Shown here piece by piece: positions 1 through 64,000 of a DNA stretch of 64,000 nucleotides. Positions within the stretch are counted from its first letter, which is position 1. Each line of letters starts with the position of its first letter. The DNA comes from an uncultured Synergistales bacterium. Its GTDB lineage: Bacteria > Synergistota > Synergistia > Synergistales > Aminobacteriaceae. The DNA is taken from NCBI GenBank assembly GCA_905235735.1, contig CAJOMU010000008.1, forward strand, positions 1-64,000, read 5' to 3'. Below the pieces are notes generated by a model. That model had not been told where the DNA came from, made no database searches, and worked only from the letters and a program-made list of their open reading frames with translations. Position numbers and translations under genes: made by a program.

Positions 1-1
1 G

Positions 2-172
2 CCAGAAGATTCATCAGAAACCCCAGAAGATAGTGAAACTCCCGGAGACAGTGAGGAACCGAGTGGAAATATTAACATTCCTGGTTCATCCGGCGGCGGC
101 GGGTGCACAATGGGATTTGGTGCATTTGCGTTAATTGGTCTTGCAGTTCTCATCATTCGCAAGGACAGATAA
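2..172 (+). CDS. C-terminal end of a surface protein with Synergist-CTERM sorting signal (partial)
   Basis: Only the last 56 codons are in the window; the gene continues to the left. The visible part is an acidic Pro/Ser/Glu/Asp-rich linker (EDSSETPEDSETPGDSEEP), then SSGGGGCTMGF, a hydrophobic helix (about 16 residues) and a basic end (RKDR). This tripartite tail is the Synergist-CTERM type seen in Synergistetes exported proteins, which is thought to be processed at the membrane like other CTERM signals. The linker suggests a stalk that holds an N-terminal domain away from the membrane. The function of the missing domain is unknown. A second protein with the same tail lies at 57662-60040. 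Confidence 0.85.
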   Translation, partial: PEDSSETPEDSETPGDSEEPSGNINIPGSSGGGGCTMGFGAFALIGLAVLIIRKDR

Positions 173-188
173 CAGGCAAAAATATTTC

Positions 189-221
189 GCAGGGGAGGTT
201 CAAAATCTCTCCTGCTTTTTT
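189..221 (+). terminator. Rho-independent terminator after the surface-protein gene
   Basis: GCAGGGGAG pairs with CTCTCCTGC around an 8-9 base loop and is followed by six T. It lies 17 bases after the stop codon of the first gene and ends just before the convergent deacetylase gene. Confidence 0.85.
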
Positions 222-226
222 GATTC

Positions 227-1174
227 TCACTGTTTACCCGTGAATCGATTCTTTCTTCCTGTTCCGTCAATCCCGTACTTCTTATCCAGAGCGTAGTTAT
301 CTTTCGGTGTCGTAAAATATCCGTCTCTCACTGTCTCAGGTTCCCCCATAGTCAGCAATTCACTCACACTAACGAAGATATATCCGTCAGTCTCAAGTTC
401 ATTCACGAGTTCACGCAATAGATTCAATGTTCCCTTCGGCACAAGATTTGCATGAAACAGCAATATACTTCCCGGTCTGGTCATCTTCGCGACACGTTTC
501 GCACTCTTCTTCGCACGATTCAGATTCGTATTGTCCCCTGCTTCCGCCGCTACGTCCCATTGAATTACACGAAGGCCAAGCTCAGCAATAATCTTCAGTG
601 CACGTTCACTGCTCCTGCCATACGGAAGCCTGAATAGTAACGGCACATCATCTCCTGCATCAATTCCGGCCTCCTCTCGAAGCAATTCATATTCTGCCTG
701 CGTCCATAGGATTTGCGACCGCAGTCCGTCATCTGAAAGCAATGCACAGTTCCCGTGAGACCAGTTATGATTTGCAATCTCAAAGATACCTTCATTCATT
801 ATCTGCTTAACACGTCTCGAATGTGTACGCATCCATTTCCCTCCCATGAATAACGTTGCAGGGATATTGCGTTCTCTCAGAAAGTTAATCACGTTCATAT
901 CACAGCCGGTTGTTGTTGTGTCGAGTTCACACATATCGAATGTCAATGCAACTGCTTTCGTATCATCTGAAAGTCTAACGCGGCGTATTATTCCCTCGTT
1001 TGATTTGAGAGGTGGGAGTTCATGAATTGGTTTTAGTCTTTCAGGTGGATTTGAATTGTTCGCGATTGCTCTTCGTGAATCAAGTTTATCCTGCGTCCAT
1101 TCATCTGCATGTGCGGTTGATGATGCGAGTATGAAGATTAGAAGTGAAGTAAGTAATTTTGTCTTGGCCTTCAT
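227..1174 (-). CDS. Polysaccharide deacetylase (NodB domain, exported)
   Basis: 315-residue protein of the carbohydrate esterase 4 / NodB family, predicted to remove N- or O-acetyl groups from a cell-wall or extracellular glycan. It has an N-terminal signal peptide (hydrophobic LLTSLLIFILASSTAHA) and so should act outside the inner membrane. Family motifs in order are ALTFDMCE, ANHNWSHGN (metal-binding His pair), RLPYG, IQWDVAAE and ILLFHAN. Motif 1 reads TFDMCE instead of the usual TFDDG, a form also found in a NodB subfamily with GGKWM after it (GGKWMRTH here). Metal binding is therefore likely through Asp and the two His, but the usual second Asp is missing. The gene stands alone, with AAGGAG before the ATG and a promoter region shared with the divergent Mrr-like gene. 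Confidence 0.85.
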   Translation of the reverse strand: MKAKTKLLTSLLIFILASSTAHADEWTQDKLDSRRAIANNSNPPERLKPIHELPPLKSNEGIIRRVRLSDDTKAVALTFDMCELDTTTTGCDMNVINFLRERNIPATLFMGGKWMRTHSRRVKQIMNEGIFEIANHNWSHGNCALLSDDGLRSQILWTQAEYELLREEAGIDAGDDVPLLFRLPYGRSSERALKIIAELGLRVIQWDVAAEAGDNTNLNRAKKSAKRVAKMTRPGSILLFHANLVPKGTLNLLRELVNELETDGYIFVSVSELLTMGEPETVRDGYFTTPKDNYALDKKYGIDGTGRKNRFTGKQ

Positions 1175-1268
1175 GTTTGTGTTCTCCTTCTTAATGGTCT
1201 ATAAGTTATTATATATAGTATAATTTTTTCATCACTAATCTTTCAATTTTTACAGAGGTGAATATATT
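1175..1268. promoter_or_regulatory. Divergent promoter region
   Basis: AT-rich spacer between two divergent genes. A TATAAT at 1219-1224 faces the Mrr-like gene. The minus strand carries TATAAT at 1208-1213 facing the deacetylase. Neither has a clear -35 box. Ribosome sites are AGAGGTG before 1269 and AAGGAG before 1174. Confidence 0.5.
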
Positions 1269-2450
1269 ATGCCTTTGCCAGATACTAAAGACATCTACAT
1301 ACCATTGCTTGATGCTTTACGAGATGAGGCACCACATAATTTATCGATAAATGATTTGACGAAAATAGCGGCGGAACATTTCGGTTTAATTGGCTTGTCG
1401 TTAGTCGATAAGAATTTATTCAAGCAGAAGGTTACGCACGCTAAGAATGAATTGAAGAAGAAGAAATATCTGACTAATCCGTCAAATAACATGTACATCA
1501 TAACGTCATCGGGTTTGGATTATCTCAGCAATCCCCACGAAGATGAAGATGAAGAGGCAGTAACAGTCCCAGAAGCATTTGAACCTGAACCTGAAGCTGA
1601 ACCAGAGGAACATGAAGAAGTTGAAGAGATTGAAGAGGTTGAAGAAGTGCCAGATGAAGATGACGGTATACAGATTGAAGATGAACCGGTTGAAGATGAA
1701 CCAGAAATCGAACCTGAACCCGAAATTGAAACAGTGCCAGAGGTAGAACCTGAACCTGAATCTCAACCTGAACTTGAGCCTGAACCTCAACCTGAGCCTG
1801 AACCTGAGCCTGAGATTGAACCTGAACCTCAACCTGAAATTGAACCTGAACCCGAACCCGAAATTGAAACAGAACCGGAAGAAATTCCAGAAACAGAATC
1901 AAATGAAGAAAATGAGAGTATCGCCATGAATGAGAATCAATCAATAGGAATAGAAGACGCAATCAGAATACACAACGAAGATTTAGCAGAAAAAGTTCTG
2001 TCTGGAATGTCTGAACTTCCGGCAGAAATGTTTGAAGTATTCGTGATAGATCTGCTCTCGAAAATGGGTTATCGTGCATTTCATAACGCACGCTACACGT
2101 CAGAGGAAACTGGGAGCAGTCTGATTCACGGAGTAATCATTGACGACAAGACAGGAGCACCGATATACATTCATGCACGTAAATCATCACAGAATAAGAC
2201 GATTGGACGTGCGGATATGCAGGACTTCATTGATGCGTTATCGGACAAAGGCAGAAAGGGAATATTCGCGACTACAGCAAAATTCTCTGAACAGGCAGAA
2301 GTTCTCGCCAATGATGAACGTATAATGCTGATTGACGGGACAAAACTTGCCGGACTGATGATAGCACATAATTTCTGCGTGAAAGTTGAGAAGGTCTACG
2401 AAATAAAAGAATTCGACAGTGAAAGTTTCAGCGAGTACCAGAAGCAATGA
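1269..2450 (+). CDS. Mrr-like restriction endonuclease fold protein with Glu/Pro-rich linker
   Basis: 393 residues in three parts. Residues 1 to about 90 resemble the winged-helix N-terminal domain of Mrr-type nucleases. Residues about 95 to 220 are an extremely acidic, Pro-rich repeat ([13 protein letters not shown] and similar). Residues about 245 to 390 resemble the Mrr catalytic domain ([19 protein letters not shown] ... [10 protein letters not shown] ... [10 protein letters not shown]). Where active Mrr domains show IDG ... IQAKR, this one has IHG (about residue 288) and IYIHARK, so both the acidic residue and the QxK pair look replaced. It may bind DNA without cutting it. It overlaps rimO by four bases (ATGA) and so is translationally coupled to housekeeping genes, which is not the context of a typical restriction system. 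DNA binding is inferred from the fold only. Confidence 0.7.
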
Positions 2451-3733
2451 AGATATTTGTGCTCAGTATGGGCTGTGCAAAGAATACGGCAGACAGTGAA
2501 CACCTTACAGCACAGTTAATCGAATGCGGGCATGAATTAGTTGATAATGTGAGTGATGCTGACACTGCGATAATCAACACATGCGGATTCATTCAGGATG
2601 CGGTGAAGGAGAACATAGATGCGATAATTGACCTTGAGAACCTGAAGAGTGAAGGCAGACTCAAAAAGATTATCCTTGCAGGTTGTCTCGTGAATCGATA
2701 TGAGACTGAACTGAAGAATGAATTTTCAGAGAGTGTTGATTTGTTTGTACGTTCTGAGGAATGGAACAGGATAATTCAGTTTCTCGGAGGAAATTCAAAC
2801 GCTAACTGCAAGACCATATCACCCGCACTCAATAAAAATTTCTGGACACGTTACCTAAAGATTTCAGAAGGGTGCAATACGTTATGTTCATACTGTGCGA
2901 TTCCGATGATACGCGGTAGACTGCGAAGCGTACCCTTGAAGACGCTGATTGATGAGGCGTTGATGTTATGTGCGTCTGGTGCGAAGGAACTCTGTATTGT
3001 CGGGCAGGATTTGACGGTTTACGGTTCTGACATTCACACTAACCTTCAGGAATTGATTCACGAACTCAACCGCGAACTCCCAAAAGGAATATGGCTGAGG
3101 CTGTTATATCTTCACCCCAACAGAGTAGATGAGGCACTGATAGATTTCCTGATAAATCATGAGAAGGTGATTCATTATCTCGATATTCCTATACAGCATG
3201 TTGACCCCGATATACTTTCATTGATGAACAGGCCATGCTCTAGCGGACACATGCAGAAGATATTCAGATACATTCGGAGCATAGATGAACTATTCACATT
3301 ACGCACAACAATCATGACAGGTTTTCCGTCAGAGACCGAAGAGAATTTTGAACGTGTGATTGATTTCATGAATGAGATTGAGTTCGACAGACTGGGAGCA
3401 TTCGTGTATTCCCCCGAAGAAGGAACGAAAGCGGCCAAGCTCAAAGGCAAGGTGTCAAAGAATGTTGCAGAGTCGAGATGTGCCAGACTTATGGAGGAAC
3501 AGAGCAGAATATCTCATGAGAGAAGTGAATTGTTCATCGGGCGTGAACTTGATGTGATGATTGAAGATATTGATGATGAATCTCATGAAGTCTGGGGACG
3601 AAGCTATCGTGATGCACCAGAGGTTGACGGTCTCGTATGCGTGTCTGGTCTCAATGGTGCTAGTCTTGGTGATGTCGTGAGAGCGAAGATATATGATTGC
3701 AATGAAAATGACTTATTTGGAGAAGTGATTTAA
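2447..3733 (+). CDS. rimO: Ribosomal protein S12 methylthiotransferase RimO
   Basis: 428-residue radical-SAM methylthiotransferase predicted to add a methylthio group to the conserved Asp of ribosomal protein S12. The N-terminal MTTase domain has the three Cys for the auxiliary cluster at residues 10 (SMGCAKN), 46 (NTCGF) and 80 (AGCLV). The radical-SAM CxxxCxxC lies at 143, 147 and 150 ([10 protein letters not shown]). A C-terminal TRAM-like domain ends the protein. SMGCAKN without further insertion and the short N-terminal domain favour RimO over the tRNA enzyme MiaB. It overlaps the preceding gene by four bases, and pgpA starts directly after its stop. Confidence 0.9.
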
Positions 3734-4234
3734 TTGACTGAAGAAATGAAAAATAAGGAGAAACCGTTTTATGTATGGATTGCGAGCGTATTCGGACTTG
3801 GATTTATACCTTCAGGAATGCCCGGCACAGTGAGTTCTGCTGCTGCATGTATTGTGAGCATATTCGTTGATGTTCCGATGTGGGCGATACTCGCAGTTAC
3901 GATTATAGGTGTATGGTCTACGGGAATGTCAGAGAAATTCTACGGCATGAAAGACCCTAGCTTCCTGAATATTGATGAAGTACCCGGAATGTGGCTTACG
4001 CTTTATCTTTTGCCGAAGGGATTCATCATACCCGGATTCTTTCTGTTCAGACTGATTGATATTCTGAAACCGTTTCCAGTCTGCACAATGGAAAAATTGC
4101 CGGGCGGATGGGGAATAATGGCAGATGATGTTGTTGGAGGCATAATGAGCAACATAATACTTCAGTTCCTTAATGCGTATCTTTATCATGCAGGCTGGAT
4201 GTTTCCATTGATTGAAGGGTTGATTGCGAGATGA
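3734..4234 (+). CDS. pgpA: Phosphatidylglycerophosphatase A
   Basis: 166-residue membrane phosphatase that converts phosphatidylglycerophosphate to phosphatidylglycerol in the inner membrane. The PgpA signature runs from GLGFIPSGMPGTVSSA through NIDEVPGMW (the acidic IDE motif) to MADDVVGG. Several hydrophobic segments are visible. The start is read as a TTG directly abutting the rimO stop, with GGAG 11 bases upstream; an ATG four codons later (3746) lacks its own ribosome site. The end overlaps the next gene by ATGA. rimO-pgpA-pncC-recA is a recurrent gene order in related bacteria. Confidence 0.88.
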   Translation: MTEEMKNKEKPFYVWIASVFGLGFIPSGMPGTVSSAAACIVSIFVDVPMWAILAVTIIGVWSTGMSEKFYGMKDPSFLNIDEVPGMWLTLYLLPKGFIIPGFFLFRLIDILKPFPVCTMEKLPGGWGIMADDVVGGIMSNIILQFLNAYLYHAGWMFPLIEGLIAR

Positions 4235-4716
4235 ACAGTACATTATCAGAGGCGGAAGCTGTACTGAAGGAGGCACGCATAAAGGGCGTAAGGATTGCAT
4301 GTGCTGAATCATGTACTGGAGGCATGGTGAGTTCAGCACTGACAGATATAGCAGGAAGTTCTGATGTCTTCAATGGATCAGCGGTAACGTACAGCAATGA
4401 GGCCAAGATGAAGATACTCGGAGTGAAAGGAGAAACATTAAAACAATTCGGTGCAGTGAGTTCAGAATGTGCGGTTGAAATGGCAGAAGGAGCACTGAGA
4501 ATTTACGATGCTGATTATGCAGTATCTACTACAGGAATAGCCGGGCCTGACGGAGGAAGTGAATCAAAACCTGTTGGGACTGTATGGTTTGGTATTGCAT
4601 CGAAGAACGGAGAATCACATTCATTCATTGAGAAATTTCAGGGGAATCGCGGAGAAGTAAGAAGAAGTGCGGTACGATTTGCATTATGTGAACTGTTGAA
4701 GATGATTCACGGATAA
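4231..4716 (+). CDS. pncC: CinA C-terminal domain: nicotinamide-nucleotide amidohydrolase
   Basis: 161-residue stand-alone CinA C-terminal domain, predicted to deamidate nicotinamide mononucleotide to nicotinate mononucleotide for NAD recycling. It shows CAESCTGGMVSSALTDIAGSS (catalytic Ser in ESCTGG), the YSNEAK segment and TTGIAGPDGGS. The N-terminal COG1058 domain present in full-length CinA is absent. It overlaps pgpA by four bases and precedes recA by about 70 bases, the common cinA-recA neighbourhood. Confidence 0.9.
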   Translation: MNSTLSEAEAVLKEARIKGVRIACAESCTGGMVSSALTDIAGSSDVFNGSAVTYSNEAKMKILGVKGETLKQFGAVSSECAVEMAEGALRIYDADYAVSTTGIAGPDGGSESKPVGTVWFGIASKNGESHSFIEKFQGNRGEVRRSAVRFALCELLKMIHG

Positions 4717-4734
4717 ATTATGAACATAATGCTG

Positions 4735-4740
4735 TATACT
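4735..4740 (+). promoter_or_regulatory. recA: Probable recA promoter -10 element
   Basis: TATACT preceded by TGC (extended -10 form, TGnTATACT), about 45 bases before the recA start. No convincing -35 or LexA box was found. Confidence 0.4.
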
Positions 4741-4785
4741 TAGCGGGCACAAAAATTTTAGATTCATAACAGGAGCGTGATTACT

Positions 4786-5946
4786 CTGGCTAAAACTGTG
4801 AAAAAACCTGCTCAAACACGTGAGGAAATTCTCGCTGAAGCAATCGGTGATATTCGTAGCAAATTCGGAGACGGCGCAATAATGAGACTCGGCGATACCG
4901 CAAAGAAAAATGTTGAAATCATCTCCAGCGGCGTTTTACCTCTCGATGTCGCTCTCGGTATAGGCGGTTATCCAAAAGGCAGAATCGTTGAGATTTTCGG
5001 CCCTGAAGGTTCAGGCAAAACTACAATAGCGTTATGTGCAATCGCAGAAGCTCAAAAAGCAGGAGGCATCGCGGCATTCATTGATGCTGAACACGCATTA
5101 GATCCGCATATGGCAATGACACTCGGCGTTGATGTCGAGAATTTATATCTCGCACAGCCTGACAGCGGTGAACAGGCACTCTATATTCTTGACCAGATGG
5201 TTCGTACTGGTGCAGTCGATATTGTAGTTGTCGATTCAGTCGCGGCATTAACACCTCAGGCAGAAATTGACGGCAGAATAGGTGAAAGTCAGTTAGGATT
5301 GCAGGCTCGCTTGATGTCATATTCACTGAGACGGCTTGCCGCAATAATCTCTAAAACTAACTGCATCGTAATCTTCATCAACCAGTTACGCGCTATGATC
5401 TCAACAGGTTACGCTCCAGGCCCAAGCGAAACTACAACGGGAGGACGTGCATTGAAGTTTTACGCTTCAGTGAGGCTTGAAGTCAGACGCGGGAAGAAAC
5501 TCGATAAAGGAGATATAACTATAGGACATGAATTGTATCTGAAGGTCGTGAAGAATAAACTTGCTCCTCCTTTCAGAGTTGGACATGCGAGTTTGATTTA
5601 CGGCAAAGGTATTCCTATGGGAGTTGCTGTTGTTGACATGGCCATAGACTACAACGTAATCAACAAGAAAGGTTCATGGCTGACGTATAAAGGTGAGACA
5701 CTGGGACAAGGAAAAGAGACCGTAGCAAAATTACTCTCGGAGAATAAAGCGTTACAGGACGAAATAGTGAAGCAAATCATGACCGAAGTTGGAAAGGGAA
5801 TCGGATTCGTTCCAGAGGCCGGAGAAATGAATCACAGCGATGAAGAAGATGATGAATCTGTGATTGATGACACGAGTGAAAGACTTTCAGATGATAACGA
5901 TGAAGGAATTCTTGAAATTTCAGATTCAGACACAGACACAGAATAA
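4786..5946 (+). CDS. recA: Recombinase RecA
   Basis: RecA, the ATP-dependent strand-exchange protein of homologous recombination and trigger of LexA cleavage. Walker A is GPEGSGKTT, followed by IVVVDSVAALTP (Walker B region). The L2 loop region contains GPSETTTGGRALKFYASVR, in which the segment before ETTTGG is one residue longer than the common form. The C-terminal tail is strongly acidic. No ATG fits the start. A GTG at 4777 is only one base from AGGAG (4771-4775) and is an unlikely start. CTG at 4786 lies 10 bases from it and would begin M-A-K-T, as RecA proteins often do, so CTG is preferred. Length from there is 386 residues. No recX follows. Confidence 0.93.
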   Translation: MAKTVKKPAQTREEILAEAIGDIRSKFGDGAIMRLGDTAKKNVEIISSGVLPLDVALGIGGYPKGRIVEIFGPEGSGKTTIALCAIAEAQKAGGIAAFIDAEHALDPHMAMTLGVDVENLYLAQPDSGEQALYILDQMVRTGAVDIVVVDSVAALTPQAEIDGRIGESQLGLQARLMSYSLRRLAAIISKTNCIVIFINQLRAMISTGYAPGPSETTTGGRALKFYASVRLEVRRGKKLDKGDITIGHELYLKVVKNKLAPPFRVGHASLIYGKGIPMGVAVVDMAIDYNVINKKGSWLTYKGETLGQGKETVAKLLSENKALQDEIVKQIMTEVGKGIGFVPEAGEMNHSDEEDDESVIDDTSERLSDDNDEGILEISDSDTDTE

Positions 5947-5963
5947 CGAACAATAAAGATAAG

Positions 5964-5992
5964 CCCTGCCGTTAAAGACAGGGTTTTATTTT
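5964..5992 (+). terminator. Terminator after recA
   Basis: CCCTG and CAGGG pair around a 10-base loop, followed by TTTTATTTT. The stem is short, but the position between recA and a convergent gene fits. It may also serve the minus-strand gene. Confidence 0.6.
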
Positions 5993-5996
5993 GCCT

Positions 5997-6329
5997 TTAC
6001 AGGCTCTCTTTGTGCTCGTAGATAAATGAACCGGCCTGACATGCAGGACAGAAACAATATTTTCCTCCAGCCGCTTTAAATTCATGGCCACGCTTCGCCA
6101 TCTCTGCGGCACGTTCTGCACCGAAAACTTTCCTGCCCATATCAGACTCAGCAAATCCAATCGTCTCATCAATCGTGCTGACGTGAGTCTCAAGTGCCTT
6201 CAGTAAAGCATTAGCTGAAGCCTTGTCCTGTGCCTTCAGATATGCCTCTGCAGCAGCCTTAACTTCGGGATTGCATGTCGGAGCAGCAATCAGTTCATTG
6301 ACCTTCGCAATGATTTCGTTTTTATTCAT
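5997..6329 (-). CDS. Small conserved protein with CxCPAC motif
   Basis: 110-residue, mostly helical, Ala/Lys/Glu-rich soluble protein ending in GGKYCFCPACQAG and a short tail. Similar small proteins with a C-terminal CxCxxC occur in anaerobic gut bacteria and are sometimes labelled Hsp90-like, but this sequence has no Hsp90 features. The Cys cluster could bind a metal or act in redox chemistry. The gene stands alone, with GGAGGTG before its ATG and its own short leader, and is convergent with recA. The function is not known. Confidence 0.7.
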   Translation of the reverse strand: MNKNEIIAKVNELIAAPTCNPEVKAAAEAYLKAQDKASANALLKALETHVSTIDETIGFAESDMGRKVFGAERAAEMAKRGHEFKAAGGKYCFCPACQAGSFIYEHKESL

Positions 6330-6394
6330 GGATTAAAACACCTCCGTAAAAATTTCTATTATTATGCCACAAAATTTAACTAGTATGTGATAAG

Positions 6395-6400
6395 TATAAT
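6395..6400 (+). promoter_or_regulatory. Candidate -10 element for the oxidoreductase gene
   Basis: TATAAT about 35 bases before the ATG at 6435. Because it lies downstream of the alternative GTG at 6387, it argues that translation starts at 6435. No good -35 box is visible. Confidence 0.4.
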
Positions 6401-6434
6401 AAAACGTTTTCACAGGGAAGGATATTTTTTCATC

Positions 6435-7412
6435 ATGACAGACCGAACAGAAAGACCCGTTAAGATAGGAGTTGTAGGTGTAGGTCATTTAGGACAGCAT
6501 CACGCAAGAATATATACAGAACTTCTTGACGCAAGGCTTTCAGGAGTAGCAGACAGCAATTTAGAACGAGCACACTTCATCGGAGGCAATCTCGGAGTAC
6601 CCGCATATAATTCACTCGAAGAACTAATCACAAAGAAATCTCCCGATGCAATTTCAATCGTAGTACCCACAAGTCAGCATTACACAATAGCAAAGGCAGC
6701 ACTCGAAGCAGGAATACATGTTCTTGTTGAGAAGCCCGTTACAATGAGACCAGAAGAAGCAGGTGAACTATTAGATATAGCATCAAAGAATGATTTAGTT
6801 TTTCAGGTTGGACATATCGAACGCTTCAACAGTGCTGTACGTTACATCTCACAGATGCAGTGTGAACCCGTATATCTTGATTCGAGACGTACAGGCCCAT
6901 TCACAGGACGAATCAATGATGTAGGAGTTGTACTCGACCTTATGATTCATGACATCGATATTATCATGTCCCTCGTAAAGTCTAAAATCTCTCGCATTGC
7001 CGCAACTGGTGCATGTATATTCTCGGAGCATGAGGACATTGCAGACGCACAGATTACGTTTGAGAACGGTGTACTAGCACATATACTCGTGAGCAGGTGT
7101 GCAGAGAAGAAATGCAGACAGCTTGAGATAGTAGAACGTGAACGTCAGATTACAATTAACTATGAGCTTCAGACAGTTCAGATTTCGCGTTGTGTGAATA
7201 ACCCTGAAGGACAAGTTGAGATTCGTGAATGTCCTGTATTCCCCAGAAGTGAACCTTTGAAACTTGAACTCGCTGATTTCATTCGATGCGTAAAGGAGAG
7301 AAGACAGCCCGTAGTTGGAGGTTACGAGGGGAAACGTGCGCTTGAAGTTGCAGTAGAGATACTCAGACAGATTCATGATAGCAGAAATGAAAATGCACAG
7401 GCCGTTTCATAA
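6435..7412 (+). CDS. Gfo/Idh/MocA family oxidoreductase
   Basis: 325-residue NAD(P)-dependent sugar dehydrogenase-type enzyme. The N-terminal Rossmann fold has GVVGVGHLGQHHAR (GxGxxG), and the family motif is VEKPVTMRPEEA (the Lys is the usual catalytic base). LMIHDIDI supplies a conserved His-Asp pair before the C-terminal domain. The substrate cannot be deduced. Synergistetes and related bacteria carry such enzymes near lipid A genes, where they oxidise UDP-GlcNAc, but no lpx gene is present here. The gene is monocistronic, with a terminator just after it. The start is taken as ATG 6435 because TATAAT at 6395-6400 lies inside the longer GTG version. Confidence 0.82.
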   Translation: MTDRTERPVKIGVVGVGHLGQHHARIYTELLDARLSGVADSNLERAHFIGGNLGVPAYNSLEELITKKSPDAISIVVPTSQHYTIAKAALEAGIHVLVEKPVTMRPEEAGELLDIASKNDLVFQVGHIERFNSAVRYISQMQCEPVYLDSRRTGPFTGRINDVGVVLDLMIHDIDIIMSLVKSKISRIAATGACIFSEHEDIADAQITFENGVLAHILVSRCAEKKCRQLEIVERERQITINYELQTVQISRCVNNPEGQVEIRECPVFPRSEPLKLELADFIRCVKERRQPVVGGYEGKRALEVAVEILRQIHDSRNENAQAVS

Positions 7413-7423
7413 TAAAAAATTAA

Positions 7424-7451
7424 CCCCTCTCACTAATGGGAGGGGCTTTTA
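7424..7451. terminator. Bidirectional terminator
   Basis: CCCCTCT ... GGGAGGGG hairpin with a T-rich run on the plus side and AATTTTTTATT on the minus side, between two convergent genes. Confidence 0.8.
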
Positions 7452-7463
7452 ATTTTCTGTCGA

Positions 7464-9362
7464 TTATTGAATCTCACTGACCGTTATTGATGAAATCGCA
7501 TTGTTCTTGTCTAATTGAACAGCTACTCCTGTCTTGCCGTCCTCATTGTAATTCATGACCTTGTTCTTCACGTTGGAAGGATAACCCATTATCTGAAGCA
7601 ACGCAGTCTGACTCATTCCTACTTTCAATCCGTTCTGAAGTTCCCTGTTCGCATTCGTAAGACGTATACGCGTTATATCCTCACCTCTTAACGTTGCCGT
7701 CAGACCTGACCATTCCGCTGAGGAACTCGTCTTCCTCGATGGATTACCGAACGCTTCAACTAGTTCCGTCAAACTGCTTCCGAATGATTTCAATAGTCCG
7801 TTTGAATATCCTGAAGGCAATCCTGATCCTACAGGCTGAACATATTTTCCGTAAACCCAGCCTTCATTACCGCCCGTTCTTATGCTGTACCATATGCCTG
7901 AATACTTTCCATTCGGGACATTGAATGAGCCGGTAATATCAACTCTGCTTCCAACATTGAGCCTCGTTACTCTTGATGAATTCGTCGAGTGATCCGCTCT
8001 CACGTTCACATTGCTGCCTATTATCGTTCCTGATTTAGGCTCACGTTCTGGGACAAAATTCGGAAGTTCATTCGCTGTTACTGCAACATCAACAGGTTCT
8101 GCAATGCTGTCATTGTTATTCGTGTTCACATTCACGCGGGTCTCCTGCTCTGACGTTCCGCTGTTCACTGAGACAATTTCCGTTCTCGCTATCGGAGGCA
8201 GGTCTCCAGGCGGAAGTTTCCTGAGGCCAAGAAGGAAGTACAATGCTCCTCCTACAGCACCGACAAGCAATAACATGCTCAATACTTTACGGCCCGCTGA
8301 ACGTTTTCGTTTCTTCGCACGCTGGGCAACTTTCGACTGTGCAAAATTCTGATACGTTGATGCTGCTTCCGTGTTCATTCCTCTGGAACGTCCGCGTTTC
8401 TTCATGTTCATACTCTGAGGTTCATATTCCTGTTCGATTCTTCTGGGCTTCATTACCCTGTAATTAGGTTCTGCTGTCTGCACTATGCTCATATCTTCGT
8501 CTTCTTCCTCCATATTTATATTTATCCCTTCAAATGATGAGATATTTTCGTTCTCTTCGTCTGAATCTTCAACACCTGTCATCAATTCGGGTATGTCGTT
8601 TATGTTCACGGGTGATGCTAAATGTTCGCTCACGGTCTGCATGGTCAGATCATCGTCAGCGGGTATAACTGGCATCAAAGGTTCAGGTGTGGAAGTGTCA
8701 TCACTCGCAACGAATAATTTTGCTCCGCAGTTCGGACATATGTGCTCTTCACGTGAAACTATAGCTCCGCATTCAGGACATGATTTCGACATTCGTTTTC
8801 GTACTTTCGGAGGTTCACTGTTAAGCTGAAGACCAATATTATCACCTTCAAGCTTAGGATTTAAATCAGGTATTATCTTTCTGAACGGAGAATGTCTTTC
8901 TCCAGGTGGTGTGCTTATCTGTTCCGGAGGTTCATCTTCATAGTAGAATTCTTTACCTTCAGTGCCTTTATATGGCTGACTGTCCTCTTCATATCCGTAA
9001 TATTCTTCGTCTTCATCTCCGTAAATATAATCGTAATCATTCTGCTGTTTACGCTTCAGAAGGAAACAGAATATTCCCGCAAAGAAATATAATCCTGCAT
9101 AGAGCCATGTATCTTTTGTAGCTGCACATAAACCCACCGCAATGAATAAAAACAGTGCTCCCCATTTCGACTGGTTGAACGCTATTATGCCCCCGATTAA
9201 TGCGACTATTGCAGATATAACAGGAAGGCTCGCAAGCATCGTTGAAGGTATGCCGGGAAATGCTGCACCTGTTATTGAAAGTGAACCGAAAAGCATAAAT
9301 ACACCGTGAATTATTGAAGTAATTGACGCGCCTAAAGTAAGCGCAAGAATTATCCAGCTCAT
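7464..9362 (-). CDS. Multi-domain membrane protein: zinc ribbon, SH3b and BamE-like repeats
   Basis: 632 residues. The order is three to four N-terminal membrane helices (about residues 1-105), an acidic Tyr/Glu-rich stretch, and a zinc ribbon (CPECGAIV ... CPNCGAKL). A long acidic linker and a basic Arg/Lys patch follow, then one more membrane helix (MLLLVGAVGGALYFLLGL). Next come a bacterial SH3 domain (IIGSNVNVRADHS ... GNEGWVYGKYVQPV) and a C-terminal part resembling BamE/SmpA lipoprotein repeats (VGMSQTALLQIMGYPS). The SH3b domain, if periplasmic, could bind peptidoglycan, while the zinc ribbon would stay in the cytoplasm. I do not know a named family with this order. It lies 58 bases after sua5 and has its own AAGGAG and a possible -10 (minus-strand TATAAT at 9408-9413). 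Confidence 0.75.
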   Translation of the reverse strand: MSWIILALTLGASITSIIHGVFMLFGSLSITGAAFPGIPSTMLASLPVISAIVALIGGIIAFNQSKWGALFLFIAVGLCAATKDTWLYAGLYFFAGIFCFLLKRKQQNDYDYIYGDEDEEYYGYEEDSQPYKGTEGKEFYYEDEPPEQISTPPGERHSPFRKIIPDLNPKLEGDNIGLQLNSEPPKVRKRMSKSCPECGAIVSREEHICPNCGAKLFVASDDTSTPEPLMPVIPADDDLTMQTVSEHLASPVNINDIPELMTGVEDSDEENENISSFEGININMEEEDEDMSIVQTAEPNYRVMKPRRIEQEYEPQSMNMKKRGRSRGMNTEAASTYQNFAQSKVAQRAKKRKRSAGRKVLSMLLLVGAVGGALYFLLGLRKLPPGDLPPIARTEIVSVNSGTSEQETRVNVNTNNNDSIAEPVDVAVTANELPNFVPEREPKSGTIIGSNVNVRADHSTNSSRVTRLNVGSRVDITGSFNVPNGKYSGIWYSIRTGGNEGWVYGKYVQPVGSGLPSGYSNGLLKSFGSSLTELVEAFGNPSRKTSSSAEWSGLTATLRGEDITRIRLTNANRELQNGLKVGMSQTALLQIMGYPSNVKNKVMNYNEDGKTGVAVQLDKNNAISSITVSEIQ

Positions 9363-9420
9363 TTATTCATCTTTCACTCCTTTTATCATTTTTATAGTAC
9401 TGTCCTATTATACATACTAG

Positions 9421-11518
<2,098 letters not shown>

Positions 11519-12286
11519 TCACCATCCGAAAAATTTTTCTGCGTTCTCTTCAATCTTCTTCTCTAACTCCTCCATGCTTATGTCTTTTTCTCTCGATACT
11601 GCTTCATATACATACTTCACATACGAAGGTTCATTTATCTTCCCTCTGTAAGGTACCGGCGACATATACGGGCTGTCAGTCTCACAGACGAGATTATCAA
11701 TCGGGATTCTTCTTACGACTTCTCGCAATTCATCGAAAGTCTTCCCTGTCCATGTAACTGCTCCTCCAAATGCGCATATGTTTCCGTATTCTAAAATTTC
11801 ATCGAGATATTCAAGTCCTCCGCTGTAACAATGAAACAATAGCTTCAAGTCCTTATAGTCCCTGAGAATTTTCATTGCGTCATCAATCGCATCTCTTATG
11901 TGAAGGATTACGGGCATGTTATTTTCACGCGCAAATTCAAGCTGAAGTTCAAACATCTTAATCTGAACATCACGGGGTGAATGATCATAATGATAGTCCA
12001 ATCCAATCTCTCCTACTGCTATGACCCTTTCATTCTTAATCAATCTGTGAAATTCTTCAGGTATCTTGTCATAACGTTTTGCTTCATGCGGATGTATTCC
12101 AATAGACGCGTAAAGTCCGAACTGTGAGAAGTCCTCACACATAGCTACGGCTTCACAACTGTCTTCGTAATCGCACCCGACTATCACCATTCGTTTAACT
12201 CCTGCCTCTAATGCACGTGATATTAATATTCTTGATTTAAGTCTAAGTTCCTGTGAATTTAAATGACAATGGGTATCTATCAACAT
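11519..12286 (-). CDS. tatD: TatD family metal-dependent DNase
   Basis: 255-residue TIM-barrel hydrolase of the TatD/YcfH family, with 3'-5' exonuclease activity on DNA in studied members. The metal ligands are in IDTHCHLNS, VGEIGLDYHYD (Glu), VILHIRDA (His), LLFHCYSGG (His) and VCETDSPYMSPVPYRGK (Asp). It has the usual family length. It is 12 bases downstream of ribF and just before tgt. Confidence 0.9.
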   Translation of the reverse strand: MLIDTHCHLNSQELRLKSRILISRALEAGVKRMVIVGCDYEDSCEAVAMCEDFSQFGLYASIGIHPHEAKRYDKIPEEFHRLIKNERVIAVGEIGLDYHYDHSPRDVQIKMFELQLEFARENNMPVILHIRDAIDDAMKILRDYKDLKLLFHCYSGGLEYLDEILEYGNICAFGGAVTWTGKTFDELREVVRRIPIDNLVCETDSPYMSPVPYRGKINEPSYVKYVYEAVSREKDISMEELEKKIEENAEKFFGW

Positions 12287-12299
12287 TTTATTCTTTCTG

Positions 12300-13259
12300 T
12301 TATGTTAGTTCTATAATTTCAGGTGTAAAATCTTCCAGCAAATAATATACTCTTTCTGACATCTCAAAAAATTTTTTCATCTCTTCTGAATTTATCACCT
12401 CCTCATATATTCTTCTGCATACATGAATATCTTCATCAATCCGATTCATAAGTTCAGTCTTATTTCCGAATGTTTTTATATCACGGACACGGCCAAGAAT
12501 GAACACGGGAAGTATCGAATCATAAATATCACCATGAAAGTCCAGAATATGAACCTCAGCACGAAGTTCATTCACATCATTGAATGTCGGGTTATTGCCT
12601 ATCGATAATGCCCCGCAGTGATACTCATGATTCACAAGTACAGCAGAAGAATATACTCCTGATTTCGGAATAACATGATGCTCTGAGAGGTTCAAATTTG
12701 CGGTTGGGAAGTTCATTGTACGTCCCCTATGATTGCCGTGAATTATTCTGCTCATCATGAAGAATGGATAACCGAGAATCTCAGATGCACCTGTAACATT
12801 TCCTGCGAGAATTTCACTCCGAACCTTTGAGCTTGAATACTTCCTCTTATTGAGCAAGTCAGCAATGATGATTCTGTTTATGCCGTCAGAACGAGCAAGT
12901 CTTTCGAGATATTCAGCTGTGCCTGAACGATTCAAACCGAAGTGAAAATCTCTGCCCATAACAAGACCGTCAACGTTGAAACGATTGCGCATTAACTTCC
13001 AGAAAGATTTGGGGTTCAAGTTCCTCAATGCATCATTGAACTTTAGCACATACATGTTCGGAATGCCTATAACATTACGAATCAATTCGCGTTCAGACAA
13101 CGTGAAAATAGAGTGATTCGTTTTATGCATGAACTCATACGGATGAGGATAGAACGATACAACTCCCCAGTTATTGCCGTCAGCATTACGTCTGCATAGG
13201 TCTAATAATTCTTCATGGCCTTTATGGAATCCATCAAAAGCACCGATAGTGATTAACAT
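12300..13259 (-). CDS. ribF: Bifunctional riboflavin kinase / FMN adenylyltransferase
   Basis: 319 residues. The N-terminal nucleotidyltransferase has GAFDGFHKGHEEL (the HxGH motif) and ISxxSS-like YSSSKVRSEIL. The C-terminal flavokinase has GNHRGRTMNFPTANL and GALSIGNNPTF. Together they convert riboflavin to FMN and FAD. It follows truB by 26 bases, and that spacer is a triple repeat of a ribosome-binding sequence (13264-13293). The C-terminus is a little longer than in typical members. Confidence 0.9.
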   Translation of the reverse strand: MLITIGAFDGFHKGHEELLDLCRRNADGNNWGVVSFYPHPYEFMHKTNHSIFTLSERELIRNVIGIPNMYVLKFNDALRNLNPKSFWKLMRNRFNVDGLVMGRDFHFGLNRSGTAEYLERLARSDGINRIIIADLLNKRKYSSSKVRSEILAGNVTGASEILGYPFFMMSRIIHGNHRGRTMNFPTANLNLSEHHVIPKSGVYSSAVLVNHEYHCGALSIGNNPTFNDVNELRAEVHILDFHGDIYDSILPVFILGRVRDIKTFGNKTELMNRIDEDIHVCRRIYEEVINSEEMKKFFEMSERVYYLLEDFTPEIIELT

Positions 13260-13263
13260 TCTG

Positions 13264-13293
13264 TATCAATCCTTATCAATCCTTATCAATCCT
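13264..13293. repeat. Three perfect tandem copies of a 10-base unit carrying a Shine-Dalgarno sequence
   Basis: Three copies of TATCAATCCT on the plus strand, read as AGGATTGATA on the coding strand. The truB stop codon TGA lies in the first copy transcribed. The last AGGA is about 10 bases before the ribF ATG. Each copy holds both an AGGA ribosome site and a TGA. Confidence 0.9.
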
Positions 13294-14164
13294 TCGGAAC
13301 AATAACGGCAGGACAGATATATTCGCCTCCGCCTGCATAAGAACCGAAACCAAGAAAATCATCGCCCTCAACGCATACATAATCATTGAGTTCTGTTATG
13401 CCTTCTGAAGTGTATTCTGCATGACGCGACAGCACAGCCATTCCGTTGATGAAAGTCTTTGAGTCTCTTGGTGAAAGATGTATGCGCGGGAAATTCTTTG
13501 CGAGTTCATAGAGACTTACGAGATTATATTCATCATCATTGGGAGCATTTGCATCTTCAAGATAGAATCTTCCGAGTGATATTCTCTCAAGTGATTTAAC
13601 ATATGCACCGCACCCGAACATAACACCTAAATCATGTGCAAGGCTTCTTATGTATGTTCCTCTTCCGCATGATACTTCAAGTTCAATGCTGCCTTCATCA
13701 TTCAATGGACTAATCACGCGTATGCTCCTGAAGTACACAGGACGTGCATCAATCTTCACATCTACACCTGAACGTGCGAGTTTATGTGCTGGCTTTCCGT
13801 CAATTTTGATTGCAGATACGGCAGGAGGACACTGAAGACGAATTCCCGAAAAAGAGAATAGAGCATCATTCAATGTCCTCATGTTCAGATTTGCGGTTGA
13901 TGATTCACGAATCACATTGCCGGAATAATCGTATGTATCTGTCTCTGTTCCGAACTGAATCACTGTGCGGTAAACTTTCGGAAGGGACATTACGAACTCA
14001 CATAATCTTGTAGCATTACCTGCGAGAAGAATTAGCAATCCTGACGCAGTAGAATCGAGTGTACCGGCATGACCGACTTTTACACCGAGTTTCTTTTTAG
14101 CAATGCTGACACATTTGGTGCTTCGCAGACCTACTGGCTTATTTATCAGGACAAGTGCATTCAT
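13286..14164 (-). CDS. truB: tRNA pseudouridine(55) synthase TruB
   Basis: 292 residues. It isomerises U55 in the T-loop of tRNAs. It has the family start INKPVGLRSTKCV, the catalytic GHAGTLDSTASGLL (Asp), the YRTVIQFGTETDTYDYSGNV segment and CGRGTYIRSLAHDLG. The start overlaps the end of nrnA by 26 bases, and the C-terminal PUA-like part is short. Its stop codon is inside the tandem repeat that precedes ribF. The rbfA-nrnA-truB-ribF order is widely conserved. Confidence 0.93.
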   Translation of the reverse strand: MNALVLINKPVGLRSTKCVSIAKKKLGVKVGHAGTLDSTASGLLILLAGNATRLCEFVMSLPKVYRTVIQFGTETDTYDYSGNVIRESSTANLNMRTLNDALFSFSGIRLQCPPAVSAIKIDGKPAHKLARSGVDVKIDARPVYFRSIRVISPLNDEGSIELEVSCGRGTYIRSLAHDLGVMFGCGAYVKSLERISLGRFYLEDANAPNDDEYNLVSLYELAKNFPRIHLSPRDSKTFINGMAVLSRHAEYTSEGITELNDYVCVEGDDFLGFGSYAGGGEYICPAVIVPKD

Positions 14165-15155
14165 GATATTTCTTCAGTATTAGCGATTCGATTTCATTCA
14201 CGCATTCATTCAATGTTCCGAACTCAACAAAAGAACCTGATGCTCTTTCATGGCCTCCACCGCCCAACAGCCTCGCGAATTCCCCTGCACCGAATGGACT
14301 TCCTTCACGTGAACGGAAACTCGCACGGATTTCGCCTTTGAGATTCTCCGTTAGCATTGCAATGAACTTCACGCCTCTTAACGTCATTAACATGCTGGGC
14401 AGTCCTTCATTCTCTGTTAAGTCTGCACATGCCTCGCGAAAATCATCAGCACTGAGCCACGATACTGCAAATATATCTTCAGGCCCGAAAGTTTTCACTC
14501 GCGATAATGCCTTCGACCACACTTTGAATCCCGGCACGCTCTTATTCTGACTAATCATGTCGGCCATGTGCGAAGGTTCAGCTCCGAGTTCAAGTATCTC
14601 TGCAAGAACTCTGTGCGTTAATGATGATGTATTCGAGAAGGTGAAGCTGCCAGTGTCAGTGAATATTCCAGTGTATAAACTCTCAGCAATACTCTTCGTG
14701 ATGTCCCAATTGCCAGCCTTCATGATTCGATACAGCACTTCACATGTCGATGATGCTCTCCCGTCCACGCAGTTAATTCTTCCGTAATGCGAGTTGTCTT
14801 CATGATGATCAATGTTCAATGCGTTTATGCCTGCATGAGGGTCATAGCCGTTTATGCTTCGTGATTCGTTAGAGCAGTCGAGGAAGATATACAGTTCATG
14901 TGAATCATCAAATGCAAATTCATCTGCATATACGTGAACATCAAAGCACGATAGAAATCTATATGTCTCAGGAAGTTTTTCGTCAGGGCTGAACCATTTC
15001 ACATGCTTATTGAGATTCACTCCTGCCTGAATGAGTGCAGTTGCAGAGCCTATGGCATCACCGTCAGCTTTCTTATGAGTGAATATCGTCCATGAGTTAT
15101 GAGCCTTCAATGTATCCGAAGCAAGAATCAAAATCTCATTCGTCAGCATCATCAT
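14139..15155 (-). CDS. nrnA: DHH/DHHA1 phosphoesterase (NrnA-type oligoribonuclease / pAp phosphatase)
   Basis: About 338 residues with FTHKKADGDAIGSATAL (DHH motif I, HKKADGD form), IFLDCSN and NIDHHEDN (DHH), then a C-terminal DHHA1 domain with LLGGGGHERASGSF. Members degrade nano-RNAs and remove the 3' phosphate of pAp. Three consecutive ATG codons occur at 15155, 15152 and 15149. The first follows GGAG by six bases and is chosen; a longer version starting at 15218 lies wholly within rbfA and has no ribosome site. The overlap with rbfA is 20 bases. Confidence 0.88.
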   Translation of the reverse strand: MMMLTNEILILASDTLKAHNSWTIFTHKKADGDAIGSATALIQAGVNLNKHVKWFSPDEKLPETYRFLSCFDVHVYADEFAFDDSHELYIFLDCSNESRSINGYDPHAGINALNIDHHEDNSHYGRINCVDGRASSTCEVLYRIMKAGNWDITKSIAESLYTGIFTDTGSFTFSNTSSLTHRVLAEILELGAEPSHMADMISQNKSVPGFKVWSKALSRVKTFGPEDIFAVSWLSADDFREACADLTENEGLPSMLMTLRGVKFIAMLTENLKGEIRASFRSREGSPFGAGEFARLLGGGGHERASGSFVEFGTLNECVNEIESLILKKYHECTCPDK

Positions 15156-15540
15156 CACTCTCTCCGTAATCGTAATCATTACCCTGTCTGTAATCGCTTG
15201 AGAAGCCAAGACCGTCAAGAATTTTATCTATCTTTGCACCATAGTCCTCGCTCTTATCAATTACGAATTCAAGTGCAGGAACTCTCCTGAGTTTTATCGT
15301 CTGGCCAAGTAAACCGCGAATTGCACCTTTAATCTCGTTCAGTTCCTTCAATATGCCTGGACGCTTATGCGATTCTAAAGCTGTGAAATATACTCGTGCC
15401 TTCTCTAAATCTTTTGAGCAGTCCACACCTGTTATGATTGTGCCTTTGACGCTTTCCTTTTTGATTTTGCTTTCGAGAATCAATGCAATTTCACGCTGTA
15501 ACTGCTTGTTGATTCTCGACATTCTTAAATTACTGCTCAT
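15136..15540 (-). CDS. rbfA: Ribosome-binding factor A
   Basis: 134-residue 30S maturation factor with one KH-like domain. It shows RMSRINKQLQREIALIL at the start and VPALEFVIDKSEDYGAKID near the end, followed by an acidic tail (DDYGESDDDADE-like). The ATG overlaps the infB stop (TAATG), as in many nusA-infB operons. Confidence 0.92.
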   Translation of the reverse strand: MSSNLRMSRINKQLQREIALILESKIKKESVKGTIITGVDCSKDLEKARVYFTALESHKRPGILKELNEIKGAIRGLLGQTIKLRRVPALEFVIDKSEDYGAKIDKILDGLGFSSDYRQGNDYDYGESDDDADE

Positions 15541-17489
15541 TAGAGTGTTCGTTTCTCCTCAATGACTTCATAGACTTCAATAACATCTCCTTCTTCAAAG
15601 TCCTGATAGCCTTCAAAGGAAATTCCGCAGTCCATTCCGGCTTTAAGTTCACGAGCTTCATCTTTAACATGCCTCAGTGATGCTATCTTTCCGTCCCATA
15701 TGACTATCCCATCACGAATGATTCTGACTTTCGCTGTTCGTCTCACGAGTCCCTTTGTAACATGACAGCCTGCGATTTTTCCGACCTTCGGAATTCTGAA
15801 TATCTGACGTATTTCAACTTCACCGAGCGTATCTTCTCTGAGTGTTGGCTTGAGCAATCCAGACATTGCGGCTTTGACTTCATCAATGACATCATAAATC
15901 ACGTTGTATGTTCGGATTTCAACACCGTTAAGTTCAGCTACACGTTTAGCATTGCTGTCGGGTCTGACATTGAAGCCAATGATTACCGCATTCGATGCTG
16001 ATGCTAACATAACATCACTCTCTGCTATTCTTCCTACTCCCTTGTGAACGATTGATACTCCGACTTCATTTGTTGCGAGCTTCTCCAGTGATGCCGATAA
16101 TGCTTCAAGTGAGCCTTGAACATCACATTTCACGACAAGGTTTAAGTGTGGCAGCTGTCCTTCCTGAAGATTAGAGTATAAATCTTCGAGTGATGCCTTC
16201 TTTACATCTGCTGCTGAATCTCTTTCATTCATTTTTGCTTCTGCGATTGCTGCTCTGGCTTCGCGTTCAGTTTTGACGACCTTGAATGCTTCACCTGGAT
16301 TAGGAACACCATCGAGGCCAAGTATCTCAACTGGAGTACTAGGGCCTGCCTTCTTTAATCCCTTACCTGCCCAGTCGAATAAAGCGCGTGTTTTTCCCCA
16401 CGTCGATTTGAACAGCACAATATCTCCTGCTTTGAGTGTTCCGTTTTTCACGATGACAGTTGCAACCGGGCCTTTGCCTTTATCAAGACGAGCTTCAATC
16501 ACTACACCTTCGGGATCAGCATTCGGGTTAGCTTTGAGTTCCTGCATTTCAGATTCAAGGAGTACACGTTCAAGCAAATCACTCACGCCTATTCCCTGCT
16601 TGGCTGAAATCTCAACTGCACCAACATCACCGCCCCAGCCTTCAACGAATATTCCGAGTTCAGATAATTGCTGTCGAACACGATCAGGTTTAGCTCCCTG
16701 CTTGTCTATCTTGTTGATTGCGACTACCAGAGGAACACCTGCGGCTTTGATGTGATTTATGGCTTCCTGTGTCTGAGGCATTATTCCGTCATCAGCAGCT
16801 ACAACCAGAATAACAATGTCCGTAACGTTTGCTCCACGTGCACGCATTTCCGTGAACGCTTCATGTCCGGGAGTATCGAGGAAGACAATGGGCTTTCCTT
16901 CATGCATGACAACATATGCTCCGATGTGCTGAGTGATACCGCCTGCTTCATGATCTGCAACGCTTGAATGCCGAATCTTATCAAGCAGTGTCGTCTTTCC
17001 ATGATCAACATGACCCATGACCGTGATGATTGGAGGACGTTCAACAAGTTTTTCAGGAGCTTTCACGGGTTCATTCTTCTTTTCAGGCTGTAATTGAGGC
17101 TGAGGTTTCTCCGGCTGAGGCTTCGGTGGTTGATGTGAATGCTGTTGTGATTTAGGCGGCCTTTTATCATTTCGCGGTTTATCGTGAGGCTTGAAGTTCT
17201 TTGCTGGCTTCTCTGGTCTCTCTGGTCTTTCATGTTTTTCTTCTCGTTCAGGAGTTTCCTTTCTGGATATTGGTTTCTGTTTTGATGCTTCTGAATTATG
17301 CTTCTTCTCCTGCGTTTTAGCTTCACTCGCCTCTGCTATGATATTTTCCACTATCTGTGCTGTCTCCTCGTCTATTGAACTTGAATGTGATTTTACAGGT
17401 ATATCAAGCTGTTGAAGTACAGCAAGTAATTCTTTGTTGCTCTTGTTAAGTTTCCTGGCTAATTCGTAAATCCTGATTTTATTATTCAA
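15540..17489 (-). CDS. infB: Translation initiation factor IF-2
   Basis: 649-residue GTPase that brings initiator tRNA to the 30S subunit. The IF2-N domain (residues 1-50: [18 protein letters not shown]) is followed by a charged Pro/Lys/Glu-rich linker (about 55-150). The GTPase has [14 protein letters not shown] (G1), DTPGHEAFT (G3) and INKID (G4), and domains II to IV end the protein. It is shorter than enterobacterial IF-2, mainly in the linker. It overlaps the ylxR-ylxQ gene by four bases. Confidence 0.96.
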
Positions 17490-18076
17490 ATGGCAGTGCC
17501 CCTTTCTGTTTTCGTGTTCAATATCTTCTTTGCAAATCCTGAGCTGAGAGGCAGAGCTACTATCTGAACTCCGCCCCTCAAACCAATTGTTTCTGATAAC
17601 TCTTCGATTGTCATGTTCAGCTTGATGTTCTCATAACGTGATGCAAATTCATTCACGCTTTCAGAACAATCTCTTGCTGTCATCACTAAGAGTTTACGCT
17701 TATTATCCGCAATCTTGTCTGTCCCGATTACTAACGCTCCTGACTTCCTTGAAAGTCCAAGCGTAGAACGAATCTTCATGTCCGAATCTACTTCATGATT
17801 CTTCGCATAGTCTTCAAGTTCATTCCAGAAGTCTTCCTGAATCTCTGTGCCTAATACGTGAGCGAGCATTCCGGATTTCTTTGCACGTGATATGCATTCA
17901 TCATCAGGACAGATATACGTACCTCTTCCCGGCAATTTCCCTGCTGAATCAATTACTGCACCTCCGTTAGGGTGTCTGACGATTCGAATCAGCTTCTTCT
18001 TGTCGCCTTTTACCTTGCAGACCGTACAGCTTCTTTGAGGAATATGCCTGCTATTCCTTGTCGGTGAATACGTCAT
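17486..18076 (-). CDS. YlxR (RnpM)-YlxQ (L7Ae-like) fusion protein
   Basis: 196 residues joining two proteins that are separate genes in the nusA-infB operon of Bacillus. The N-terminal part (to about residue 90) is YlxR/DUF448, with PQRSCTVCKVKGDKKKLIRIV and LPGRGTYICPDDEC. In Firmicutes YlxR is described as an RNase P modulator. The C-terminal part (about 110 onward) is a ribosomal L7Ae-like RNA-binding domain (LGLSRKSGALVIGTDKI ... LLVMTARDCS). Both should bind structured RNA. The gene begins 26 bases inside nusA and ends in a four-base overlap with infB. The fusion is in one continuous frame. Confidence 0.85.
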   Translation of the reverse strand: MTYSPTRNSRHIPQRSCTVCKVKGDKKKLIRIVRHPNGGAVIDSAGKLPGRGTYICPDDECISRAKKSGMLAHVLGTEIQEDFWNELEDYAKNHEVDSDMKIRSTLGLSRKSGALVIGTDKIADNKRKLLVMTARDCSESVNEFASRYENIKLNMTIEELSETIGLRGGVQIVALPLSSGFAKKILNTKTERGTAI

Positions 18077-19145
18077 GGAATATGTCCTTTAACGTCGGCA
18101 TTCTGTCTGGTTCAACAGGAGTTATGTCTATCTTCCAGCCCGTTAATTTCGCCGCAAGTCTTACGTTCTGACCTGACTTGCCGATTGCGAGTGATAATTG
18201 ATCCTTATACACATAAACCGTAGCTGCCTTCTCATTATCGAGTACAGGTTCAACCCGTGCAATTTGTGCAGGCGATAACGAATTCTTTATGTACACGAAC
18301 GGGTCATTGCTGTAGATTACAATATCAATCTTCTCGCCCTTCAATGCTCCGCTGACTGCTTTTATTCTTGTGCCTCCGTTGCCTACACATGCACCTACAG
18401 GATCAACATTAGGGTCTAAAGTTGCAAGTGAAACCTTAGCTCTTGCTCCACCATCGCGGACTATGTTTTTGATTTCAATTGTACCCTGCTGAATTTCAGG
18501 TATCTCAAGTTCCATTAATTTCCTCAGCAGGCCGGGATGTGTCCTCGATAGCATAATCTTTGGGCCTCTTGCATTCTGTTTGACCTCAAGCACATAGAAC
18601 TTCATTACGCTTCCTGGTATGTAACGTTCATCCTGAATCTTTTCCTTTTTGGGCAGAAGTGCATCTGTCTTGTCGTTTAAGTGGATGATAATATTATCTC
18701 CGTCTGCTTTGTATACAGTCCCGTTTACTATTTCACCGACCTTATCTAAAAATTCAGAGTATGCTGCTCTTCGTTCTTCGTCGCGTAATTTCTGAGTGAT
18801 TACCTGACGAGCTGTTTGTGCGGCAATACGTCCGAAGTTCTTCGGGTCTCTTGGAATTTTCAGAGTGTCGCCTATCTCTAACGTTCGTTTGAATCGTCTG
18901 GCATCATTAAGTGAAATTTCAACTTCAGGGTCTTCAACTTCTTCTACAACTTTGCGAAGTTCATTTACAGTTATTTCTCCTGTCAGCTTGTCTATGTGTA
19001 TCTCGGCTTCCTGATTGCCGGGCTGATACTTTTTGTATGCCGACAACAATGCAGACTCAAGCGTTGAGATTATCACATCAACATCAAGTTCCCGTTCTTC
19101 TGCAAGTGTATTAAGTGCTTCTATGAAATCATGACCTAGCTGCAT
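18051..19145 (-). CDS. nusA: Transcription termination/antitermination factor NusA
   Basis: 364 residues that bind RNA polymerase and nascent RNA and control pausing, termination and rRNA antitermination. The N-terminal domain (LAEERELDVDVIISTLESAL) is followed by an S1 domain (GEIVNGTVYK) and two KH domains (DPVGACVGNGGTRIKAV and LAIGKSGQNVRLAAKL). The C-terminal acidic repeats of enterobacterial NusA are absent, which is normal outside proteobacteria. It overlaps rimP and the YlxR fusion. NusA often autoregulates this operon; see the leader hairpin at 19683-19716. Confidence 0.95.
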   Translation of the reverse strand: MQLGHDFIEALNTLAEERELDVDVIISTLESALLSAYKKYQPGNQEAEIHIDKLTGEITVNELRKVVEEVEDPEVEISLNDARRFKRTLEIGDTLKIPRDPKNFGRIAAQTARQVITQKLRDEERRAAYSEFLDKVGEIVNGTVYKADGDNIIIHLNDKTDALLPKKEKIQDERYIPGSVMKFYVLEVKQNARGPKIMLSRTHPGLLRKLMELEIPEIQQGTIEIKNIVRDGGARAKVSLATLDPNVDPVGACVGNGGTRIKAVSGALKGEKIDIVIYSNDPFVYIKNSLSPAQIARVEPVLDNEKAATVYVYKDQLSLAIGKSGQNVRLAAKLTGWKIDITPVEPDRMPTLKDIFHDVFTDKE

Positions 19146-19660
19146 TATTTCTTTCCTCTCTTTTTCGTTCGTTTATGTTCTTTATGCGATTCATTTTCAT
19201 TTTCAAACCTGTATACTAAGTTTCCTCCCTTTATAATCTCAAACGGTATATGAATGTCTTTGTCTTCACAACTCAGTATCACTTCATCATCTTCAGCTCC
19301 CTTTATGATTCCCGTGAACGTTTTCCGTCCTTCAAGAAGTTCCGATAATCTCAATCTTGCTTCTTTACCTGTGAACCTCTCATAGTCAGTCAGCTTGTAC
19401 AGAGGGCGTTCAATTCCCGGAGAGCTGACTTCGAGATAATATCTTCCTTTGTCGAGTTCAGGCATATCTGAATTTTCATCAAGGAATTTGTTCACATGGC
19501 CTGATACAAGTTCACAGTCCTCAACGTTAATGCCTCCGAGCGTATCAATGAGTATCTGAACTTTCATTCTGCCGAAGTCTGTTTTGATTCCGACGTGAAC
19601 ACATTCGTAACCTAACCGTGTAATTATCTGTTCAATATTCTGTGTAAAATAATCAGTCAT
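19145..19660 (-). CDS. rimP: Ribosome maturation factor RimP
   Basis: 171-residue 30S assembly factor with the RimP N-terminal domain (GGINVEDCELVSGHVNKFLDE) and YYLEVSSPGIERPL. The C-terminus has an added basic tail rich in Lys, Glu and His. It is the first gene of the long minus-strand operon, and its stop overlaps the nusA ATG by one base. Confidence 0.92.
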   Translation of the reverse strand: MTDYFTQNIEQIITRLGYECVHVGIKTDFGRMKVQILIDTLGGINVEDCELVSGHVNKFLDENSDMPELDKGRYYLEVSSPGIERPLYKLTDYERFTGKEARLRLSELLEGRKTFTGIIKGAEDDEVILSCEDKDIHIPFEIIKGGNLVYRFENENESHKEHKRTKKRGKK

Positions 19661-19682
19661 AAATCAATCTCTCTATCATACG

Positions 19683-19716
19683 AAAAAAGGAGGGGGTTTT
19701 ATGTTCCCGCTCCTTT
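19683..19716 (-). terminator. Terminator-like hairpin in the rimP-nusA operon leader (possible attenuator)
   Basis: Read on the minus strand, AAAGGAGCGGG pairs with CCCCCTCCTTT with a single mismatch around a loop of about 9 bases, followed by six T. It lies after the promoter at 19748-19775 and 23 bases before the rimP ATG, so it could stop transcription before the operon. The plus strand also has a T-run after the stem. Confidence 0.75.
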
Positions 19717-19747
19717 CACGTTTTTTTAGTCATGAAATTAATTGTGA

Positions 19748-19775
19748 ATTATACCTGCAAATTTTTTTCTGACAA
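19748..19775 (-). promoter_or_regulatory. Promoter of the rimP-nusA-infB operon
   Basis: On the minus strand TTGTCA (19770-19775) and TATAAT (19748-19753) are 16 bases apart, with TG shortly before the -10. Predicted transcription starts near 19741, upstream of the leader hairpin. Confidence 0.7.
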
Positions 19776-20474
19776 GTTCAAAGAGTACTGAAAGAATATT
19801 TCTGTGTCTGGAGGAGTAATTTGTTCGCCATTTTCATCGAATACAAGTACGCCGTTAATTAAAGGAGACCATGCCTTTAATGTTTCCCATTACCGTTGGA
19901 ACTTTCTTTATGTCCTCGACAAAATTCCCGTCTTCATCGTGAGTAATTATCGTTGTCTCCTGTGAAACATAAGCCTCGCGAACATTCCAGTCTTCGCCGT
20001 TACTGATTCGTTTCCGCATTCTGTCGAAGATACTGCTTCCGTCTCCGTATGGGCTGTTCTCTCCGAAATCAATTACAGATTATCCAAGAATACGTAAAAA
20101 TCACGCAAAAAAATCTGTATATCTGCAGCACCGAGAGCAAGGAGTATACAAGGCTTACGCTGCGCAGCGAATGCAGATAGCGACTGAATTTGTCGAGGCA
20201 GAAACAGAGAAGCTAAGGGGTTGACACCGTGTGATATAATGAGCACGTTGTTGCTCCTCAAAGGCGACAACGTTAGCTCATTCTCACACGGCCATTCTGA
20301 CCCGAGAGAAAAGTTCCAGAAGGCAGAAGAAATAAATAATCCATGAACATATCTGCCATCATTCAATATCTTCGTTGAATCTGTCTTCGATGTCTCATCA
20401 GTCCTCTTTATGCTCAATGAATCAGTGTTTATGTTTGAGATTGAAGGCGGCGAAGAAAATTCGTACATATGCAT
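19749..20474 (-). pseudogene. Broken gene with frameshift(s), interrupted by a hairpin-bearing segment
   Basis: The 5' end is a good start (AAGGAG, then ATG at 20468; product begins MYEFSSPPSISNINTDS). The frame stops at 20073. A second open stretch on the same strand (about 19880-20068) reads VIDFGENSPYGDGSS ... YVSQETTIITHDEDGN. A one-base shift near 19890 then continues as ETLKAWSPLINGVLVFDEN to a stop at 19749. Between about 20080 and 20330 the minus-strand translation is unlike the rest. The plus strand there has a short open end (KSVYLQHREQGVYKAYAAQR ... stop near 20223) and a 65-base inverted repeat. I read this as a degraded gene with an inserted or rearranged segment. The family is unknown. 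Confidence 0.55.
20227..20291. repeat. 65-base imperfect inverted repeat (long hairpin)
   Basis: CCGTGTGA, AATGAGC and CGTTGTTGC on the left pair with GCGACAACG, GCTCATT and TCACACGG on the right. That gives 24 paired positions with two small internal loops and a 9-base apical loop. No T-run follows on either strand, so it is not a standard terminator. It could be the end of a small mobile element or a structured RNA. Confidence 0.8.
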
Positions 20475-20539
20475 CTCCTTTTATGAATTGACATTTATTA
20501 TAATAACTTAAATTTTTTCACATGGAGGCGAAGTTTTAC

Positions 20540-21115
20540 ATGATAAGTTTATTCAAGGGTCAGAAGGTTGACTTAACGAAGAATAATCCCGGACTCTCAA
20601 ATATAGTCGTGGGATTGGGCTGGGATGTCAACAAATACGACGGAGGAGCAGCGTTTGATTTGGACACCGCAGCATTCATGTTAGGCTCAAACGGAAAAGT
20701 TCAGAGTGATTCTGATTTCGTCTTCTACAATAACCTCACGCATTCATCAAAGTCAGTTCAGCATATGGGAGATAATCTGACAGGAGCAGGAGAAGGAGAC
20801 GATGAGCAGATAAAGGTTGAACTTTCAAGAGTGCCCTCGAACATCAGCAAGATAGCATTCACAGCAACGATACATGAAGCAGAAGAACGCAAACAGAACT
20901 TCGGCCAAGTCTCAAATGCATACATACGAATTTTCGATGAGAGAACGAATCAGGAACTCATACGCTATGACTTAGGTGAAGACTTCTCGATTGAGACCGC
21001 TGTTGTTGTCGGCGAATTATACAGGCAGGGTTCAGAATGGAAATTCAACGCAATAGGTTCAGGTTTCAAAGGAGGACTTAAAGCGTTATGTCAGAATTTC
21101 GGGGTGAATGTGTAA
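20540..21115 (+). CDS. TerD family protein
   Basis: 191-residue TerD-domain protein, a cytoplasmic calcium-binding beta-sandwich tied to tellurite resistance and general stress responses. It shows [26 protein letters not shown] and [36 protein letters not shown] (acidic Ca-binding loop) and [20 protein letters not shown]. The start is ATG 20540, 11 bases after GGAGG; an earlier ATG at 20522 overlaps that ribosome site. A second terD gene follows at once. No terZ, terC or terB is next to it. Confidence 0.9.
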
Positions 21116-21116
21116 A

Positions 21117-21707
21117 ATGGCAGTGAACTTGCAGAAAGGACAAAAGGTAGACCTTCGTAAATCAGACGGAAGTACATTAAGACGCGTTATGATTGGACTA
21201 GGATGGGATGCGGCCAAGACAGGCGGAGGATTCTTCACAAGACGGACACAGAATATCGATTGTGATGCTACTGTCTTCGCGTGCATGAACGGAAAGCTCG
21301 AAAGCATTGATGATGTAGTCTACTATGGAAATCTGAAGCATAAGAGCGGCTGTATCGTTCATATGGGCGATAACCTTACCGGTGATGGTGAAGGTGATGA
21401 CGAACAGATATTCGTGAATCTCGATGCACTTCCGAAAACTTACGACAAGATTATATTCGTTGTGAACATCTACAACTCTCATGAACGCGGTCAACATTTC
21501 GGAATGATTCAGAATGCATTCATCAGAATTGTTGACGATGAAACTCACAATGAGCTTTGCAGATACAACCTCACAGAAAACTACGAGGGCATGACCGCAA
21601 TGGTATTCGGTGAAATATATCTGCGTAATGGACAATGGAAGTTCAATGCGATAGGTCAGGGCACGAAAGACGCGAGCATTGATGAATTAGCGATGAGATT
21701 CAGATAA
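21117..21707 (+). CDS. TerD family protein (second copy)
   Basis: 196 residues, paralogous to the preceding gene: [64 protein letters not shown] and RYNLTENYEGMTAMVFGEIY. It has an insert, FFTRRTQNIDCD, in the first loop. The ATG at 21117 is one base after the stop of the first terD, so the two are cotranscribed and probably form a pair. A hairpin follows at 21725. Confidence 0.9.
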   Translation: MAVNLQKGQKVDLRKSDGSTLRRVMIGLGWDAAKTGGGFFTRRTQNIDCDATVFACMNGKLESIDDVVYYGNLKHKSGCIVHMGDNLTGDGEGDDEQIFVNLDALPKTYDKIIFVVNIYNSHERGQHFGMIQNAFIRIVDDETHNELCRYNLTENYEGMTAMVFGEIYLRNGQWKFNAIGQGTKDASIDELAMRFR

Positions 21708-21724
21708 CAGAAATGCAAAGCAAT

Positions 21725-21761
21725 ATTCCCTTTGTTTGATTTGGACAGGGGGAATTTTTTT
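21725..21761 (+). terminator. Terminator after the terD pair
   Basis: ATTCCC pairs with GGGAAT over a 19-base loop, followed by seven T, just after the second terD and before rpoZ. Confidence 0.6.
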
Positions 21762-21806
21762 ATGCGCTAAAATATATGAACATAAACTACAGGAGGAAGA
21801 ATAACA

Positions 21807-22007
21807 ATGAAATTTTACGATTTGGAATGGCTTGCAGAGAAATGCGGAACGGATAACAAATACGAAATCACGGCCAAAGTTGCAGCACAAGCAAGACGTG
21901 AAAGCGAAGAATTAAGTATTGAGGACAGAAGCAATCCGGGCAATGAGAAATTCATCTCGAACGTTCTGCTTGAAATTGAAGAAGGAAGAAGCCCAATAAA
22001 CGCATGA
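21807..22007 (+). CDS. rpoZ: RNA polymerase omega subunit
   Basis: 66-residue small protein with the omega pattern: NKYEITAKVAAQARRESEE (binding segment) and EKFISNVLLEIEEGR near the end. Its identity is supported by position: rpoZ-coaBC-priA is a conserved order. GGAGG lies shortly before the ATG. It overlaps coaBC by four bases. The sequence is divergent, so the call rests on motif plus context. Confidence 0.8.
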   Translation: MKFYDLEWLAEKCGTDNKYEITAKVAAQARRESEELSIEDRSNPGNEKFISNVLLEIEEGRSPINA

Positions 22008-23197
22008 GCATTAACTGGAAGCATAACAGGAAGATTCTCATCGGCATAACAGGAGGAATAGCGGCGTATAAGATTCCTCACCTTGTGAGGCTGATAACGA
22101 AGGCAGAATGTGAATCGGAAATCATCATGACCAGAATGTCAGAGAATTTCGTTACTCCCATGACGCTTGAAACTCTATCAGGCCGTCCTGTATGGAGAGA
22201 TGAAGATTTTGATTCGCGAATTCCTCACATAAAATTATCTCAATGGGCAGATGTATTCGTCATTGCTCCATGCACAGCTAACACTCTTGCGAAATTTGCA
22301 CATGGCATAAGCGATAACCTTCTGACTTCTGCGTTCACTGCGTCAACATGTCCTGTTGTCGTCTTTCCTGCGATGAACGAACACATGTACGATAACCCTT
22401 CAACGCGTGAGAACCTTCGGATACTTTCAGAGCGTGGTGTTCATGTTGCAGAGCCTTCAATCGGGGAATTAGCCTGCGGTGATTCGGGGAAGGGAAGAAT
22501 GCCTGAACCTGAAGAAATTATGCATGAGATATTCAGAGCGTTATGTGTTCACGACATGGCCGGAAAACATGTTCTCGTTACTGCCGGGCCTACACACGAA
22601 TACATTGACCCAGTGCGTTACATCTCGAATCCTTCAACGGGCAAAATGGGTGTCTCAATGGCACGTTCAGCATGGTATCGCGGAGCAGATGTGAGAGTTA
22701 TAGCCGGGCCTGTTGAGATTGATTCGTATGGTCTCGAAGTGATTCACGTGAAGAGTGCTGATGATATGCTTGAAGCTGTGAAGTCCAATCTTGAATGGTC
22801 TGACTGTATCATCAAGGCTGCGGCTGTTGGTGATTATCGTGCGAAGGAGATTAATGAACACAAGATTAAACGCGGCGATACGAACACGATTACAATTGAG
22901 CTTGTACAGAACCCCGATATATCTGCTGAAGTCGGAAGGCTGAAACGAAAGAATCAAATTCTCGTTGGATTTGCGGCAGAGACAGATGATATTGAATCGA
23001 ACGCAAGAATGAAACTTGAACGCAAGAATTTAGACTACATACTCGCAAATGATGTTCTCTCTGCGAATTCAGGTTTTGCATCTGACACAAATACTCTCAG
23101 ATTGATTCCGCGAGATGAATCTAAACATGAGAAAATATTTTCAGGCTTAAAGAATGATATTGCCTTTGATGTATGGAGTGAAATAATTGCTGATTGA
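22004..23197 (+). CDS. coaBC: Bifunctional phosphopantothenoylcysteine decarboxylase / synthetase
   Basis: 397 residues catalysing two steps of coenzyme A synthesis. The N-terminal flavoprotein CoaC domain has GITGGIAAYKIPHLVRL, PHIKLSQWAD (active His), PAMNEHMYDNP and GELACGDSGKGRMPEP (active Cys). The CoaB domain begins GPTHEYIDPVRYISNPSTGKMG and contains KAAAVGDYRAKE. The length is normal. It overlaps rpoZ and priA. Confidence 0.95.
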   Translation: MSINWKHNRKILIGITGGIAAYKIPHLVRLITKAECESEIIMTRMSENFVTPMTLETLSGRPVWRDEDFDSRIPHIKLSQWADVFVIAPCTANTLAKFAHGISDNLLTSAFTASTCPVVVFPAMNEHMYDNPSTRENLRILSERGVHVAEPSIGELACGDSGKGRMPEPEEIMHEIFRALCVHDMAGKHVLVTAGPTHEYIDPVRYISNPSTGKMGVSMARSAWYRGADVRVIAGPVEIDSYGLEVIHVKSADDMLEAVKSNLEWSDCIIKAAAVGDYRAKEINEHKIKRGDTNTITIELVQNPDISAEVGRLKRKNQILVGFAAETDDIESNARMKLERKNLDYILANDVLSANSGFASDTNTLRLIPRDESKHEKIFSGLKNDIAFDVWSEIIAD

Positions 23198-24935
23198 TGT
23201 TGCTGTTCCAGAAATGCATCTAAGCTCACTAACCTATGAGTGCCCTGTGAACATAAGCGAAGGTGTACGTGTTATTGTGTCTGTATATGATCATCTTCAT
23301 GCTGGATTTGTTACGGGAAAAACAGAATCACGTCCTGATTTTGAGATTAAAGATATTGTCGGAGTAATTGATACTGAAGGATGCATTATCCCCAGAGATA
23401 TATGGAGCATGGCCATGTATGCAGGAAGAGTATGTTTCTGTGGAGCAGGTGCGGCATTGAAGGCGATGTTACCCAAAGCGATAACTGACGGAGAGAAGAT
23501 AGAACCGCCTCCAGAGATTATGAGTGCACAGGGAACGTTTCATGAGAGAAATTACTTTAACCCGTTTGACGAAGAGCGGGTTAATTTTTTCGTGAATGAA
23601 CTCGAAAGGCCAGAGCGTACATTGATGTTATTCCCAACGAGAGAATCAGCAAAATATTTTTACACTCATCTTCCCAAACACATAAAGAGTGAGGCAATGT
23701 TATATGTCGGAGGCAACAAGATGTTCAAGTCATGGATGTCTGCCTACACCCAGCAATCCCGAATCGTAATTGCATCACCCGCAGGAGTATTCGCACCCTC
23801 AAGCCCTGAACGCATAATCATAGAAGACGAAGCTAACCCTTCATACATTATCCCTTACAGCCTGAACATTTCAGCAAGAAGTCTCGCAGGATACAGAGCC
23901 AAAGTGTTAGGAGCGGAATTAATCACAGCAGGAAGAATGCCGTCATTGAAGACATACATACGTCGGTTTTCCGAAGCGAGACCGGAGCAAACCATAAAGC
24001 CCGAGCGTAAGAATATAATACTCGCGGACATTCATAACTCACGCAAAGAAGAGATTAACGGCATTGAAGGCAATATCCCATTAACGCACACTCTCATGAA
24101 GCGAACGTATAAGATACTCTCGGAGAATCATAATGTCATATGGATATTGAACAGGCTCGGAGAATCATCTGAAGTATTCTGTGAGAACTGCGGACATTCA
24201 GTTACATGTGAGACTTGCGGACGTGTGATGAAGAGCATGAATGACGGTAATATTCTTTGGTGTGAAACATGCAGGAAGAGCAGAGAACTTCCTTTGAAGT
24301 GTGAGAAGTGCGGTTACACTTTCTTCAAGGGCAAGAGGCCGGGATTAGATTCATTGCTGGAAATTGTGAAGAAGTACTATCATGACGTTCACATTTATGC
24401 AGAAGGTTCAAAGAAGTCTGAGATGCATGGATTGATTCTGAGTACTCACAGGGGACTTGAATTATGCAGTAAGATTAAGCCTGAATTAATTGCGTGGCTT
24501 GATTTGGATATGGAACTATGGGTACAGGATTATACGACACGCTATAACATATTCAGCCTGCTCTATGAATCATACTGGCGGGGACGTAAACGAAATTCAG
24601 ATAGAAAGATTCTGATTCAGGCACGCAGATCGGGAATGAGACTAGCAAATTATCTTTCACAGGGCTGGGAGAAATTTATTCCCGATGAACTAAAGACACG
24701 TGAAGAATACATGCAGCCTCCTTACGGTTATGTTCTTGAGATTGAATGTAGTAAAATAAAGCGCGGGGAAATTCTGAATGCCTTTGATGAGGCAGGAATA
24801 TTCGTGATGGATCCCGGAGATGAATCACAGCCTCTGTATGTGAACGTGCAATCTCTCGATGAAGTTATGAATGTTCATGAGCTTTTCGGAATCAGAAGCA
24901 GCAACTCCCTTAAAATAACGTTAAGGAGCGAATAG
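23187..24935 (+). CDS. priA: PriA-like primosomal protein lacking helicase motifs
   Basis: 582 residues, well short of the roughly 730 of helicase-active PriA. The N-terminal DNA-binding part and the zinc region are kept: CENCGHSVTCETC, WCETC and LKCEKC supply paired Cys, after ILNRLGESSEVF (normally NRRGYS). Walker A (usually GVTGSGKTEVY) is absent. The DEEH box is DEAN (IIIEDEANPSY). The arginine-finger motif (QVAGRAGR) reads YESYWRGRKRNSDRK. It is probably a replication-restart scaffold without unwinding activity, as annotated for actinobacterial PriA. The start is TTG 23187, overlapping coaBC by 11 bases. Confidence 0.8.
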   Translation: MLIDVAVPEMHLSSLTYECPVNISEGVRVIVSVYDHLHAGFVTGKTESRPDFEIKDIVGVIDTEGCIIPRDIWSMAMYAGRVCFCGAGAALKAMLPKAITDGEKIEPPPEIMSAQGTFHERNYFNPFDEERVNFFVNELERPERTLMLFPTRESAKYFYTHLPKHIKSEAMLYVGGNKMFKSWMSAYTQQSRIVIASPAGVFAPSSPERIIIEDEANPSYIIPYSLNISARSLAGYRAKVLGAELITAGRMPSLKTYIRRFSEARPEQTIKPERKNIILADIHNSRKEEINGIEGNIPLTHTLMKRTYKILSENHNVIWILNRLGESSEVFCENCGHSVTCETCGRVMKSMNDGNILWCETCRKSRELPLKCEKCGYTFFKGKRPGLDSLLEIVKKYYHDVHIYAEGSKKSEMHGLILSTHRGLELCSKIKPELIAWLDLDMELWVQDYTTRYNIFSLLYESYWRGRKRNSDRKILIQARRSGMRLANYLSQGWEKFIPDELKTREEYMQPPYGYVLEIECSKIKRGEILNAFDEAGIFVMDPGDESQPLYVNVQSLDEVMNVHELFGIRSSNSLKITLRSE

Positions 24936-24937
24936 AA

Positions 24938-25408
24938 ATTAACAACTTCAACAGAAAACTTGCACGAGGAGCATTAGTTGCCGCACTGTATGCAGTCCTC
25001 ACAATTTCTCTCGCAGAAATATCATACGGCCCTGTTCAGCTCAGGGTATCGGAAGCATTAACACTTCTTCCGTTCTACATGCCCGAAGCGATTCCGGGAT
25101 TATTTGCAGGCTGTATAGTCTCGAATTTCTTCGGCGGTTATGGTCTCACTGACATAGTTTTCGGATCACTTGCGACATTGATAGCGGCATTTCTTACGCA
25201 CAAGTCAAAGAATATTTTTGTCGCGGCATTCTGGCCTGTAATATCGAACGCACTCATAATCGGAACTATGCTTCATGTTCTGATTGATGTCCCTTTAATT
25301 GCGACATGCATTTATGTGGGACTTGGAGAAGCGGGAGCATGTTATATAATTGGGGTGCCATTGATGAAGATACTCGAACGTCAGGGAATAATAAGCAGGG
25401 CCTCGTAA
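24938..25408 (+). CDS. queT: QueT-type queuosine precursor ECF transporter, substrate subunit
   Basis: About 156 residues, five to six membrane helices. The family signature GPVQLRVSEALTLLPFYMP is followed by GLFAGCIVSNFFGG. It is the S component of an energy-coupling-factor importer and needs shared EcfAAT subunits, which are not in the window. No ATG, GTG or TTG exists before ATG 25079, which would cut off the first helix and half of the signature. ATT at 24938 lies nine bases after AAGGAG and opens a natural N-terminus (INNFNRKLARGALVAALY), so ATT initiation is proposed. It starts two bases after the priA stop. Confidence 0.8.
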   Translation: MNNFNRKLARGALVAALYAVLTISLAEISYGPVQLRVSEALTLLPFYMPEAIPGLFAGCIVSNFFGGYGLTDIVFGSLATLIAAFLTHKSKNIFVAAFWPVISNALIIGTMLHVLIDVPLIATCIYVGLGEAGACYIIGVPLMKILERQGIISRAS

Positions 25409-25505
25409 GTAATCTTAACCTTTTAAGGCTTAAACGCTGAATGCTAGAATGCAACACAAAAAATTTTCTGGCATTTGAAACCAATTAGGGAGGAATATTA
25501 TTATA

Positions 25506-25970
25506 ATGTCATCAAGAAAAGTATTATCACTCGTCATTATGTTAGCACTTTCAGTTCTCAGTTTTGCACCTTCAGCATTAGCTGCAGCAAAGAAGCCGGC
25601 AGCTACACCATCAGGGGCGGATTTCGTTGGTATCGTGGACAGAGGAGAGATACTCAACAATCATCCGAATCTGAACAAAGTCCGTCAGCAGTTATCGGAA
25701 ATAGCGAGGAAGAAAGAGAACGAAGCGAAAGCAGCAGCAGATAAAGAGACAGAACCAGCGAAAAAGGCACAGGCAGTACAGCAGAAGAGAATGGAGCTTG
25801 CACAGGAAGAGCAGAAGTTAATGGCACCGATATATCGTGATTGCGAGCAGGCAGTTCGGGAAGTAGCAGTGAAGAAGAAGCTGACACTTGTGCTTGATAA
25901 GTTTGTTGTGTTAATCGGCGGAGTTGATATTACTCAGGATGTAATTCAGCAATTATCGAAGAAGAAATAA
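25506..25970 (+). CDS. OmpH/Skp-like periplasmic chaperone
   Basis: 154 residues with a signal peptide (SLVIMLALSVLSFAPSALA). A short beta segment (FVGIVDRGEIL) is followed by a long Lys/Glu/Ala-rich coiled coil (about residues 60-110) and a closing beta part (TLVLDKFVVLIGGVDITQDVI). Skp/OmpH proteins hold unfolded outer-membrane proteins in the periplasm, so this supports a two-membrane cell. GGGAGGAAT lies before the ATG. It is not next to bamA or lpx genes here. Confidence 0.85.
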   Translation: MSSRKVLSLVIMLALSVLSFAPSALAAAKKPAATPSGADFVGIVDRGEILNNHPNLNKVRQQLSEIARKKENEAKAAADKETEPAKKAQAVQQKRMELAQEEQKLMAPIYRDCEQAVREVAVKKKLTLVLDKFVVLIGGVDITQDVIQQLSKKK

Positions 25971-25987
25971 TTGAACTAAAAACGGCA

Positions 25988-27196
25988 ATGACAATGCGTA
26001 AAATTTTTGCGTTCCTCGTAATCTTTTTATGCACCGTAACAAACACGGCGTTCTGTGCTCAGTCTCAGCATCATGACTGGGTATGGAACGTCTTAGTCAT
26101 TCCGCCGTTAAGCGGTTGGGAATCTGAACCAGGAAAATCAATCAGCACTGCATTATCGTGGTGTGAACGTGAAATTTCAGAGAGCAGTAACGGGATAGGC
26201 GGCCATGATGTGAGCTTCACGAAGGTCAACGTTTCAGGAGACGCAGAGGTAATGCGAAGTGTGAGACTGAACATTGATTCACATACGATAGCGGTGATGA
26301 GCTTTTCACTTTCGCAGGAGGCAGACAGGATACTTGTGATGCGTCTTGCAGGAATGGATATCCCGTTAATGATAGCCGGAGGGGAGAACGTATTAATCGA
26401 CAGAGGCGGAAGACCAATCCCGAATATATTTGCGCTTGACCTTTATCGAGATTACAGGTGCTTTGCGTTTGCTGAATATGCTCAGAGAGTTTTTGCGAAC
26501 GACAAGGAGAAGAGAATAGCATTAGCGGCGAGTCGTTTCACAGTGAATCAGGAGAGGGAAGCGAAGATATGTTATGCGATGCTCGATAACGCAGGGTTTA
26601 TGCCTATGCCTTACTGGGCTGATGCGTCTGTTCATGACACGTACAGAATGATGTCGGAAGAGATAGAGAGCTACGAGGGAGAGAAGGCCGGAGTAGTGAT
26701 TTCATTCATGGGAGGAATGGGAGCGCGAGAAATCTGGCGGAATTTTATGCGTTTGCGTTCATCGTGGCGTTTATGGAACGTATCAGAACCAGACAGTACA
26801 TATCTTTCATGCAGAGGAATGGTATTTGCAGATCAGAACGTATTGCTCGACTCAATGGGAGGTTTTATCGAGACGAAGAGACTTCTATGGAGGACACGTG
26901 CGATGAGAGTTGAAGATACGGTTGCGGCAGGAAGAGTAATTGCGCTCTATGAATGGCTGAAACGTGCAATTGATGTTATGCCTCAGCCAGTTGATACTAT
27001 GCCGAGAGCGGCACTTCTGAGGAATTTATCACAAGTACAGGCGATACCATTTGGGAATCAAGTTTTGAACATATCATCGAATCTTCACAGACCATTTCAG
27101 AGACAGGTTTACATAGTTGAAGTAAGCAGGAATCGTGAATACATGAATCTTGATGTAGTTAATGCGCGCGGACTTGCTTATGTGCCCTCATACTAG
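25988..27196 (+). CDS. Periplasmic binding protein-like protein (LivJ-type fold)
   Basis: 402 residues with a signal peptide (FAFLVIFLCTVTNTAFC). The layout resembles type I periplasmic binding proteins: an early segment VIPPLSGWESEPGKSI, a middle HTIAVMSFSLSQEADRIL, KRIALAASRF and a later AGVVISFMGGMGAREIW. No transporter genes adjoin it, so it may sense or bind a ligand alone. It starts 17 bases after the OmpH-like gene without a strong ribosome site and may be coupled to it. The ligand is unknown. Confidence 0.6.
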   Translation: MTMRKIFAFLVIFLCTVTNTAFCAQSQHHDWVWNVLVIPPLSGWESEPGKSISTALSWCEREISESSNGIGGHDVSFTKVNVSGDAEVMRSVRLNIDSHTIAVMSFSLSQEADRILVMRLAGMDIPLMIAGGENVLIDRGGRPIPNIFALDLYRDYRCFAFAEYAQRVFANDKEKRIALAASRFTVNQEREAKICYAMLDNAGFMPMPYWADASVHDTYRMMSEEIESYEGEKAGVVISFMGGMGAREIWRNFMRLRSSWRLWNVSEPDSTYLSCRGMVFADQNVLLDSMGGFIETKRLLWRTRAMRVEDTVAAGRVIALYEWLKRAIDVMPQPVDTMPRAALLRNLSQVQAIPFGNQVLNISSNLHRPFQRQVYIVEVSRNREYMNLDVVNARGLAYVPSY

Positions 27197-27198
27197 AC

Positions 27199-27232
27199 AG
27201 AAAAAATAAAAGGGGGCTGAAGATTTACCCCC
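27199..27232 (-). terminator. Terminator after the RND operon
   Basis: On the minus strand GGGGG pairs with CCCCC over an 11-base loop, followed by TTTTATTTTTT. Confidence 0.8.
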
Positions 27233-27243
27233 GTATTCTTGTG

Positions 27244-30200
27244 CTAATCTTCGTCGTCGTCATAAGCGTCTTCAGGACATGGGACGTTATATGCAATCGC
27301 TGTCATCACTGGTATAACTAAAAGCGTTAATACAGTACTCAATGTTAAACCCGCCATAATTGTAACAGCCATAGGCCCGAACATTACATCCCACACTAAC
27401 GGAAGCATTCCTAATACCGTTGTTATTGCCGACATCGCAACTGGACGAAGACGCGAAATTCCATCTTCAACTATTGCTTCATACTTATCTCGTCCGGCCT
27501 CGAAATCCGCACTCACTTGGTCCAACAGAACAATCGAATTCTTCGCAAGCATTCCAACTAGTGAGAGCAAACCTACAATCGCCATGAAACTCAAATCCAT
27601 ATGCGCAGCCCATAATCCCAATACCATACCGATTAGAATCAACGGCAGGGACAAAAAGATTATTATCGTCTGACGGAAACCATTGAACAGGAATATCATC
27701 ACAATGAACATTATTAGGATTGCAGGAGGAAATGCTACTGACATTCCAGCCATAGATTCATCTGAAAGTTCATGCTCTCCTCCCCATTCAATCGTATATC
27801 CCAAAGGAAGAGGTATCGATTCAATCGCAGGTTTAATTCTCGCAATCATCTTATCCGCATTATGTCCTAGTTTCACTTCACTCATCGCTGATATGTAACG
27901 GCTTCTGTCTCTTCGCATTATGATTCCGTCCTCAAAGACCGTCTCAAGTTTCGAGTACACTGTTCCAAGAGGCACAGCTTTATTTGCAAGCTGCGACCAT
28001 ACTGGAAGAGAACTGAGCATGTTCATATTATTTCGTTCTTCGGGAATTAATGCCGCGTATATAGCAAGTGATTTATCTCCGTCTCTGAATTCTCCTATCG
28101 TCATTCCGTTTGCCGCTGTCTGAAGTGCATAATTTATCAGCGGGCGAGACAAACCTGAATTCTGCATTTGATCCTTAATAATTACAGGTCTTATTACTTC
28201 TACTCGTTCTCTCCAGTTATCACGTACAAATCTGCTCGATGGATCTTTCTCCATGATTTCACACGCCTGTTTCGCAAGTCCCCTCAATATTGCAGGGTCT
28301 TCACCGTAAAACCTAACTCCGATTTTCTCCGTTAATCCGCTTCCACGCGCGAACAGTTTGCAATACCCGTCTACTGTCGGCATATGTTCATCAATATATG
28401 CTTGTGTCTTATTGAGCATCGGCCTCGTAAGTTCCGCATCATCAACTTCAACCATGAGCTGAGAAAATGCAGTGTTGTTATCCGGCGGTACATAGGTAAG
28501 CATGAATCTCAAACCTCCACCTCCGATGAACTGCGATACATTCTTAACGCCTGGCTGTGATGTAAGATAATCAACTAATTCTTGTGTCACCTTCTCCTGA
28601 CCTGCTAATGATGTCCCTTCTCTGCTCCATAAGTCTACGTTGTAATATACCGTCTGAACGTCCGGGAAAAATGATGTCTCTATCGTTGTAAAGACATACA
28701 GAGAAGCTAAGAACATTGCAACTGTTACTATGATAGTTAAGGCACGGTTATGCAGACAGAATTCAAGAATCGATCTGTACATTCGGAATAAAAATCTGTC
28801 GTAAGGATCTCCTTCTTCCTTCTTGACCTTCAGCATGTACTTTCCGAGAACTGGTGCTGCTATTATCGCCGCAAACCAACTTAACATCATTGATATTCCT
28901 ACAACCTGAAACAGACTTCGCAAGTATTCACCCGCCTGTGCATTAGACAGTCCGACGGGAGCAAACGCAAGTACAGCAATAAATGTTCCGCCTAGCATTG
29001 CCCACTTTGAACCTTCAACTGAATCAGATGCTGAATCTTCAAGAGACATTCCCCGTTCTGTTCCTACAAGCATTCCTTCAGTAACTACTATGCTGTTGTC
29101 CACGAGTGAACCTAACGCGATAATCAATGCCGCAAGCGATACAAACTGAAGCGTTATTCCTGTATAGTTCATTATCGTGAATGTACCTGCAACCGTAAGC
29201 AGAAGAACTAAGCCGACTATAAGACCTGAACGAAGTCCCATGAAGATTAACAGAACGCCAATAACTATTGCAAGAGATTCAACGAGATTGATTAAGAAGT
29301 CATCTGTTGATGATATTACTCGGTCTGACTGCATATATATCTCGTTAAGCTCAATTCCAACAGGACGAAACGATTCAAGCTCCTTCAATCTTGCCGACAC
29401 TGCACGACCCATATCAACAACATTTCCTCCTGAAACAGTCGATACTCCAATCGCAAGAGCAGGACGGCTGTTGAATTTCATTTTGAATCTCTGAGGTTCA
29501 ACATAATCTCGTCTCACTGAAGCAATATCACGAAGACGCGTAATGTTTCCCCCTGAACTTCCTATCACTAAATCTTTAATGTCATCAACGGATAATATTG
29601 CTCCTGTAGGTGATACACGTATAGACCTTTCACCTAGTGTCATACTTGCTGTCTGTGAAAGTGTATTCTGCTGTGTGAGTGCCGCGAATACCATTAAGGG
29701 AGATATTCCCATTGCAGACATTCGTGATGCTGAGAACTCGATGTATATTGCTTCTGTCTGTTCACCGAGAATTTTTACGCTCGCAACTCCGGGTACTAAT
29801 ACGAGATTCTTCTTGAGGAAGTCTGCATAGTCATATAATTCTTTCATCGTGTACCCATCACCTACAAGTGAATAGTACTGACCGAATACATCTCCGTAAT
29901 CATTATTGATGAGTACAGTCGTCCCTGAAGGCATATATACACTTGCGTCATTGACCTTTTGCCTTAGTTCGTCCCATATCTGTGGAAGATGTCTTCCGTC
30001 ATACTTGTCTTGAATGTCCACGTAGATTATCGCGAGTCCAGGTGCAGAACGTGAATGTATATGCTTAATCTGTCCCATTGCCTGCACTGCGTCTTCTATT
30101 CGTGCTGTAACTTCCTTCTCAACTTCATATGCACTCGCGCCGGGATATACTGCCGAGATTACTGCGGTCTTGATTGTGTATGAAGGGTCTTCGAGCTTGC

Positions 30201-30306
30201 CCATTTGAAAATATGCCGCAATTCCGCCCAGCATTGTCAGAAGGCATATGAACAATATAACTGTACTGCGTTTTATACTTGCTCTTGCTATGTCCATGCG
30301 AATCAC
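27244..30306 (-). CDS. RND family efflux pump, inner membrane subunit
   Basis: 1020 residues of the AcrB/HAE1 type: an N-terminal helix, a large periplasmic region, a bundle of helices, and the same layout again (12 membrane helices in all). Visible landmarks are GKLEDPSYTIKTAVISAVYPGAS, the membrane segments around LIIALGSLVDNSIVVTEGML (acidic residues of the proton relay) and LLSLVGMLAKNSIVLLDQV. It would export amphiphilic compounds through the cell envelope with the adaptor encoded just upstream. No TolC-like outer-membrane gene is nearby. It overlaps the adaptor gene by four bases. Confidence 0.92.
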   Translation of the reverse strand: MIRMDIARASIKRSTVILFICLLTMLGGIAAYFQMGKLEDPSYTIKTAVISAVYPGASAYEVEKEVTARIEDAVQAMGQIKHIHSRSAPGLAIIYVDIQDKYDGRHLPQIWDELRQKVNDASVYMPSGTTVLINNDYGDVFGQYYSLVGDGYTMKELYDYADFLKKNLVLVPGVASVKILGEQTEAIYIEFSASRMSAMGISPLMVFAALTQQNTLSQTASMTLGERSIRVSPTGAILSVDDIKDLVIGSSGGNITRLRDIASVRRDYVEPQRFKMKFNSRPALAIGVSTVSGGNVVDMGRAVSARLKELESFRPVGIELNEIYMQSDRVISSTDDFLINLVESLAIVIGVLLIFMGLRSGLIVGLVLLLTVAGTFTIMNYTGITLQFVSLAALIIALGSLVDNSIVVTEGMLVGTERGMSLEDSASDSVEGSKWAMLGGTFIAVLAFAPVGLSNAQAGEYLRSLFQVVGISMMLSWFAAIIAAPVLGKYMLKVKKEEGDPYDRFLFRMYRSILEFCLHNRALTIIVTVAMFLASLYVFTTIETSFFPDVQTVYYNVDLWSREGTSLAGQEKVTQELVDYLTSQPGVKNVSQFIGGGGLRFMLTYVPPDNNTAFSQLMVEVDDAELTRPMLNKTQAYIDEHMPTVDGYCKLFARGSGLTEKIGVRFYGEDPAILRGLAKQACEIMEKDPSSRFVRDNWRERVEVIRPVIIKDQMQNSGLSRPLINYALQTAANGMTIGEFRDGDKSLAIYAALIPEERNNMNMLSSLPVWSQLANKAVPLGTVYSKLETVFEDGIIMRRDRSRYISAMSEVKLGHNADKMIARIKPAIESIPLPLGYTIEWGGEHELSDESMAGMSVAFPPAILIMFIVMIFLFNGFRQTIIIFLSLPLILIGMVLGLWAAHMDLSFMAIVGLLSLVGMLAKNSIVLLDQVSADFEAGRDKYEAIVEDGISRLRPVAMSAITTVLGMLPLVWDVMFGPMAVTIMAGLTLSTVLTLLVIPVMTAIAYNVPCPEDAYDDDED

Positions 30307-31445
30307 TCCTCAAGAAGTCTCACGTGCTGTCCCTCATGAAGGAAATACACTCCCGCAGTAACAATTACATCTCCGTTCCTGAGAGCTGATCCGTCAATCT
30401 CGACTGAACCGTCATTGCGAAGTTGTCCGACATTCACCGGTACTTTCGAGACGCTGTTTGAATTGAACTTCCAAACGTAATTATTCTTTCCGTCATTCAG
30501 AATCGCCGTCGTAGGAACATGAAACTTGCTGTTATTGTTCTTTCCCTCTAAGGATATTTCAACTGTTGCCGCCATTCCCGGAAGTATTCGGACATCGTTC
30601 TTGTTGAGCATCACCGCAGTAACTGGGTATGTGTTCGCCGCTGTAGCCTGCGTTGCTATCTCTTTGAGCCTCAGCGGGAAAACTTTATCGGGTATAGCTT
30701 CAAAATGTGCGTTCATTGTGAAGAATTCAGGGTGATTTTGAAGTTCTCGAATGCTTTTTATCTGCGGTATAGGCGCAAGAAGTACATCATTGTCTGGAAC
30801 ATTGAAGACTATTTCGAGTGTGCTCAAGTCCTGAAGCGTGAATATCGTCTGCTTGGCCGTAATGTCCTGAAAATTTTCTACGTTCCTGTCCGCTATGATT
30901 CCGTCAAAGGGTGCACGGAGTTCTGTATCACGTAATGCATCACGTGCCGCTTTGAGGTTTGCATTCGCAGAGTTCACTGCTGATTTTGCCACATCAACTT
31001 GTGTCTTGTATGAATCATATTGTGCCTTCGCTATGACTTTCTGCTTGTAGAGATTCTCATAGCGTTTGAAGTCCGCCTGTACATTTTTGTACTGCGCTTC
31101 TGCCTGTGAAAGTGCACTTTGAGCCTGCGATATTTTTGTGTTGAAGTCGCGAGGGTCTAATGACGCTAATAATGTTCCACGCTTTACATTGGTTCCGTTC
31201 TCTGCGTTTATGCTTCTGAGCGTTCCTGATACCCTGAATGATAAATCTGCTCTCTTTCCTCCCTGAACTGTTCCGAAATACCTTCGCGTTATTGATCCGC
31301 TGCCGTCCTGAATGGTTACTGTTCTCACTGGTCGAATGATTTCGGGTTCTGGTTTTGATTCTTTTTTCTGCCGGAACGTGTTCAGCCCGTAACATATGCC
31401 TGCGATAATGATAACTCCGATTACTATTTTGATGAAGTTCTTCAT
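30303..31445 (-). CDS. RND efflux periplasmic adaptor (membrane fusion protein)
   Basis: 380 residues with an N-terminal membrane anchor (IVIGVIIIAGICYGLNTF). A lipoyl half (VSGTLRSINAENGTNVKRGTLLASLD) is followed by an alpha-helical hairpin (about residues 95-165) and the second lipoyl half (LRAPFDGIIADRNVENFQDI), then beta-barrel domains. It links the RND pump to an outer-membrane channel. AAGGAG precedes the ATG and a minus-strand TATAAT sits at 31477-31482. Confidence 0.92.
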   Translation of the reverse strand: MKNFIKIVIGVIIIAGICYGLNTFRQKKESKPEPEIIRPVRTVTIQDGSGSITRRYFGTVQGGKRADLSFRVSGTLRSINAENGTNVKRGTLLASLDPRDFNTKISQAQSALSQAEAQYKNVQADFKRYENLYKQKVIAKAQYDSYKTQVDVAKSAVNSANANLKAARDALRDTELRAPFDGIIADRNVENFQDITAKQTIFTLQDLSTLEIVFNVPDNDVLLAPIPQIKSIRELQNHPEFFTMNAHFEAIPDKVFPLRLKEIATQATAANTYPVTAVMLNKNDVRILPGMAATVEISLEGKNNNSKFHVPTTAILNDGKNNYVWKFNSNSVSKVPVNVGQLRNDGSVEIDGSALRNGDVIVTAGVYFLHEGQHVRLLEE

Positions 31446-31476
31446 GAAGTCAGCTCCTTGTGAAAAATTTGAAGTG

Positions 31477-31482
31477 ATTATA
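31477..31482 (-). promoter_or_regulatory. Candidate -10 element of the RND operon
   Basis: TATAAT on the minus strand, about 30 bases before the adaptor ATG and downstream of the glgB terminator. No clear -35 box. Confidence 0.45.
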
Positions 31483-31497
31483 GACGATTAAAGGCAC

Positions 31498-31538
31498 AAA
31501 AAAAATTCGAGCCTCACAGATTTTACTCCGCAAGGCTC
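31498..31538 (-). terminator. Terminator after glgB
   Basis: GAGCCT pairs with AGGCTC on the minus strand, then GAA and eight T, just downstream of the glgB stop. Confidence 0.75.
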
Positions 31539-31559
31539 TTTGTTATTCTCTGCTGATAC

Positions 31560-33491
31560 TTACTGTTCGTTCTTCGTGCTGAAATGGAACATAACGATTC
31601 CCAGAGGTGGAAGCGTTAAAGGCAATGAGTACGGATAACCATGACTTTCGGACATATCCGCCTCCATTCCTCCGCAGTTACCGATTCCACTTCCGCCGTA
31701 TTTCTCTGCATCAGAATTCAGAATCTCCTTCCAGAATCCCGAACGTGGAACACCGATTCGATAGCCGTATCTCGGTACAGGAGTGAAATTCGCCGCACAG
31801 AGAACATATTCGTCATCGCTCTTGCCTTTGCGTAACCACACGATAATGCTCTGATGCCAGTCTGAACAATCAATCCACTTGAAGCCTTCAGGAGAGAAAT
31901 CAAGTTCATGAAGAGGTGCGTATTCCTGCAATGCATGATTCAAATCGCGTACCCAATTTTGAATCCCTTTGAAGTCCTCTTTCTGGAGCAAGTGCCATTC
32001 AAGTGCTGAGTCGTGATTCCATTCGAGACCCTGCGCAAACTCTCCGCCCATGAACAACAACTTTTTGCCCGGATGTGCCCACATGTAACCGTAAAGCAGT
32101 CTGAGATTTGCTCTCTTCTGCCACCAATCTCCAGACATTTTATTGATTAGTGAGCCTTTTCCGTGAACTACCTCGTCATGCGATAACGGAAGCATGAAAT
32201 TTTCACTGAACGCATACCAGATTGAGAACGTTAATTGATTCTGATGCCATGAACGATAAATAGGTTCAAGGCTCATATACTCTAACGTGTCATGCATCCA
32301 GCCCATATTCCATTTCATTCCGAAGCCTAAGCCTCCCAAGAATACAGGACGTGTTACCATAGGCCAGTCAGTGCTCTCTTCTGCAACCGTCTGAATCGTT
32401 CCGAACCTGCCGAACAACTCGCTGTTCATATCACGCAGTAATGAAATCGCTTCGAGGTTTTCACGTCCGCCATAGATGTTGGGAATCCATTCGCCGTTTT
32501 TGCGTGAGTAATCTAGATATAACATTGAGGCTACTGCATCGATTCGCAAGCCGTCAGCATGATACTGATCGACCCAGAATGCCGCACTCGAAATCAAAAA
32601 GCTGCGTACTTCATTGCGTCCGTAATTGAAGATGTAACTTCCCCAGTCTGGATGATAACCTTTGCGTGGGTCTTCATGCTCATATAATGCAGTTCCGTCA
32701 TAGCGTGCAAGCCCGAAGTCGTCTGTTGGGAAATGGCTCGGAACGAAATCGAGAATTACCGCGATGCCTTTCTTGTGGCATTCATCAATCAGTTTCATCA
32801 GGTCTTCGGGAGTTCCGTATCTGCATGTCGGAGCAAAATATCCGAGTGTCTGATAGCCCCATGAACCATAGAACGGATGTTCCATTACCGGCAGAAATTC
32901 TACTGCATTGAATCCCATATCCGCACAGTAATCAGGAAGTTCATCTGCCATTTCACGATACGAAAGTGAAAGCCCATCGTCCCAATGCCTTCGCCATGAT
33001 CCCATATGAACCTCATAGACGCTTAAAGGTGCTGACATGTTCATTCGTTCACCGCGTTTCGCAAGCCACTCTGAATCCCCCCATTCGTATTCGGGCCAGT
33101 GAACTATTGATGATGTTCGGGGAGGGACTTCAAAGAGCCGCGAGAACGGATCCATTTTGTCCTTGTATTCGCCGTGTGAGTTCTTGATGTGAAACTTGTA
33201 CAGTTCCCATTTCTTTAAACCAGGAACGAATCCTTCCCATATTCCTGAACCGTCCCACCTTGCCGCTAACGGATGCGCTCCTGGATTCCAATTGTTGAAG
33301 TTTCCCACAACACTCACTTCCTGTGCGTTAGGTGCCCACACACTGAATGCTATTCCTTCTGCACCATCGGACTCATCAACAAATTTCTGTGCACCCATCT
33401 TCTCATAAAGACGGTAATGCGTTCCCTGCTTGAACATGTAGATGTCATAGTCTGTGATTGGAGATACACCATGTCGAATGTTTCCGGCCAT
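31560..33491 (-). CDS. glgB: 1,4-alpha-glucan branching enzyme
   Basis: 643-residue GH13 enzyme that makes alpha-1,6 branches in glycogen. The N-terminal CBM48 domain has FSVWAPNAQEVSVVGNFNNW. The catalytic barrel shows DFVPSHFP, DGLRIDAVASMLY (nucleophile Asp), TVAEESTDWP (acid Glu) and LPLSHDEVVHGKGSL. The length is typical for bacterial GlgB. No other glycogen gene is adjacent. AAAGGAGG precedes the ATG, and a consensus promoter more than 260 bases upstream would give a long leader (33492-33755). Confidence 0.95.
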   Translation of the reverse strand: MAGNIRHGVSPITDYDIYMFKQGTHYRLYEKMGAQKFVDESDGAEGIAFSVWAPNAQEVSVVGNFNNWNPGAHPLAARWDGSGIWEGFVPGLKKWELYKFHIKNSHGEYKDKMDPFSRLFEVPPRTSSIVHWPEYEWGDSEWLAKRGERMNMSAPLSVYEVHMGSWRRHWDDGLSLSYREMADELPDYCADMGFNAVEFLPVMEHPFYGSWGYQTLGYFAPTCRYGTPEDLMKLIDECHKKGIAVILDFVPSHFPTDDFGLARYDGTALYEHEDPRKGYHPDWGSYIFNYGRNEVRSFLISSAAFWVDQYHADGLRIDAVASMLYLDYSRKNGEWIPNIYGGRENLEAISLLRDMNSELFGRFGTIQTVAEESTDWPMVTRPVFLGGLGFGMKWNMGWMHDTLEYMSLEPIYRSWHQNQLTFSIWYAFSENFMLPLSHDEVVHGKGSLINKMSGDWWQKRANLRLLYGYMWAHPGKKLLFMGGEFAQGLEWNHDSALEWHLLQKEDFKGIQNWVRDLNHALQEYAPLHELDFSPEGFKWIDCSDWHQSIIVWLRKGKSDDEYVLCAANFTPVPRYGYRIGVPRSGFWKEILNSDAEKYGGSGIGNCGGMEADMSESHGYPYSLPLTLPPLGIVMFHFSTKNEQ

Positions 33492-33599
33492 GAAAAAATA
33501 TTGCCTCCTTTGTGAAAATAAAACTTGAGATTGAAAATTTACGTGCTTAAATTCTATCGTAACATTAAGGCTTAATTCAACCAGTTAAAATACTTCACG

Positions 33600-33755
33600 A
33601 GTTCATCACAGAATAACTGCATTCCCTTTAATCTTTAGGCGAGACTTTGCGCATCTCATGAAAGAATTGATTCTCAGGTCTGCCGTATAAGATAATGGGA
33701 AGAAAGATGAAGATGAAGAAAAATGTTACCTGCTAAAAGGGAATAATTAAGACGA
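33600..33755 (-). ncRNA. Possible structured leader RNA upstream of glgB
   Basis: This stretch follows the consensus promoter and has no convincing gene. On the minus strand ATTCCCTTTT near its start can pair with TTAAAGGGAAT about 100 bases later. Inside, GGCAGAC pairs with GTCTCGCC with one bulge, with a small hairpin between. An alternative pairing (ATCTTT with AAAGAT, TTCCC with GGGAA) competes with the first. Segments ACGGCAGACC, GCGCAAAG and GCCTAAAG recall the core of c-di-GMP-I riboswitches, but the third stem is not evident. A 33-codon open frame ending RPENQFFHEMRKVSPKD crosses the same DNA without a start codon. The RNA class is not identified. Confidence 0.35.
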
Positions 33756-33761
33756 TGTGCG

Positions 33762-33790
33762 ATTATACACAATCATTACTTTTATGTCAA
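33762..33790 (-). promoter_or_regulatory. glgB: Consensus sigma-70 promoter facing glgB
   Basis: TTGACA (33785-33790) and TATAAT (33762-33767) on the minus strand are exactly 17 bases apart, both perfect matches. Start of transcription is expected near 33755. Confidence 0.8.
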
Positions 33791-33884
33791 TCTCCTTTGC
33801 AAATGAAATTTTAAAACTTAAATGCATTATAGCATTTGAAGGGTGAGCTTTGAAATCGCAAGTCATTTTCAAAAATTTTTAGAG

Positions 33885-33890
33885 TATAAT
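33885..33890 (+). promoter_or_regulatory. Candidate -10 element of the TPR-ParA operon
   Basis: TATAAT 60 bases before the ATG at 33952; GGAGG lies before that ATG. The -35 region is weak (GTCATT). Confidence 0.45.
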
Positions 33891-33951
33891 CACTTCACAG
33901 TACATTACATGAATAAAAATAAAATCTTTAAGGCATGGAGGAAATATTTTA

Positions 33952-35802
33952 ATGCGTGTGAAATCTTTACGTTTATTCCTTATTGTTGCACTACTATCTT
34001 TCACTGCTGATTCTTTTGCCGCTTCTCCGAACATAATCCAGAACGGAGAACCTCATGTAGGCGAGCAGGTTGTGCTTTCAGTTGAGAACATTCCACCTAA
34101 CGGATCAGTCGAATGGTCAGTTAGTCCGACCACAGGACAGAATCCCGATCGAATTTCACTCAGAGCAGGAGGCCGCGAATGTGCATTTACTCCTTTGGAC
34201 ACTGAACCCGTGAGAGTGATTGCATCATTCGTAGACAGAGACGGAAATATTATGTCGAGCACAGAGAAGATGATTACCCCGAAAGAATTTCAGATTGATG
34301 TAGCCGTTGTAATCGAAAGGCCAATAACCTTATGGGATGCATCAAAGCGTTCGGACTATGCGCTCAGTGCAGAAGTATTGATGGCAAATTCACCGATAAG
34401 AGTACGCGCATCATTGAACCCTGAGTTTAAGGGACAGCATAAATTCACTTGGGTATCAGATGCCGCAACCGCAATCATAAGCCAGGACAATGATGATATT
34501 TTCATAAGACGCGGGAGTATAGGCGACAGTGAACTATCAGTAACGGCATTCAACGCATCAGGTGTGAGACTTGGAAGCGGAGAAGGAAAGGTTAGCATAA
34601 CACTTCCGGTATCGACATACAATGACTCGAACAATGACCGTGAAGCATGGGAGAGCTGGCAGAGAGCACAAGCATTATGGGAGAGCAAGAAATATGCTGA
34701 AGCTGTAGAGCTTGCACAGAAGGCAATTACTCTTTCACCCAGAGACACGGAAATAGCAGAAGGATTAAGGGCAATGAACACGAACTATGCGAGATTCACC
34801 AGAGCACAGAAACTGCGTGAGGATGCAGAGGTTTTCGACAGCAAGAATCAATTTGATGATGCCCTGAAGAATTTACGTGCCGCACAAGTTATCTGGCCTC
34901 TTGATAATGGAGCAGAGATGATTCAGGGGGAAGAAGAGAAAGTGAATCAGCAGAGAATTCTTCAACAGCAAGCGAACTGGTTACGAGACACAGCAAGTGC
35001 ATATGACAACGAGAACATGTATGAGGAAGCCCTCGAATATTACGAGAAGAGCATTGCGGTAATGCCGTCTGAAGCAGTATCAGACAGAATCGAACGAATA
35101 CGTCAAAGGCTAACGAAGATTGCAGATGCGGATCGTTATGCAGGTGAGGGGAATTCACTTGAGCGTGAAGGAAAACTGCAGGAGGCATTCAATCATTATG
35201 CTGCGAGCCTTCAGAGTAATTCTGATGCGACACTCAGACAGCACGTTGAAGAATTGCAGAGCGTGATTCAGAGACGGGAACGTCAGGCCAAGCAGTTATA
35301 CAGGGAAGGACAGGAACTTGAAAGACGCAGAAACAGCAATCAGGAAGCATTGAAGCGTTACCGTGAGAGTATGAATGTCTGGCCAACTGATGAAGCGCGT
35401 CAAAAGGTTCAGCAGTTGAGCAGGAACACCAGACTTGCACCTGAAACAGTAATTCGAGGGCCTGAAGATTTCGGCATAGGGACGAAACTAGATGCACAGA
35501 AGATAAGTCAGGAAGCCGATGAATTGCTTGCACAGGGAAAACTCGAAGGAGCAGTTGCACTTTACCGGAAGGCATTAGCAATATCACCATCAGATGAAAT
35601 GCGTAAATGGGTAGCGAAAATCGACGCATCAATCAAGGAACGTGAGGCAGTAATCGCCGCAAACCGTCAGATAAGCGAAGCAAATGCACTCTTCAAGGCA
35701 GGCAAAAAGAAAGAAGCACTTGAACTTTACCGTCAGAGCCTGAACACACACAGGAACGCAGAGATAGAAGAATTCATACGGAGGCAGGGAAACACAAGAT
35801 GA
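33952..35802 (+). CDS. Exported TPR-repeat protein with Ig-like N-terminal region
   Basis: 616 residues. A signal peptide (LFLIVALLSFTADSFA) is followed by a beta-rich part (about 25-220: VGEQVVLSVENIPPNGSVEWS and a second unit, SELSVTAFNASGVRLG). From about residue 230 there are five to six tetratricopeptide-like units (AWESWQRAQALWESKKYAEA, YDNENMYEEALEYYEKSI, LEREGKLQEAFNHYAASL, LLAQGKLEGAVALYRKAL, LFKAGKKKEALELYRQSL). Such repeats mediate protein contacts, probably in the periplasm. It overlaps the ParA-like gene by four bases, an unexpected pairing of a secreted and a cytosolic protein. Confidence 0.8.
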   Translation: MRVKSLRLFLIVALLSFTADSFAASPNIIQNGEPHVGEQVVLSVENIPPNGSVEWSVSPTTGQNPDRISLRAGGRECAFTPLDTEPVRVIASFVDRDGNIMSSTEKMITPKEFQIDVAVVIERPITLWDASKRSDYALSAEVLMANSPIRVRASLNPEFKGQHKFTWVSDAATAIISQDNDDIFIRRGSIGDSELSVTAFNASGVRLGSGEGKVSITLPVSTYNDSNNDREAWESWQRAQALWESKKYAEAVELAQKAITLSPRDTEIAEGLRAMNTNYARFTRAQKLREDAEVFDSKNQFDDALKNLRAAQVIWPLDNGAEMIQGEEEKVNQQRILQQQANWLRDTASAYDNENMYEEALEYYEKSIAVMPSEAVSDRIERIRQRLTKIADADRYAGEGNSLEREGKLQEAFNHYAASLQSNSDATLRQHVEELQSVIQRRERQAKQLYREGQELERRRNSNQEALKRYRESMNVWPTDEARQKVQQLSRNTRLAPETVIRGPEDFGIGTKLDAQKISQEADELLAQGKLEGAVALYRKALAISPSDEMRKWVAKIDASIKEREAVIAANRQISEANALFKAGKKKEALELYRQSLNTHRNAEIEEFIRRQGNTR

Positions 35803-37118
35803 TTATCATAGGCTTCTGCAATCTTAAAGGCGGAGTAGGAAAGACTACGGCATGTCAGAATATAGCAGCTGCACTTGCAAAGATGGGAAAACGAATTGCA
35901 GTTGTAGATATGGATCCTCAAAGCAATTTGAGCGCGGGTTTCGGTTTGAATCTTTCGCCTGAAGACCCGCAGGTTTTTGATCTTCTCACAAAACGAGCAT
36001 CATGGGATGATATTGTTCAGACGAAAGAAGATGTTGATGTAATTCCAAGCTCATTAAGTCTCGTAATGGCAGAACTGAATCAAGAAGGCCCTCTGAGCAG
36101 CGATAAAGTTCTTCATGAGGCATTGAGCAGAATTGATCCTGAACGTTACGATTATATTTTTCTTGACAGTCCTCCTCAACTGGGAATGTTCACGCGTAAT
36201 GTTTTAGGTGCATGCAACAAGATAATTGTCCCTATGGACGGAGGGTTCTATAGTCTTGTGGGATTGCGACTTCTGAGCAGTGCACTTCCTGTTCTCCGTG
36301 AAAGACTGAATAACTCTCTTGAGATTGCCGGTATCCTGATGACGAATTATAATCCGAGACTGTCTATATCGCGTGAAGTTCATGAAGAAGTCAGGAAGAC
36401 ATTCGGAGATGCTCTGTTCGAGAGCTGGATACGTCCGAACGTGAGCATAGTTGAAGCGTCGAGCATGGGAATATCAATCCTGAAGCATTCACCGAAGTCC
36501 AAAGGATCACAATGCTACAATGAAGTTGCGGAAGAGTTCCTGAAGAAGATGAATGATGAGCCAGGCACGACATCAGAGAGTGTTCGAGTATCTGAACCAG
36601 AACCAGAAGAGATTATTGAACTTCCCGATGATGACGTGAACATAGCGAGTGATTCAGAGATGCTCAATGAGGTATCTGAATCTAAACGCAAACCTGAACC
36701 TCAACCTGAGCCTGAACCTGAACCCAAACCTGAGCCTCAAACTCAACCTGAACCGATAGCAGTAACACTCGTCGAAGTAAAACATGAACCCCAACCTGGC
36801 CCTAAGCCTAAACCAAAACCTACAACAGGAGCATACGAAGAAGGAATCAAACGGGACATAATAGACATGCTTCCTGAAAGTGATAAAACTGTGTGGCGTA
36901 ACATGCTTGCACCCATAAGCGACATTACTCGCGGTGAGATTGATATTCATGAACTCCGTGATGATTTTGAAGCATGTGATAAGGACAGATTCACGTTCTA
37001 TGTTTTCAACGATGAATACAATACTCTATGGCCTGTCATGTATCCGGATCAGATTATAGAGCCGTTGAAATGCGTCGTTAAATGGGATGAAGAGGGAGCA
37101 GCTGAAGTGTTTATGTGA
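35799..37118 (+). CDS. ParA/Soj-like ATPase with C-terminal extension
   Basis: 439 residues. The first 250 form a ParA-type ATPase: CNLKGGVGKTTACQNIAAAL (deviant Walker A), VVDMDPQSNLSAGFG, FLDSPPQLG and VPMDGGFYSLVGL. A Pro/Glu-rich linker follows (about 265-345, PEPEPEPKPEPQ), then a compact C-terminal domain of about 90 residues (DMLPESDKTVWRNMLAPISD ... CVVKWDEEG) that I do not recognise. No parB or parS is visible, so this is an orphan ParA that probably positions a protein or complex, not the chromosome. It is translationally coupled to the TPR gene. Confidence 0.82.
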   Translation: MIIIGFCNLKGGVGKTTACQNIAAALAKMGKRIAVVDMDPQSNLSAGFGLNLSPEDPQVFDLLTKRASWDDIVQTKEDVDVIPSSLSLVMAELNQEGPLSSDKVLHEALSRIDPERYDYIFLDSPPQLGMFTRNVLGACNKIIVPMDGGFYSLVGLRLLSSALPVLRERLNNSLEIAGILMTNYNPRLSISREVHEEVRKTFGDALFESWIRPNVSIVEASSMGISILKHSPKSKGSQCYNEVAEEFLKKMNDEPGTTSESVRVSEPEPEEIIELPDDDVNIASDSEMLNEVSESKRKPEPQPEPEPEPKPEPQTQPEPIAVTLVEVKHEPQPGPKPKPKPTTGAYEEGIKRDIIDMLPESDKTVWRNMLAPISDITRGEIDIHELRDDFEACDKDRFTFYVFNDEYNTLWPVMYPDQIIEPLKCVVKWDEEGAAEVFM

Positions 37119-37128
37119 AAGTTGAGAC

Positions 37129-37161
37129 AAAAAAACCTCCTCTGTTGTTTTGCAGGGGAGG
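37129..37161 (-). terminator. Terminator after birA-bioY
   Basis: CCTCCCCTG pairs with CAGAGGAGG on the minus strand with one G-T pair, followed by seven T. The same stem may also end the ParA transcript. Confidence 0.8.
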
Positions 37162-37183
37162 CTGTCAATTATTAAGGAGGAAT

Positions 37184-37729
37184 TTAAACTTGCCTGTTCC
37201 ATGTGAAGCTGTTCGGGAAGAATGCAGATAATCTTTGAACTATGAGAGAAGCCAGAATGCTCTTTGCAACATCTCCAGGCATAGGCATAAGGATAAATGA
37301 CACAAGCAATGTCTTAGCTCCTAGTTCACTGCCAAGATAATATTTCGACACGAGATAATAATACGGAATTCCAATTGCATAAATTATCGCGATACCGATA
37401 ACTGCTCCTGTGAACCACGTCATGAAACATGGCCTGTACCTTTCAGCAATGAATCCTGCAATCCATGCGCCCGGAATGAATCCTAAAATATATCCGAACG
37501 TAGGATTTGCAAAAGAACCAGTGAATACAGGAAGACCTATTAACCCTGCCGCAACGTAAACACATACTGATATTGCTCCATACTTACGGCCAAGTACGAG
37601 ACCAGAGAGAACCACGAACAATGTCTGAAGTGTGAGAGGCAGTAACGGAGTCGGAATTCGTATGTGTGTACCGACTGCAATTAATGCCGCGAATAATGCA
37701 CAGAGTACCAAATTTTTTGTAGAGTTCAA
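37184..37729 (-). CDS. bioY: Biotin ECF transporter substrate-binding subunit BioY
   Basis: 181-residue membrane protein with five to six helices that binds biotin for uptake. The BioY hallmarks TPLLPLTLQTLFVVLSGLVLG and YVAAGLIGLPVFTG are present, as is GFIPGAWIAGFIAE. Start is TTG directly abutting the birA stop, with AGGTGA upstream. No biotin synthesis genes are visible, so the organism may depend on uptake. The gene is cotranscribed with birA under a BirA-type operator. Confidence 0.93.
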   Translation of the reverse strand: MNSTKNLVLCALFAALIAVGTHIRIPTPLLPLTLQTLFVVLSGLVLGRKYGAISVCVYVAAGLIGLPVFTGSFANPTFGYILGFIPGAWIAGFIAERYRPCFMTWFTGAVIGIAIIYAIGIPYYYLVSKYYLGSELGAKTLLVSFILMPMPGDVAKSILASLIVQRLSAFFPNSFTWNRQV

Positions 37730-38719
37730 TTATTGATTCACCTTTCTTATCATGAATACTTCTCCTGACCTTAACGTCTCAATTTCTCCTTCGTCATTCA
37801 CAATCACAAGTCCTCCTCTGTCATCAATGCGTTCAACATGGCCTGAGTGATTCATTTCATTCTTCATGTACGTAATATCCTCACCGATTAACATGGAACG
37901 TTCACGGTATGCATCAATGAGTTCTGGAGCATTAAGATTGTCTGCGAAGTCCATAATGTAATCTGCAACACGTGCACATAATTCATCACGTCCGAACATG
38001 CACTCTTCTTTGTCCTGAAAGATTGAACCTGCAATGCCGGAAGTATCGCCTTTAAATTTCTTCGTTGATACGTTTATTCCTATTCCCGTAATAACACTAT
38101 CAATCTCTCCGTTCTCAAAGTTCGTCAATGCCTCAGTGAGTATTCCCGTAATCTTCCTGCCTCTGAAGAAAATATCATTGACCCATTTGATTTTTATCTC
38201 ACCATTTGAAGCCGGATATAACTCTTCAATTGCGAGACATACAGCAACAGCATCAGCAATCGTTATCATCTGAAACTCTGAAGCCTCAATCGTAGGTTTG
38301 AGTATCAATGTCATGTATAATCCCGTTCCCGGAGGAGAGATAAACGTATGGCCATGTCTGCCGCGTCCTGAAGTCTGATGATTCGCCGCTATTAATGTTC
38401 CGTGTGATGCTCCTTCATTCATCGCAAGTTTCTTCGCGTAGTTGTTCGTCGAATCGATTTCATTCAGACAGATTATCCGTGATACTTTAGTGTCTGGTCT
38501 AAGATGTGAAATAACTCCTTCTTTCGTCAGGACATCACTGAACGATTCGAGCTTATATCCTCTGTTGGGAATGGCTTTGATTTTATGCCCGTCATTTCGC
38601 AGTGAGACTATCACTTTCCATATTGCTGCCCTCGTTACATTGAAACGTTCTGCAATTGATTCGCCCGATATAAATTCACCTCGTGAACCTTCGAGCATGT
38701 TTAAAATTTTCGTCTTCAT
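37730..38719 (-). CDS. birA: BirA: biotin-protein ligase and biotin operon repressor
   Basis: 329 residues. The N-terminal winged helix (residues about 1-65: SGESIAERFNVTRAAIWKVI) marks the bifunctional, DNA-binding form. The ligase domain has the biotinyl-AMP loop SGRGRHGHTFISPPGTGLYM and KIKWVNDIFFRGRKITGIL, and the small C-terminal domain follows. It attaches biotin to carboxylases and, with biotinyl-AMP bound, should repress its own operon through the operator at 38750-38781. Confidence 0.95.
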   Translation of the reverse strand: MKTKILNMLEGSRGEFISGESIAERFNVTRAAIWKVIVSLRNDGHKIKAIPNRGYKLESFSDVLTKEGVISHLRPDTKVSRIICLNEIDSTNNYAKKLAMNEGASHGTLIAANHQTSGRGRHGHTFISPPGTGLYMTLILKPTIEASEFQMITIADAVAVCLAIEELYPASNGEIKIKWVNDIFFRGRKITGILTEALTNFENGEIDSVITGIGINVSTKKFKGDTSGIAGSIFQDKEECMFGRDELCARVADYIMDFADNLNAPELIDAYRERSMLIGEDITYMKNEMNHSGHVERIDDRGGLVIVNDEGEIETLRSGEVFMIRKVNQ

Positions 38720-38749
38720 GATGTGAAATATATCACCGTTAATTCAAAC

Positions 38750-38781
38750 TGTAAAACATAGAAATATTTTTATGGTTTACG
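38750..38781. promoter_or_regulatory. Probable BirA operator
   Basis: TGTAAAAC and GGTTTACG form an inverted pair of half sites separated by 16 bases, close to the known BirA pattern TGTAAACC-N14 to 16-GGTTTACA. It lies 31 bases before the birA ATG, where it would overlap the birA-bioY promoter. The divergent XRE gene starts 82 bases away. Confidence 0.75.
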
Positions 38782-38794
38782 TTTCATATCAGCA

Positions 38795-38824
38795 TTGCAG
38801 AAAAAATATTTTCAAGGTTATAAT
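38795..38824 (+). promoter_or_regulatory. Promoter of the XRE regulator gene
   Basis: TTGCAG (38795-38800) and TATAAT (38819-38824), 18 bases apart, about 40 bases before the ATG. Confidence 0.65.
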
Positions 38825-38863
38825 TATGCGCATTAAATCTTTTATGAAACTGGAGCTGTAAAA

Positions 38864-39286
38864 ATGTCATTGGCATTAAACATAAGGATACATAGAAAAA
38901 AGGCAGGACTAACTCAGATAGAATTAGCCGATAAACTTGGAGTATCAATTGCAACATTAAGACGCTGGGAAGCAGGAGAGACTGCACCGAATGGAACACG
39001 TATTATGGAGATTGCTGCGGTTTTGGGAGTTTCGCCTGACGGATTGATTTCGGATTCAGATGGAGCAGATAAGGGAAAAATGTCTGTGATGTATCCTGCA
39101 CATGAAAACAGCGGAGGAATGTTAGTATTTGAGGGAGAAGGCACAAGAATTGAACTTCCCCCTACGGAAAAAGGTTACGAATTGTTTCAGAGACTAATAG
39201 ACAGCATGATGCAGAAGCACGGCATGCTCAAAGATACAAAAGACATCGAAGCACTGCCGGGCTTCACACCAAAACCTAAAAGTTAG
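38864..39286 (+). CDS. XRE family helix-turn-helix regulator
   Basis: 140 residues. The HTH lies at residues 5-60 (RIHRKKAGLTQIELADKLGV, SIATLRRWEAGETAPNGTRI). The rest, about 80 residues, is a short polar domain with SDGADKGK and IELPPTEKGYELFQRLI, with no recognised fold. It is a single gene divergent from birA, and its end overlaps the convergent DUF533 gene by four bases. The targets are unknown. Confidence 0.88.
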   Translation: MSLALNIRIHRKKAGLTQIELADKLGVSIATLRRWEAGETAPNGTRIMEIAAVLGVSPDGLISDSDGADKGKMSVMYPAHENSGGMLVFEGEGTRIELPPTEKGYELFQRLIDSMMQKHGMLKDTKDIEALPGFTPKPKS

Positions 39287-40011
39287 CGCATATATTCTTT
39301 GCTGTTAGGGCCTGTGAGCTGTTCAATGTTCTGCACGACCTGCTGGCTTAATCCCATAGCCTTCGCAAGTTTGTCGAGATACTGCCTCTCTGCGTCAGTG
39401 TCAACATCAATGGCCATAAGTGAGGCAGAATAAATTTGAGCTGCTAATTCAGGTCTTCCCTGTGCGGCTGAAACTATCTTTGCGGTCTCCATTGGCCCCT
39501 GTAATTTCTGGAGGACATAATTCATTCCTTCTTGGCCAGTTCCTGAACTCTTGATGCTGTTCATGATTCTGTTGAACTCGTCAGAATCAACTTGTCCGTC
39601 AGCTTTTGCTGCGTCAATCATCGCAAGAAGAATGATCTCTGCATCACTTGCCTGCTGCTGAGGAGTTGCGGGCGTATATGCCTGAGCATTTAAACCTGAT
39701 GATGATGAACCGCCCATTGAACTTTTGAGTGCCTTATATGCCATCATTCCGAGTAAGCCCATCATGCCACCGCCGAGAGAATTCATCGTTGTGCTGTTTG
39801 ATCTTCCCATTAGTGCACCGAGAAGCGCACCTATTCCTCCTGCCGCGAGATTATCTCCGCCTACTCTCTGTTTCATGCTCTGACCTGCTCCCATAAGTGA
39901 GCCGAGTAAATCCTGAATGCCTCCTCCTGCATTAGACATTCTTTGCGATGCTGATGGTGATGAAGCAGTAGTGCCTTGAATCATAGAGCCGAGTAAACTC
40001 ATGAAATCCAT
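39283..40011 (-). CDS. DUF533 / TerB-like tellurite-resistance domain protein
   Basis: 242 residues. The N-terminal half is Gly/Ser/Met-rich with short hydrophobic segments (GGIGALLGALMG, LGGGMMGLLGMMAYKAL), and the C-terminal half is a helical TerB-like domain (EIILLAMIDAAKADGQVDSDEF ... IYSASLMAIDVDTDAERQYLDKLA). This layout matches DUF533 proteins such as YebE. Two terD genes lie about 18 kb away, and TerB and TerD domains are often part of the same stress network. The role is unknown. Confidence 0.8.
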   Translation of the reverse strand: MDFMSLLGSMIQGTTASSPSASQRMSNAGGGIQDLLGSLMGAGQSMKQRVGGDNLAAGGIGALLGALMGRSNSTTMNSLGGGMMGLLGMMAYKALKSSMGGSSSSGLNAQAYTPATPQQQASDAEIILLAMIDAAKADGQVDSDEFNRIMNSIKSSGTGQEGMNYVLQKLQGPMETAKIVSAAQGRPELAAQIYSASLMAIDVDTDAERQYLDKLAKAMGLSQQVVQNIEQLTGPNSKEYMR

Positions 40012-40075
40012 GAAAATATTTCTCCCTTCATTGCTAAAAATTTATTGTCGAAAAGATTTTAGCATGATTAATCCC

Positions 40076-42346
40076 TCACGCTAATGCCTTGTTCAATTCG
40101 TCCCAGTCCATATTACGCGCGGCCTTCTCTATTGCATCAAAGCGTGATGATTCTGATTCGGGTATCTTATATTTCCTCGCCTGTTCTATTATTCCGTCTA
40201 TCGAATCAATATCGAAACTGTATGCAAATTCCTTTATTGCCTCGTAAATTTCGTTGAGTTCTTCAGGTGATATTTCAGGAAGGTTTTCATCGTTAAGACC
40301 GAAATATTCAGCCAGCTTATCTTTGTAGGCTCTGTACTCCTCAAGCAATGCAGGTGTACGTTCATAAATTTGCTTTATGCTTTCGTCTGATGATTTATCT
40401 CCGCATTCTTCGAGATATTTTGCCTCCTCCGATAACCCTGACGCACCGATTAATCTTGCTGAACTCTTCAATGCATGAACTCTGATTGTGTAGTTCCGTA
40501 TGTCATGTTCACGAAGGAACTTCTCGATGTCAGACGCATTTGAATCTATCGACTGGCAGAATGTACGAAGTGTTTTCTCTAAAATCTCTTCAGTTGCACA
40601 GAACTTCACAGCGTCAGAATAATTCAGGCTCTCTATATTGCCGTAAAGCTCCTGAAGTTTCGTTGCCTCTTCATGAACTTCATCTTCAGGTTCATCATGA
40701 GACATAATGATTTTCTCCTGCGGAAGATATTTCATCAATGCGTCTTCAAGGTCTGAACCTTCAACAGGTTTCGTAATGTAATCATTGAATCCCTGACTCA
40801 AATATTTTTCTCGTGCACCGCTCACTGCATCTGCCGTAAGACATATAACAGGTGTATTGATGTTCATTCCTTCAGTCTGATGTTTTATTGCTCTCATTGC
40901 CTCTGTGCCATTCATCTCCGGCATCATCTGATCCATGAATATCAAATCATAGTGAGTTTTCTCAGTCAATCTCAATGCTTCCTTTCCACCTGGAGCAGTA
41001 TCAATCTTAACCTTTGTTCTTTCGAGTAAACTTGTCTCGACAATGAGATTCATCTGAGTATCATCAACGAAGAGTACTCTTGCATTAGGTGCATGAAATG
41101 TCTCACGGTATGACTTGTTGTTTGCCGTGCTGTCATTGAAGAGTGAGCCTATGTTATAGTTCACGGGAACGAAATCAGTTTTGCCGTTATCAATCTTCGC
41201 ATAATTTATGATGTCGTTTATTATTGAGAGTAAACTTTTTCCTGCCTTCTCAACATCAGCGGCATATGATTCTATTTTGCGGTTTGATGCCTCACGTAAA
41301 ATCATCTCATTCATTCCTAGAATCGCATTTATCGGTGTGCGTATTTCATGCGACATGTTGGATAAGAATACACTTTTTGCACGGCTGCTCTCTTCAGCCT
41401 TTTCCTTTGCGGCCTGTAGTTCACGCGAATGAATATCAGCGTCTCTCATGTTACGATAAAGGAGAGCTATGCATATCAGCAGAAACGTAATGAACATTGC
41501 CGCGAACACAAACGCAGTCATAAACATTGGGTTATCTTCAATCATGCTTTTTATGGTTATGTTCTGGTATCTGTGAGTTATCCATTTATGTTCAAGCTCA
41601 TCAATCATGCCTTCCTTCTGCATATCACTGATGACTTCATTCATTCGTATTCTGAGTGAATCATTTCCTGCCTTCAGTGCTATTGCTCCGTATACATGGC
41701 CTACAGCATAACTTGATTTGAAATCCGTCATGTTAAGTTTAGCGAGGAACATATTGCCGACTTGTATGGGGCATATACCGAAGTCATAAGTACCCTTTTT
41801 GAGTTCCTCGAAAATTTTCGCGTATGAATTTATGTATGTCATATTGTCATCGAGGCCAAGTTCCGAAAGTCTGTGAAGTGATGCAATTCTTTTCCCATAA
41901 AGCTCAGGAACAGAATGAATTTCTTTCCGTCCGTAAACTACATACTGCTTTTCTATCGTTGGGAGTGTTGCAGTCATTCTAGGATCATCAGCAACTGAAT
42001 CTGTTTCCATGTTCAATATTGCATCTGCTTTCCCGTCTAAGAAATTTTGATTCACCGAAGGCCAGTCCATTAACTTCAGATCAAGATTCATGTGAAGACG
42101 ATTAGCTATTTCCGCAATGAGTTCTACATCCATACCTGCATAGTTTCCGTTATGGTCAACGTAAGAGAAGGGTTCATAATCGATGTCAGTTACAACGTGA
42201 AGAGTATCATCATAGGTATTATGAGCGTGAATCGTTACTGTAGGTTCTGTTCTGAAAGTACCAGATAGGTATAAGAAAGTGAAAGCTGTCCCTGCGAAGA
42301 AAACGAAGAGGCAGATAATACTTGCTGTAAAAATTTTTCTTTTCAT
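40076..42346 (-). CDS. Hybrid sensor: solute-binding domain, HisKA, receiver and HPt, without an ATPase domain
   Basis: 756 residues. An N-terminal membrane helix is followed by a SBP_bac_3 periplasmic domain (about 45-275: [20 protein letters not shown]). A second membrane helix is followed by HisKA with the phosphorylatable His ([17 protein letters not shown]). About 50 residues later a receiver begins ([16 protein letters not shown]; acceptor Asp in [13 protein letters not shown]), and a C-terminal HPt domain carries [15 protein letters not shown]. The HATPase domain expected between HisKA and the receiver is missing, with no frameshift. It would not phosphorylate itself and might act in trans or as a phosphate sink. 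It is divergent from citDEF, so citrate sensing is conceivable. Confidence 0.85.
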
Positions 42347-42512
42347 GAATATCAGCCGCCTTAATATTGTATTAGTTTACGATATTATAGACAGAATGCG
42401 CGAAAATTCTTAATGCCTGAAAGAAAACAGCATGATAAAATCATAAAAAATTAATCCCCAAATTTAGAAATCACAGATACAATTTAATTAAATTCAGGAG
42501 GTGTTCATTCAA

Positions 42513-42821
42513 ATGGAGTTAAAAGCAGTAGGGACTGCCGGAACTCTTGAGTCAAGCGACGTAATGATAACGCTTGAACCCAGAGACAGCGGCGGAATTG
42601 ATTTAACTCTTGAAAGCTCCGTGCTCAATCAGTATGGCCGACAGATAAAGGCAGAAGTATTAGCATCACTTGAGAGGCTCGGAGTGAAAAACGCAAAGGT
42701 AATCGTCAATGATCATGGTGCACTCGACTGCACGATTAAGGCACGTGTTGAATGTGCATTCTATCGCGGCTGCGGCTGTGATATGGACGGTCGATTTGAC
42801 TGGGGAGGTGTAATAAGATAA
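42513..42821 (+). CDS. citD: Citrate lyase acyl carrier protein (gamma subunit)
   Basis: 102 residues that carry the phosphoribosyl-dephospho-CoA arm of citrate lyase. AVGTAGTLESSDVMITLEP contains Ser14, the usual attachment site, and the protein ends in the typical Cys/Asp/Gly-containing tail. Start is ATG 42513, ten bases after CAGGAGG; an earlier GTG at 42501 is part of that ribosome site. It overlaps citE by one base. Confidence 0.93.
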   Translation: MELKAVGTAGTLESSDVMITLEPRDSGGIDLTLESSVLNQYGRQIKAEVLASLERLGVKNAKVIVNDHGALDCTIKARVECAFYRGCGCDMDGRFDWGGVIR

Positions 42822-43738
42822 TGAGTATACCGAGACCAAAACCTGAGAGATTCAGACTTCGTCGTACAATGATGTTCATGAACGCACAGAAGCCGGGACT
42901 CATTAAGGACGCTTATATCTATGGAGCAGATTCAATAATGCTTGACCTTGAAGATGCGGTTGCAGAGAATCAGAAAGACAGCGCAAGGTTCTCACTGTAT
43001 CACGCACTGAAGGAAATCGATTACGGTAACACAGAGGTTATCGTTCGCATTAACGGACTTGATACTCCTCACTGGAAGGAAGACATTCGTGTTTGCGTTG
43101 CTGGAGGCTGTGACGGAATCAGAATCGCGAAGACAGAATCAGCACATGATGTACAGGTTGTAGATGCGGCAGTAACGGAAGCAGAGAAAGAATTCGGCGT
43201 TGAAGTCGGACGTACATTATTAATGGCAGCACTCGAAAGCCCGAAAGGTGTATTGAATGCAGTTGAAATATGCCAGGCATCACCGAGATTATTCGGAGTA
43301 GCATTATCTGGCGGAGATTACAGAAAGTGTATGCAGGTGAAAGTTATTCCCGGCGGAATCGAAATGTTATTTGCGAGAGGCTTCATGCTCAATGCGGCAC
43401 GTGCGGCAGGCATTCAATGCTTCGATACGGTCTTCACGAATTTAAACGATGATGAAGGCTTCCGTGCAGAAGTGAAACAGAATGTAGAAATGGGCTTTGA
43501 CGGCAAATCATTAATCAACCCGAAGCAGATTCAGATAGTACATGAGATGCTTGCACCGACACAAAAGGAAATTGCAGAGGCAGAAAAGATTGTACGTGCG
43601 TTCCGTGAACATGCAAGCGAGGGAGTTGGAGTATTCACTCTCGACAATGGAAAGATGATAGACATAGCTTTTGTACCTGGTGCTGAAAGAGTAATCAAGT
43701 TAGCAAAAGCCAGCGGAATATACGAGGGGGATCTTTAA
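42821..43738 (+). CDS. citE: Citryl-CoA lyase (citrate lyase beta subunit)
   Basis: 305 residues. It cleaves the citryl thioester to acetyl-ACP and oxaloacetate. The TIM-barrel family motifs are RTMMFMNAQKPGLIKDAYIYGAD (start), DLEDAVAENQKDSAR (metal Glu/Asp), VRINGLDTP, AALESPKGVLNAVEI (Glu) and GFDGKSLINPKQI. The length matches CitE. GGAGGGGATC-like ribosome sites link it to citF. Confidence 0.95.
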   Translation: MSIPRPKPERFRLRRTMMFMNAQKPGLIKDAYIYGADSIMLDLEDAVAENQKDSARFSLYHALKEIDYGNTEVIVRINGLDTPHWKEDIRVCVAGGCDGIRIAKTESAHDVQVVDAAVTEAEKEFGVEVGRTLLMAALESPKGVLNAVEICQASPRLFGVALSGGDYRKCMQVKVIPGGIEMLFARGFMLNAARAAGIQCFDTVFTNLNDDEGFRAEVKQNVEMGFDGKSLINPKQIQIVHEMLAPTQKEIAEAEKIVRAFREHASEGVGVFTLDNGKMIDIAFVPGAERVIKLAKASGIYEGDL

Positions 43739-43740
43739 AG

Positions 43741-45312
43741 ATGAAAAACGCAGTAGGAAGAGAGATACCCAAAGAAGCATTAGCAGTGGAGTTGAAGAAC
43801 GGCAGAAAGTATGAGCCGTATCATGGTAAGGGTTACCGTGATGGCAAGTACATAAAGAAGGCAGGCCCTACAAGCAGAATTTACCAGAAGCCACAGGAAA
43901 GCAAATTACTTCCGTCAATACGTGATGCAATAATCGCAACAGGACTTAAAGACGGAATGACAGTATCGTTCCATCATCATTTCAGAGACGGAGATTATAT
44001 CGTGAACATGGTGATGAAGGAAATCGTGGACTTGGGCATAAAGGACATAACGATAGCGGCATCAAGTTTAGGTTCTGCGCATGACCCAATAGCGGATTAC
44101 ATTGAACAGGGAATAGTAACGGGAATTCAGACATCAGGAATTCGCGGCAGAATGGGTGATGTTGTATCACACGGAAAACTGAAGACCCCGGCGATTTTGC
44201 GCTCACACGGAGGGCGCGTTCGTGCAATCGAGGAAGGCGACGTGCATATTGATGTTGCGTTCATCGGTGCGCCTACGTCGGACGAGTACGGCAATGCCAG
44301 GGCAGTCGGCGGAAAGAGTGATTGCGGAGTTCTCGGCTATCCCGTAGTTGACTCGGAATATGCGGACAAGGTTGTAGTCATCACAGATACACTTGTTCCG
44401 TATCCCAACTTCCCTCCCAGCATTCACGGAATCAACGTAGATTACGTAGTGAAAGTTGACGAGATAGGCAACCCGAAGAAGATTGCGTCAGCGGCGGCAA
44501 GAATGACCCAGAACCCAAGAGATTTAATGATGGCGGAGAACACAGCAAAAGTCATGGCGGCGACTCCGTGGTTCAAAGACGGCTTCAGCTTCCAGACAGG
44601 AGCAGGCGGGCCTTCATTGGCAGTGAACAGATTCCTTGAGCCTTTGATGGACGAGAAAGGAATCAAAATGGCGTGGGCAATCGGAGGAATCACAGGGCCT
44701 ATATGTGAGTTACAGCGGAAGGGCAAAGTCGGAAAGATTATTGACGTTCAGGATTTTGATGTTGCGGCAATTGAAGACATTCGCACGAATCCGAATCACT
44801 TCGAGATGACAGCAAGCGAGTATGCGAACCCAGCGAACAAAGGAGCGTTCGTGAATAAACTTGACTTCGTTGTACTTGCGGCACTTGAGGTTGATATAGA
44901 CTTCAATGTGAACGTCATTACAGGTTCAGATGGTGTGTTACGCGGTGCACCTGGTGGACATCCAGATACAGCAGAAGGTGCGAAATGCTGTGTGATAGTT
45001 ACGCCATTAACGCGCGGACGTATGGCAACAATCTGCGAGCATGTAGTTACGGTTACTACACCAGGCGATTGCGTTGATGTTGTGGTTACGGATTATGGGA
45101 CTGCGGTGAATCCTGCACGAAAAGACATCATTGAGGCACTTGATAAGGCGGGGATAAAGCATGTACCGATAAAGGAGCTTCAGGAGAAGGCATATTCGCT
45201 TGTGGGTAAGCCAGATGATTTGCAGTGGAAGGATAAAGTGGTAGCGATTCTTGAGGCAAGAGACGGAACGATCCTTGATGTAGTGCGAGAGATTAAGCCC
45301 TACGAGAATTAG
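43741..45312 (+). CDS. citF: Citrate lyase alpha subunit (citrate CoA-transferase)
   Basis: 523 residues. It exchanges the acetyl group on the carrier arm for citrate. Family landmarks include RDAIIATGLKDGMTVSFHHHFRDGD, the GSAHDP region, VDVAFIGAP-type segments and GAPGGHPDTAEGAKCCVIVTPL. It is the last gene of citDEF and is followed by a strong terminator. The activating genes citC, citX and citG are not in the window, so maturation must be encoded elsewhere. Confidence 0.95.
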   Translation: MKNAVGREIPKEALAVELKNGRKYEPYHGKGYRDGKYIKKAGPTSRIYQKPQESKLLPSIRDAIIATGLKDGMTVSFHHHFRDGDYIVNMVMKEIVDLGIKDITIAASSLGSAHDPIADYIEQGIVTGIQTSGIRGRMGDVVSHGKLKTPAILRSHGGRVRAIEEGDVHIDVAFIGAPTSDEYGNARAVGGKSDCGVLGYPVVDSEYADKVVVITDTLVPYPNFPPSIHGINVDYVVKVDEIGNPKKIASAAARMTQNPRDLMMAENTAKVMAATPWFKDGFSFQTGAGGPSLAVNRFLEPLMDEKGIKMAWAIGGITGPICELQRKGKVGKIIDVQDFDVAAIEDIRTNPNHFEMTASEYANPANKGAFVNKLDFVVLAALEVDIDFNVNVITGSDGVLRGAPGGHPDTAEGAKCCVIVTPLTRGRMATICEHVVTVTTPGDCVDVVVTDYGTAVNPARKDIIEALDKAGIKHVPIKELQEKAYSLVGKPDDLQWKDKVVAILEARDGTILDVVREIKPYEN

Positions 45313-45331
45313 AACATAACATAAAAATTTT

Positions 45332-45365
45332 CTCCCTCATTGTCATAATATGAGGGAGTTTTTTG
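45332..45365 (+). terminator. Terminator of the citDEF operon
   Basis: CTCCCTCA pairs perfectly with TGAGGGAG over an 11-base loop, followed by six T. Confidence 0.92.
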
Positions 45366-45370
45366 TCTGC

Positions 45371-45376
45371 TATAAT
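45371..45376 (+). promoter_or_regulatory. Extended -10 promoter of the toxin-antitoxin pair
   Basis: TGCTATAAT, an extended -10 box directly after the citDEF terminator and 25 bases before the antitoxin ATG. The leader would be very short. Confidence 0.55.
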
Positions 45377-45400
45377 TTTTTTCACAAGGAGGTTTTGTAT

Positions 45401-45601
45401 ATGATTATTGATGATGAAACATTCGTAGTCCCTGCTGATCTGCCTCTTGCTGTTGAAGAGGGATATTTGATGCCAGCTCTTGATGCACTGAAGAGATTTC
45501 AGGAACAGATGAAAAATGAAGGAGCGAGAGCAGGTTTTTCCAATGATGAAGATGTTGCAGAATGGATTTCAGAGTCTAGACGCATGGAAGAAATATCATG
45601 A
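45401..45601 (+). CDS. Putative antitoxin of the PIN toxin
   Basis: 66-residue acidic protein (MIIDDETFVVPADLP ... DVAEWISESRRMEEIS). It starts at ATG 45401, nine bases after AAGGAGG, and overlaps the PIN gene by four bases, as antitoxins commonly do. There is no clear DNA-binding domain; the C-terminal helix could be the toxin-binding part. The call rests on size, charge and context. Confidence 0.7.
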   Translation: MIIDDETFVVPADLPLAVEEGYLMPALDALKRFQEQMKNEGARAGFSNDEDVAEWISESRRMEEIS

Positions 45602-46011
45602 AGATAATGATAGACACAAATGTAATAATATCTGCTGTACTTAATCCATCTGGCAGAGCTTCTGAAGCACTCGTTAAAGCACTGGAAAAACCATTTGAAC
45701 CTGTAGTTTGCAACTATATACTTGATGAGCTTCACAAAAAGTTTATAGAGAAGTTTCCTCATAAGATAATGGAATTAGAGGCGTTTTTGTACCATATGCT
45801 GCGAGTCGTTCTTGTAGTTCCGACACCTGAATTAAAATTTTCCTCCGAAGATAAAATACGCGACATAAAAGACCGTCCTATACTGAGAGCTGCCCTTAAT
45901 GCCACAGTTGATTATCTGCTTACCGGCGACAAAGATTTTCTTGATTCTGATGTTAAGTTTCCGCGCATAATAAGCGTTCAGGATTTTATTAGTTTGGAGG
46001 CTATGGTTTAA
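45598..46011 (+). CDS. PIN domain ribonuclease toxin
   Basis: 137 residues of the COG1569-type PIN family. It has MIDTNVIISAVLN (first Asp), ILDELHKKF (Glu), IKDRPILRAALNATVDYLLTGDKDFLD (last two acidic positions) and a closing strand. It is predicted to cut RNA, with activity blocked by the preceding gene's product. Confidence 0.85.
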   Translation: MKIMIDTNVIISAVLNPSGRASEALVKALEKPFEPVVCNYILDELHKKFIEKFPHKIMELEAFLYHMLRVVLVVPTPELKFSSEDKIRDIKDRPILRAALNATVDYLLTGDKDFLDSDVKFPRIISVQDFISLEAMV

Positions 46012-46053
46012 CCCCCTCAAAAAAATATCTGCGAGTGAGTTGTATTGTCGTCT

Positions 46054-46962
46054 TTATCCATTGCGCCATGCACTGCCCATTTTATGAAGCGTTTTTCTTA
46101 TCACTCTGTTTAACCAGCTCTTCTTCTTTTGTCCTGGTACTTTCCCATCATCATAATAGTTCCTGATACCAAGTTCGTCCTCCTGAACAGCGAGACAATA
46201 ACGTGCAGGATGAGATAATGTGAACGTTAAATCGATTCGTAGGGGATTATAGAGATTCTCTGAGGTTGCTGGAGAAATAAACTTATCATCAGTTAAATCA
46301 CTCCTCACAAAGAATGCATTTACTCCTCTTAGATTAGTACCGACAAGCTGATACCCCAAATCATGCCCAAGAAGTTCAAATGCCTTCAGTGATGCACCAT
46401 GCCAGTCTGAACCTTCCCATATATGTTTTGAGTTATAAGCCATCTTCCAATTTAAATCAGGCGGAAACTTCCCGTTGTACTCAATCACAACTACACGAGG
46501 CTTCACAGCATTAATTGCCTGCCAAACGTAATAATCATTGCCGTCAATATCTATTGAGAGCAAATCAATCTCTCCTGTGAAATTTTCGCTTACGAATAAT
46601 TCGTTGATGTTATCGCGTGTGATGAATGCGTTTTTGACTTTTAGCTGACCGCTTTTGATTACTGGCCTGAACCTGCCATAAATTTCTTTCACGTATGCTC
46701 CTGAACCTTCAATCCATAAGCCTGACCAGCCCTTGAGAAGCAAATAATGCGAATTACTTTCGAGTCCGTTTTGAACTCCAAACTCTATGAAGCGTTTATC
46801 CGTTGTGCCTATGCGCCTGAATATTTCCTGAATGATTCCGTCTTCGTCATTCTGTGAGTACACCTTGAACCCGTAACGCTCAAGACATTTTTCATCATTG
46901 AAACGCTTTCTAGTCAGTTCCTCCCAGCATAATCCTCCGCAGATACTTCCCTGAAAGCGCAC
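46054..46962 (-). CDS. FkbM-like methyltransferase/glycan gene, start at a repeat tract (possibly phase-variable)
   Basis: 302 residues as drawn from GTG 46962. The protein carries a SAM-methyltransferase-like core (DKRFIEFGVQNGLESNSHYL, a motif I variant, and IDLLSIDIDGNDYYVW), with RVVVIEYNGKFPPDLNW after it. This type is found in glycan-modification loci. The GTG has no ribosome site. A better start, ATG 47033 or ATG 47064 with AAAGGGG between them, lies upstream of the TGTCG tract. With the present tract it is out of frame by two bases; one unit fewer or two more would join them. In the gene's own frame a TGA sits directly before the repeats. The gene is therefore probably OFF in this DNA. 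Confidence 0.75.
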   Translation of the reverse strand: MRFQGSICGGLCWEELTRKRFNDEKCLERYGFKVYSQNDEDGIIQEIFRRIGTTDKRFIEFGVQNGLESNSHYLLLKGWSGLWIEGSGAYVKEIYGRFRPVIKSGQLKVKNAFITRDNINELFVSENFTGEIDLLSIDIDGNDYYVWQAINAVKPRVVVIEYNGKFPPDLNWKMAYNSKHIWEGSDWHGASLKAFELLGHDLGYQLVGTNLRGVNAFFVRSDLTDDKFISPATSENLYNPLRIDLTFTLSHPARYCLAVQEDELGIRNYYDDGKVPGQKKKSWLNRVIRKTLHKMGSAWRNG

Positions 46963-46968
46963 AATAGG

Positions 46969-47012
46969 TGTCGTGTCGTGTCGTGTCGTGTCGTGTCGTG
47001 TCGTGTCGTGTC
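46969..47012. repeat. Pentanucleotide tandem repeat, 8.8 copies of TGTCG
   Basis: A perfect tract of the unit TGTCG (CGACA on the coding strand) lies at the 5' end of the FkbM-like gene. In the ON frame it would code for a repeating Asp-Thr-Thr-Arg-His. A unit of five changes the frame with each gain or loss. Confidence 0.97.
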
Positions 47013-47013
47013 A

Positions 47014-47042
47014 ATTGTGGAATCGAAATCCATTTTTGTCAA
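47014..47042 (-). promoter_or_regulatory. Promoter-like leader before the pentamer tract
   Basis: TTGACA (47037-47042), 17 bases, then CACAAT (47014-47019) on the minus strand, directly followed by TGA and the repeat. The same arrangement occurs at 56803-56831. Confidence 0.5.
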
Positions 47043-47084
47043 GACCCCTTTGATTGATTTCATGATAATATATTACTGATTTTT

Positions 47085-48023
47085 TCATTTTTTCGCAAGC
47101 ACATAGCAGAAAAATGGCCCTCCTGTTATTGCCGTAATCACTCCCGCAGGAAGTTCATTCATCATCTGTGCAGCACCATCAGCGAGACACATCAGAAATG
47201 CTCCCGTCATGAACGCATGAAGAATCAAACTCCTGTGAGATGCACCGACAAGCCCGCGTGATATATGCGGCACAACAAGACCAACGAATCCAATCACACC
47301 GAATGAACTCACACTCAATGCAACTCCCATCGATGTAACCGCAAGCATGAACCCTCGAATCACTTTCTCATTCACTCCGAGAACATTCGCGTAATCACTG
47401 CCCAATGACATAGCATCAAGTGCAGGTGCAAATGTATACGCCGTAAGAATGACAATCACAACTCCAATCCACACACATAATGCATCATTCATTCCTGATC
47501 CCGAAAAACTTCCCATAAGCCACATAACAATCGAACTCAACCTGTCTCCTGCAATCGACTTCATGAACGTAACACCGGCACTGAGAAATGCATTCGAGAT
47601 TACACCTGCAAGAATGATTTTGTCCTGGCCTCCGTGAAACGAAATTATGAATGTCAGAATCAATGCACAGATTGAACCAGCAAACGCACAGGGCATAATG
47701 AATAACCCTGATATGATTCCGATTGATGCTCCGAATGCTGCTCCAGATGCAATGCCTAACGTGTATGGTTCTGCTAATGGATTTGCGAGAAGTCCTTGCA
47801 ATATCACTCCTGACACGCTTAACAGTCCTCCAGTACCTAAAGACGCAAGCAGTCTCGGTAGTCTCACCGAACGAATCACAATTGCTTCTGCCTCATTGCC
47901 TCCGTGAATCAAAAAGCGAATCACCTCGCTAAACGGTATATCCCATTCACCCGAAGTGATCCGCCAGACTGATACTATTACTATGAGTATCAGCAGAATG
48001 TATCTGTCAGTCCATGAGCGCAT
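47085..48023 (-). CDS. FecCD/BtuC-type ABC transporter permease
   Basis: 312-residue membrane permease with about eight to nine helices and family motifs VRLPRLLASLGTGGLLSVSGVILQGLLANPLAEPY, MWLMGSFSG, GFVGLVVPHISRGLVG and DGAAQMMNELPAGVITAITGGPFFCYVL. It belongs to importers for iron siderophores, haem or cobalamin. It overlaps the periplasmic CbiK gene by 17 bases, pointing to a tetrapyrrole or cobalt/iron substrate. No ATPase or binding-protein gene follows; the repeat-switch gene comes next. Confidence 0.9.
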   Translation of the reverse strand: MRSWTDRYILLILIVIVSVWRITSGEWDIPFSEVIRFLIHGGNEAEAIVIRSVRLPRLLASLGTGGLLSVSGVILQGLLANPLAEPYTLGIASGAAFGASIGIISGLFIMPCAFAGSICALILTFIISFHGGQDKIILAGVISNAFLSAGVTFMKSIAGDRLSSIVMWLMGSFSGSGMNDALCVWIGVVIVILTAYTFAPALDAMSLGSDYANVLGVNEKVIRGFMLAVTSMGVALSVSSFGVIGFVGLVVPHISRGLVGASHRSLILHAFMTGAFLMCLADGAAQMMNELPAGVITAITGGPFFCYVLAKK

Positions 48024-48891
48024 GAATCTTCTTCACGAAATCTGATGCTATGTTCTCGTCCTCGCCTAATCCGACAAGATACGTTGAGATGTTCTCGTAA
48101 CCTTTAGACTTCAATATGTTCAGCCATGAATCAGAATCATCTTCTCCGGCCAAGTCGTTATTCGCATGATCTCCTGCAACTATCATCAAAGGTGATAACA
48201 CTAGCTTCTTTACTTCAGGATGTCTCTTGAGAGATTCAATTACATCATCAATCTCCGGGAATGCCTCGACAGTTCCGACAAAGAATCTTCCGTATGCTTT
48301 CTTGTCGAGTGCTAACTGTAACTGTGAGTATAATGCATTCGCGAAGTGTTTGGGTGTTCCATGTCCCATTAAGATTATGCCTGTGTCTTTGTCTTCAAGC
48401 TGTGATTTGAATCTCGCAATGAGAATATCTGCCATACGTGCACAGTCTTTACTGCCGTTCAGGAATGGTTCACCGATCTCTAAATCATCAAAGCCGTACT
48501 TCCCATCGAGTAAAGCGAATGCACCTGCGACATTCAGAAGTTCATCGTATTCTTCACCTGGTATGATGTGTGTGGGCACTACGTATACATTCTTGAAGCC
48601 TTCATCATTAAGTGCTGCGAGTGCCTGAACTGGATTTGGGATAATCTCTTTTGTCTCACGTGCAATTTTTCTTCGTATTATGTTCGATGTGAATGCTAAA
48701 CGTACTTCGCAGTCAGGGAAATTTTTCTTTGCTGAGTTCACAAGGTTATCGATAGCCTTTCTTGCTTCTGGCATTGATGTTCCGAATGACACAACGAGAA
48801 TTGCGGATTTATCATCTGCGAATGAGACCTGCGGAATAAAAGTGAGCATGACGAGAATCAAAATCATGAATGAGTTTGATAGTTTATGCAT
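48007..48891 (-). CDS. cbiK: Periplasmic sirohydrochlorin (cobalto)chelatase CbiK
   Basis: 294 residues. CbiK-type chelatase core with AILVVSFGTSMPEARKAI, VVPTHIIPGEEYDEL, GIILMGHGTPKHFANALY (active His) and MIVAGDHANNDLAGEDDDSW-like region (second His). A signal peptide precedes it (FMILILVMLTFIPQVSFA), so it is exported, as in CbiKp of Desulfovibrio. It would insert cobalt or iron into sirohydrochlorin, or bind haem, in the periplasm. The overlap with the FecCD permease suggests uptake of the product or of the metal complex. Confidence 0.9.
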   Translation of the reverse strand: MHKLSNSFMILILVMLTFIPQVSFADDKSAILVVSFGTSMPEARKAIDNLVNSAKKNFPDCEVRLAFTSNIIRRKIARETKEIIPNPVQALAALNDEGFKNVYVVPTHIIPGEEYDELLNVAGAFALLDGKYGFDDLEIGEPFLNGSKDCARMADILIARFKSQLEDKDTGIILMGHGTPKHFANALYSQLQLALDKKAYGRFFVGTVEAFPEIDDVIESLKRHPEVKKLVLSPLMIVAGDHANNDLAGEDDSDSWLNILKSKGYENISTYLVGLGEDENIASDFVKKIHALMD

Positions 48892-49060
48892 GAAGTTAAA
48901 ACCTCCTGAAAAAAATTTTTACGATTGAGATTATACACGAACAAGGGTTGCTGAATATTGCGAAAAAAATTCAGCCTTATCCAACAGGAAAATAAAAAAT
49001 CGGTGGTCTATAATGCAAAAAATTCATAATGAAATTTATGATGAAGGAGAGAACAACTCA

Positions 49061-50053
49061 TTGAAAAGTGTACTAGCGGCAATAACGACCTGTAAGCGTA
49101 AACCTGAGATGGTTGAACGTGCAATTAAGAGCGTAGTTGCGCAGACATATACGGACTGGGATCTTGTTGTGGTTGATGATAGTCCTTCGGATTATGAGTT
49201 CCGTGATGATGTTCGGAAGATGGTTGAAGGATGGAGTAAAAGAGATTCGAGGATTCGTTATGTTCCTCACGATAAAAATTATGGTGCAAGTCATGCGCGC
49301 AATACTGCTCTAAGAATCGCAAATTCTACTGTTGCGCTGGGGGGGTATGAATTTATTGCATACTTGGATGACGATGATGAATGGTTGCCGGAGAAGTTAG
49401 AGAAACAAATTGAAAGATTCAGTGAATGTGATGAAAATACAGCATTGGTAGTTGGTGGGCTAAAAATAGTTTATGATAATATTATGAAAATAATAGAACA
49501 TGTACCGTTAAGAAGATCAGAGATAAAATCTTTTTTTCAGCTTGCATATCAGTGCGGAACTACTACTGCTCCTTTGATACGTACGGAATGCATCAATGCG
49601 GTTGGAGGATTTGATGAGAATCTTCCAGCCCGTGAAGACTGGGAGATGTGGATGAGGATTGTGGATAAGTATAAAGTCGAATTTATTTATGAGCCTCTGT
49701 TTATTTATCACGATCATGATGGTATACATGTAAGCTCCAGCATTAGAAATCATATAAAAGCTCGCGAGATTATAAACTCAAAATACAGAGAATATCTCGA
49801 AGCAAATAAATCTGAATACTGGGCACAAATGATGGACATAATGATACTTTACTATTCAGCTGGTGAGTTCAAAAAAGCTTTCAGAGCATGGAGGAAAGCA
49901 ATATCTTTACAGCCAACCCGAATAGTAGCTAACATCACAAGACCAGTTATCCTGGTAGCAAAGTGCGAAATTAAAAATTTTCTCTTGAAGAATAGTCCTA
50001 CGTTGCTTTACTATCTCAAAGAAATAAAAAAATACATTAAGGAGAGAATATAA
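49061..50053 (+). CDS. Family 2 glycosyltransferase
   Basis: About 330 residues with the GT-A nucleotide-sugar fold: VLAAITTCKRKPEMVERAIKSVVAQ, WDLVVVDDSPSD, FIAYLDDDDEWLPEKLEKQI (DxD) and LPAREDWEMWMRIV (catalytic Asp). The C-terminus has a basic helical tail that may touch the membrane. Start is TTG 49061, ten bases after AAGGAGA. The ATG at 49013 lies inside a TATAAT (49009-49014) and would add unrelated residues. The sugar is unknown. It is convergent to nothing and is followed in two bases by the HD-domain gene. Confidence 0.88.
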   Translation: MKSVLAAITTCKRKPEMVERAIKSVVAQTYTDWDLVVVDDSPSDYEFRDDVRKMVEGWSKRDSRIRYVPHDKNYGASHARNTALRIANSTVALGGYEFIAYLDDDDEWLPEKLEKQIERFSECDENTALVVGGLKIVYDNIMKIIEHVPLRRSEIKSFFQLAYQCGTTTAPLIRTECINAVGGFDENLPAREDWEMWMRIVDKYKVEFIYEPLFIYHDHDGIHVSSSIRNHIKAREIINSKYREYLEANKSEYWAQMMDIMILYYSAGEFKKAFRAWRKAISLQPTRIVANITRPVILVAKCEIKNFLLKNSPTLLYYLKEIKKYIKERI

Positions 50054-50054
50054 A

Positions 50055-50621
50055 TTGATACCGACAAGAGAACAGGCACTTGAACTCTTAAAACAATACA
50101 ATCAGGAAGAATCTCACATACATCACGCACTCGCTGTCGAAGCTGCTATGAGACACTTCGCTGAACTCTATCATGAAGACCCTGACCTTTGGGGAATCGT
50201 CGGAATTCTTCATGACATCGACTGGGAGAAAACTACAAGCACACCTCAACAGCATTGTCATCTTGCACCCGAAATGTTAAAGAAGGCAGGCGTTGATGAT
50301 TCAATCATTCATGCAGTCCAATCACACGGATTCGGAATATGCACCGATGTTGAACCGTCAAATAATCTCGAACGCACACTCTTCACGATTGATGAGCTTA
50401 CTGGTCTAATCATTACTGCTGGACTAGTGAGACCTTCAAAATCACTCGCAGACCTCGAATTGAAATCCGTCAAAAAGAAATGGAAGGATAAAGCATTCGC
50501 ACGTGGAGTGAGCAGAGAAACCATAAAACAGGGTGCAGAAAGAATGAATATGCCGCTCGATGATGTGATTAATGAGACAATAATAGCATTAAGACCCGTT
50601 GAAAAATTAATCGGGATGTAA
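50055..50621 (+). CDS. HD-domain hydrolase
   Basis: 188 residues of the HDIG type: HHALAVEAAMRHFAELY, VGILHDIDWEK (HD pair), HLAPEML and AVQSHGF. Such proteins are metal-dependent phosphohydrolases of nucleotides. Start is TTG right after the glycosyltransferase stop, with AAGGAGAG upstream. The substrate cannot be read from the sequence. Confidence 0.85.
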   Translation: MIPTREQALELLKQYNQEESHIHHALAVEAAMRHFAELYHEDPDLWGIVGILHDIDWEKTTSTPQQHCHLAPEMLKKAGVDDSIIHAVQSHGFGICTDVEPSNNLERTLFTIDELTGLIITAGLVRPSKSLADLELKSVKKKWKDKAFARGVSRETIKQGAERMNMPLDDVINETIIALRPVEKLIGM

Positions 50622-50654
50622 CGCAATAATAATTCAGGAGATGATATTTCAATT

Positions 50655-51296
50655 ATGACTGTAAAAATTTTGCTGGCTGATGATCACCCTCTGACACGTT
50701 CAGGAATCGCTGAGTTCGTAAAGCGCGAAGAAACCTTCAAACTCGTAGCAGAAGCAGAAGACGGAGCAAAAGCATGGGAACTGATTCAGGAATTGAAACC
50801 CGATGTCGCACTCCTTGATATTCGTATGCCTGGCATTGATGGCGTAACTGTTGCTCAGAAAGTGAAGAATGAAGGACTGAATACAGCTATCGTCATGCTC
50901 ACTTCGTATGATGCACAGCAGTATGTGATAGCGTCATTAAGGGCAGGGGCAAGAGGATTCGTGTTAAAGACAGTAAGCCCGAAGGAACTCACAACTGCAA
51001 TCAACACCGTAGCAAAGGGAGGATTATATTTAGATCCCGAAGTAGCTTCCGTTATGGGTGAACAGGATTTCATTCCCGAACAGTTATCCGTTAGAGAACG
51101 TGAAGTCCTCTTACTCGCAGCAAAAGGACTGTCCAGCAAAGAAGTAGCAAGGAGATTATTCATCAGTGAACGGACTGTGCAGACACATTTAGCATCAATA
51201 TATGATAAGCTCGGTTCACGCAACAAGACAGAAGCGTTATTGCTCGCATTGAAATACGGAGTAGTAACGCTCGAAGAACTTCTTGAAGACGATTAA
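50655..51296 (+). CDS. NarL/FixJ-type response regulator
   Basis: 213 residues. The receiver has LADDHPLTRSG, VALLDIRMPGIDG (acceptor Asp) and VLKTVSPKEL. The LuxR-type HTH is LSVREREVLLLAAKGLSSKE, with RTVQTHLASIYDKLG after it. It is paired with the histidine kinase gene 13 bases downstream and precedes the TRAP genes, which it probably controls. Confidence 0.95.
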   Translation: MTVKILLADDHPLTRSGIAEFVKREETFKLVAEAEDGAKAWELIQELKPDVALLDIRMPGIDGVTVAQKVKNEGLNTAIVMLTSYDAQQYVIASLRAGARGFVLKTVSPKELTTAINTVAKGGLYLDPEVASVMGEQDFIPEQLSVREREVLLLAAKGLSSKEVARRLFISERTVQTHLASIYDKLGSRNKTEALLLALKYGVVTLEELLEDD

Positions 51297-51309
51297 GCGA
51301 ACATAATCA

Positions 51310-52704
51310 ATGTTTTCGAGAATCAAAAGATACTTCATGAGGCCAAGATCACATTTCCTGGCCTTTTTGTTATGCGCATTAATGCTTCCGTCAATCGCAG
51401 TAGTACTCGTTGCAGTTGTAGGCATGGCCAGTCAGGAGAGTGCAATGGAAGCAGCAGTGAGTTCATATGTGCAAGACTTGGCCGAGAGTATGAGCTATCA
51501 CCTCAGCTCTGATGCAGACATATGGACGTTTCAGATTCTAAGTGATTTCTCGCGATTCCCTTTCTTCTCATGGGGGCCTTCAATACCTGGATGGGTAGCG
51601 TTAATCTCTCAGGAAGGGAAAGTTATAGCATCATCACCAGGTGCAATGAATATCGCCACGATATGGAAACCTGATTTTGAAATAGGCAAGGCAGTTAAAG
51701 TTGAAGACAGGCAAGGTGCACAGTACACAATCGCAGTATACCCCGTGAAGCGGCCGAGCGGAGGATATGTTGTAACTGCTGTATCATGGCCTCAATTGCT
51801 CGGAGGTCTCGTAGGTGTTGTTCGTATATGGCCCGCATTAATCGTAATGATCGCATTATCGAGTTTCTTCGCGATTCGTCTTTTGTGGAGCAGGCTCGTT
51901 ATTCCGCTTCAGTCTCTTGTAGCTGAGATAGACAACATGACACTCGGAAAAGATGTTCCTGATATGATTGAAGAAGGAGCAGTGAAAGAGATTGAGAGTG
52001 TTCAGAGTGCATTATCACGATACGCACAGGCAGCAGTTGATCGAGATGATTTGCGCAACCGTTACGTGAGAGATGTAGTTCAGGCTCAGGAACGCGAACG
52101 TATGGACATGGCCAGAGAGATTCATGACGGCCCACTTCAGGACGTTACTGCATTGCTTCAGCAGATTCACATGACACTTGAAGATGATGATGTGAATGAC
52201 AACGCAAGAATCCGAAAGACCGAATCAATAGCTAAGAGTGTTGTGCGTGAACTCAGAGCTTTATGTGATGAACTCGCTCCACCATGGATGGATTTGGGCT
52301 TCTCTGAGGCATTAACGGAACTCACTGAAAGATTATCGCAGGCATATGATGTTCAGGTAAGCGCAGATTTTGATGATGAGATTCGGGAAGTTGATATTGA
52401 GAATGAAAAGATACTTTCACTTTTACGAATCATTCAGGAGGCAGTATCTAATGCTGTTCGTCATGGAGGAGCAGATGAGGTTCATATATCTGTGAGCAGA
52501 AATGATGATGACGTTCTCACGCTCGAAATTTCAGATAACGGTTCTGGATTCGATTCAGGTCATATCAATCACGAGACGCTGAGAGTTGAAGGTCATCGCG
52601 GACTTGCAAGCATGACTGAAAGAATGAGCTTAATGGGAGGAACACTCAGGATAGATTCAAAGATTGGAGAAGGAACAACAATAACTGCGTCGTTTAAGTT
52701 ATAG
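51310..52704 (+). CDS. Membrane histidine kinase (HisKA_3 / NarX-type)
   Basis: 464 residues. Two membrane helices (FLLCALMLPSIAVVLVAVVGM and WPALIVMIALSSFFAIRLLW) frame a periplasmic sensor domain of about 125 residues without a known name. A HAMP-like linker and the H-box MAREIHDGPLQDVTALLQQI follow, then an ATPase domain with EAVSNAVRHG (N box) and ISDNGSGFDSG. It is the partner of the preceding response regulator. The signal could be the substrate of the adjacent TRAP transporter. Confidence 0.93.
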   Translation: MFSRIKRYFMRPRSHFLAFLLCALMLPSIAVVLVAVVGMASQESAMEAAVSSYVQDLAESMSYHLSSDADIWTFQILSDFSRFPFFSWGPSIPGWVALISQEGKVIASSPGAMNIATIWKPDFEIGKAVKVEDRQGAQYTIAVYPVKRPSGGYVVTAVSWPQLLGGLVGVVRIWPALIVMIALSSFFAIRLLWSRLVIPLQSLVAEIDNMTLGKDVPDMIEEGAVKEIESVQSALSRYAQAAVDRDDLRNRYVRDVVQAQERERMDMAREIHDGPLQDVTALLQQIHMTLEDDDVNDNARIRKTESIAKSVVRELRALCDELAPPWMDLGFSEALTELTERLSQAYDVQVSADFDDEIREVDIENEKILSLLRIIQEAVSNAVRHGGADEVHISVSRNDDDVLTLEISDNGSGFDSGHINHETLRVEGHRGLASMTERMSLMGGTLRIDSKIGEGTTITASFKL

Positions 52705-52724
52705 CGCAAAGAAATTTAATCACG

Positions 52725-52730
52725 TATAAT
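52725..52730 (+). promoter_or_regulatory. Candidate -10 element of the TRAP operon
   Basis: TATAAT about 45 bases before the dctP ATG, followed by AGGAGG at 52759-52764. No strong -35 box, as expected if an activator such as the adjacent regulator is needed. Confidence 0.45.
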
Positions 52731-52773
52731 TCAGTTATCCAAATTTTTATCATATTCAGGAGGTTATGCTCTA

Positions 52774-53763
52774 ATGAAAAAATTTTCAGCACTCGCATTG
52801 GTTTTAGTGTTCATGTTTGTATCAATCGCAAACGCAGCTCCTTACACAATCACGGTAACGCATATCGTTGATGAAGAACATTCATGGCATAAGGCATGTG
52901 AATTCTTCAAAAGGGAAGTAGAGAAGCGTTCAGAGGGAAAAATTGAGGTAAAGATTTATCCCAACAGTCAGCTCGGAAATGAAATCGACACGATTCAGTC
53001 TGCACTCACAGGCGGAGGCGTTGATGTAGTCATTACCGGTGAATCAATGATGACATATGTACCTGAACTCGGCATACTCGGAGTTCCTTATCTCATGACC
53101 AGTGATGCACACGTTGAAGCAGTTGCAGGCGGCCCAGTCGGAAAAGAAATTGAGAAATTAATGCTCATGGACGGTGCAGGATTCAGATGCCTCGCTTACT
53201 TCGTCAGAGGCCCTCGCAATGTTACCGCCAATAAACCGATTCGTACTCCCGATGACATCAAAGGCTTAATCATTCGTACCCCTGCATCAACGATTACAGT
53301 CTCAACGTTTGAATCATTCGGAGCAAAGCCCACACCTATGGCATTCTCGGAAGTATTCACGAGCCTTCAGAGCGGAACGATTCAGGGACAGGAGAACCCT
53401 CTTGCGATGATTAAATCAGGGAACTTCTATGAGGTTCAGAAGTATCTCAATAAGACCGAACATTTACGCACATGGTTATACTTCGCATTGAGTGAACAAA
53501 CATTCCAGTCATTACCGGCAGACCTTCAGAAGATAGTTGAGGAAGTCGGAAAGGAAATGCAGGTTTACGAACACGAACAGTTCCTCAAAGATGAAGCCGA
53601 GCTTGAAGGATTCCTGACCTCAAAGGGAATGACATTCATCAATGATGTGGATCAGGCGGCATTCGCGAAACTCGCTGACGGAGCAATGAAAAAACTCATG
53701 GAAGGTGAGTACAAGTATCTGAAGCCGTTATACGATAAGATTAAAGCCGCAGAACCCAAATAG
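52774..53763 (+). CDS. dctP: TRAP transporter substrate-binding protein (DctP family)
   Basis: 329 residues with a signal peptide (LVLVFMFVSIANAA). DctP family features are HIVDEEHSWHKACEFFKREVE, IKVYPNSQLG-like region (KIYPNSQLGNEIDTIQSALT), IKGLIIRTPAST (the Arg that binds substrate carboxylates), FTSLQSGTIQGQENPLAMI and LSEQTF. It is the periplasmic binder for the DctQM permease. The conserved Arg implies a carboxylate such as a dicarboxylate or sugar acid. Confidence 0.95.
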   Translation: MKKFSALALVLVFMFVSIANAAPYTITVTHIVDEEHSWHKACEFFKREVEKRSEGKIEVKIYPNSQLGNEIDTIQSALTGGGVDVVITGESMMTYVPELGILGVPYLMTSDAHVEAVAGGPVGKEIEKLMLMDGAGFRCLAYFVRGPRNVTANKPIRTPDDIKGLIIRTPASTITVSTFESFGAKPTPMAFSEVFTSLQSGTIQGQENPLAMIKSGNFYEVQKYLNKTEHLRTWLYFALSEQTFQSLPADLQKIVEEVGKEMQVYEHEQFLKDEAELEGFLTSKGMTFINDVDQAAFAKLADGAMKKLMEGEYKYLKPLYDKIKAAEPK

Positions 53764-53841
53764 AAAACTGAAAATCTAATATGCCGGTGTGAAATGAAAA
53801 CGCATCGGCAATTTTTTTGCAGAAAAGGAGATTTATCCGTC

Positions 53842-54384
53842 ATGAAATTTCTGACAAAAATATATTACTGGCTCCTGTCATTGCTCGCAGTGATAGGTAT
53901 GATAGGTTATATCGCCGCTGTCGTGATTCAGGTCTTCAGCAGAACGTTTCTTCCCGTTGTGCCGTCATGGACAGAAGAAGCTGCACGTTACCTGTTCATA
54001 TATTCGGTTGCAGTAGGAGCAGGCGTTGTATCGATGAAGGACGAGTACGCAAGAGTTGATATTCTAACGTCAAAATTCCCTGAAGGATTCAAGAAGGTGT
54101 ACGAGATTCTTGTGTGTCTTATCCTGATTGCGTTTGATGTCTATCTTGCTGTGTATTCGATTCCTAAGTTCGTGTTTCTGCGTTTCAGAATGGTATCGAC
54201 AGCAATGCAGATTCCAATGCAGGCAATAAATTTCTCAATCTTACTGTTCGCGATATTGCAGGCCGTATCATATGCAGTGAAGATAATCCTGCTTTTATTC
54301 GGAACGGATACGAAAGATTTATTGAAGTCTCCAGAGGAAGAAACAATCGGGAATTATGATATTGAGGAGGTTGTTCAGTCATGA
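53842..54384 (+). CDS. dctQ: TRAP transporter small permease (DctQ)
   Basis: 180 residues, four membrane helices, with the DctQ motif SWTEEAARYLFIYSVAVGAGV. Start is ATG 53842, 11 bases after AAAGGAG; the earlier ATG at 53794 adds a polar, unrelated stretch. The end overlaps dctM by four bases. Confidence 0.92.
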   Translation: MKFLTKIYYWLLSLLAVIGMIGYIAAVVIQVFSRTFLPVVPSWTEEAARYLFIYSVAVGAGVVSMKDEYARVDILTSKFPEGFKKVYEILVCLILIAFDVYLAVYSIPKFVFLRFRMVSTAMQIPMQAINFSILLFAILQAVSYAVKIILLLFGTDTKDLLKSPEEETIGNYDIEEVVQS

Positions 54385-55664
54385 GTGTAGCCGTCTTATT
54401 TGTGAGCTTTCTTGTATTTCTGTTTGTTGGTTTTCCTGTCGCTTACTGTCTGGGTATCTCAAGCCTTCTGTATTTCATACTTGAGAACATGCCCCTCGTA
54501 ACATTTGCACAGCGATTCTTCTCTGGTCTCGACTCATTCACACTGTTATGCATACCTGGCTTCATGCTCGCAGGAAACTTAATGAACACAGGAGGCATTA
54601 CGTATCAGATAGTGAGATTCTGCGATAAGGTTATCGGACATATACGCGGAGGTCTTGGCCTCGCTAACATCGGAGCGTCAATGATATTCGCGGGTGTATC
54701 CGGGACTGCGGCGGCAGATGCTGCTTCACTCGGAGGAATATTAATCCCTGCAATGGTGAAGGACGGTTATGATGCAGATTACTCTGTTGCTGTTACTGCT
54801 GCAAGTTCATGCATTGGGCCGATAATCCCTCCTTCAGTCCCAATGATTATGGCAGGAACTCTAACGGGAATATCAGTGTCGAAGATGTTCGTTGCGGGAA
54901 TCATTCCGGGTATATTAATGGGACTTGGAATGATGGCAGTTGCATGGGTAATCTCGGTTAAGCGGAACTATCCTAAGAATGAGAAGCGAGCAACATTCCG
55001 TGAGATTCTTGCGTCAGGACGCGAAGCATTCTGGGCATTACTGATGATGGTGATAATCCTCGCAGGAATATTGACGGGTATCGTTACACCAACTGAGGCA
55101 TCAATCATCGCTGTACTATATGCATTGGTTGTAGGGTTCTTCATCTATAAGGAACTCACGATAAAATCTGCAATCATTGTTATACGCGACTCAATGGTAG
55201 GTGCGGCAGGAATAATGGTGCTTGTAGGGTTCGCGAATGTCTTTGCATATGTCCTCACGAAAGAGCAAATTCCAACGATGATAGCGAAATGGATATTATC
55301 CGTAACAACGAATAAGTTCATCATTCTTCTCATCATAAATATCTTTTTGCTGTTCGTAGGTTGCTTCATGGAGACGATTGCGGCATTAACGATTCTGTTC
55401 CCTGTTCTGCTTCCTGTAGTAACATCAATCGGAGTAAGTCCGATTCAGTTCGGTGTAATGTGCGTTCTGAATCTCGTTATCGGTCTCACTACTCCTCCTG
55501 TAGGTGTGTGCTTATTCATCACGACATCAATCGGTAAAATCTCAATCGCTCAGGGCACAAAGGCAATCATACCGTTCTTAATCTGCAACTTTGCAGTTCT
55601 TCTTCTCGTAACGTATGTTCCTTCCGTAACATTATGGCTTGTAGGTCTTCTTTATGGAATCTAA
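54381..55664 (+). CDS. dctM: TRAP transporter large permease (DctM)
   Basis: 427 residues with about 12 membrane helices. Typical segments are FPVAYCLGISSLLYF, GFMLAGNLMNTGGIT, GVSGTAADAASLGGILIPAM and SSCIGPIIPPSVPMIMAG, with GLTTPPVGVCLF near the end. It drives sodium- or proton-coupled import with DctP and DctQ. Confidence 0.96.
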   Translation: MSVAVLFVSFLVFLFVGFPVAYCLGISSLLYFILENMPLVTFAQRFFSGLDSFTLLCIPGFMLAGNLMNTGGITYQIVRFCDKVIGHIRGGLGLANIGASMIFAGVSGTAAADAASLGGILIPAMVKDGYDADYSVAVTAASSCIGPIIPPSVPMIMAGTLTGISVSKMFVAGIIPGILMGLGMMAVAWVISVKRNYPKNEKRATFREILASGREAFWALLMMVIILAGILTGIVTPTEASIIAVLYALVVGFFIYKELTIKSAIIVIRDSMVGAAGIMVLVGFANVFAYVLTKEQIPTMIAKWILSVTTNKFIILLIINIFLLFVGCFMETIAALTILFPVLLPVVTSIGVSPIQFGVMCVLNLVIGLTTPPVGVCLFITTSIGKISIAQGTKAIIPFLICNFAVLLLVTYVPSVTLWLVGLLYGI

Positions 55665-55680
55665 TTGAGAGGTGAAAATC

Positions 55681-56703
55681 ATGAAAGCAATACAGATAGT
55701 AAAACCGAATGAGCTTCGCATAATCGACATGGCCAAGCCCGAAATCGATGAACATAATAACGTACTCGTGAAGATAAAGGCATCAGGCATATGCGGTTCA
55801 GATGTAGGGATATATCACGGCACGAATGCGGCGGCAACATATCCGAGAGTAATCGGTCATGAGATAGTCGGAGAGATTGTTGAAGTAGGAAGTAATGTGA
55901 AGACACGCAAAACAGGTGAACGTGTCATAATAGATCAGGTTGTAGCTTGCGGACACTGTTATGCATGCAGGAAATCGAGACCGAATGTATGCGGAAATCT
56001 TAAAGTTCGGGGAGTTCACATTGACGGAGGTTATCGTGAATACATGGCCGTTCCTGAAAGTGATTGCTATGTTCTTCCTGACTTTCTCGAATACAAAGAC
56101 GCAGTTATGATTGAGCCTACGACTATTGCGGTTCAGTGCTGTTCACGTGCACAGCTTGAGAGTGAAGATGATGTGCTTATCATCGGAGCAGGTGCATTAG
56201 GGAGCAGTCTGTTACGAATCGTGAAGCTCTTTAATCCTCATAGTATCATAATGGCAGACATAGATGACGGAAGATTAGACGATGCGATGAAGAACGGAGC
56301 GACTGCAAAAATCAATTCACGCAATGAAGATTTAGTGAAACGTGCGAAGGAATTAACCGGCGGTTACGGCCCGACACTAACGATTGACGCGGCATGTGTG
56401 AAGGGAAGTCTGCTAAGTGCATGTCAGGCGGCAGGGAATGCAACACGTGTAATGACGATGGGGTTCAGTATTGCGCCTGATGAGATAAACCAGTTTGTGA
56501 TAACATCAAAGGAGCTTGATGTTCGAGGATCAAGATTGCAGAACCGAAAGTTCGGAGAAGTGATTCGTCTTGTGAATGAACACAAAGTGAATCTCAACGG
56601 TGCAGTGTCTCATACGTTCCCGTTTATGGAAGCGCAGAAGGCATTTGATTTTGTTGACAGCAGAGACCCGTCAATCAGAAAGATTTCGTTGATATTCGAT
56701 TAA
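55681..56703 (+). CDS. Zinc-binding medium-chain dehydrogenase (sorbitol/threonine dehydrogenase-like)
   Basis: 340 residues. The catalytic zinc ligands are in GICGSDVGIYHG and the GHE motif, and the structural zinc site is CGHCYACRKSRPNVC. The Rossmann fold is VLIIGAGALGSSLLRI. It oxidises a polyol, sugar acid or similar alcohol with NAD(P). It follows dctM by 16 bases, so it probably uses the imported compound; enzymes of this type beside TRAP genes often act on sugar acids such as galactonate or idonate. A GTG three codons upstream overlaps the ribosome site and is not used. Confidence 0.88.
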   Translation: MKAIQIVKPNELRIIDMAKPEIDEHNNVLVKIKASGICGSDVGIYHGTNAAATYPRVIGHEIVGEIVEVGSNVKTRKTGERVIIDQVVACGHCYACRKSRPNVCGNLKVRGVHIDGGYREYMAVPESDCYVLPDFLEYKDAVMIEPTTIAVQCCSRAQLESEDDVLIIGAGALGSSLLRIVKLFNPHSIIMADIDDGRLDDAMKNGATAKINSRNEDLVKRAKELTGGYGPTLTIDAACVKGSLLSACQAAGNATRVMTMGFSIAPDEINQFVITSKELDVRGSRLQNRKFGEVIRLVNEHKVNLNGAVSHTFPFMEAQKAFDFVDSRDPSIRKISLIFD

Positions 56704-56712
56704 GATTAAATG

Positions 56713-56742
56713 ATTCCCCTCGTTTAATGCGGGGGGATTTTT
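56713..56742 (+). terminator. Terminator of the TRAP-dehydrogenase operon
   Basis: ATTCCCC pairs with GGGGGAT over a 16-base loop, followed by five T. Confidence 0.8.
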
Positions 56743-56768
56743 GGTGCATAAATCAGACACAGGAATGA

Positions 56769-56774
56769 TATAAT
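56769..56774 (+). promoter_or_regulatory. Extended -10 promoter upstream of the repeat-switch methyltransferase
   Basis: TGATATAAT, an extended -10, about 44 bases before ATG 56818. It would give a transcript that includes this ATG and the repeat tract. Confidence 0.5.
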
Positions 56775-56802
56775 AAATAATAAAAAAATACGTAGAAAGG
56801 TG

Positions 56803-56831
56803 TTGACAAAAACTAAAATGGCGACCATAAT
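56803..56831 (+). promoter_or_regulatory. Promoter-like leader before the heptamer tract
   Basis: TTGACA (56803-56808), 17 bases, then CATAAT (56826-56831), directly followed by TGA and the repeat. It has the same layout as 47014-47042. AAAGG lies just before it. Confidence 0.5.
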
Positions 56832-57557
56832 TGAACCACGAACCACGAACCACGAACCACGAACCACGAACCACGCTTATCCATTTATCGAAAAATTAGA
56901 CGTTTTATAGGCAGAAATTTTGTTTTCCCTATTCTTGCTCCCAAAAGTAAATCACAGTTTCTTTGGCATCTACCGAAGAATGCAAAACTTCTCGATGTAG
57001 GGTGCGGAAATCATTCTCCTGAAGCTACGAAGTCTCTTCGTCCAGATGTCTATTATGTTGGAATTGATGTAGGAGATTACAACACAACTGAAAAATCGAA
57101 AAGTCTTGCGGATAAATACATCATAACTGACGGCGAAAAATTTGCGGATACAATAAGAGAATTGCCAGATGAATTTGATGCGGCAATTTCACATCACAAT
57201 CTTGAACACTGCAATCACCCAATGGAAACACTTGATGCAATTTGCAGCCGACTCAAAAAGGGCGGAATGTTGTATCTTGCTTTTCCGAGTGAAAGAAGCG
57301 TTACGTTTCCCAGCAGAAAAGGTACACTGAATTTCTATGATGATGGCACACACATATATCTTCCTGACTTCAAGGCAGTCATGAAACGATTAATCAGGAC
57401 TAACGGAATGAGTGTTGATTTTGTTGCTGAATCATACAGGCCATTTTTACCAAGTCTAATCGGCATGTTTCAGAAACATATAATCAAAGACAGAGCGACA
57501 TATTATATCTGGTGCTATTATGGATTCGTAACGATAATAACTGCGCACAAGAAATAA
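56818..57557 (+). CDS. SAM-dependent methyltransferase, out of frame at its repeat tract (phase OFF)
   Basis: The body of the gene reads open from the repeat to 57557: RLSIYRKIRRFIGRNF, KLLDVGCGNHSP (SAM motif I), VGIDVGDYN, AISHHNLEHCNHP, and KKGGMLYLAFPSER. It is a class I methyltransferase of the type found in polysaccharide gene sets. That frame has no usual start codon before TTG 57162, which would delete the SAM-binding motif, and a TGA at 56832 blocks it upstream. ATG 56818 reads into the GAACCAC tract, but with six copies it is in the wrong frame and stops at 56905-56907. Seven copies, or four, would join it to the body and give about 248 residues. The gene is therefore OFF here. Confidence 0.8.
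56833..56874. repeat. Heptanucleotide tandem repeat, six copies of GAACCAC
   Basis: Six perfect copies at the 5' end of a methyltransferase gene. In the ON frame they would code for a repeat of Glu-Pro-Arg-Thr-Thr-Asn-His. Each change of one unit alters the frame. Confidence 0.97.
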
Positions 57558-57607
57558 TATAGTTGACTATTGAACTTGCACTTGCAGAAGCATAGGAAGA
57601 ATATAAA

Positions 57608-57634
57608 ATCCCCCTCGCAAACTCAAAGGGGGAT
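57608..57634. terminator. Bidirectional terminator
   Basis: ATCCCCCT pairs with AGGGGGAT over an 11-base loop. T-rich DNA lies on both sides, between the convergent methyltransferase and lipase-like genes. Confidence 0.75.
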
Positions 57635-57661
57635 TTATTCAATTCAATTTCTCAAACGCTT

Positions 57662-60040
57662 TTAATGTTTCTTTCCGAAGAGAGCAATTCCTGAGAGAAG
57701 AATCATAATTCCAAATCCCGTATTGCACCCTCCTCCTGACGACTTGGCAGGACTAAAAGTTTCAACCGAAGTAACAAGGTCCTTCGTTAGGTCTGCTTCT
57801 GAAGCTGACTGTTTCACAATAAAATTAATGTTCACTGTCTGCCCGTATGCAGTTGCTTTGATTACCGTTGTACCCTCTTTAAGTGCTCTAATCTTGCCTG
57901 CATCTGTAACCTCTGCAATGCTCGGATCAGACACACTATATGACACAATGCCCATAACCGGTGAAGAAACATCATAGTTGCCGTTCTCACTCTTCGCGAC
58001 AAGTCCGGCAGGTACTTCATCTCCTGCATGAGCGTAAATCATGCCTCCGTTTGCACTTTCAAGCACCGGCAAGCTGTTAGGATTAACCGGCGGAATGTAT
58101 ATAATCTGCTTTGTGGGAGAAATCTTCAGCTTTCCATTCTGCACAGTGAAGTACGAAACTTCATACACTCCCTTGTCTTCCCTGTTTGCCCACATGTCGA
58201 TATTAAATGAATTGCTGTCTGACGGATTAAGAACGAAGAATTTTGCTATATCATCACCGTTGCTTAATATGAAATAAATATCATCGCTGAAGGATGTATT
58301 TGTCGTTCCAGAAATTTTTACGCTCTGTAAGATGTGTTCTTCATCTTCATCATCTCCCTCTGCTCCTAAGTATTCATCAATAGGAGTTGATGTATCAAAG
58401 TCTATTGAACCGTCAATATATTCGCTGAGGTCGTCATATTCATCACTTGCCTTGAGATATTCCGCAAAAAATGATTCTGATGCTGCATCAAATGCCGCGT
58501 TATAGTCTGCTGTTGATGCCGTGTTAATCATGAAGTTCTCAAGACCGCCTTTGAGAAGTGCAATTACTCTTTCGCCTACATCGTCCTGTTGTCCTATAAC
58601 GACATGATTGTATTTACCAAGCCCCTCGAATGCAGTTACAGCGTTTGACGGAAAAATATCTTTTGCACTTGGTTCTGATACAACCAAATCATGATCATTA
58701 TCACCGTGAAGCGCATTGAGAAGTTCCTTGAACCTTATATCATCAGAAAAGGTTTCAAGAATTCCGCTGATGAGTGCAAGTTTCGAGGAAGTCAAATTAT
58801 CAACGAGTTTTTTCGGCAGCCAGTCTATTTGAGCGAGACTTACGACATTCTGATTCACAACGTCATCAAAAAGCTGACTGATTTTAGCATCATCAGCCTT
58901 AACTTTGCCGTAAATCGAATGGAAAGGAACACCAGGATATCCAAGTCCGGCAAGATATGAACTGTTTAACGATAAATCATTCATTGCCTCGTCTGTATCT
59001 TTGGTAATACCAAATAAACTCAGTAAATTATGGCCTGCTACTTCCCACCATGATTTAGCCTGCCAGTTCTGCCATGACTCTGGAAGAGATGAGAAATTCT
59101 TAGCGAGATACGAAGCAATAGGAGTTCCAAGATTAGGCGAAGCTATCGTAACAACTCTGCGTACTGTTCCCTGACCGTAAGAATTTGCCGTTTTATTGCC
59201 AGTGTCGATATCATTGCGGAGATACTGACGTGCTGCCAATCCTCCTGAACTGTGCGTAACAAGATCAACGCGTGTCGCCTCAAATCCCTGACCGTTAAGG
59301 GTGTTCAATGTGTTTGCAATGATATTCGCAAGTCCATTTGTATTGCTGGATATGAGGGCTTTAGGAGCTTTAGTGTTATCGTAATTCCAGCTTGCTACAT
59401 TGATTCCTGCATTTTCAAGTTTGTGCCATACACCCTTATCTGCGCCTGTCGAATAACCGAACATTCTCTCATTGTCCCCGAACGCTCCGTGAATGAGTAC
59501 AACAGAAGGAGCTTTAAGTGTGAGAGTGAGAGTTTCTGTTGTCGTATTGCCTCCGTCTGAAGGAGTGAATTCCGCTGTTACAGTGAAATTTCCGCTCGGA
59601 TATGTGATTGATGAAGGCCATGCTTCAGGAGCAACTAATACTGCCGAAACCTGATAGCCTTTGGTAGTTGATACGGTACTGAGAGGAGATGTGATTTCCT
59701 GCCTCGATGTGAAGCTCTCAAGTTTTGTGCCTGACACTGAAGGTGATACTGAGAATGCAACTGTGCCCGGCTGTGCTGCCCTGTAACGAAGAATGAGACG
59801 CGAATTTCCATCGGCAATTAGTCCTGTCCTTCCGTAATCTCCATCGCTGAGACCTGAAATCATTTCCTCTGTTATCGCGCTGCCGTCTTTGGTTACATAT
59901 GCAGCATCAGAGATTCCGTAAATGATTCGTCCTGCTGAAGGCCCGCGTCCAAGTGCTGAAAAATCATCAGCATAAGCCGGAACTGTCAGTAACAGGAAAA
60001 CAAACATACAAAATAAAATTTTACGCATTGAATACTTCAA
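57662..60040 (-). CDS. Surface alpha/beta hydrolase (lipase-like) with Synergist-CTERM signal
   Basis: 792 residues. A signal peptide (FCMFVFLLLTVPAYA) is followed by a beta-rich region to about 180. The hydrolase core (about 185-480) has PSVVLIHGAFGDNERMF (oxyanion HG) and VDLVTHSSGGLAARQYL, in which the nucleophile elbow is H-S-S-G-G. A C-terminal Ig-like Big_2 unit is recognised by SVSDPSIAEVTDAGKIRALKEG. The end is SSGGGCNTGFGIMILL and a basic tail, the Synergist-CTERM signal. It is probably an exported esterase or lipase held at the cell surface. The TTG at 60040 follows AAGGGA closely; ATG 60028 is the alternative. Confidence 0.85.
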   Translation of the reverse strand: MKYSMRKILFCMFVFLLLTVPAYADDFSALGRGPSAGRIIYGISDAAYVTKDGSAITEEMISGLSDGDYGRTGLIADGNSRLILRYRAAQPGTVAFSVSPSVSGTKLESFTSRQEITSPLSTVSTTKGYQVSAVLVAPEAWPSSITYPSGNFTVTAEFTPSDGGNTTTETLTLTLKAPSVVLIHGAFGDNERMFGYSTGADKGVWHKLENAGINVASWNYDNTKAPKALISSNTNGLANIIANTLNTLNGQGFEATRVDLVTHSSGGLAARQYLRNDIDTGNKTANSYGQGTVRRVVTIASPNLGTPIASYLAKNFSSLPESWQNWQAKSWWEVAGHNLLSLFGITKDTDEAMNDLSLNSSYLAGLGYPGVPFHSIYGKVKADDAKISQLFDDVVNQNVVSLAQIDWLPKKLVDNLTSSKLALISGILETFSDDIRFKELLNALHGDNDHDLVVSEPSAKDIFPSNAVTAFEGLGKYNHVVIGQQDDVGERVIALLKGGLENFMINTASTADYNAAFDAASESFFAEYLKASDEYDDLSEYIDGSIDFDTSTPIDEYLGAEGDDEDEEHILQSVKISGTTNTSFSDDIYFILSNGDDIAKFFVLNPSDSNSFNIDMWANREDKGVYEVSYFTVQNGKLKISPTKQIIYIPPVNPNSLPVLESANGGMIYAHAGDEVPAGLVAKSENGNYDVSSPVMGIVSYSVSDPSIAEVTDAGKIRALKEGTTVIKATAYGQTVNINFIVKQSASEADLTKDLVTSVETFSPAKSSGGGCNTGFGIMILLSGIALFGKKH

Positions 60041-60135
60041 ATAAATCCCTTCTTTAAATTCAAAAATTTTACATATTATACTTCAAATTCTGTAAGTATG
60101 ATATATTCTTAAAAGAAAAACGAAAGGTGAAACTC

Positions 60136-61302
60136 ATGGCATCAGCATTCAAATCAGAATCAAAGTATAAGGCGTTCATAATTGCAGTAGTAACATTCGG
60201 AATCGCTTACGGACTACAGAAGGCAGTAATCGATAACTATCTTGCCGAAATCGTAAACATGACTCAGTTCGACAGAGGCGTATCTGAATTCTTCAGAGAA
60301 CTTCCGGGATTGTTGCTCGTGTTCATCCTCGCAGTAATGTATGAATTCTCAGCGGAAAGCATCTTCAGAGCAGGTGCGTTAATTGCAATGTCAGGGATGA
60401 TTCTTCAGGCATTAGTCCCAGCTCAAAGAGTGTTGGTTACTCTCGCAATATTCATCTTCTCGCTCGGTGATCATATGATGTTCGGAATGAGAAGCACAAT
60501 AGCACTCCAATATTCGCGTGAGGGTCATGGAGGAAGTGCATTAGGGATTCAAAATTCAGCATATCAGTTCGGAACTCTCGCAGGATATATCATCGTTGCA
60601 ATCGTATTCTTCTTCCTAAGCTCAAAACTGAATCTCTTCAGGCCGGTCTTCTGGTCGTCTGCAATAATAATAGCATTGGGTCTCATGATAAGTCTGAATA
60701 TGACAGGTCGAAGCAAACATGATAATACGGTCAGCAGGTTCTATTTCAGACGGAAATACTTTAAGTTCTACATGCTCGAAGTGTTTTACGGTGCAAGAAA
60801 GCAAATATTCTTCACGTTCGGGCCTTATCTCCTCGTATTGTTCTACGGAGCTGGAGCAATGGCAATAAGCATTCTCTTCGCAGTCTCAGCAATCGCAACC
60901 TTCATATGTTCTCCTCTGGTCGGAAAGATAATCGACAGGTTAGGCTACAAGATAGTCATGGTCATGGACACATTGATACTCGTAATCGTATGTTTCTTTT
61001 ACGGTTTCGCTCATCACATCTTCCCTATGCATATTGCGTTCATCGTATGCTGTGTGAATTACATTCTCGATGCCGTAATCTCTCTCGCATCAATGGCATC
61101 AAACGTATATGTTCAGGACATCTCAGACAATCCCGATGAAGTGCGTGCGACAATCTCAACGGGAGTTAGTGTGAATCATCTCATCACGATTCTCATTGCG
61201 TTATTCGGCGGCTGGATTTGGCAGACTATGGGGATTGAGACGCTCTTTATGCTCTCAGCGATATTCGGATTGTTCAACAGTGCATATGCGGCATCGATAT
61301 AA
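60136..61302 (+). CDS. Major facilitator superfamily transporter
   Basis: About 388 residues and 10 to 12 membrane helices. The middle loop is basic (GRSKHDNTVSRFYFRRKYFK), and MFS-like segments include LGDHMMFGMRSTIALQYSREGH and GKIIDRLGYKIVMVMD (A-motif-like, between helices 8 and 9). The substrate is unknown. Start is ATG 60136, after AAAGGTG; a GTG at 60127 is inside this ribosome site. Confidence 0.85.
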   Translation: MASAFKSESKYKAFIIAVVTFGIAYGLQKAVIDNYLAEIVNMTQFDRGVSEFFRELPGLLLVFILAVMYEFSAESIFRAGALIAMSGMILQALVPAQRVLVTLAIFIFSLGDHMMFGMRSTIALQYSREGHGGSALGIQNSAYQFGTLAGYIIVAIVFFFLSSKLNLFRPVFWSSAIIIALGLMISLNMTGRSKHDNTVSRFYFRRKYFKFYMLEVFYGARKQIFFTFGPYLLVLFYGAGAMAISILFAVSAIATFICSPLVGKIIDRLGYKIVMVMDTLILVIVCFFYGFAHHIFPMHIAFIVCCVNYILDAVISLASMASNVYVQDISDNPDEVRATISTGVSVNHLITILIALFGGWIWQTMGIETLFMLSAIFGLFNSAYAASI

Positions 61303-61307
61303 AAAAT

Positions 61308-61338
61308 TCCGGGAGATTTTTGATTTCAGTCTCCCGGA
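61308..61338. terminator. Bidirectional terminator
   Basis: TCCGGGAGA pairs perfectly with TCTCCCGGA over a 13-base loop. The minus strand continues with AATTTTTT and the plus strand with TTCTTT. Confidence 0.85.
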
Positions 61339-61355
61339 TTCTTTATGCTTCATGT

Positions 61356-61892
61356 TCACCAGTGTGCAGGTGCTCTTCTATGGTGATGTGGCGGGGCAGG
61401 ACGATAATGTCCAGGCGGCGGAGGCGGAGGAGCATGTCTTGAATGTCGATGTCCTCCTGTGTTGTTATGTATAATCATTCCCGCTATTAGTCCTACTACA
61501 CCAGCCGTTATTATTACTCCTGTGTTATCCTTCTCAACTGATTTCTTTTCCTTCTCCTGAACTGGCTCAACTGGCTTAGGTGATGATCTCCTCTCAGTCT
61601 CCAATGTTGCCGCAAGAAGTGCCCTGCGCTGTGATGATGTAACTGCATCAGGGTCTTCCGAGAGCAGACGTGTTATTGCATTCCTGCATGTTTCATTCAT
61701 CTCTCCGCCGTAAACCCAGTACATACATGCTTGTCTTTCTTCAGGAAGTAATCTTGTGAAAGCATCAGTGCCGGAATAAGTTATCATTGCATCACGAGCT
61801 TCATCATAATCAGCATAATCAGCAGCAAATGAAGCTGACGAAATTGATACTGCTATGAATGTCAGTGTCAGCACAAAAAATATTCTTTTCAT
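61356..61892 (-). CDS. Small envelope protein with glycine-zipper helix and His/Pro-rich tail
   Basis: 178 residues. A signal peptide (FFVLTLTFIAVSISSASFA) is followed by a soluble part with two Cys (RQACMYWVYGGEMNETCRN). A charged linker leads to one helix (GVIITAGVVGLIAGMII) and a tail with HRHSRHAPPPPPPGHYRPAPPHHH-type His and Pro content. The tail could bind a metal. It is a single gene with AAAGGTGG before the ATG. The function is unknown. Confidence 0.7.
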   Translation of the reverse strand: MKRIFFVLTLTFIAVSISSASFAADYADYDEARDAMITYSGTDAFTRLLPEERQACMYWVYGGEMNETCRNAITRLLSEDPDAVTSSQRRALLAATLETERRSSPKPVEPVQEKEKKSVEKDNTGVIITAGVVGLIAGMIIHNNTGGHRHSRHAPPPPPPGHYRPAPPHHHRRAPAHW

Positions 61893-62002
61893 GATTTCAT
61901 TCCACCTTTCGTGTGTGAGAATATCATAGCAATATTGAGATTCTGTGAAAGCATGAAGTTTGAAATCGTGTTCGAGAATCTAATGAACATTCGGCATTCT
62001 GA

Positions 62003-63751
62003 TTATACCGTTATGATTATTGTATTCGTCTTCAGTACATGAACATATTGCACGTCCTTTGCACTCGCCATTGTCAGTTTTATTCCGATTCCCTTCTCAG
62101 GAGCAGACTCGGCCATGTTCTGCGCACGTTCCTTTATGTTAAATGTCCCGCAGTTATCACGAAGCCTGAAGATTAAATCTCCGTTGTCATAAATAACCCT
62201 CGCATTAACTTCATGTTTCTTCCCGTCTTTGAATCCGTGCGTAATTACATTAATTCCCATTTCCTCAATGCATAATGTGAACCTGTAACGCCTCTCTTCG
62301 TCAATGTCATGCTTAGTGCAGAATTCGATTACGTTTGATGATAATTCAACTGCATCTTCAATTTTGCTCAGTGAGGCTTCAATGTAATTTACGTTTGAAT
62401 ATGCAAAGTGCTCCTTCAGTGAGTAAAGCTCAATGTAACTCGATATTATCTTTCTGTTCACGATGCATATAACTGCAAGCTCAAGTATAACCAGCAATAC
62501 CGCAGACACTGGAAACGCTGCCCATATTCCAGGAACTCCGAACGTATAGCCCAGAGCATAGAGACACGACAGAACAAGTACGAAGCGATTCAGAACCGTG
62601 AAGACATGTACGAATTTCATATTTGAGACTGCCTGCTGCATACTTATCAGGGTATCAGCAAGTGTCTGAAGAGGAACTGCAATTGCCATAGCGCGCAATG
62701 CCATAACTGCCATTCCAACAGTATTAACTGAATTAGGCAGATAGAATTTCGCAATCTCAGGGGCAAATATGAATACCAGAACAGAACAGGGTATCACCAT
62801 GAATATAATTCTCCTGAAGGCTATATATGCAAGTTCATCAAGTGATTTTGCATCGCGTTCACTGAAGAATACTCCGCCTAGTAAAAGCGCAGTGCTCACT
62901 ATTCCTGCTCCGAAGACCATCATTATATCGATAAAATTATTCTGTATTGAGTATGCCGCAAGTGCTCTCTCTGTGCCGACTGCAAATATAAACCTGTTAA
63001 TGAGTATTGGCCTGAATACTTTGCATAATCTCTTTGTTAAGACAGGTGCACCTCCTGAAAGAATCTGCATTATCTCACTGAATTTTATGAATGAAATTCT
63101 CAGCCTGAACATTGAATCCTTCCTGAAGAAATGAAACATCATCAGGAAGAGAGCAAAATAATTCGCAATCGTTGTAGCTAATCCCATTCCGAACATTCCG
63201 AAGTTTAATACATAACCGTTGAGAATATCTCCTGCGGCATTAACGAATGTCATCACGAATACTCCACAGCGAACGAGTTTAGGATCACTGTCCATATGCA
63301 GTATGCTCGATAGAACAGGAATAAGTATCAGTGCAGGTGCTCCGATTAGAACAGCTATAGTATATTCCCTCGTATTATTCCATAATGCAGAGCTTTTATC
63401 GCCTCCTCCGAATAAATCCGTGAGACTTTCAGAAAATATTATCCCTGATACTGCAATCATCACTGACACTATCACCGCAAGATTGAACATGAATGCGAAT
63501 ACCTTCTTTGCACTCTCAATATCACCTTTGCCGAGATAATTTGAACATCTGCTCTGAAGTCCGAGTGAGATTAAACCTGCAATCGCCGCAAGTATGCTGA
63601 ATATAGGCCTGGCTAATCCCATTGCTGCGATTCCGTTACTGGCATATACACGGCTGATTATTATTCCGTCTACTGCTGTTGAAAGTGTATATGTAAGCTC
63701 AACGAAAATGAACACATAAAGTGAATCTCTGAATAACTTTCTTGTAAGCAT
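62003..63751 (-). CDS. MATE-family transporter fused to an RsbW-like ATPase domain
   Basis: 582 residues. The first 440 or so are 12 membrane helices of the MATE/polysaccharide-flippase fold (VDGIIISRVYASNGIAAMGLA, SRCSNYLGKGDIESAKK, GAPVLTKRLCKVFRP). The last 130 are a HATPase_c domain of the anti-sigma-factor kinase type (FTLCIEEMGINVITHGFKDG, DLIFRLRDNCG, GIGIKLTMASA). RsbW-like kinases normally act on anti-sigma antagonists with PP2C phosphatases, and a PP2C gene ends four bases upstream. The two may form a switch at the membrane. Confidence 0.85.
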   Translation of the reverse strand: MLTRKLFRDSLYVFIFVELTYTLSTAVDGIIISRVYASNGIAAMGLARPIFSILAAIAGLISLGLQSRCSNYLGKGDIESAKKVFAFMFNLAVIVSVMIAVSGIIFSESLTDLFGGGDKSSALWNNTREYTIAVLIGAPALILIPVLSSILHMDSDPKLVRCGVFVMTFVNAAGDILNGYVLNFGMFGMGLATTIANYFALFLMMFHFFRKDSMFRLRISFIKFSEIMQILSGGAPVLTKRLCKVFRPILINRFIFAVGTERALAAYSIQNNFIDIMMVFGAGIVSTALLLGGVFFSERDAKSLDELAYIAFRRIIFMVIPCSVLVFIFAPEIAKFYLPNSVNTVGMAVMALRAMAIAVPLQTLADTLISMQQAVSNMKFVHVFTVLNRFVLVLSCLYALGYTFGVPGIWAAFPVSAVLLVILELAVICIVNRKIISSYIELYSLKEHFAYSNVNYIEASLSKIEDAVELSSNVIEFCTKHDIDEERRYRFTLCIEEMGINVITHGFKDGKKHEVNARVIYDNGDLIFRLRDNCGTFNIKERAQNMAESAPEKGIGIKLTMASAKDVQYVHVLKTNTIIITV

Positions 63752-63754
63752 ATA

Positions 63755-64000
63755 TTAGTTCCTCCGAAGTGTACCAAAATATTTCAGGCATATCATCGTA
63801 ATATCATCAGACTGCGGGGTATCCTTCACAAATGCATCAACGTCATGTTTCATCGCATTCAGTATATCTTCAGGCGAATCTTCTGCGTGAGTGTTCAGAG
63901 TGTCAAGCATTCTGTCAGTACCGTAAAGCTTATTGTCAGAGTTCATAGCTTCAGCAACTCCGTCAGTGTAAAGATAGATTATGCTTCCTGGTTCAAGAAT
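63755..64000 (-). CDS. PP2C/SpoIIE-type phosphatase, C-terminal end (partial)
   Basis: The last 81 codons, cut by the right edge. The visible end is ILEPGSIIYLYTDGVAEAMN (the DG metal site) and QSDDITMICLKY (the DD metal site), both typical of RsbU/SpoIIE phosphatases. It lies four bases before the MATE-RsbW fusion, so the two belong to one operon. A start at the internal ATG (63946) is not the true one. Confidence 0.88.
   Translation of the reverse strand: MLEPGSIIYLYTDGVAEAMNSDNKLYGTDRMLDTLNTHAEDSPEDILNAMKHDVDAFVKDTPQSDDITMICLKYFGTLRRN

Follow-up and report, generated by a model that had tools for sequence, protein, structure and literature searches.

What does it mean that an intact methyltransferase body lies out of frame with its start codon, behind a perfect heptamer repeat? 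The question is raised by one locus in the window (the whole stretch of DNA analysed, 64,000 nucleotides), and our reading is that the methyltransferase is a phase-variable (contingency) gene, a member of a genus-wide family of switches. We give this reading a probability of roughly 85%, variation within a population not having been shown.

Reading frames at the heptamer tract

The six copies of GAACCAC that the first-pass annotation had placed between ATG 56818 and an intact methyltransferase were recovered by direct inspection, TRF and Pfam (Table 1). The tract encodes a stop-free EPRTTNH cycle in all three forward frames. Translation from the ATG gave the peptide MATIIEPRTTNHEPRTTNHAYPFIEKLDVL and ended at the stop previously located. 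The body frame is blocked by a TGA at 56832-56834 and is thereafter open up to the TAA at 57555-57557; as the annotation had also stated, no ATG, GTG or TTG was found in this frame before the glycine-rich SAM motif LLDVGCGN. Modulo the repeat, the ATG and the body frame are 17 nt apart, so that one more copy (seven) or two fewer (four) restores the register, as proposed earlier. A perfect short tandem repeat with a unit not divisible by three therefore lies between start codon and body, and a change of copy number alone rejoins the two. At six copies, a figure that represents the assembly consensus and not a population count, the gene is OFF, the start frame ending at 56907 without reaching the body.

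The choice of ATG 56818 as the start stood only in part. GTG 56800 and TTG 56803 are in the same frame and nearer to the Shine-Dalgarno (SD) core, which is separated from the ATG by a long gap of 17 nt; the exact start codon among the three is thus uncertain, but the OFF call is independent of it since all of them share one frame.

The scanned body (227 aa, 56874-57554) matched the Pfam models Methyltransf_23 (E = 1.4e-10) and Methyltransf_11 (E = 1.1e-7), with the methyltransferase domain over the cut-off (PF13489, 41.6 bits vs 27; PF08241, 32.8 bits vs 21.2), and the class I methyltransferase fold predicted for it is clear from these matches. A scan of genome contigs yielded only distant methyltransferases. 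The gene is flanked on one side by a convergent gene and on the other by a dehydrogenase gene whose terminator sets the module off as its own transcription unit, and it stands alone between them. Its neighbours are a TRAP transporter, the dehydrogenase and a lipase-like protein, with no glycan genes among them; the earlier label "surface-glycan-type" is supported by the genes under other modules, but not by the methyltransferase itself or its surroundings. An ortholog was detected in one of the 36 other genus genomes searched (G036, locus L010), where a C10 tract occupies the equivalent site, between a TTG preceded by AAGGAG and an intact, out-of-frame body. The presence of unrelated slippery tracts at equivalent positions in the two orthologous genes points to selection for switching and speaks against decay.

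Table 1. Coordinates of the methyltransferase locus and of the other modules in the window.
Feature	Position	Strand	Basis
Relic module: SD, TTGACA-17-TATAAT, ATG in spacer, single unit GCACATCG, conserved post-repeat motif	33761-33798	-	
Second module: P2 TTGACA 47042-47037 / CACAAT 47019-47014, ATG 47033-47031, (GACAC)9 46968-47012	46968-47042	-	
Intrinsic terminator of upstream dehydrogenase gene	56715-56737	+	Terminator scan
P1, extended -10 element TGATATAAT, inferred to drive the translated transcript	56766-56774	+	Exact TGnTATAAT upstream of module
Shine-Dalgarno core AAAGG	56796-56800	+	SD core 5-6 nt before -35 in 47/57 modules
P2 -35 box TTGACA; the TTG within it could also serve as start, in frame with ATG 56818	56803-56808	+	Consensus match
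ATG start codon, within P2 spacer	56818-56820	+	Direct reading and translation
P2 -10 box CATAAT, 17 bp from -35, ends 1 bp before repeat	56826-56831	+	Consensus match
Slippery tract (GAACCAC)6 + G	56833-56875	+	TRF, 6.1 copies, 100% match
Class I SAM-dependent methyltransferase body, out of start frame	56876-57557	+	Pfam; ortholog L010 61% identical
Stop closing the OFF-frame peptide	56905-56907	+	Translation

A near-consensus promoter over the start codon, and dispersal of the module in the genus

The first-pass annotation did not mention that a promoter, here named P2, covers the start codon and borders directly on the repeat, nor that the same module occurs throughout the genus. P2 has the sigma-70 form (TTGACA-17-CATAAT, 11 of 12 consensus matches, with spacings of 16-18 bp accepted), and ordinary promoters of the genus share its hexamers and spacing, indicating a normal promoter form placed over a translation start. 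P2 is in all likelihood a genuine component of the device, although transcription from it is only inferred; such transcripts would be without a start codon, leaving P2 without an obvious role in expression. The exact P1 sequence was present in 23 of 55 modules, vs 0.5 expected in shuffles, mostly 25-35 bp upstream of the -35 box (55-57 non-redundant modules), and the start codon lay between the -35 and -10 boxes in all 69 repeat-bearing modules with SD and P2.

BLAST searches with the leader gave matches in many members of the genus, followed by varied repeat units (GAACCAC, GACAA, ACACAGC, GACCA, TTACGGC, GTCAA, GCACATC and others), each directly after TTGACA or TAGACA, a 16/17 bp spacer and YATAAT. 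A search pattern composed of SD and promoter only, and hence blind to repeats, matched 50 sites in 19 of 43 genus genomes, vs one for the reversed pattern used as control, and most of the 50 then carried a repeat of varied unit. In 140 other genomes of the order the pattern had five matches, none of them followed by a repeat. None of the viral contigs searched carries a module, and searches of the literature yielded nothing on the module or on Synergistes/Synergistota phase variation.

An unbiased array census was performed on sampled stretches (exact arrays of 5-, 7- or 8-bp units, at least 3 copies and at least 18 bp). All the arrays in 464 kb of the source genome (G000, n = 7/7) abut such a promoter, as do all those of G031 with the upstream flank present (n = 10/10). 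The chance of such a promoter at one array is about 0.002, and the shared promoter-like leader of all seven G000 arrays indicates that the tract is more than a chance occurrence. Promoter-abutting arrays were found in 1/2 cases in G010 and 0/5 in G020, revealing that not every species of the genus uses them. The heptamer arrays of G020 are of another kind (TAGGAGG, AGTTAGG), apparently intergenic and without a promoter (L140:7715, L142:17326, L147:9068 and L147:18446). Poly-G/C tracts of 12-16 were also noted in genus genomes (L081:3116, L119:5574, L123:5871, L128:15382 and L157:18862); several lie between long open frames, and they are candidate switches without an abutting promoter.

Near-consensus promoters numbered 44 in the whole of G000 (reversed control, 8), and in 26 of them an SD stood no more than 12 nt before the -35 box: 24 are followed by an intact array and two by a decayed one, among the latter the relic in the window. 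Arrays followed none of the 18 promoters without SD, three matches of 1.8-2.2 copies of 4-6-bp words being scored as none. Modules within one genome are partly copies and therefore not independent, so that the quoted probabilities are too small.

Among non-redundant modules the P2 spacing was 17 (n = 42), 16 (n = 11) or 18 (n = 4), the units were of 7, 5 or 8 bp, and the distance from the end of P2 to the repeat was -2 to +2 bp in 57/57, across differing units, spacers and start codons. Among the sampled arrays abutting P2 there were none with 3- or 6-bp units. The -10 box is read in two codon phases, TAT-AAT or x(T/C)-ATA-AT; the third, which would read a TAA stop, was seen in 3/69 (p = 5e-9, too small since modules are partly related). 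All the units were free of forward stops (55/55, vs 84% for random units). The ON frame was found in 7/23 direct and 4/25 leader-type modules; a random register would give one third, and these fractions are close to that or lower.

Two forms of the module were distinguished. In form (a), as at the methyltransferase, the repeat is fused to the ORF of an enzyme: glycosyltransferases, methyltransferases, pyruvyl and sugar-phosphate transferases, a UDP-sugar dehydrogenase, an acyltransferase and Stealth. In form (b) it is carried by a short leader ORF, which ends in frame at a stop that overlaps the gene start, often as ATGA, or is next to it, the stops of the other two frames being typically about 20 nt or less from the repeat; some of these leaders hold a strong intrinsic terminator. 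Overall, the family controls mostly cell-surface sugar enzymes, in many species of the genus.

Four other interpretations of module parts were discarded. A spurious ATG with P2 as sole promoter was ruled out by the SD always upstream of P2, the enrichment of P1 and the avoidance of the stop-creating -10 phase; conservation of the -10 box as peptide, by the use of two codon phases; and helical-phase tuning of the promoter, by the absence of 6- and 9-bp units at P2. The likeness of post-repeat sequences to a protein motif (NYxLL) is better read as paired out-of-frame stops just past the repeat, the count of such stops being biased by the choice of the longest frame.

The second module in the window also has a 17 bp spacing with the ATG within it, and it controls an ORF ending at 46057 that is out of frame, and thus OFF, in the assembly; this 304-aa ORF had no Pfam or NCBIfam match. 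The relic lies about 270 bp upstream of a gene resembling glycogen branching enzyme. Elsewhere in G000 (C17:22867-23015, L014) a leader 98% identical over 89 bp, followed by a GAACCAC repeat, precedes an FkbM-type methyltransferase, with the repeat interrupted by an assembly N gap. Degenerate hexamer arrays (GAACCT/AACCTG, 1697-1880 and 36690-36754) are not frame switches because their unit is divisible by three. A perfect 10-bp repeat (TATCAATCCT, 3.1 copies, 13264-13294) has no abutting promoter.

Length change, proposed mechanism and alternatives

L031 and L137 share 94% identity across 419 aligned bases, the main difference being two GTCAA units, and L133 and L158, 88% identical, differ mainly by two CAAGCCA units; in L105/L094 and L116/L121, pairs of related genes, the unit at one and the same site is not identical. 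Of nine contig ends sampled in G031, six fall inside such repeats. These comparisons are between species or assemblies, not within one population, and copy-number differences between relatives were seen at other module loci, the only ortholog of the methyltransferase having a different tract, C10. Change of repeat length is accordingly demonstrated, from the sequences compared, between species only. The earlier claim of a slipped-strand frame switch, and not decay, is supported by the C10 tract of the ortholog and by the second leader with repeat in the genome, and is also backed by unit lengths that can only shift the frame and by the two locus pairs that differ mainly by two units. Slipped-strand frame switching is the best reading of the tract and is well supported; the frames, the module, its dispersal, the unit lengths not divisible by three and the copy differences between species are all established at the level of the DNA.

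Modules share the order P1, SD, -35 box, start codon, -10 box, repeat, and body or coupled leader ORF. In the mechanism proposed, P1 would transcribe an mRNA containing SD, start codon, heptamer tract and methyltransferase body, and replication slippage would add or remove 7-bp units, so that one third of the lengths would join start and body (ON) and the others would stop early (OFF). That a P1 transcript is translated is an inference, drawn from the presence of P1 and the SD and from the avoidance of the stop phase; in vivo slippage and surface-glycan methylation are likewise inferences. P2 most likely starts untranslated transcripts in the repeat or makes the polymerase dwell, and may raise the slippage rate; its role remains open among transcription-assisted slippage, a sigma-dependent pause and inheritance with the copied module.

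It is possible, and proposed only tentatively, that P2 is a dedicated mutability element, whose open complex, abortive initiation and untranslated transcripts would keep the repeat single-stranded and raise slippage. The constant distance from P2 to the repeat despite varied unit, spacer and start codon, the repeats at 26/26 SD-preceded promoters vs 0/18 ordinary ones, the lack of P2 at the easily slipping homopolymer tracts of the same genomes, and the different units at one site in related genes all speak for it; however, data on mutation rates are lacking, shared ancestry of the modules would equally produce the adjacency, and a strong P2 would compete with P1. A fuller version, on which we are rather doubtful, is that the genus has a dedicated modular hypermutation device, where transcription from P2 inside the repeat would produce untranslated RNA and open DNA that speed slippage, P1 and the start codon across the same bases would read out ON or OFF, and new units would arise there repeatedly. 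That P2 is no promoter in the cell, but a sigma-dependent pause for the P1 polymerase that allows ribosome loading ahead of repeat transcription, seems unlikely. The enrichment of P1, the position of the -10 box some 45 nt into its transcript and the overlap of SD and start with P2 speak for it, but a pause needs no -35 box at a strict 16-18 spacing, and the same hexamers are the promoters of ordinary genus genes.

Regarding the methyltransferase itself, an assembly error in copy number, with the gene simply ON, is quite improbable, for while repeats break or blur short-read assemblies, as the N gap at the sister locus attests, the tract is perfect, its 43 bp fit in one read, and most other genus modules are out of frame too. 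A decaying pseudogene with an incidental repeat can be practically dismissed. The gene is indeed out of frame in the assembly and absent from most relatives, but apart from this its body is uninterrupted, with scores above or close to cut-off for several methyltransferase models of Pfam; the ortholog likewise has an intact body following a slippery tract, and the leader is conserved over many genes.

Relation to known switches and significance

The tetranucleotide contingency loci lic, lex2A and mod of Haemophilus influenzae likewise have a repeat whose unit length is not a multiple of three, placed close to the 5' end of an ORF of the surface-sugar or methyltransferase type, and the frame sets ON or OFF (PMC2651432); the genus modules differ in their 5, 7 or 8 bp units and in the near-consensus promoter that overlaps the start and abuts the repeat. 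At hmw1A/hmw2A of the same species a 7-bp repeat is also near surface-gene promoters (PMC2651432, citing Dawid 1999) but sits outside the ORF, some 100 bp upstream, and tunes the expression level, whereas the methyltransferase repeat is in the ORF and shifts the frame. The poly-G/C phasome of Campylobacter is comparable as a genome-wide set of repeat-switched genes; it differs in being built on homopolymers, with no promoter coupling described in the portion of the source available (PMC6321876).

In Streptococcus gallolyticus pil1/pil3, GCAGA repeats in a leader ORF decide by their frame whether ribosomes reach and disrupt a terminator (PMC3894217), an arrangement that matches form (b). The methyltransferase, its repeat fused to the enzyme ORF, lacks the separate leader ORF before an intrinsic terminator, an arrangement met at about 10 of 22 leader-type loci elsewhere in the genus. 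Leader ORFs with repeats reaching into or through strong intrinsic terminators before the main gene were observed at L052, L055, L060, L067, L133, L134 and L158, which are candidate pil1-type attenuation switches. The S. gallolyticus system has a single mapped promoter upstream of the leader ORF and two pilus loci (PMC3894217), in contrast to the dozens of loci and many enzyme types of the genus.

These results add a poorly explored group to the bacteria with repeat-switched surface variation; a single 2.1-Mb genome has at least 26 modules. The module pattern can be used to list the switchable genes of a genome from sequence alone. In G000 the position of hypermutable repeats is tied, almost without exception, to a promoter, so that an old question, whether local transcription governs how fast contingency loci mutate, can be put to a direct test.
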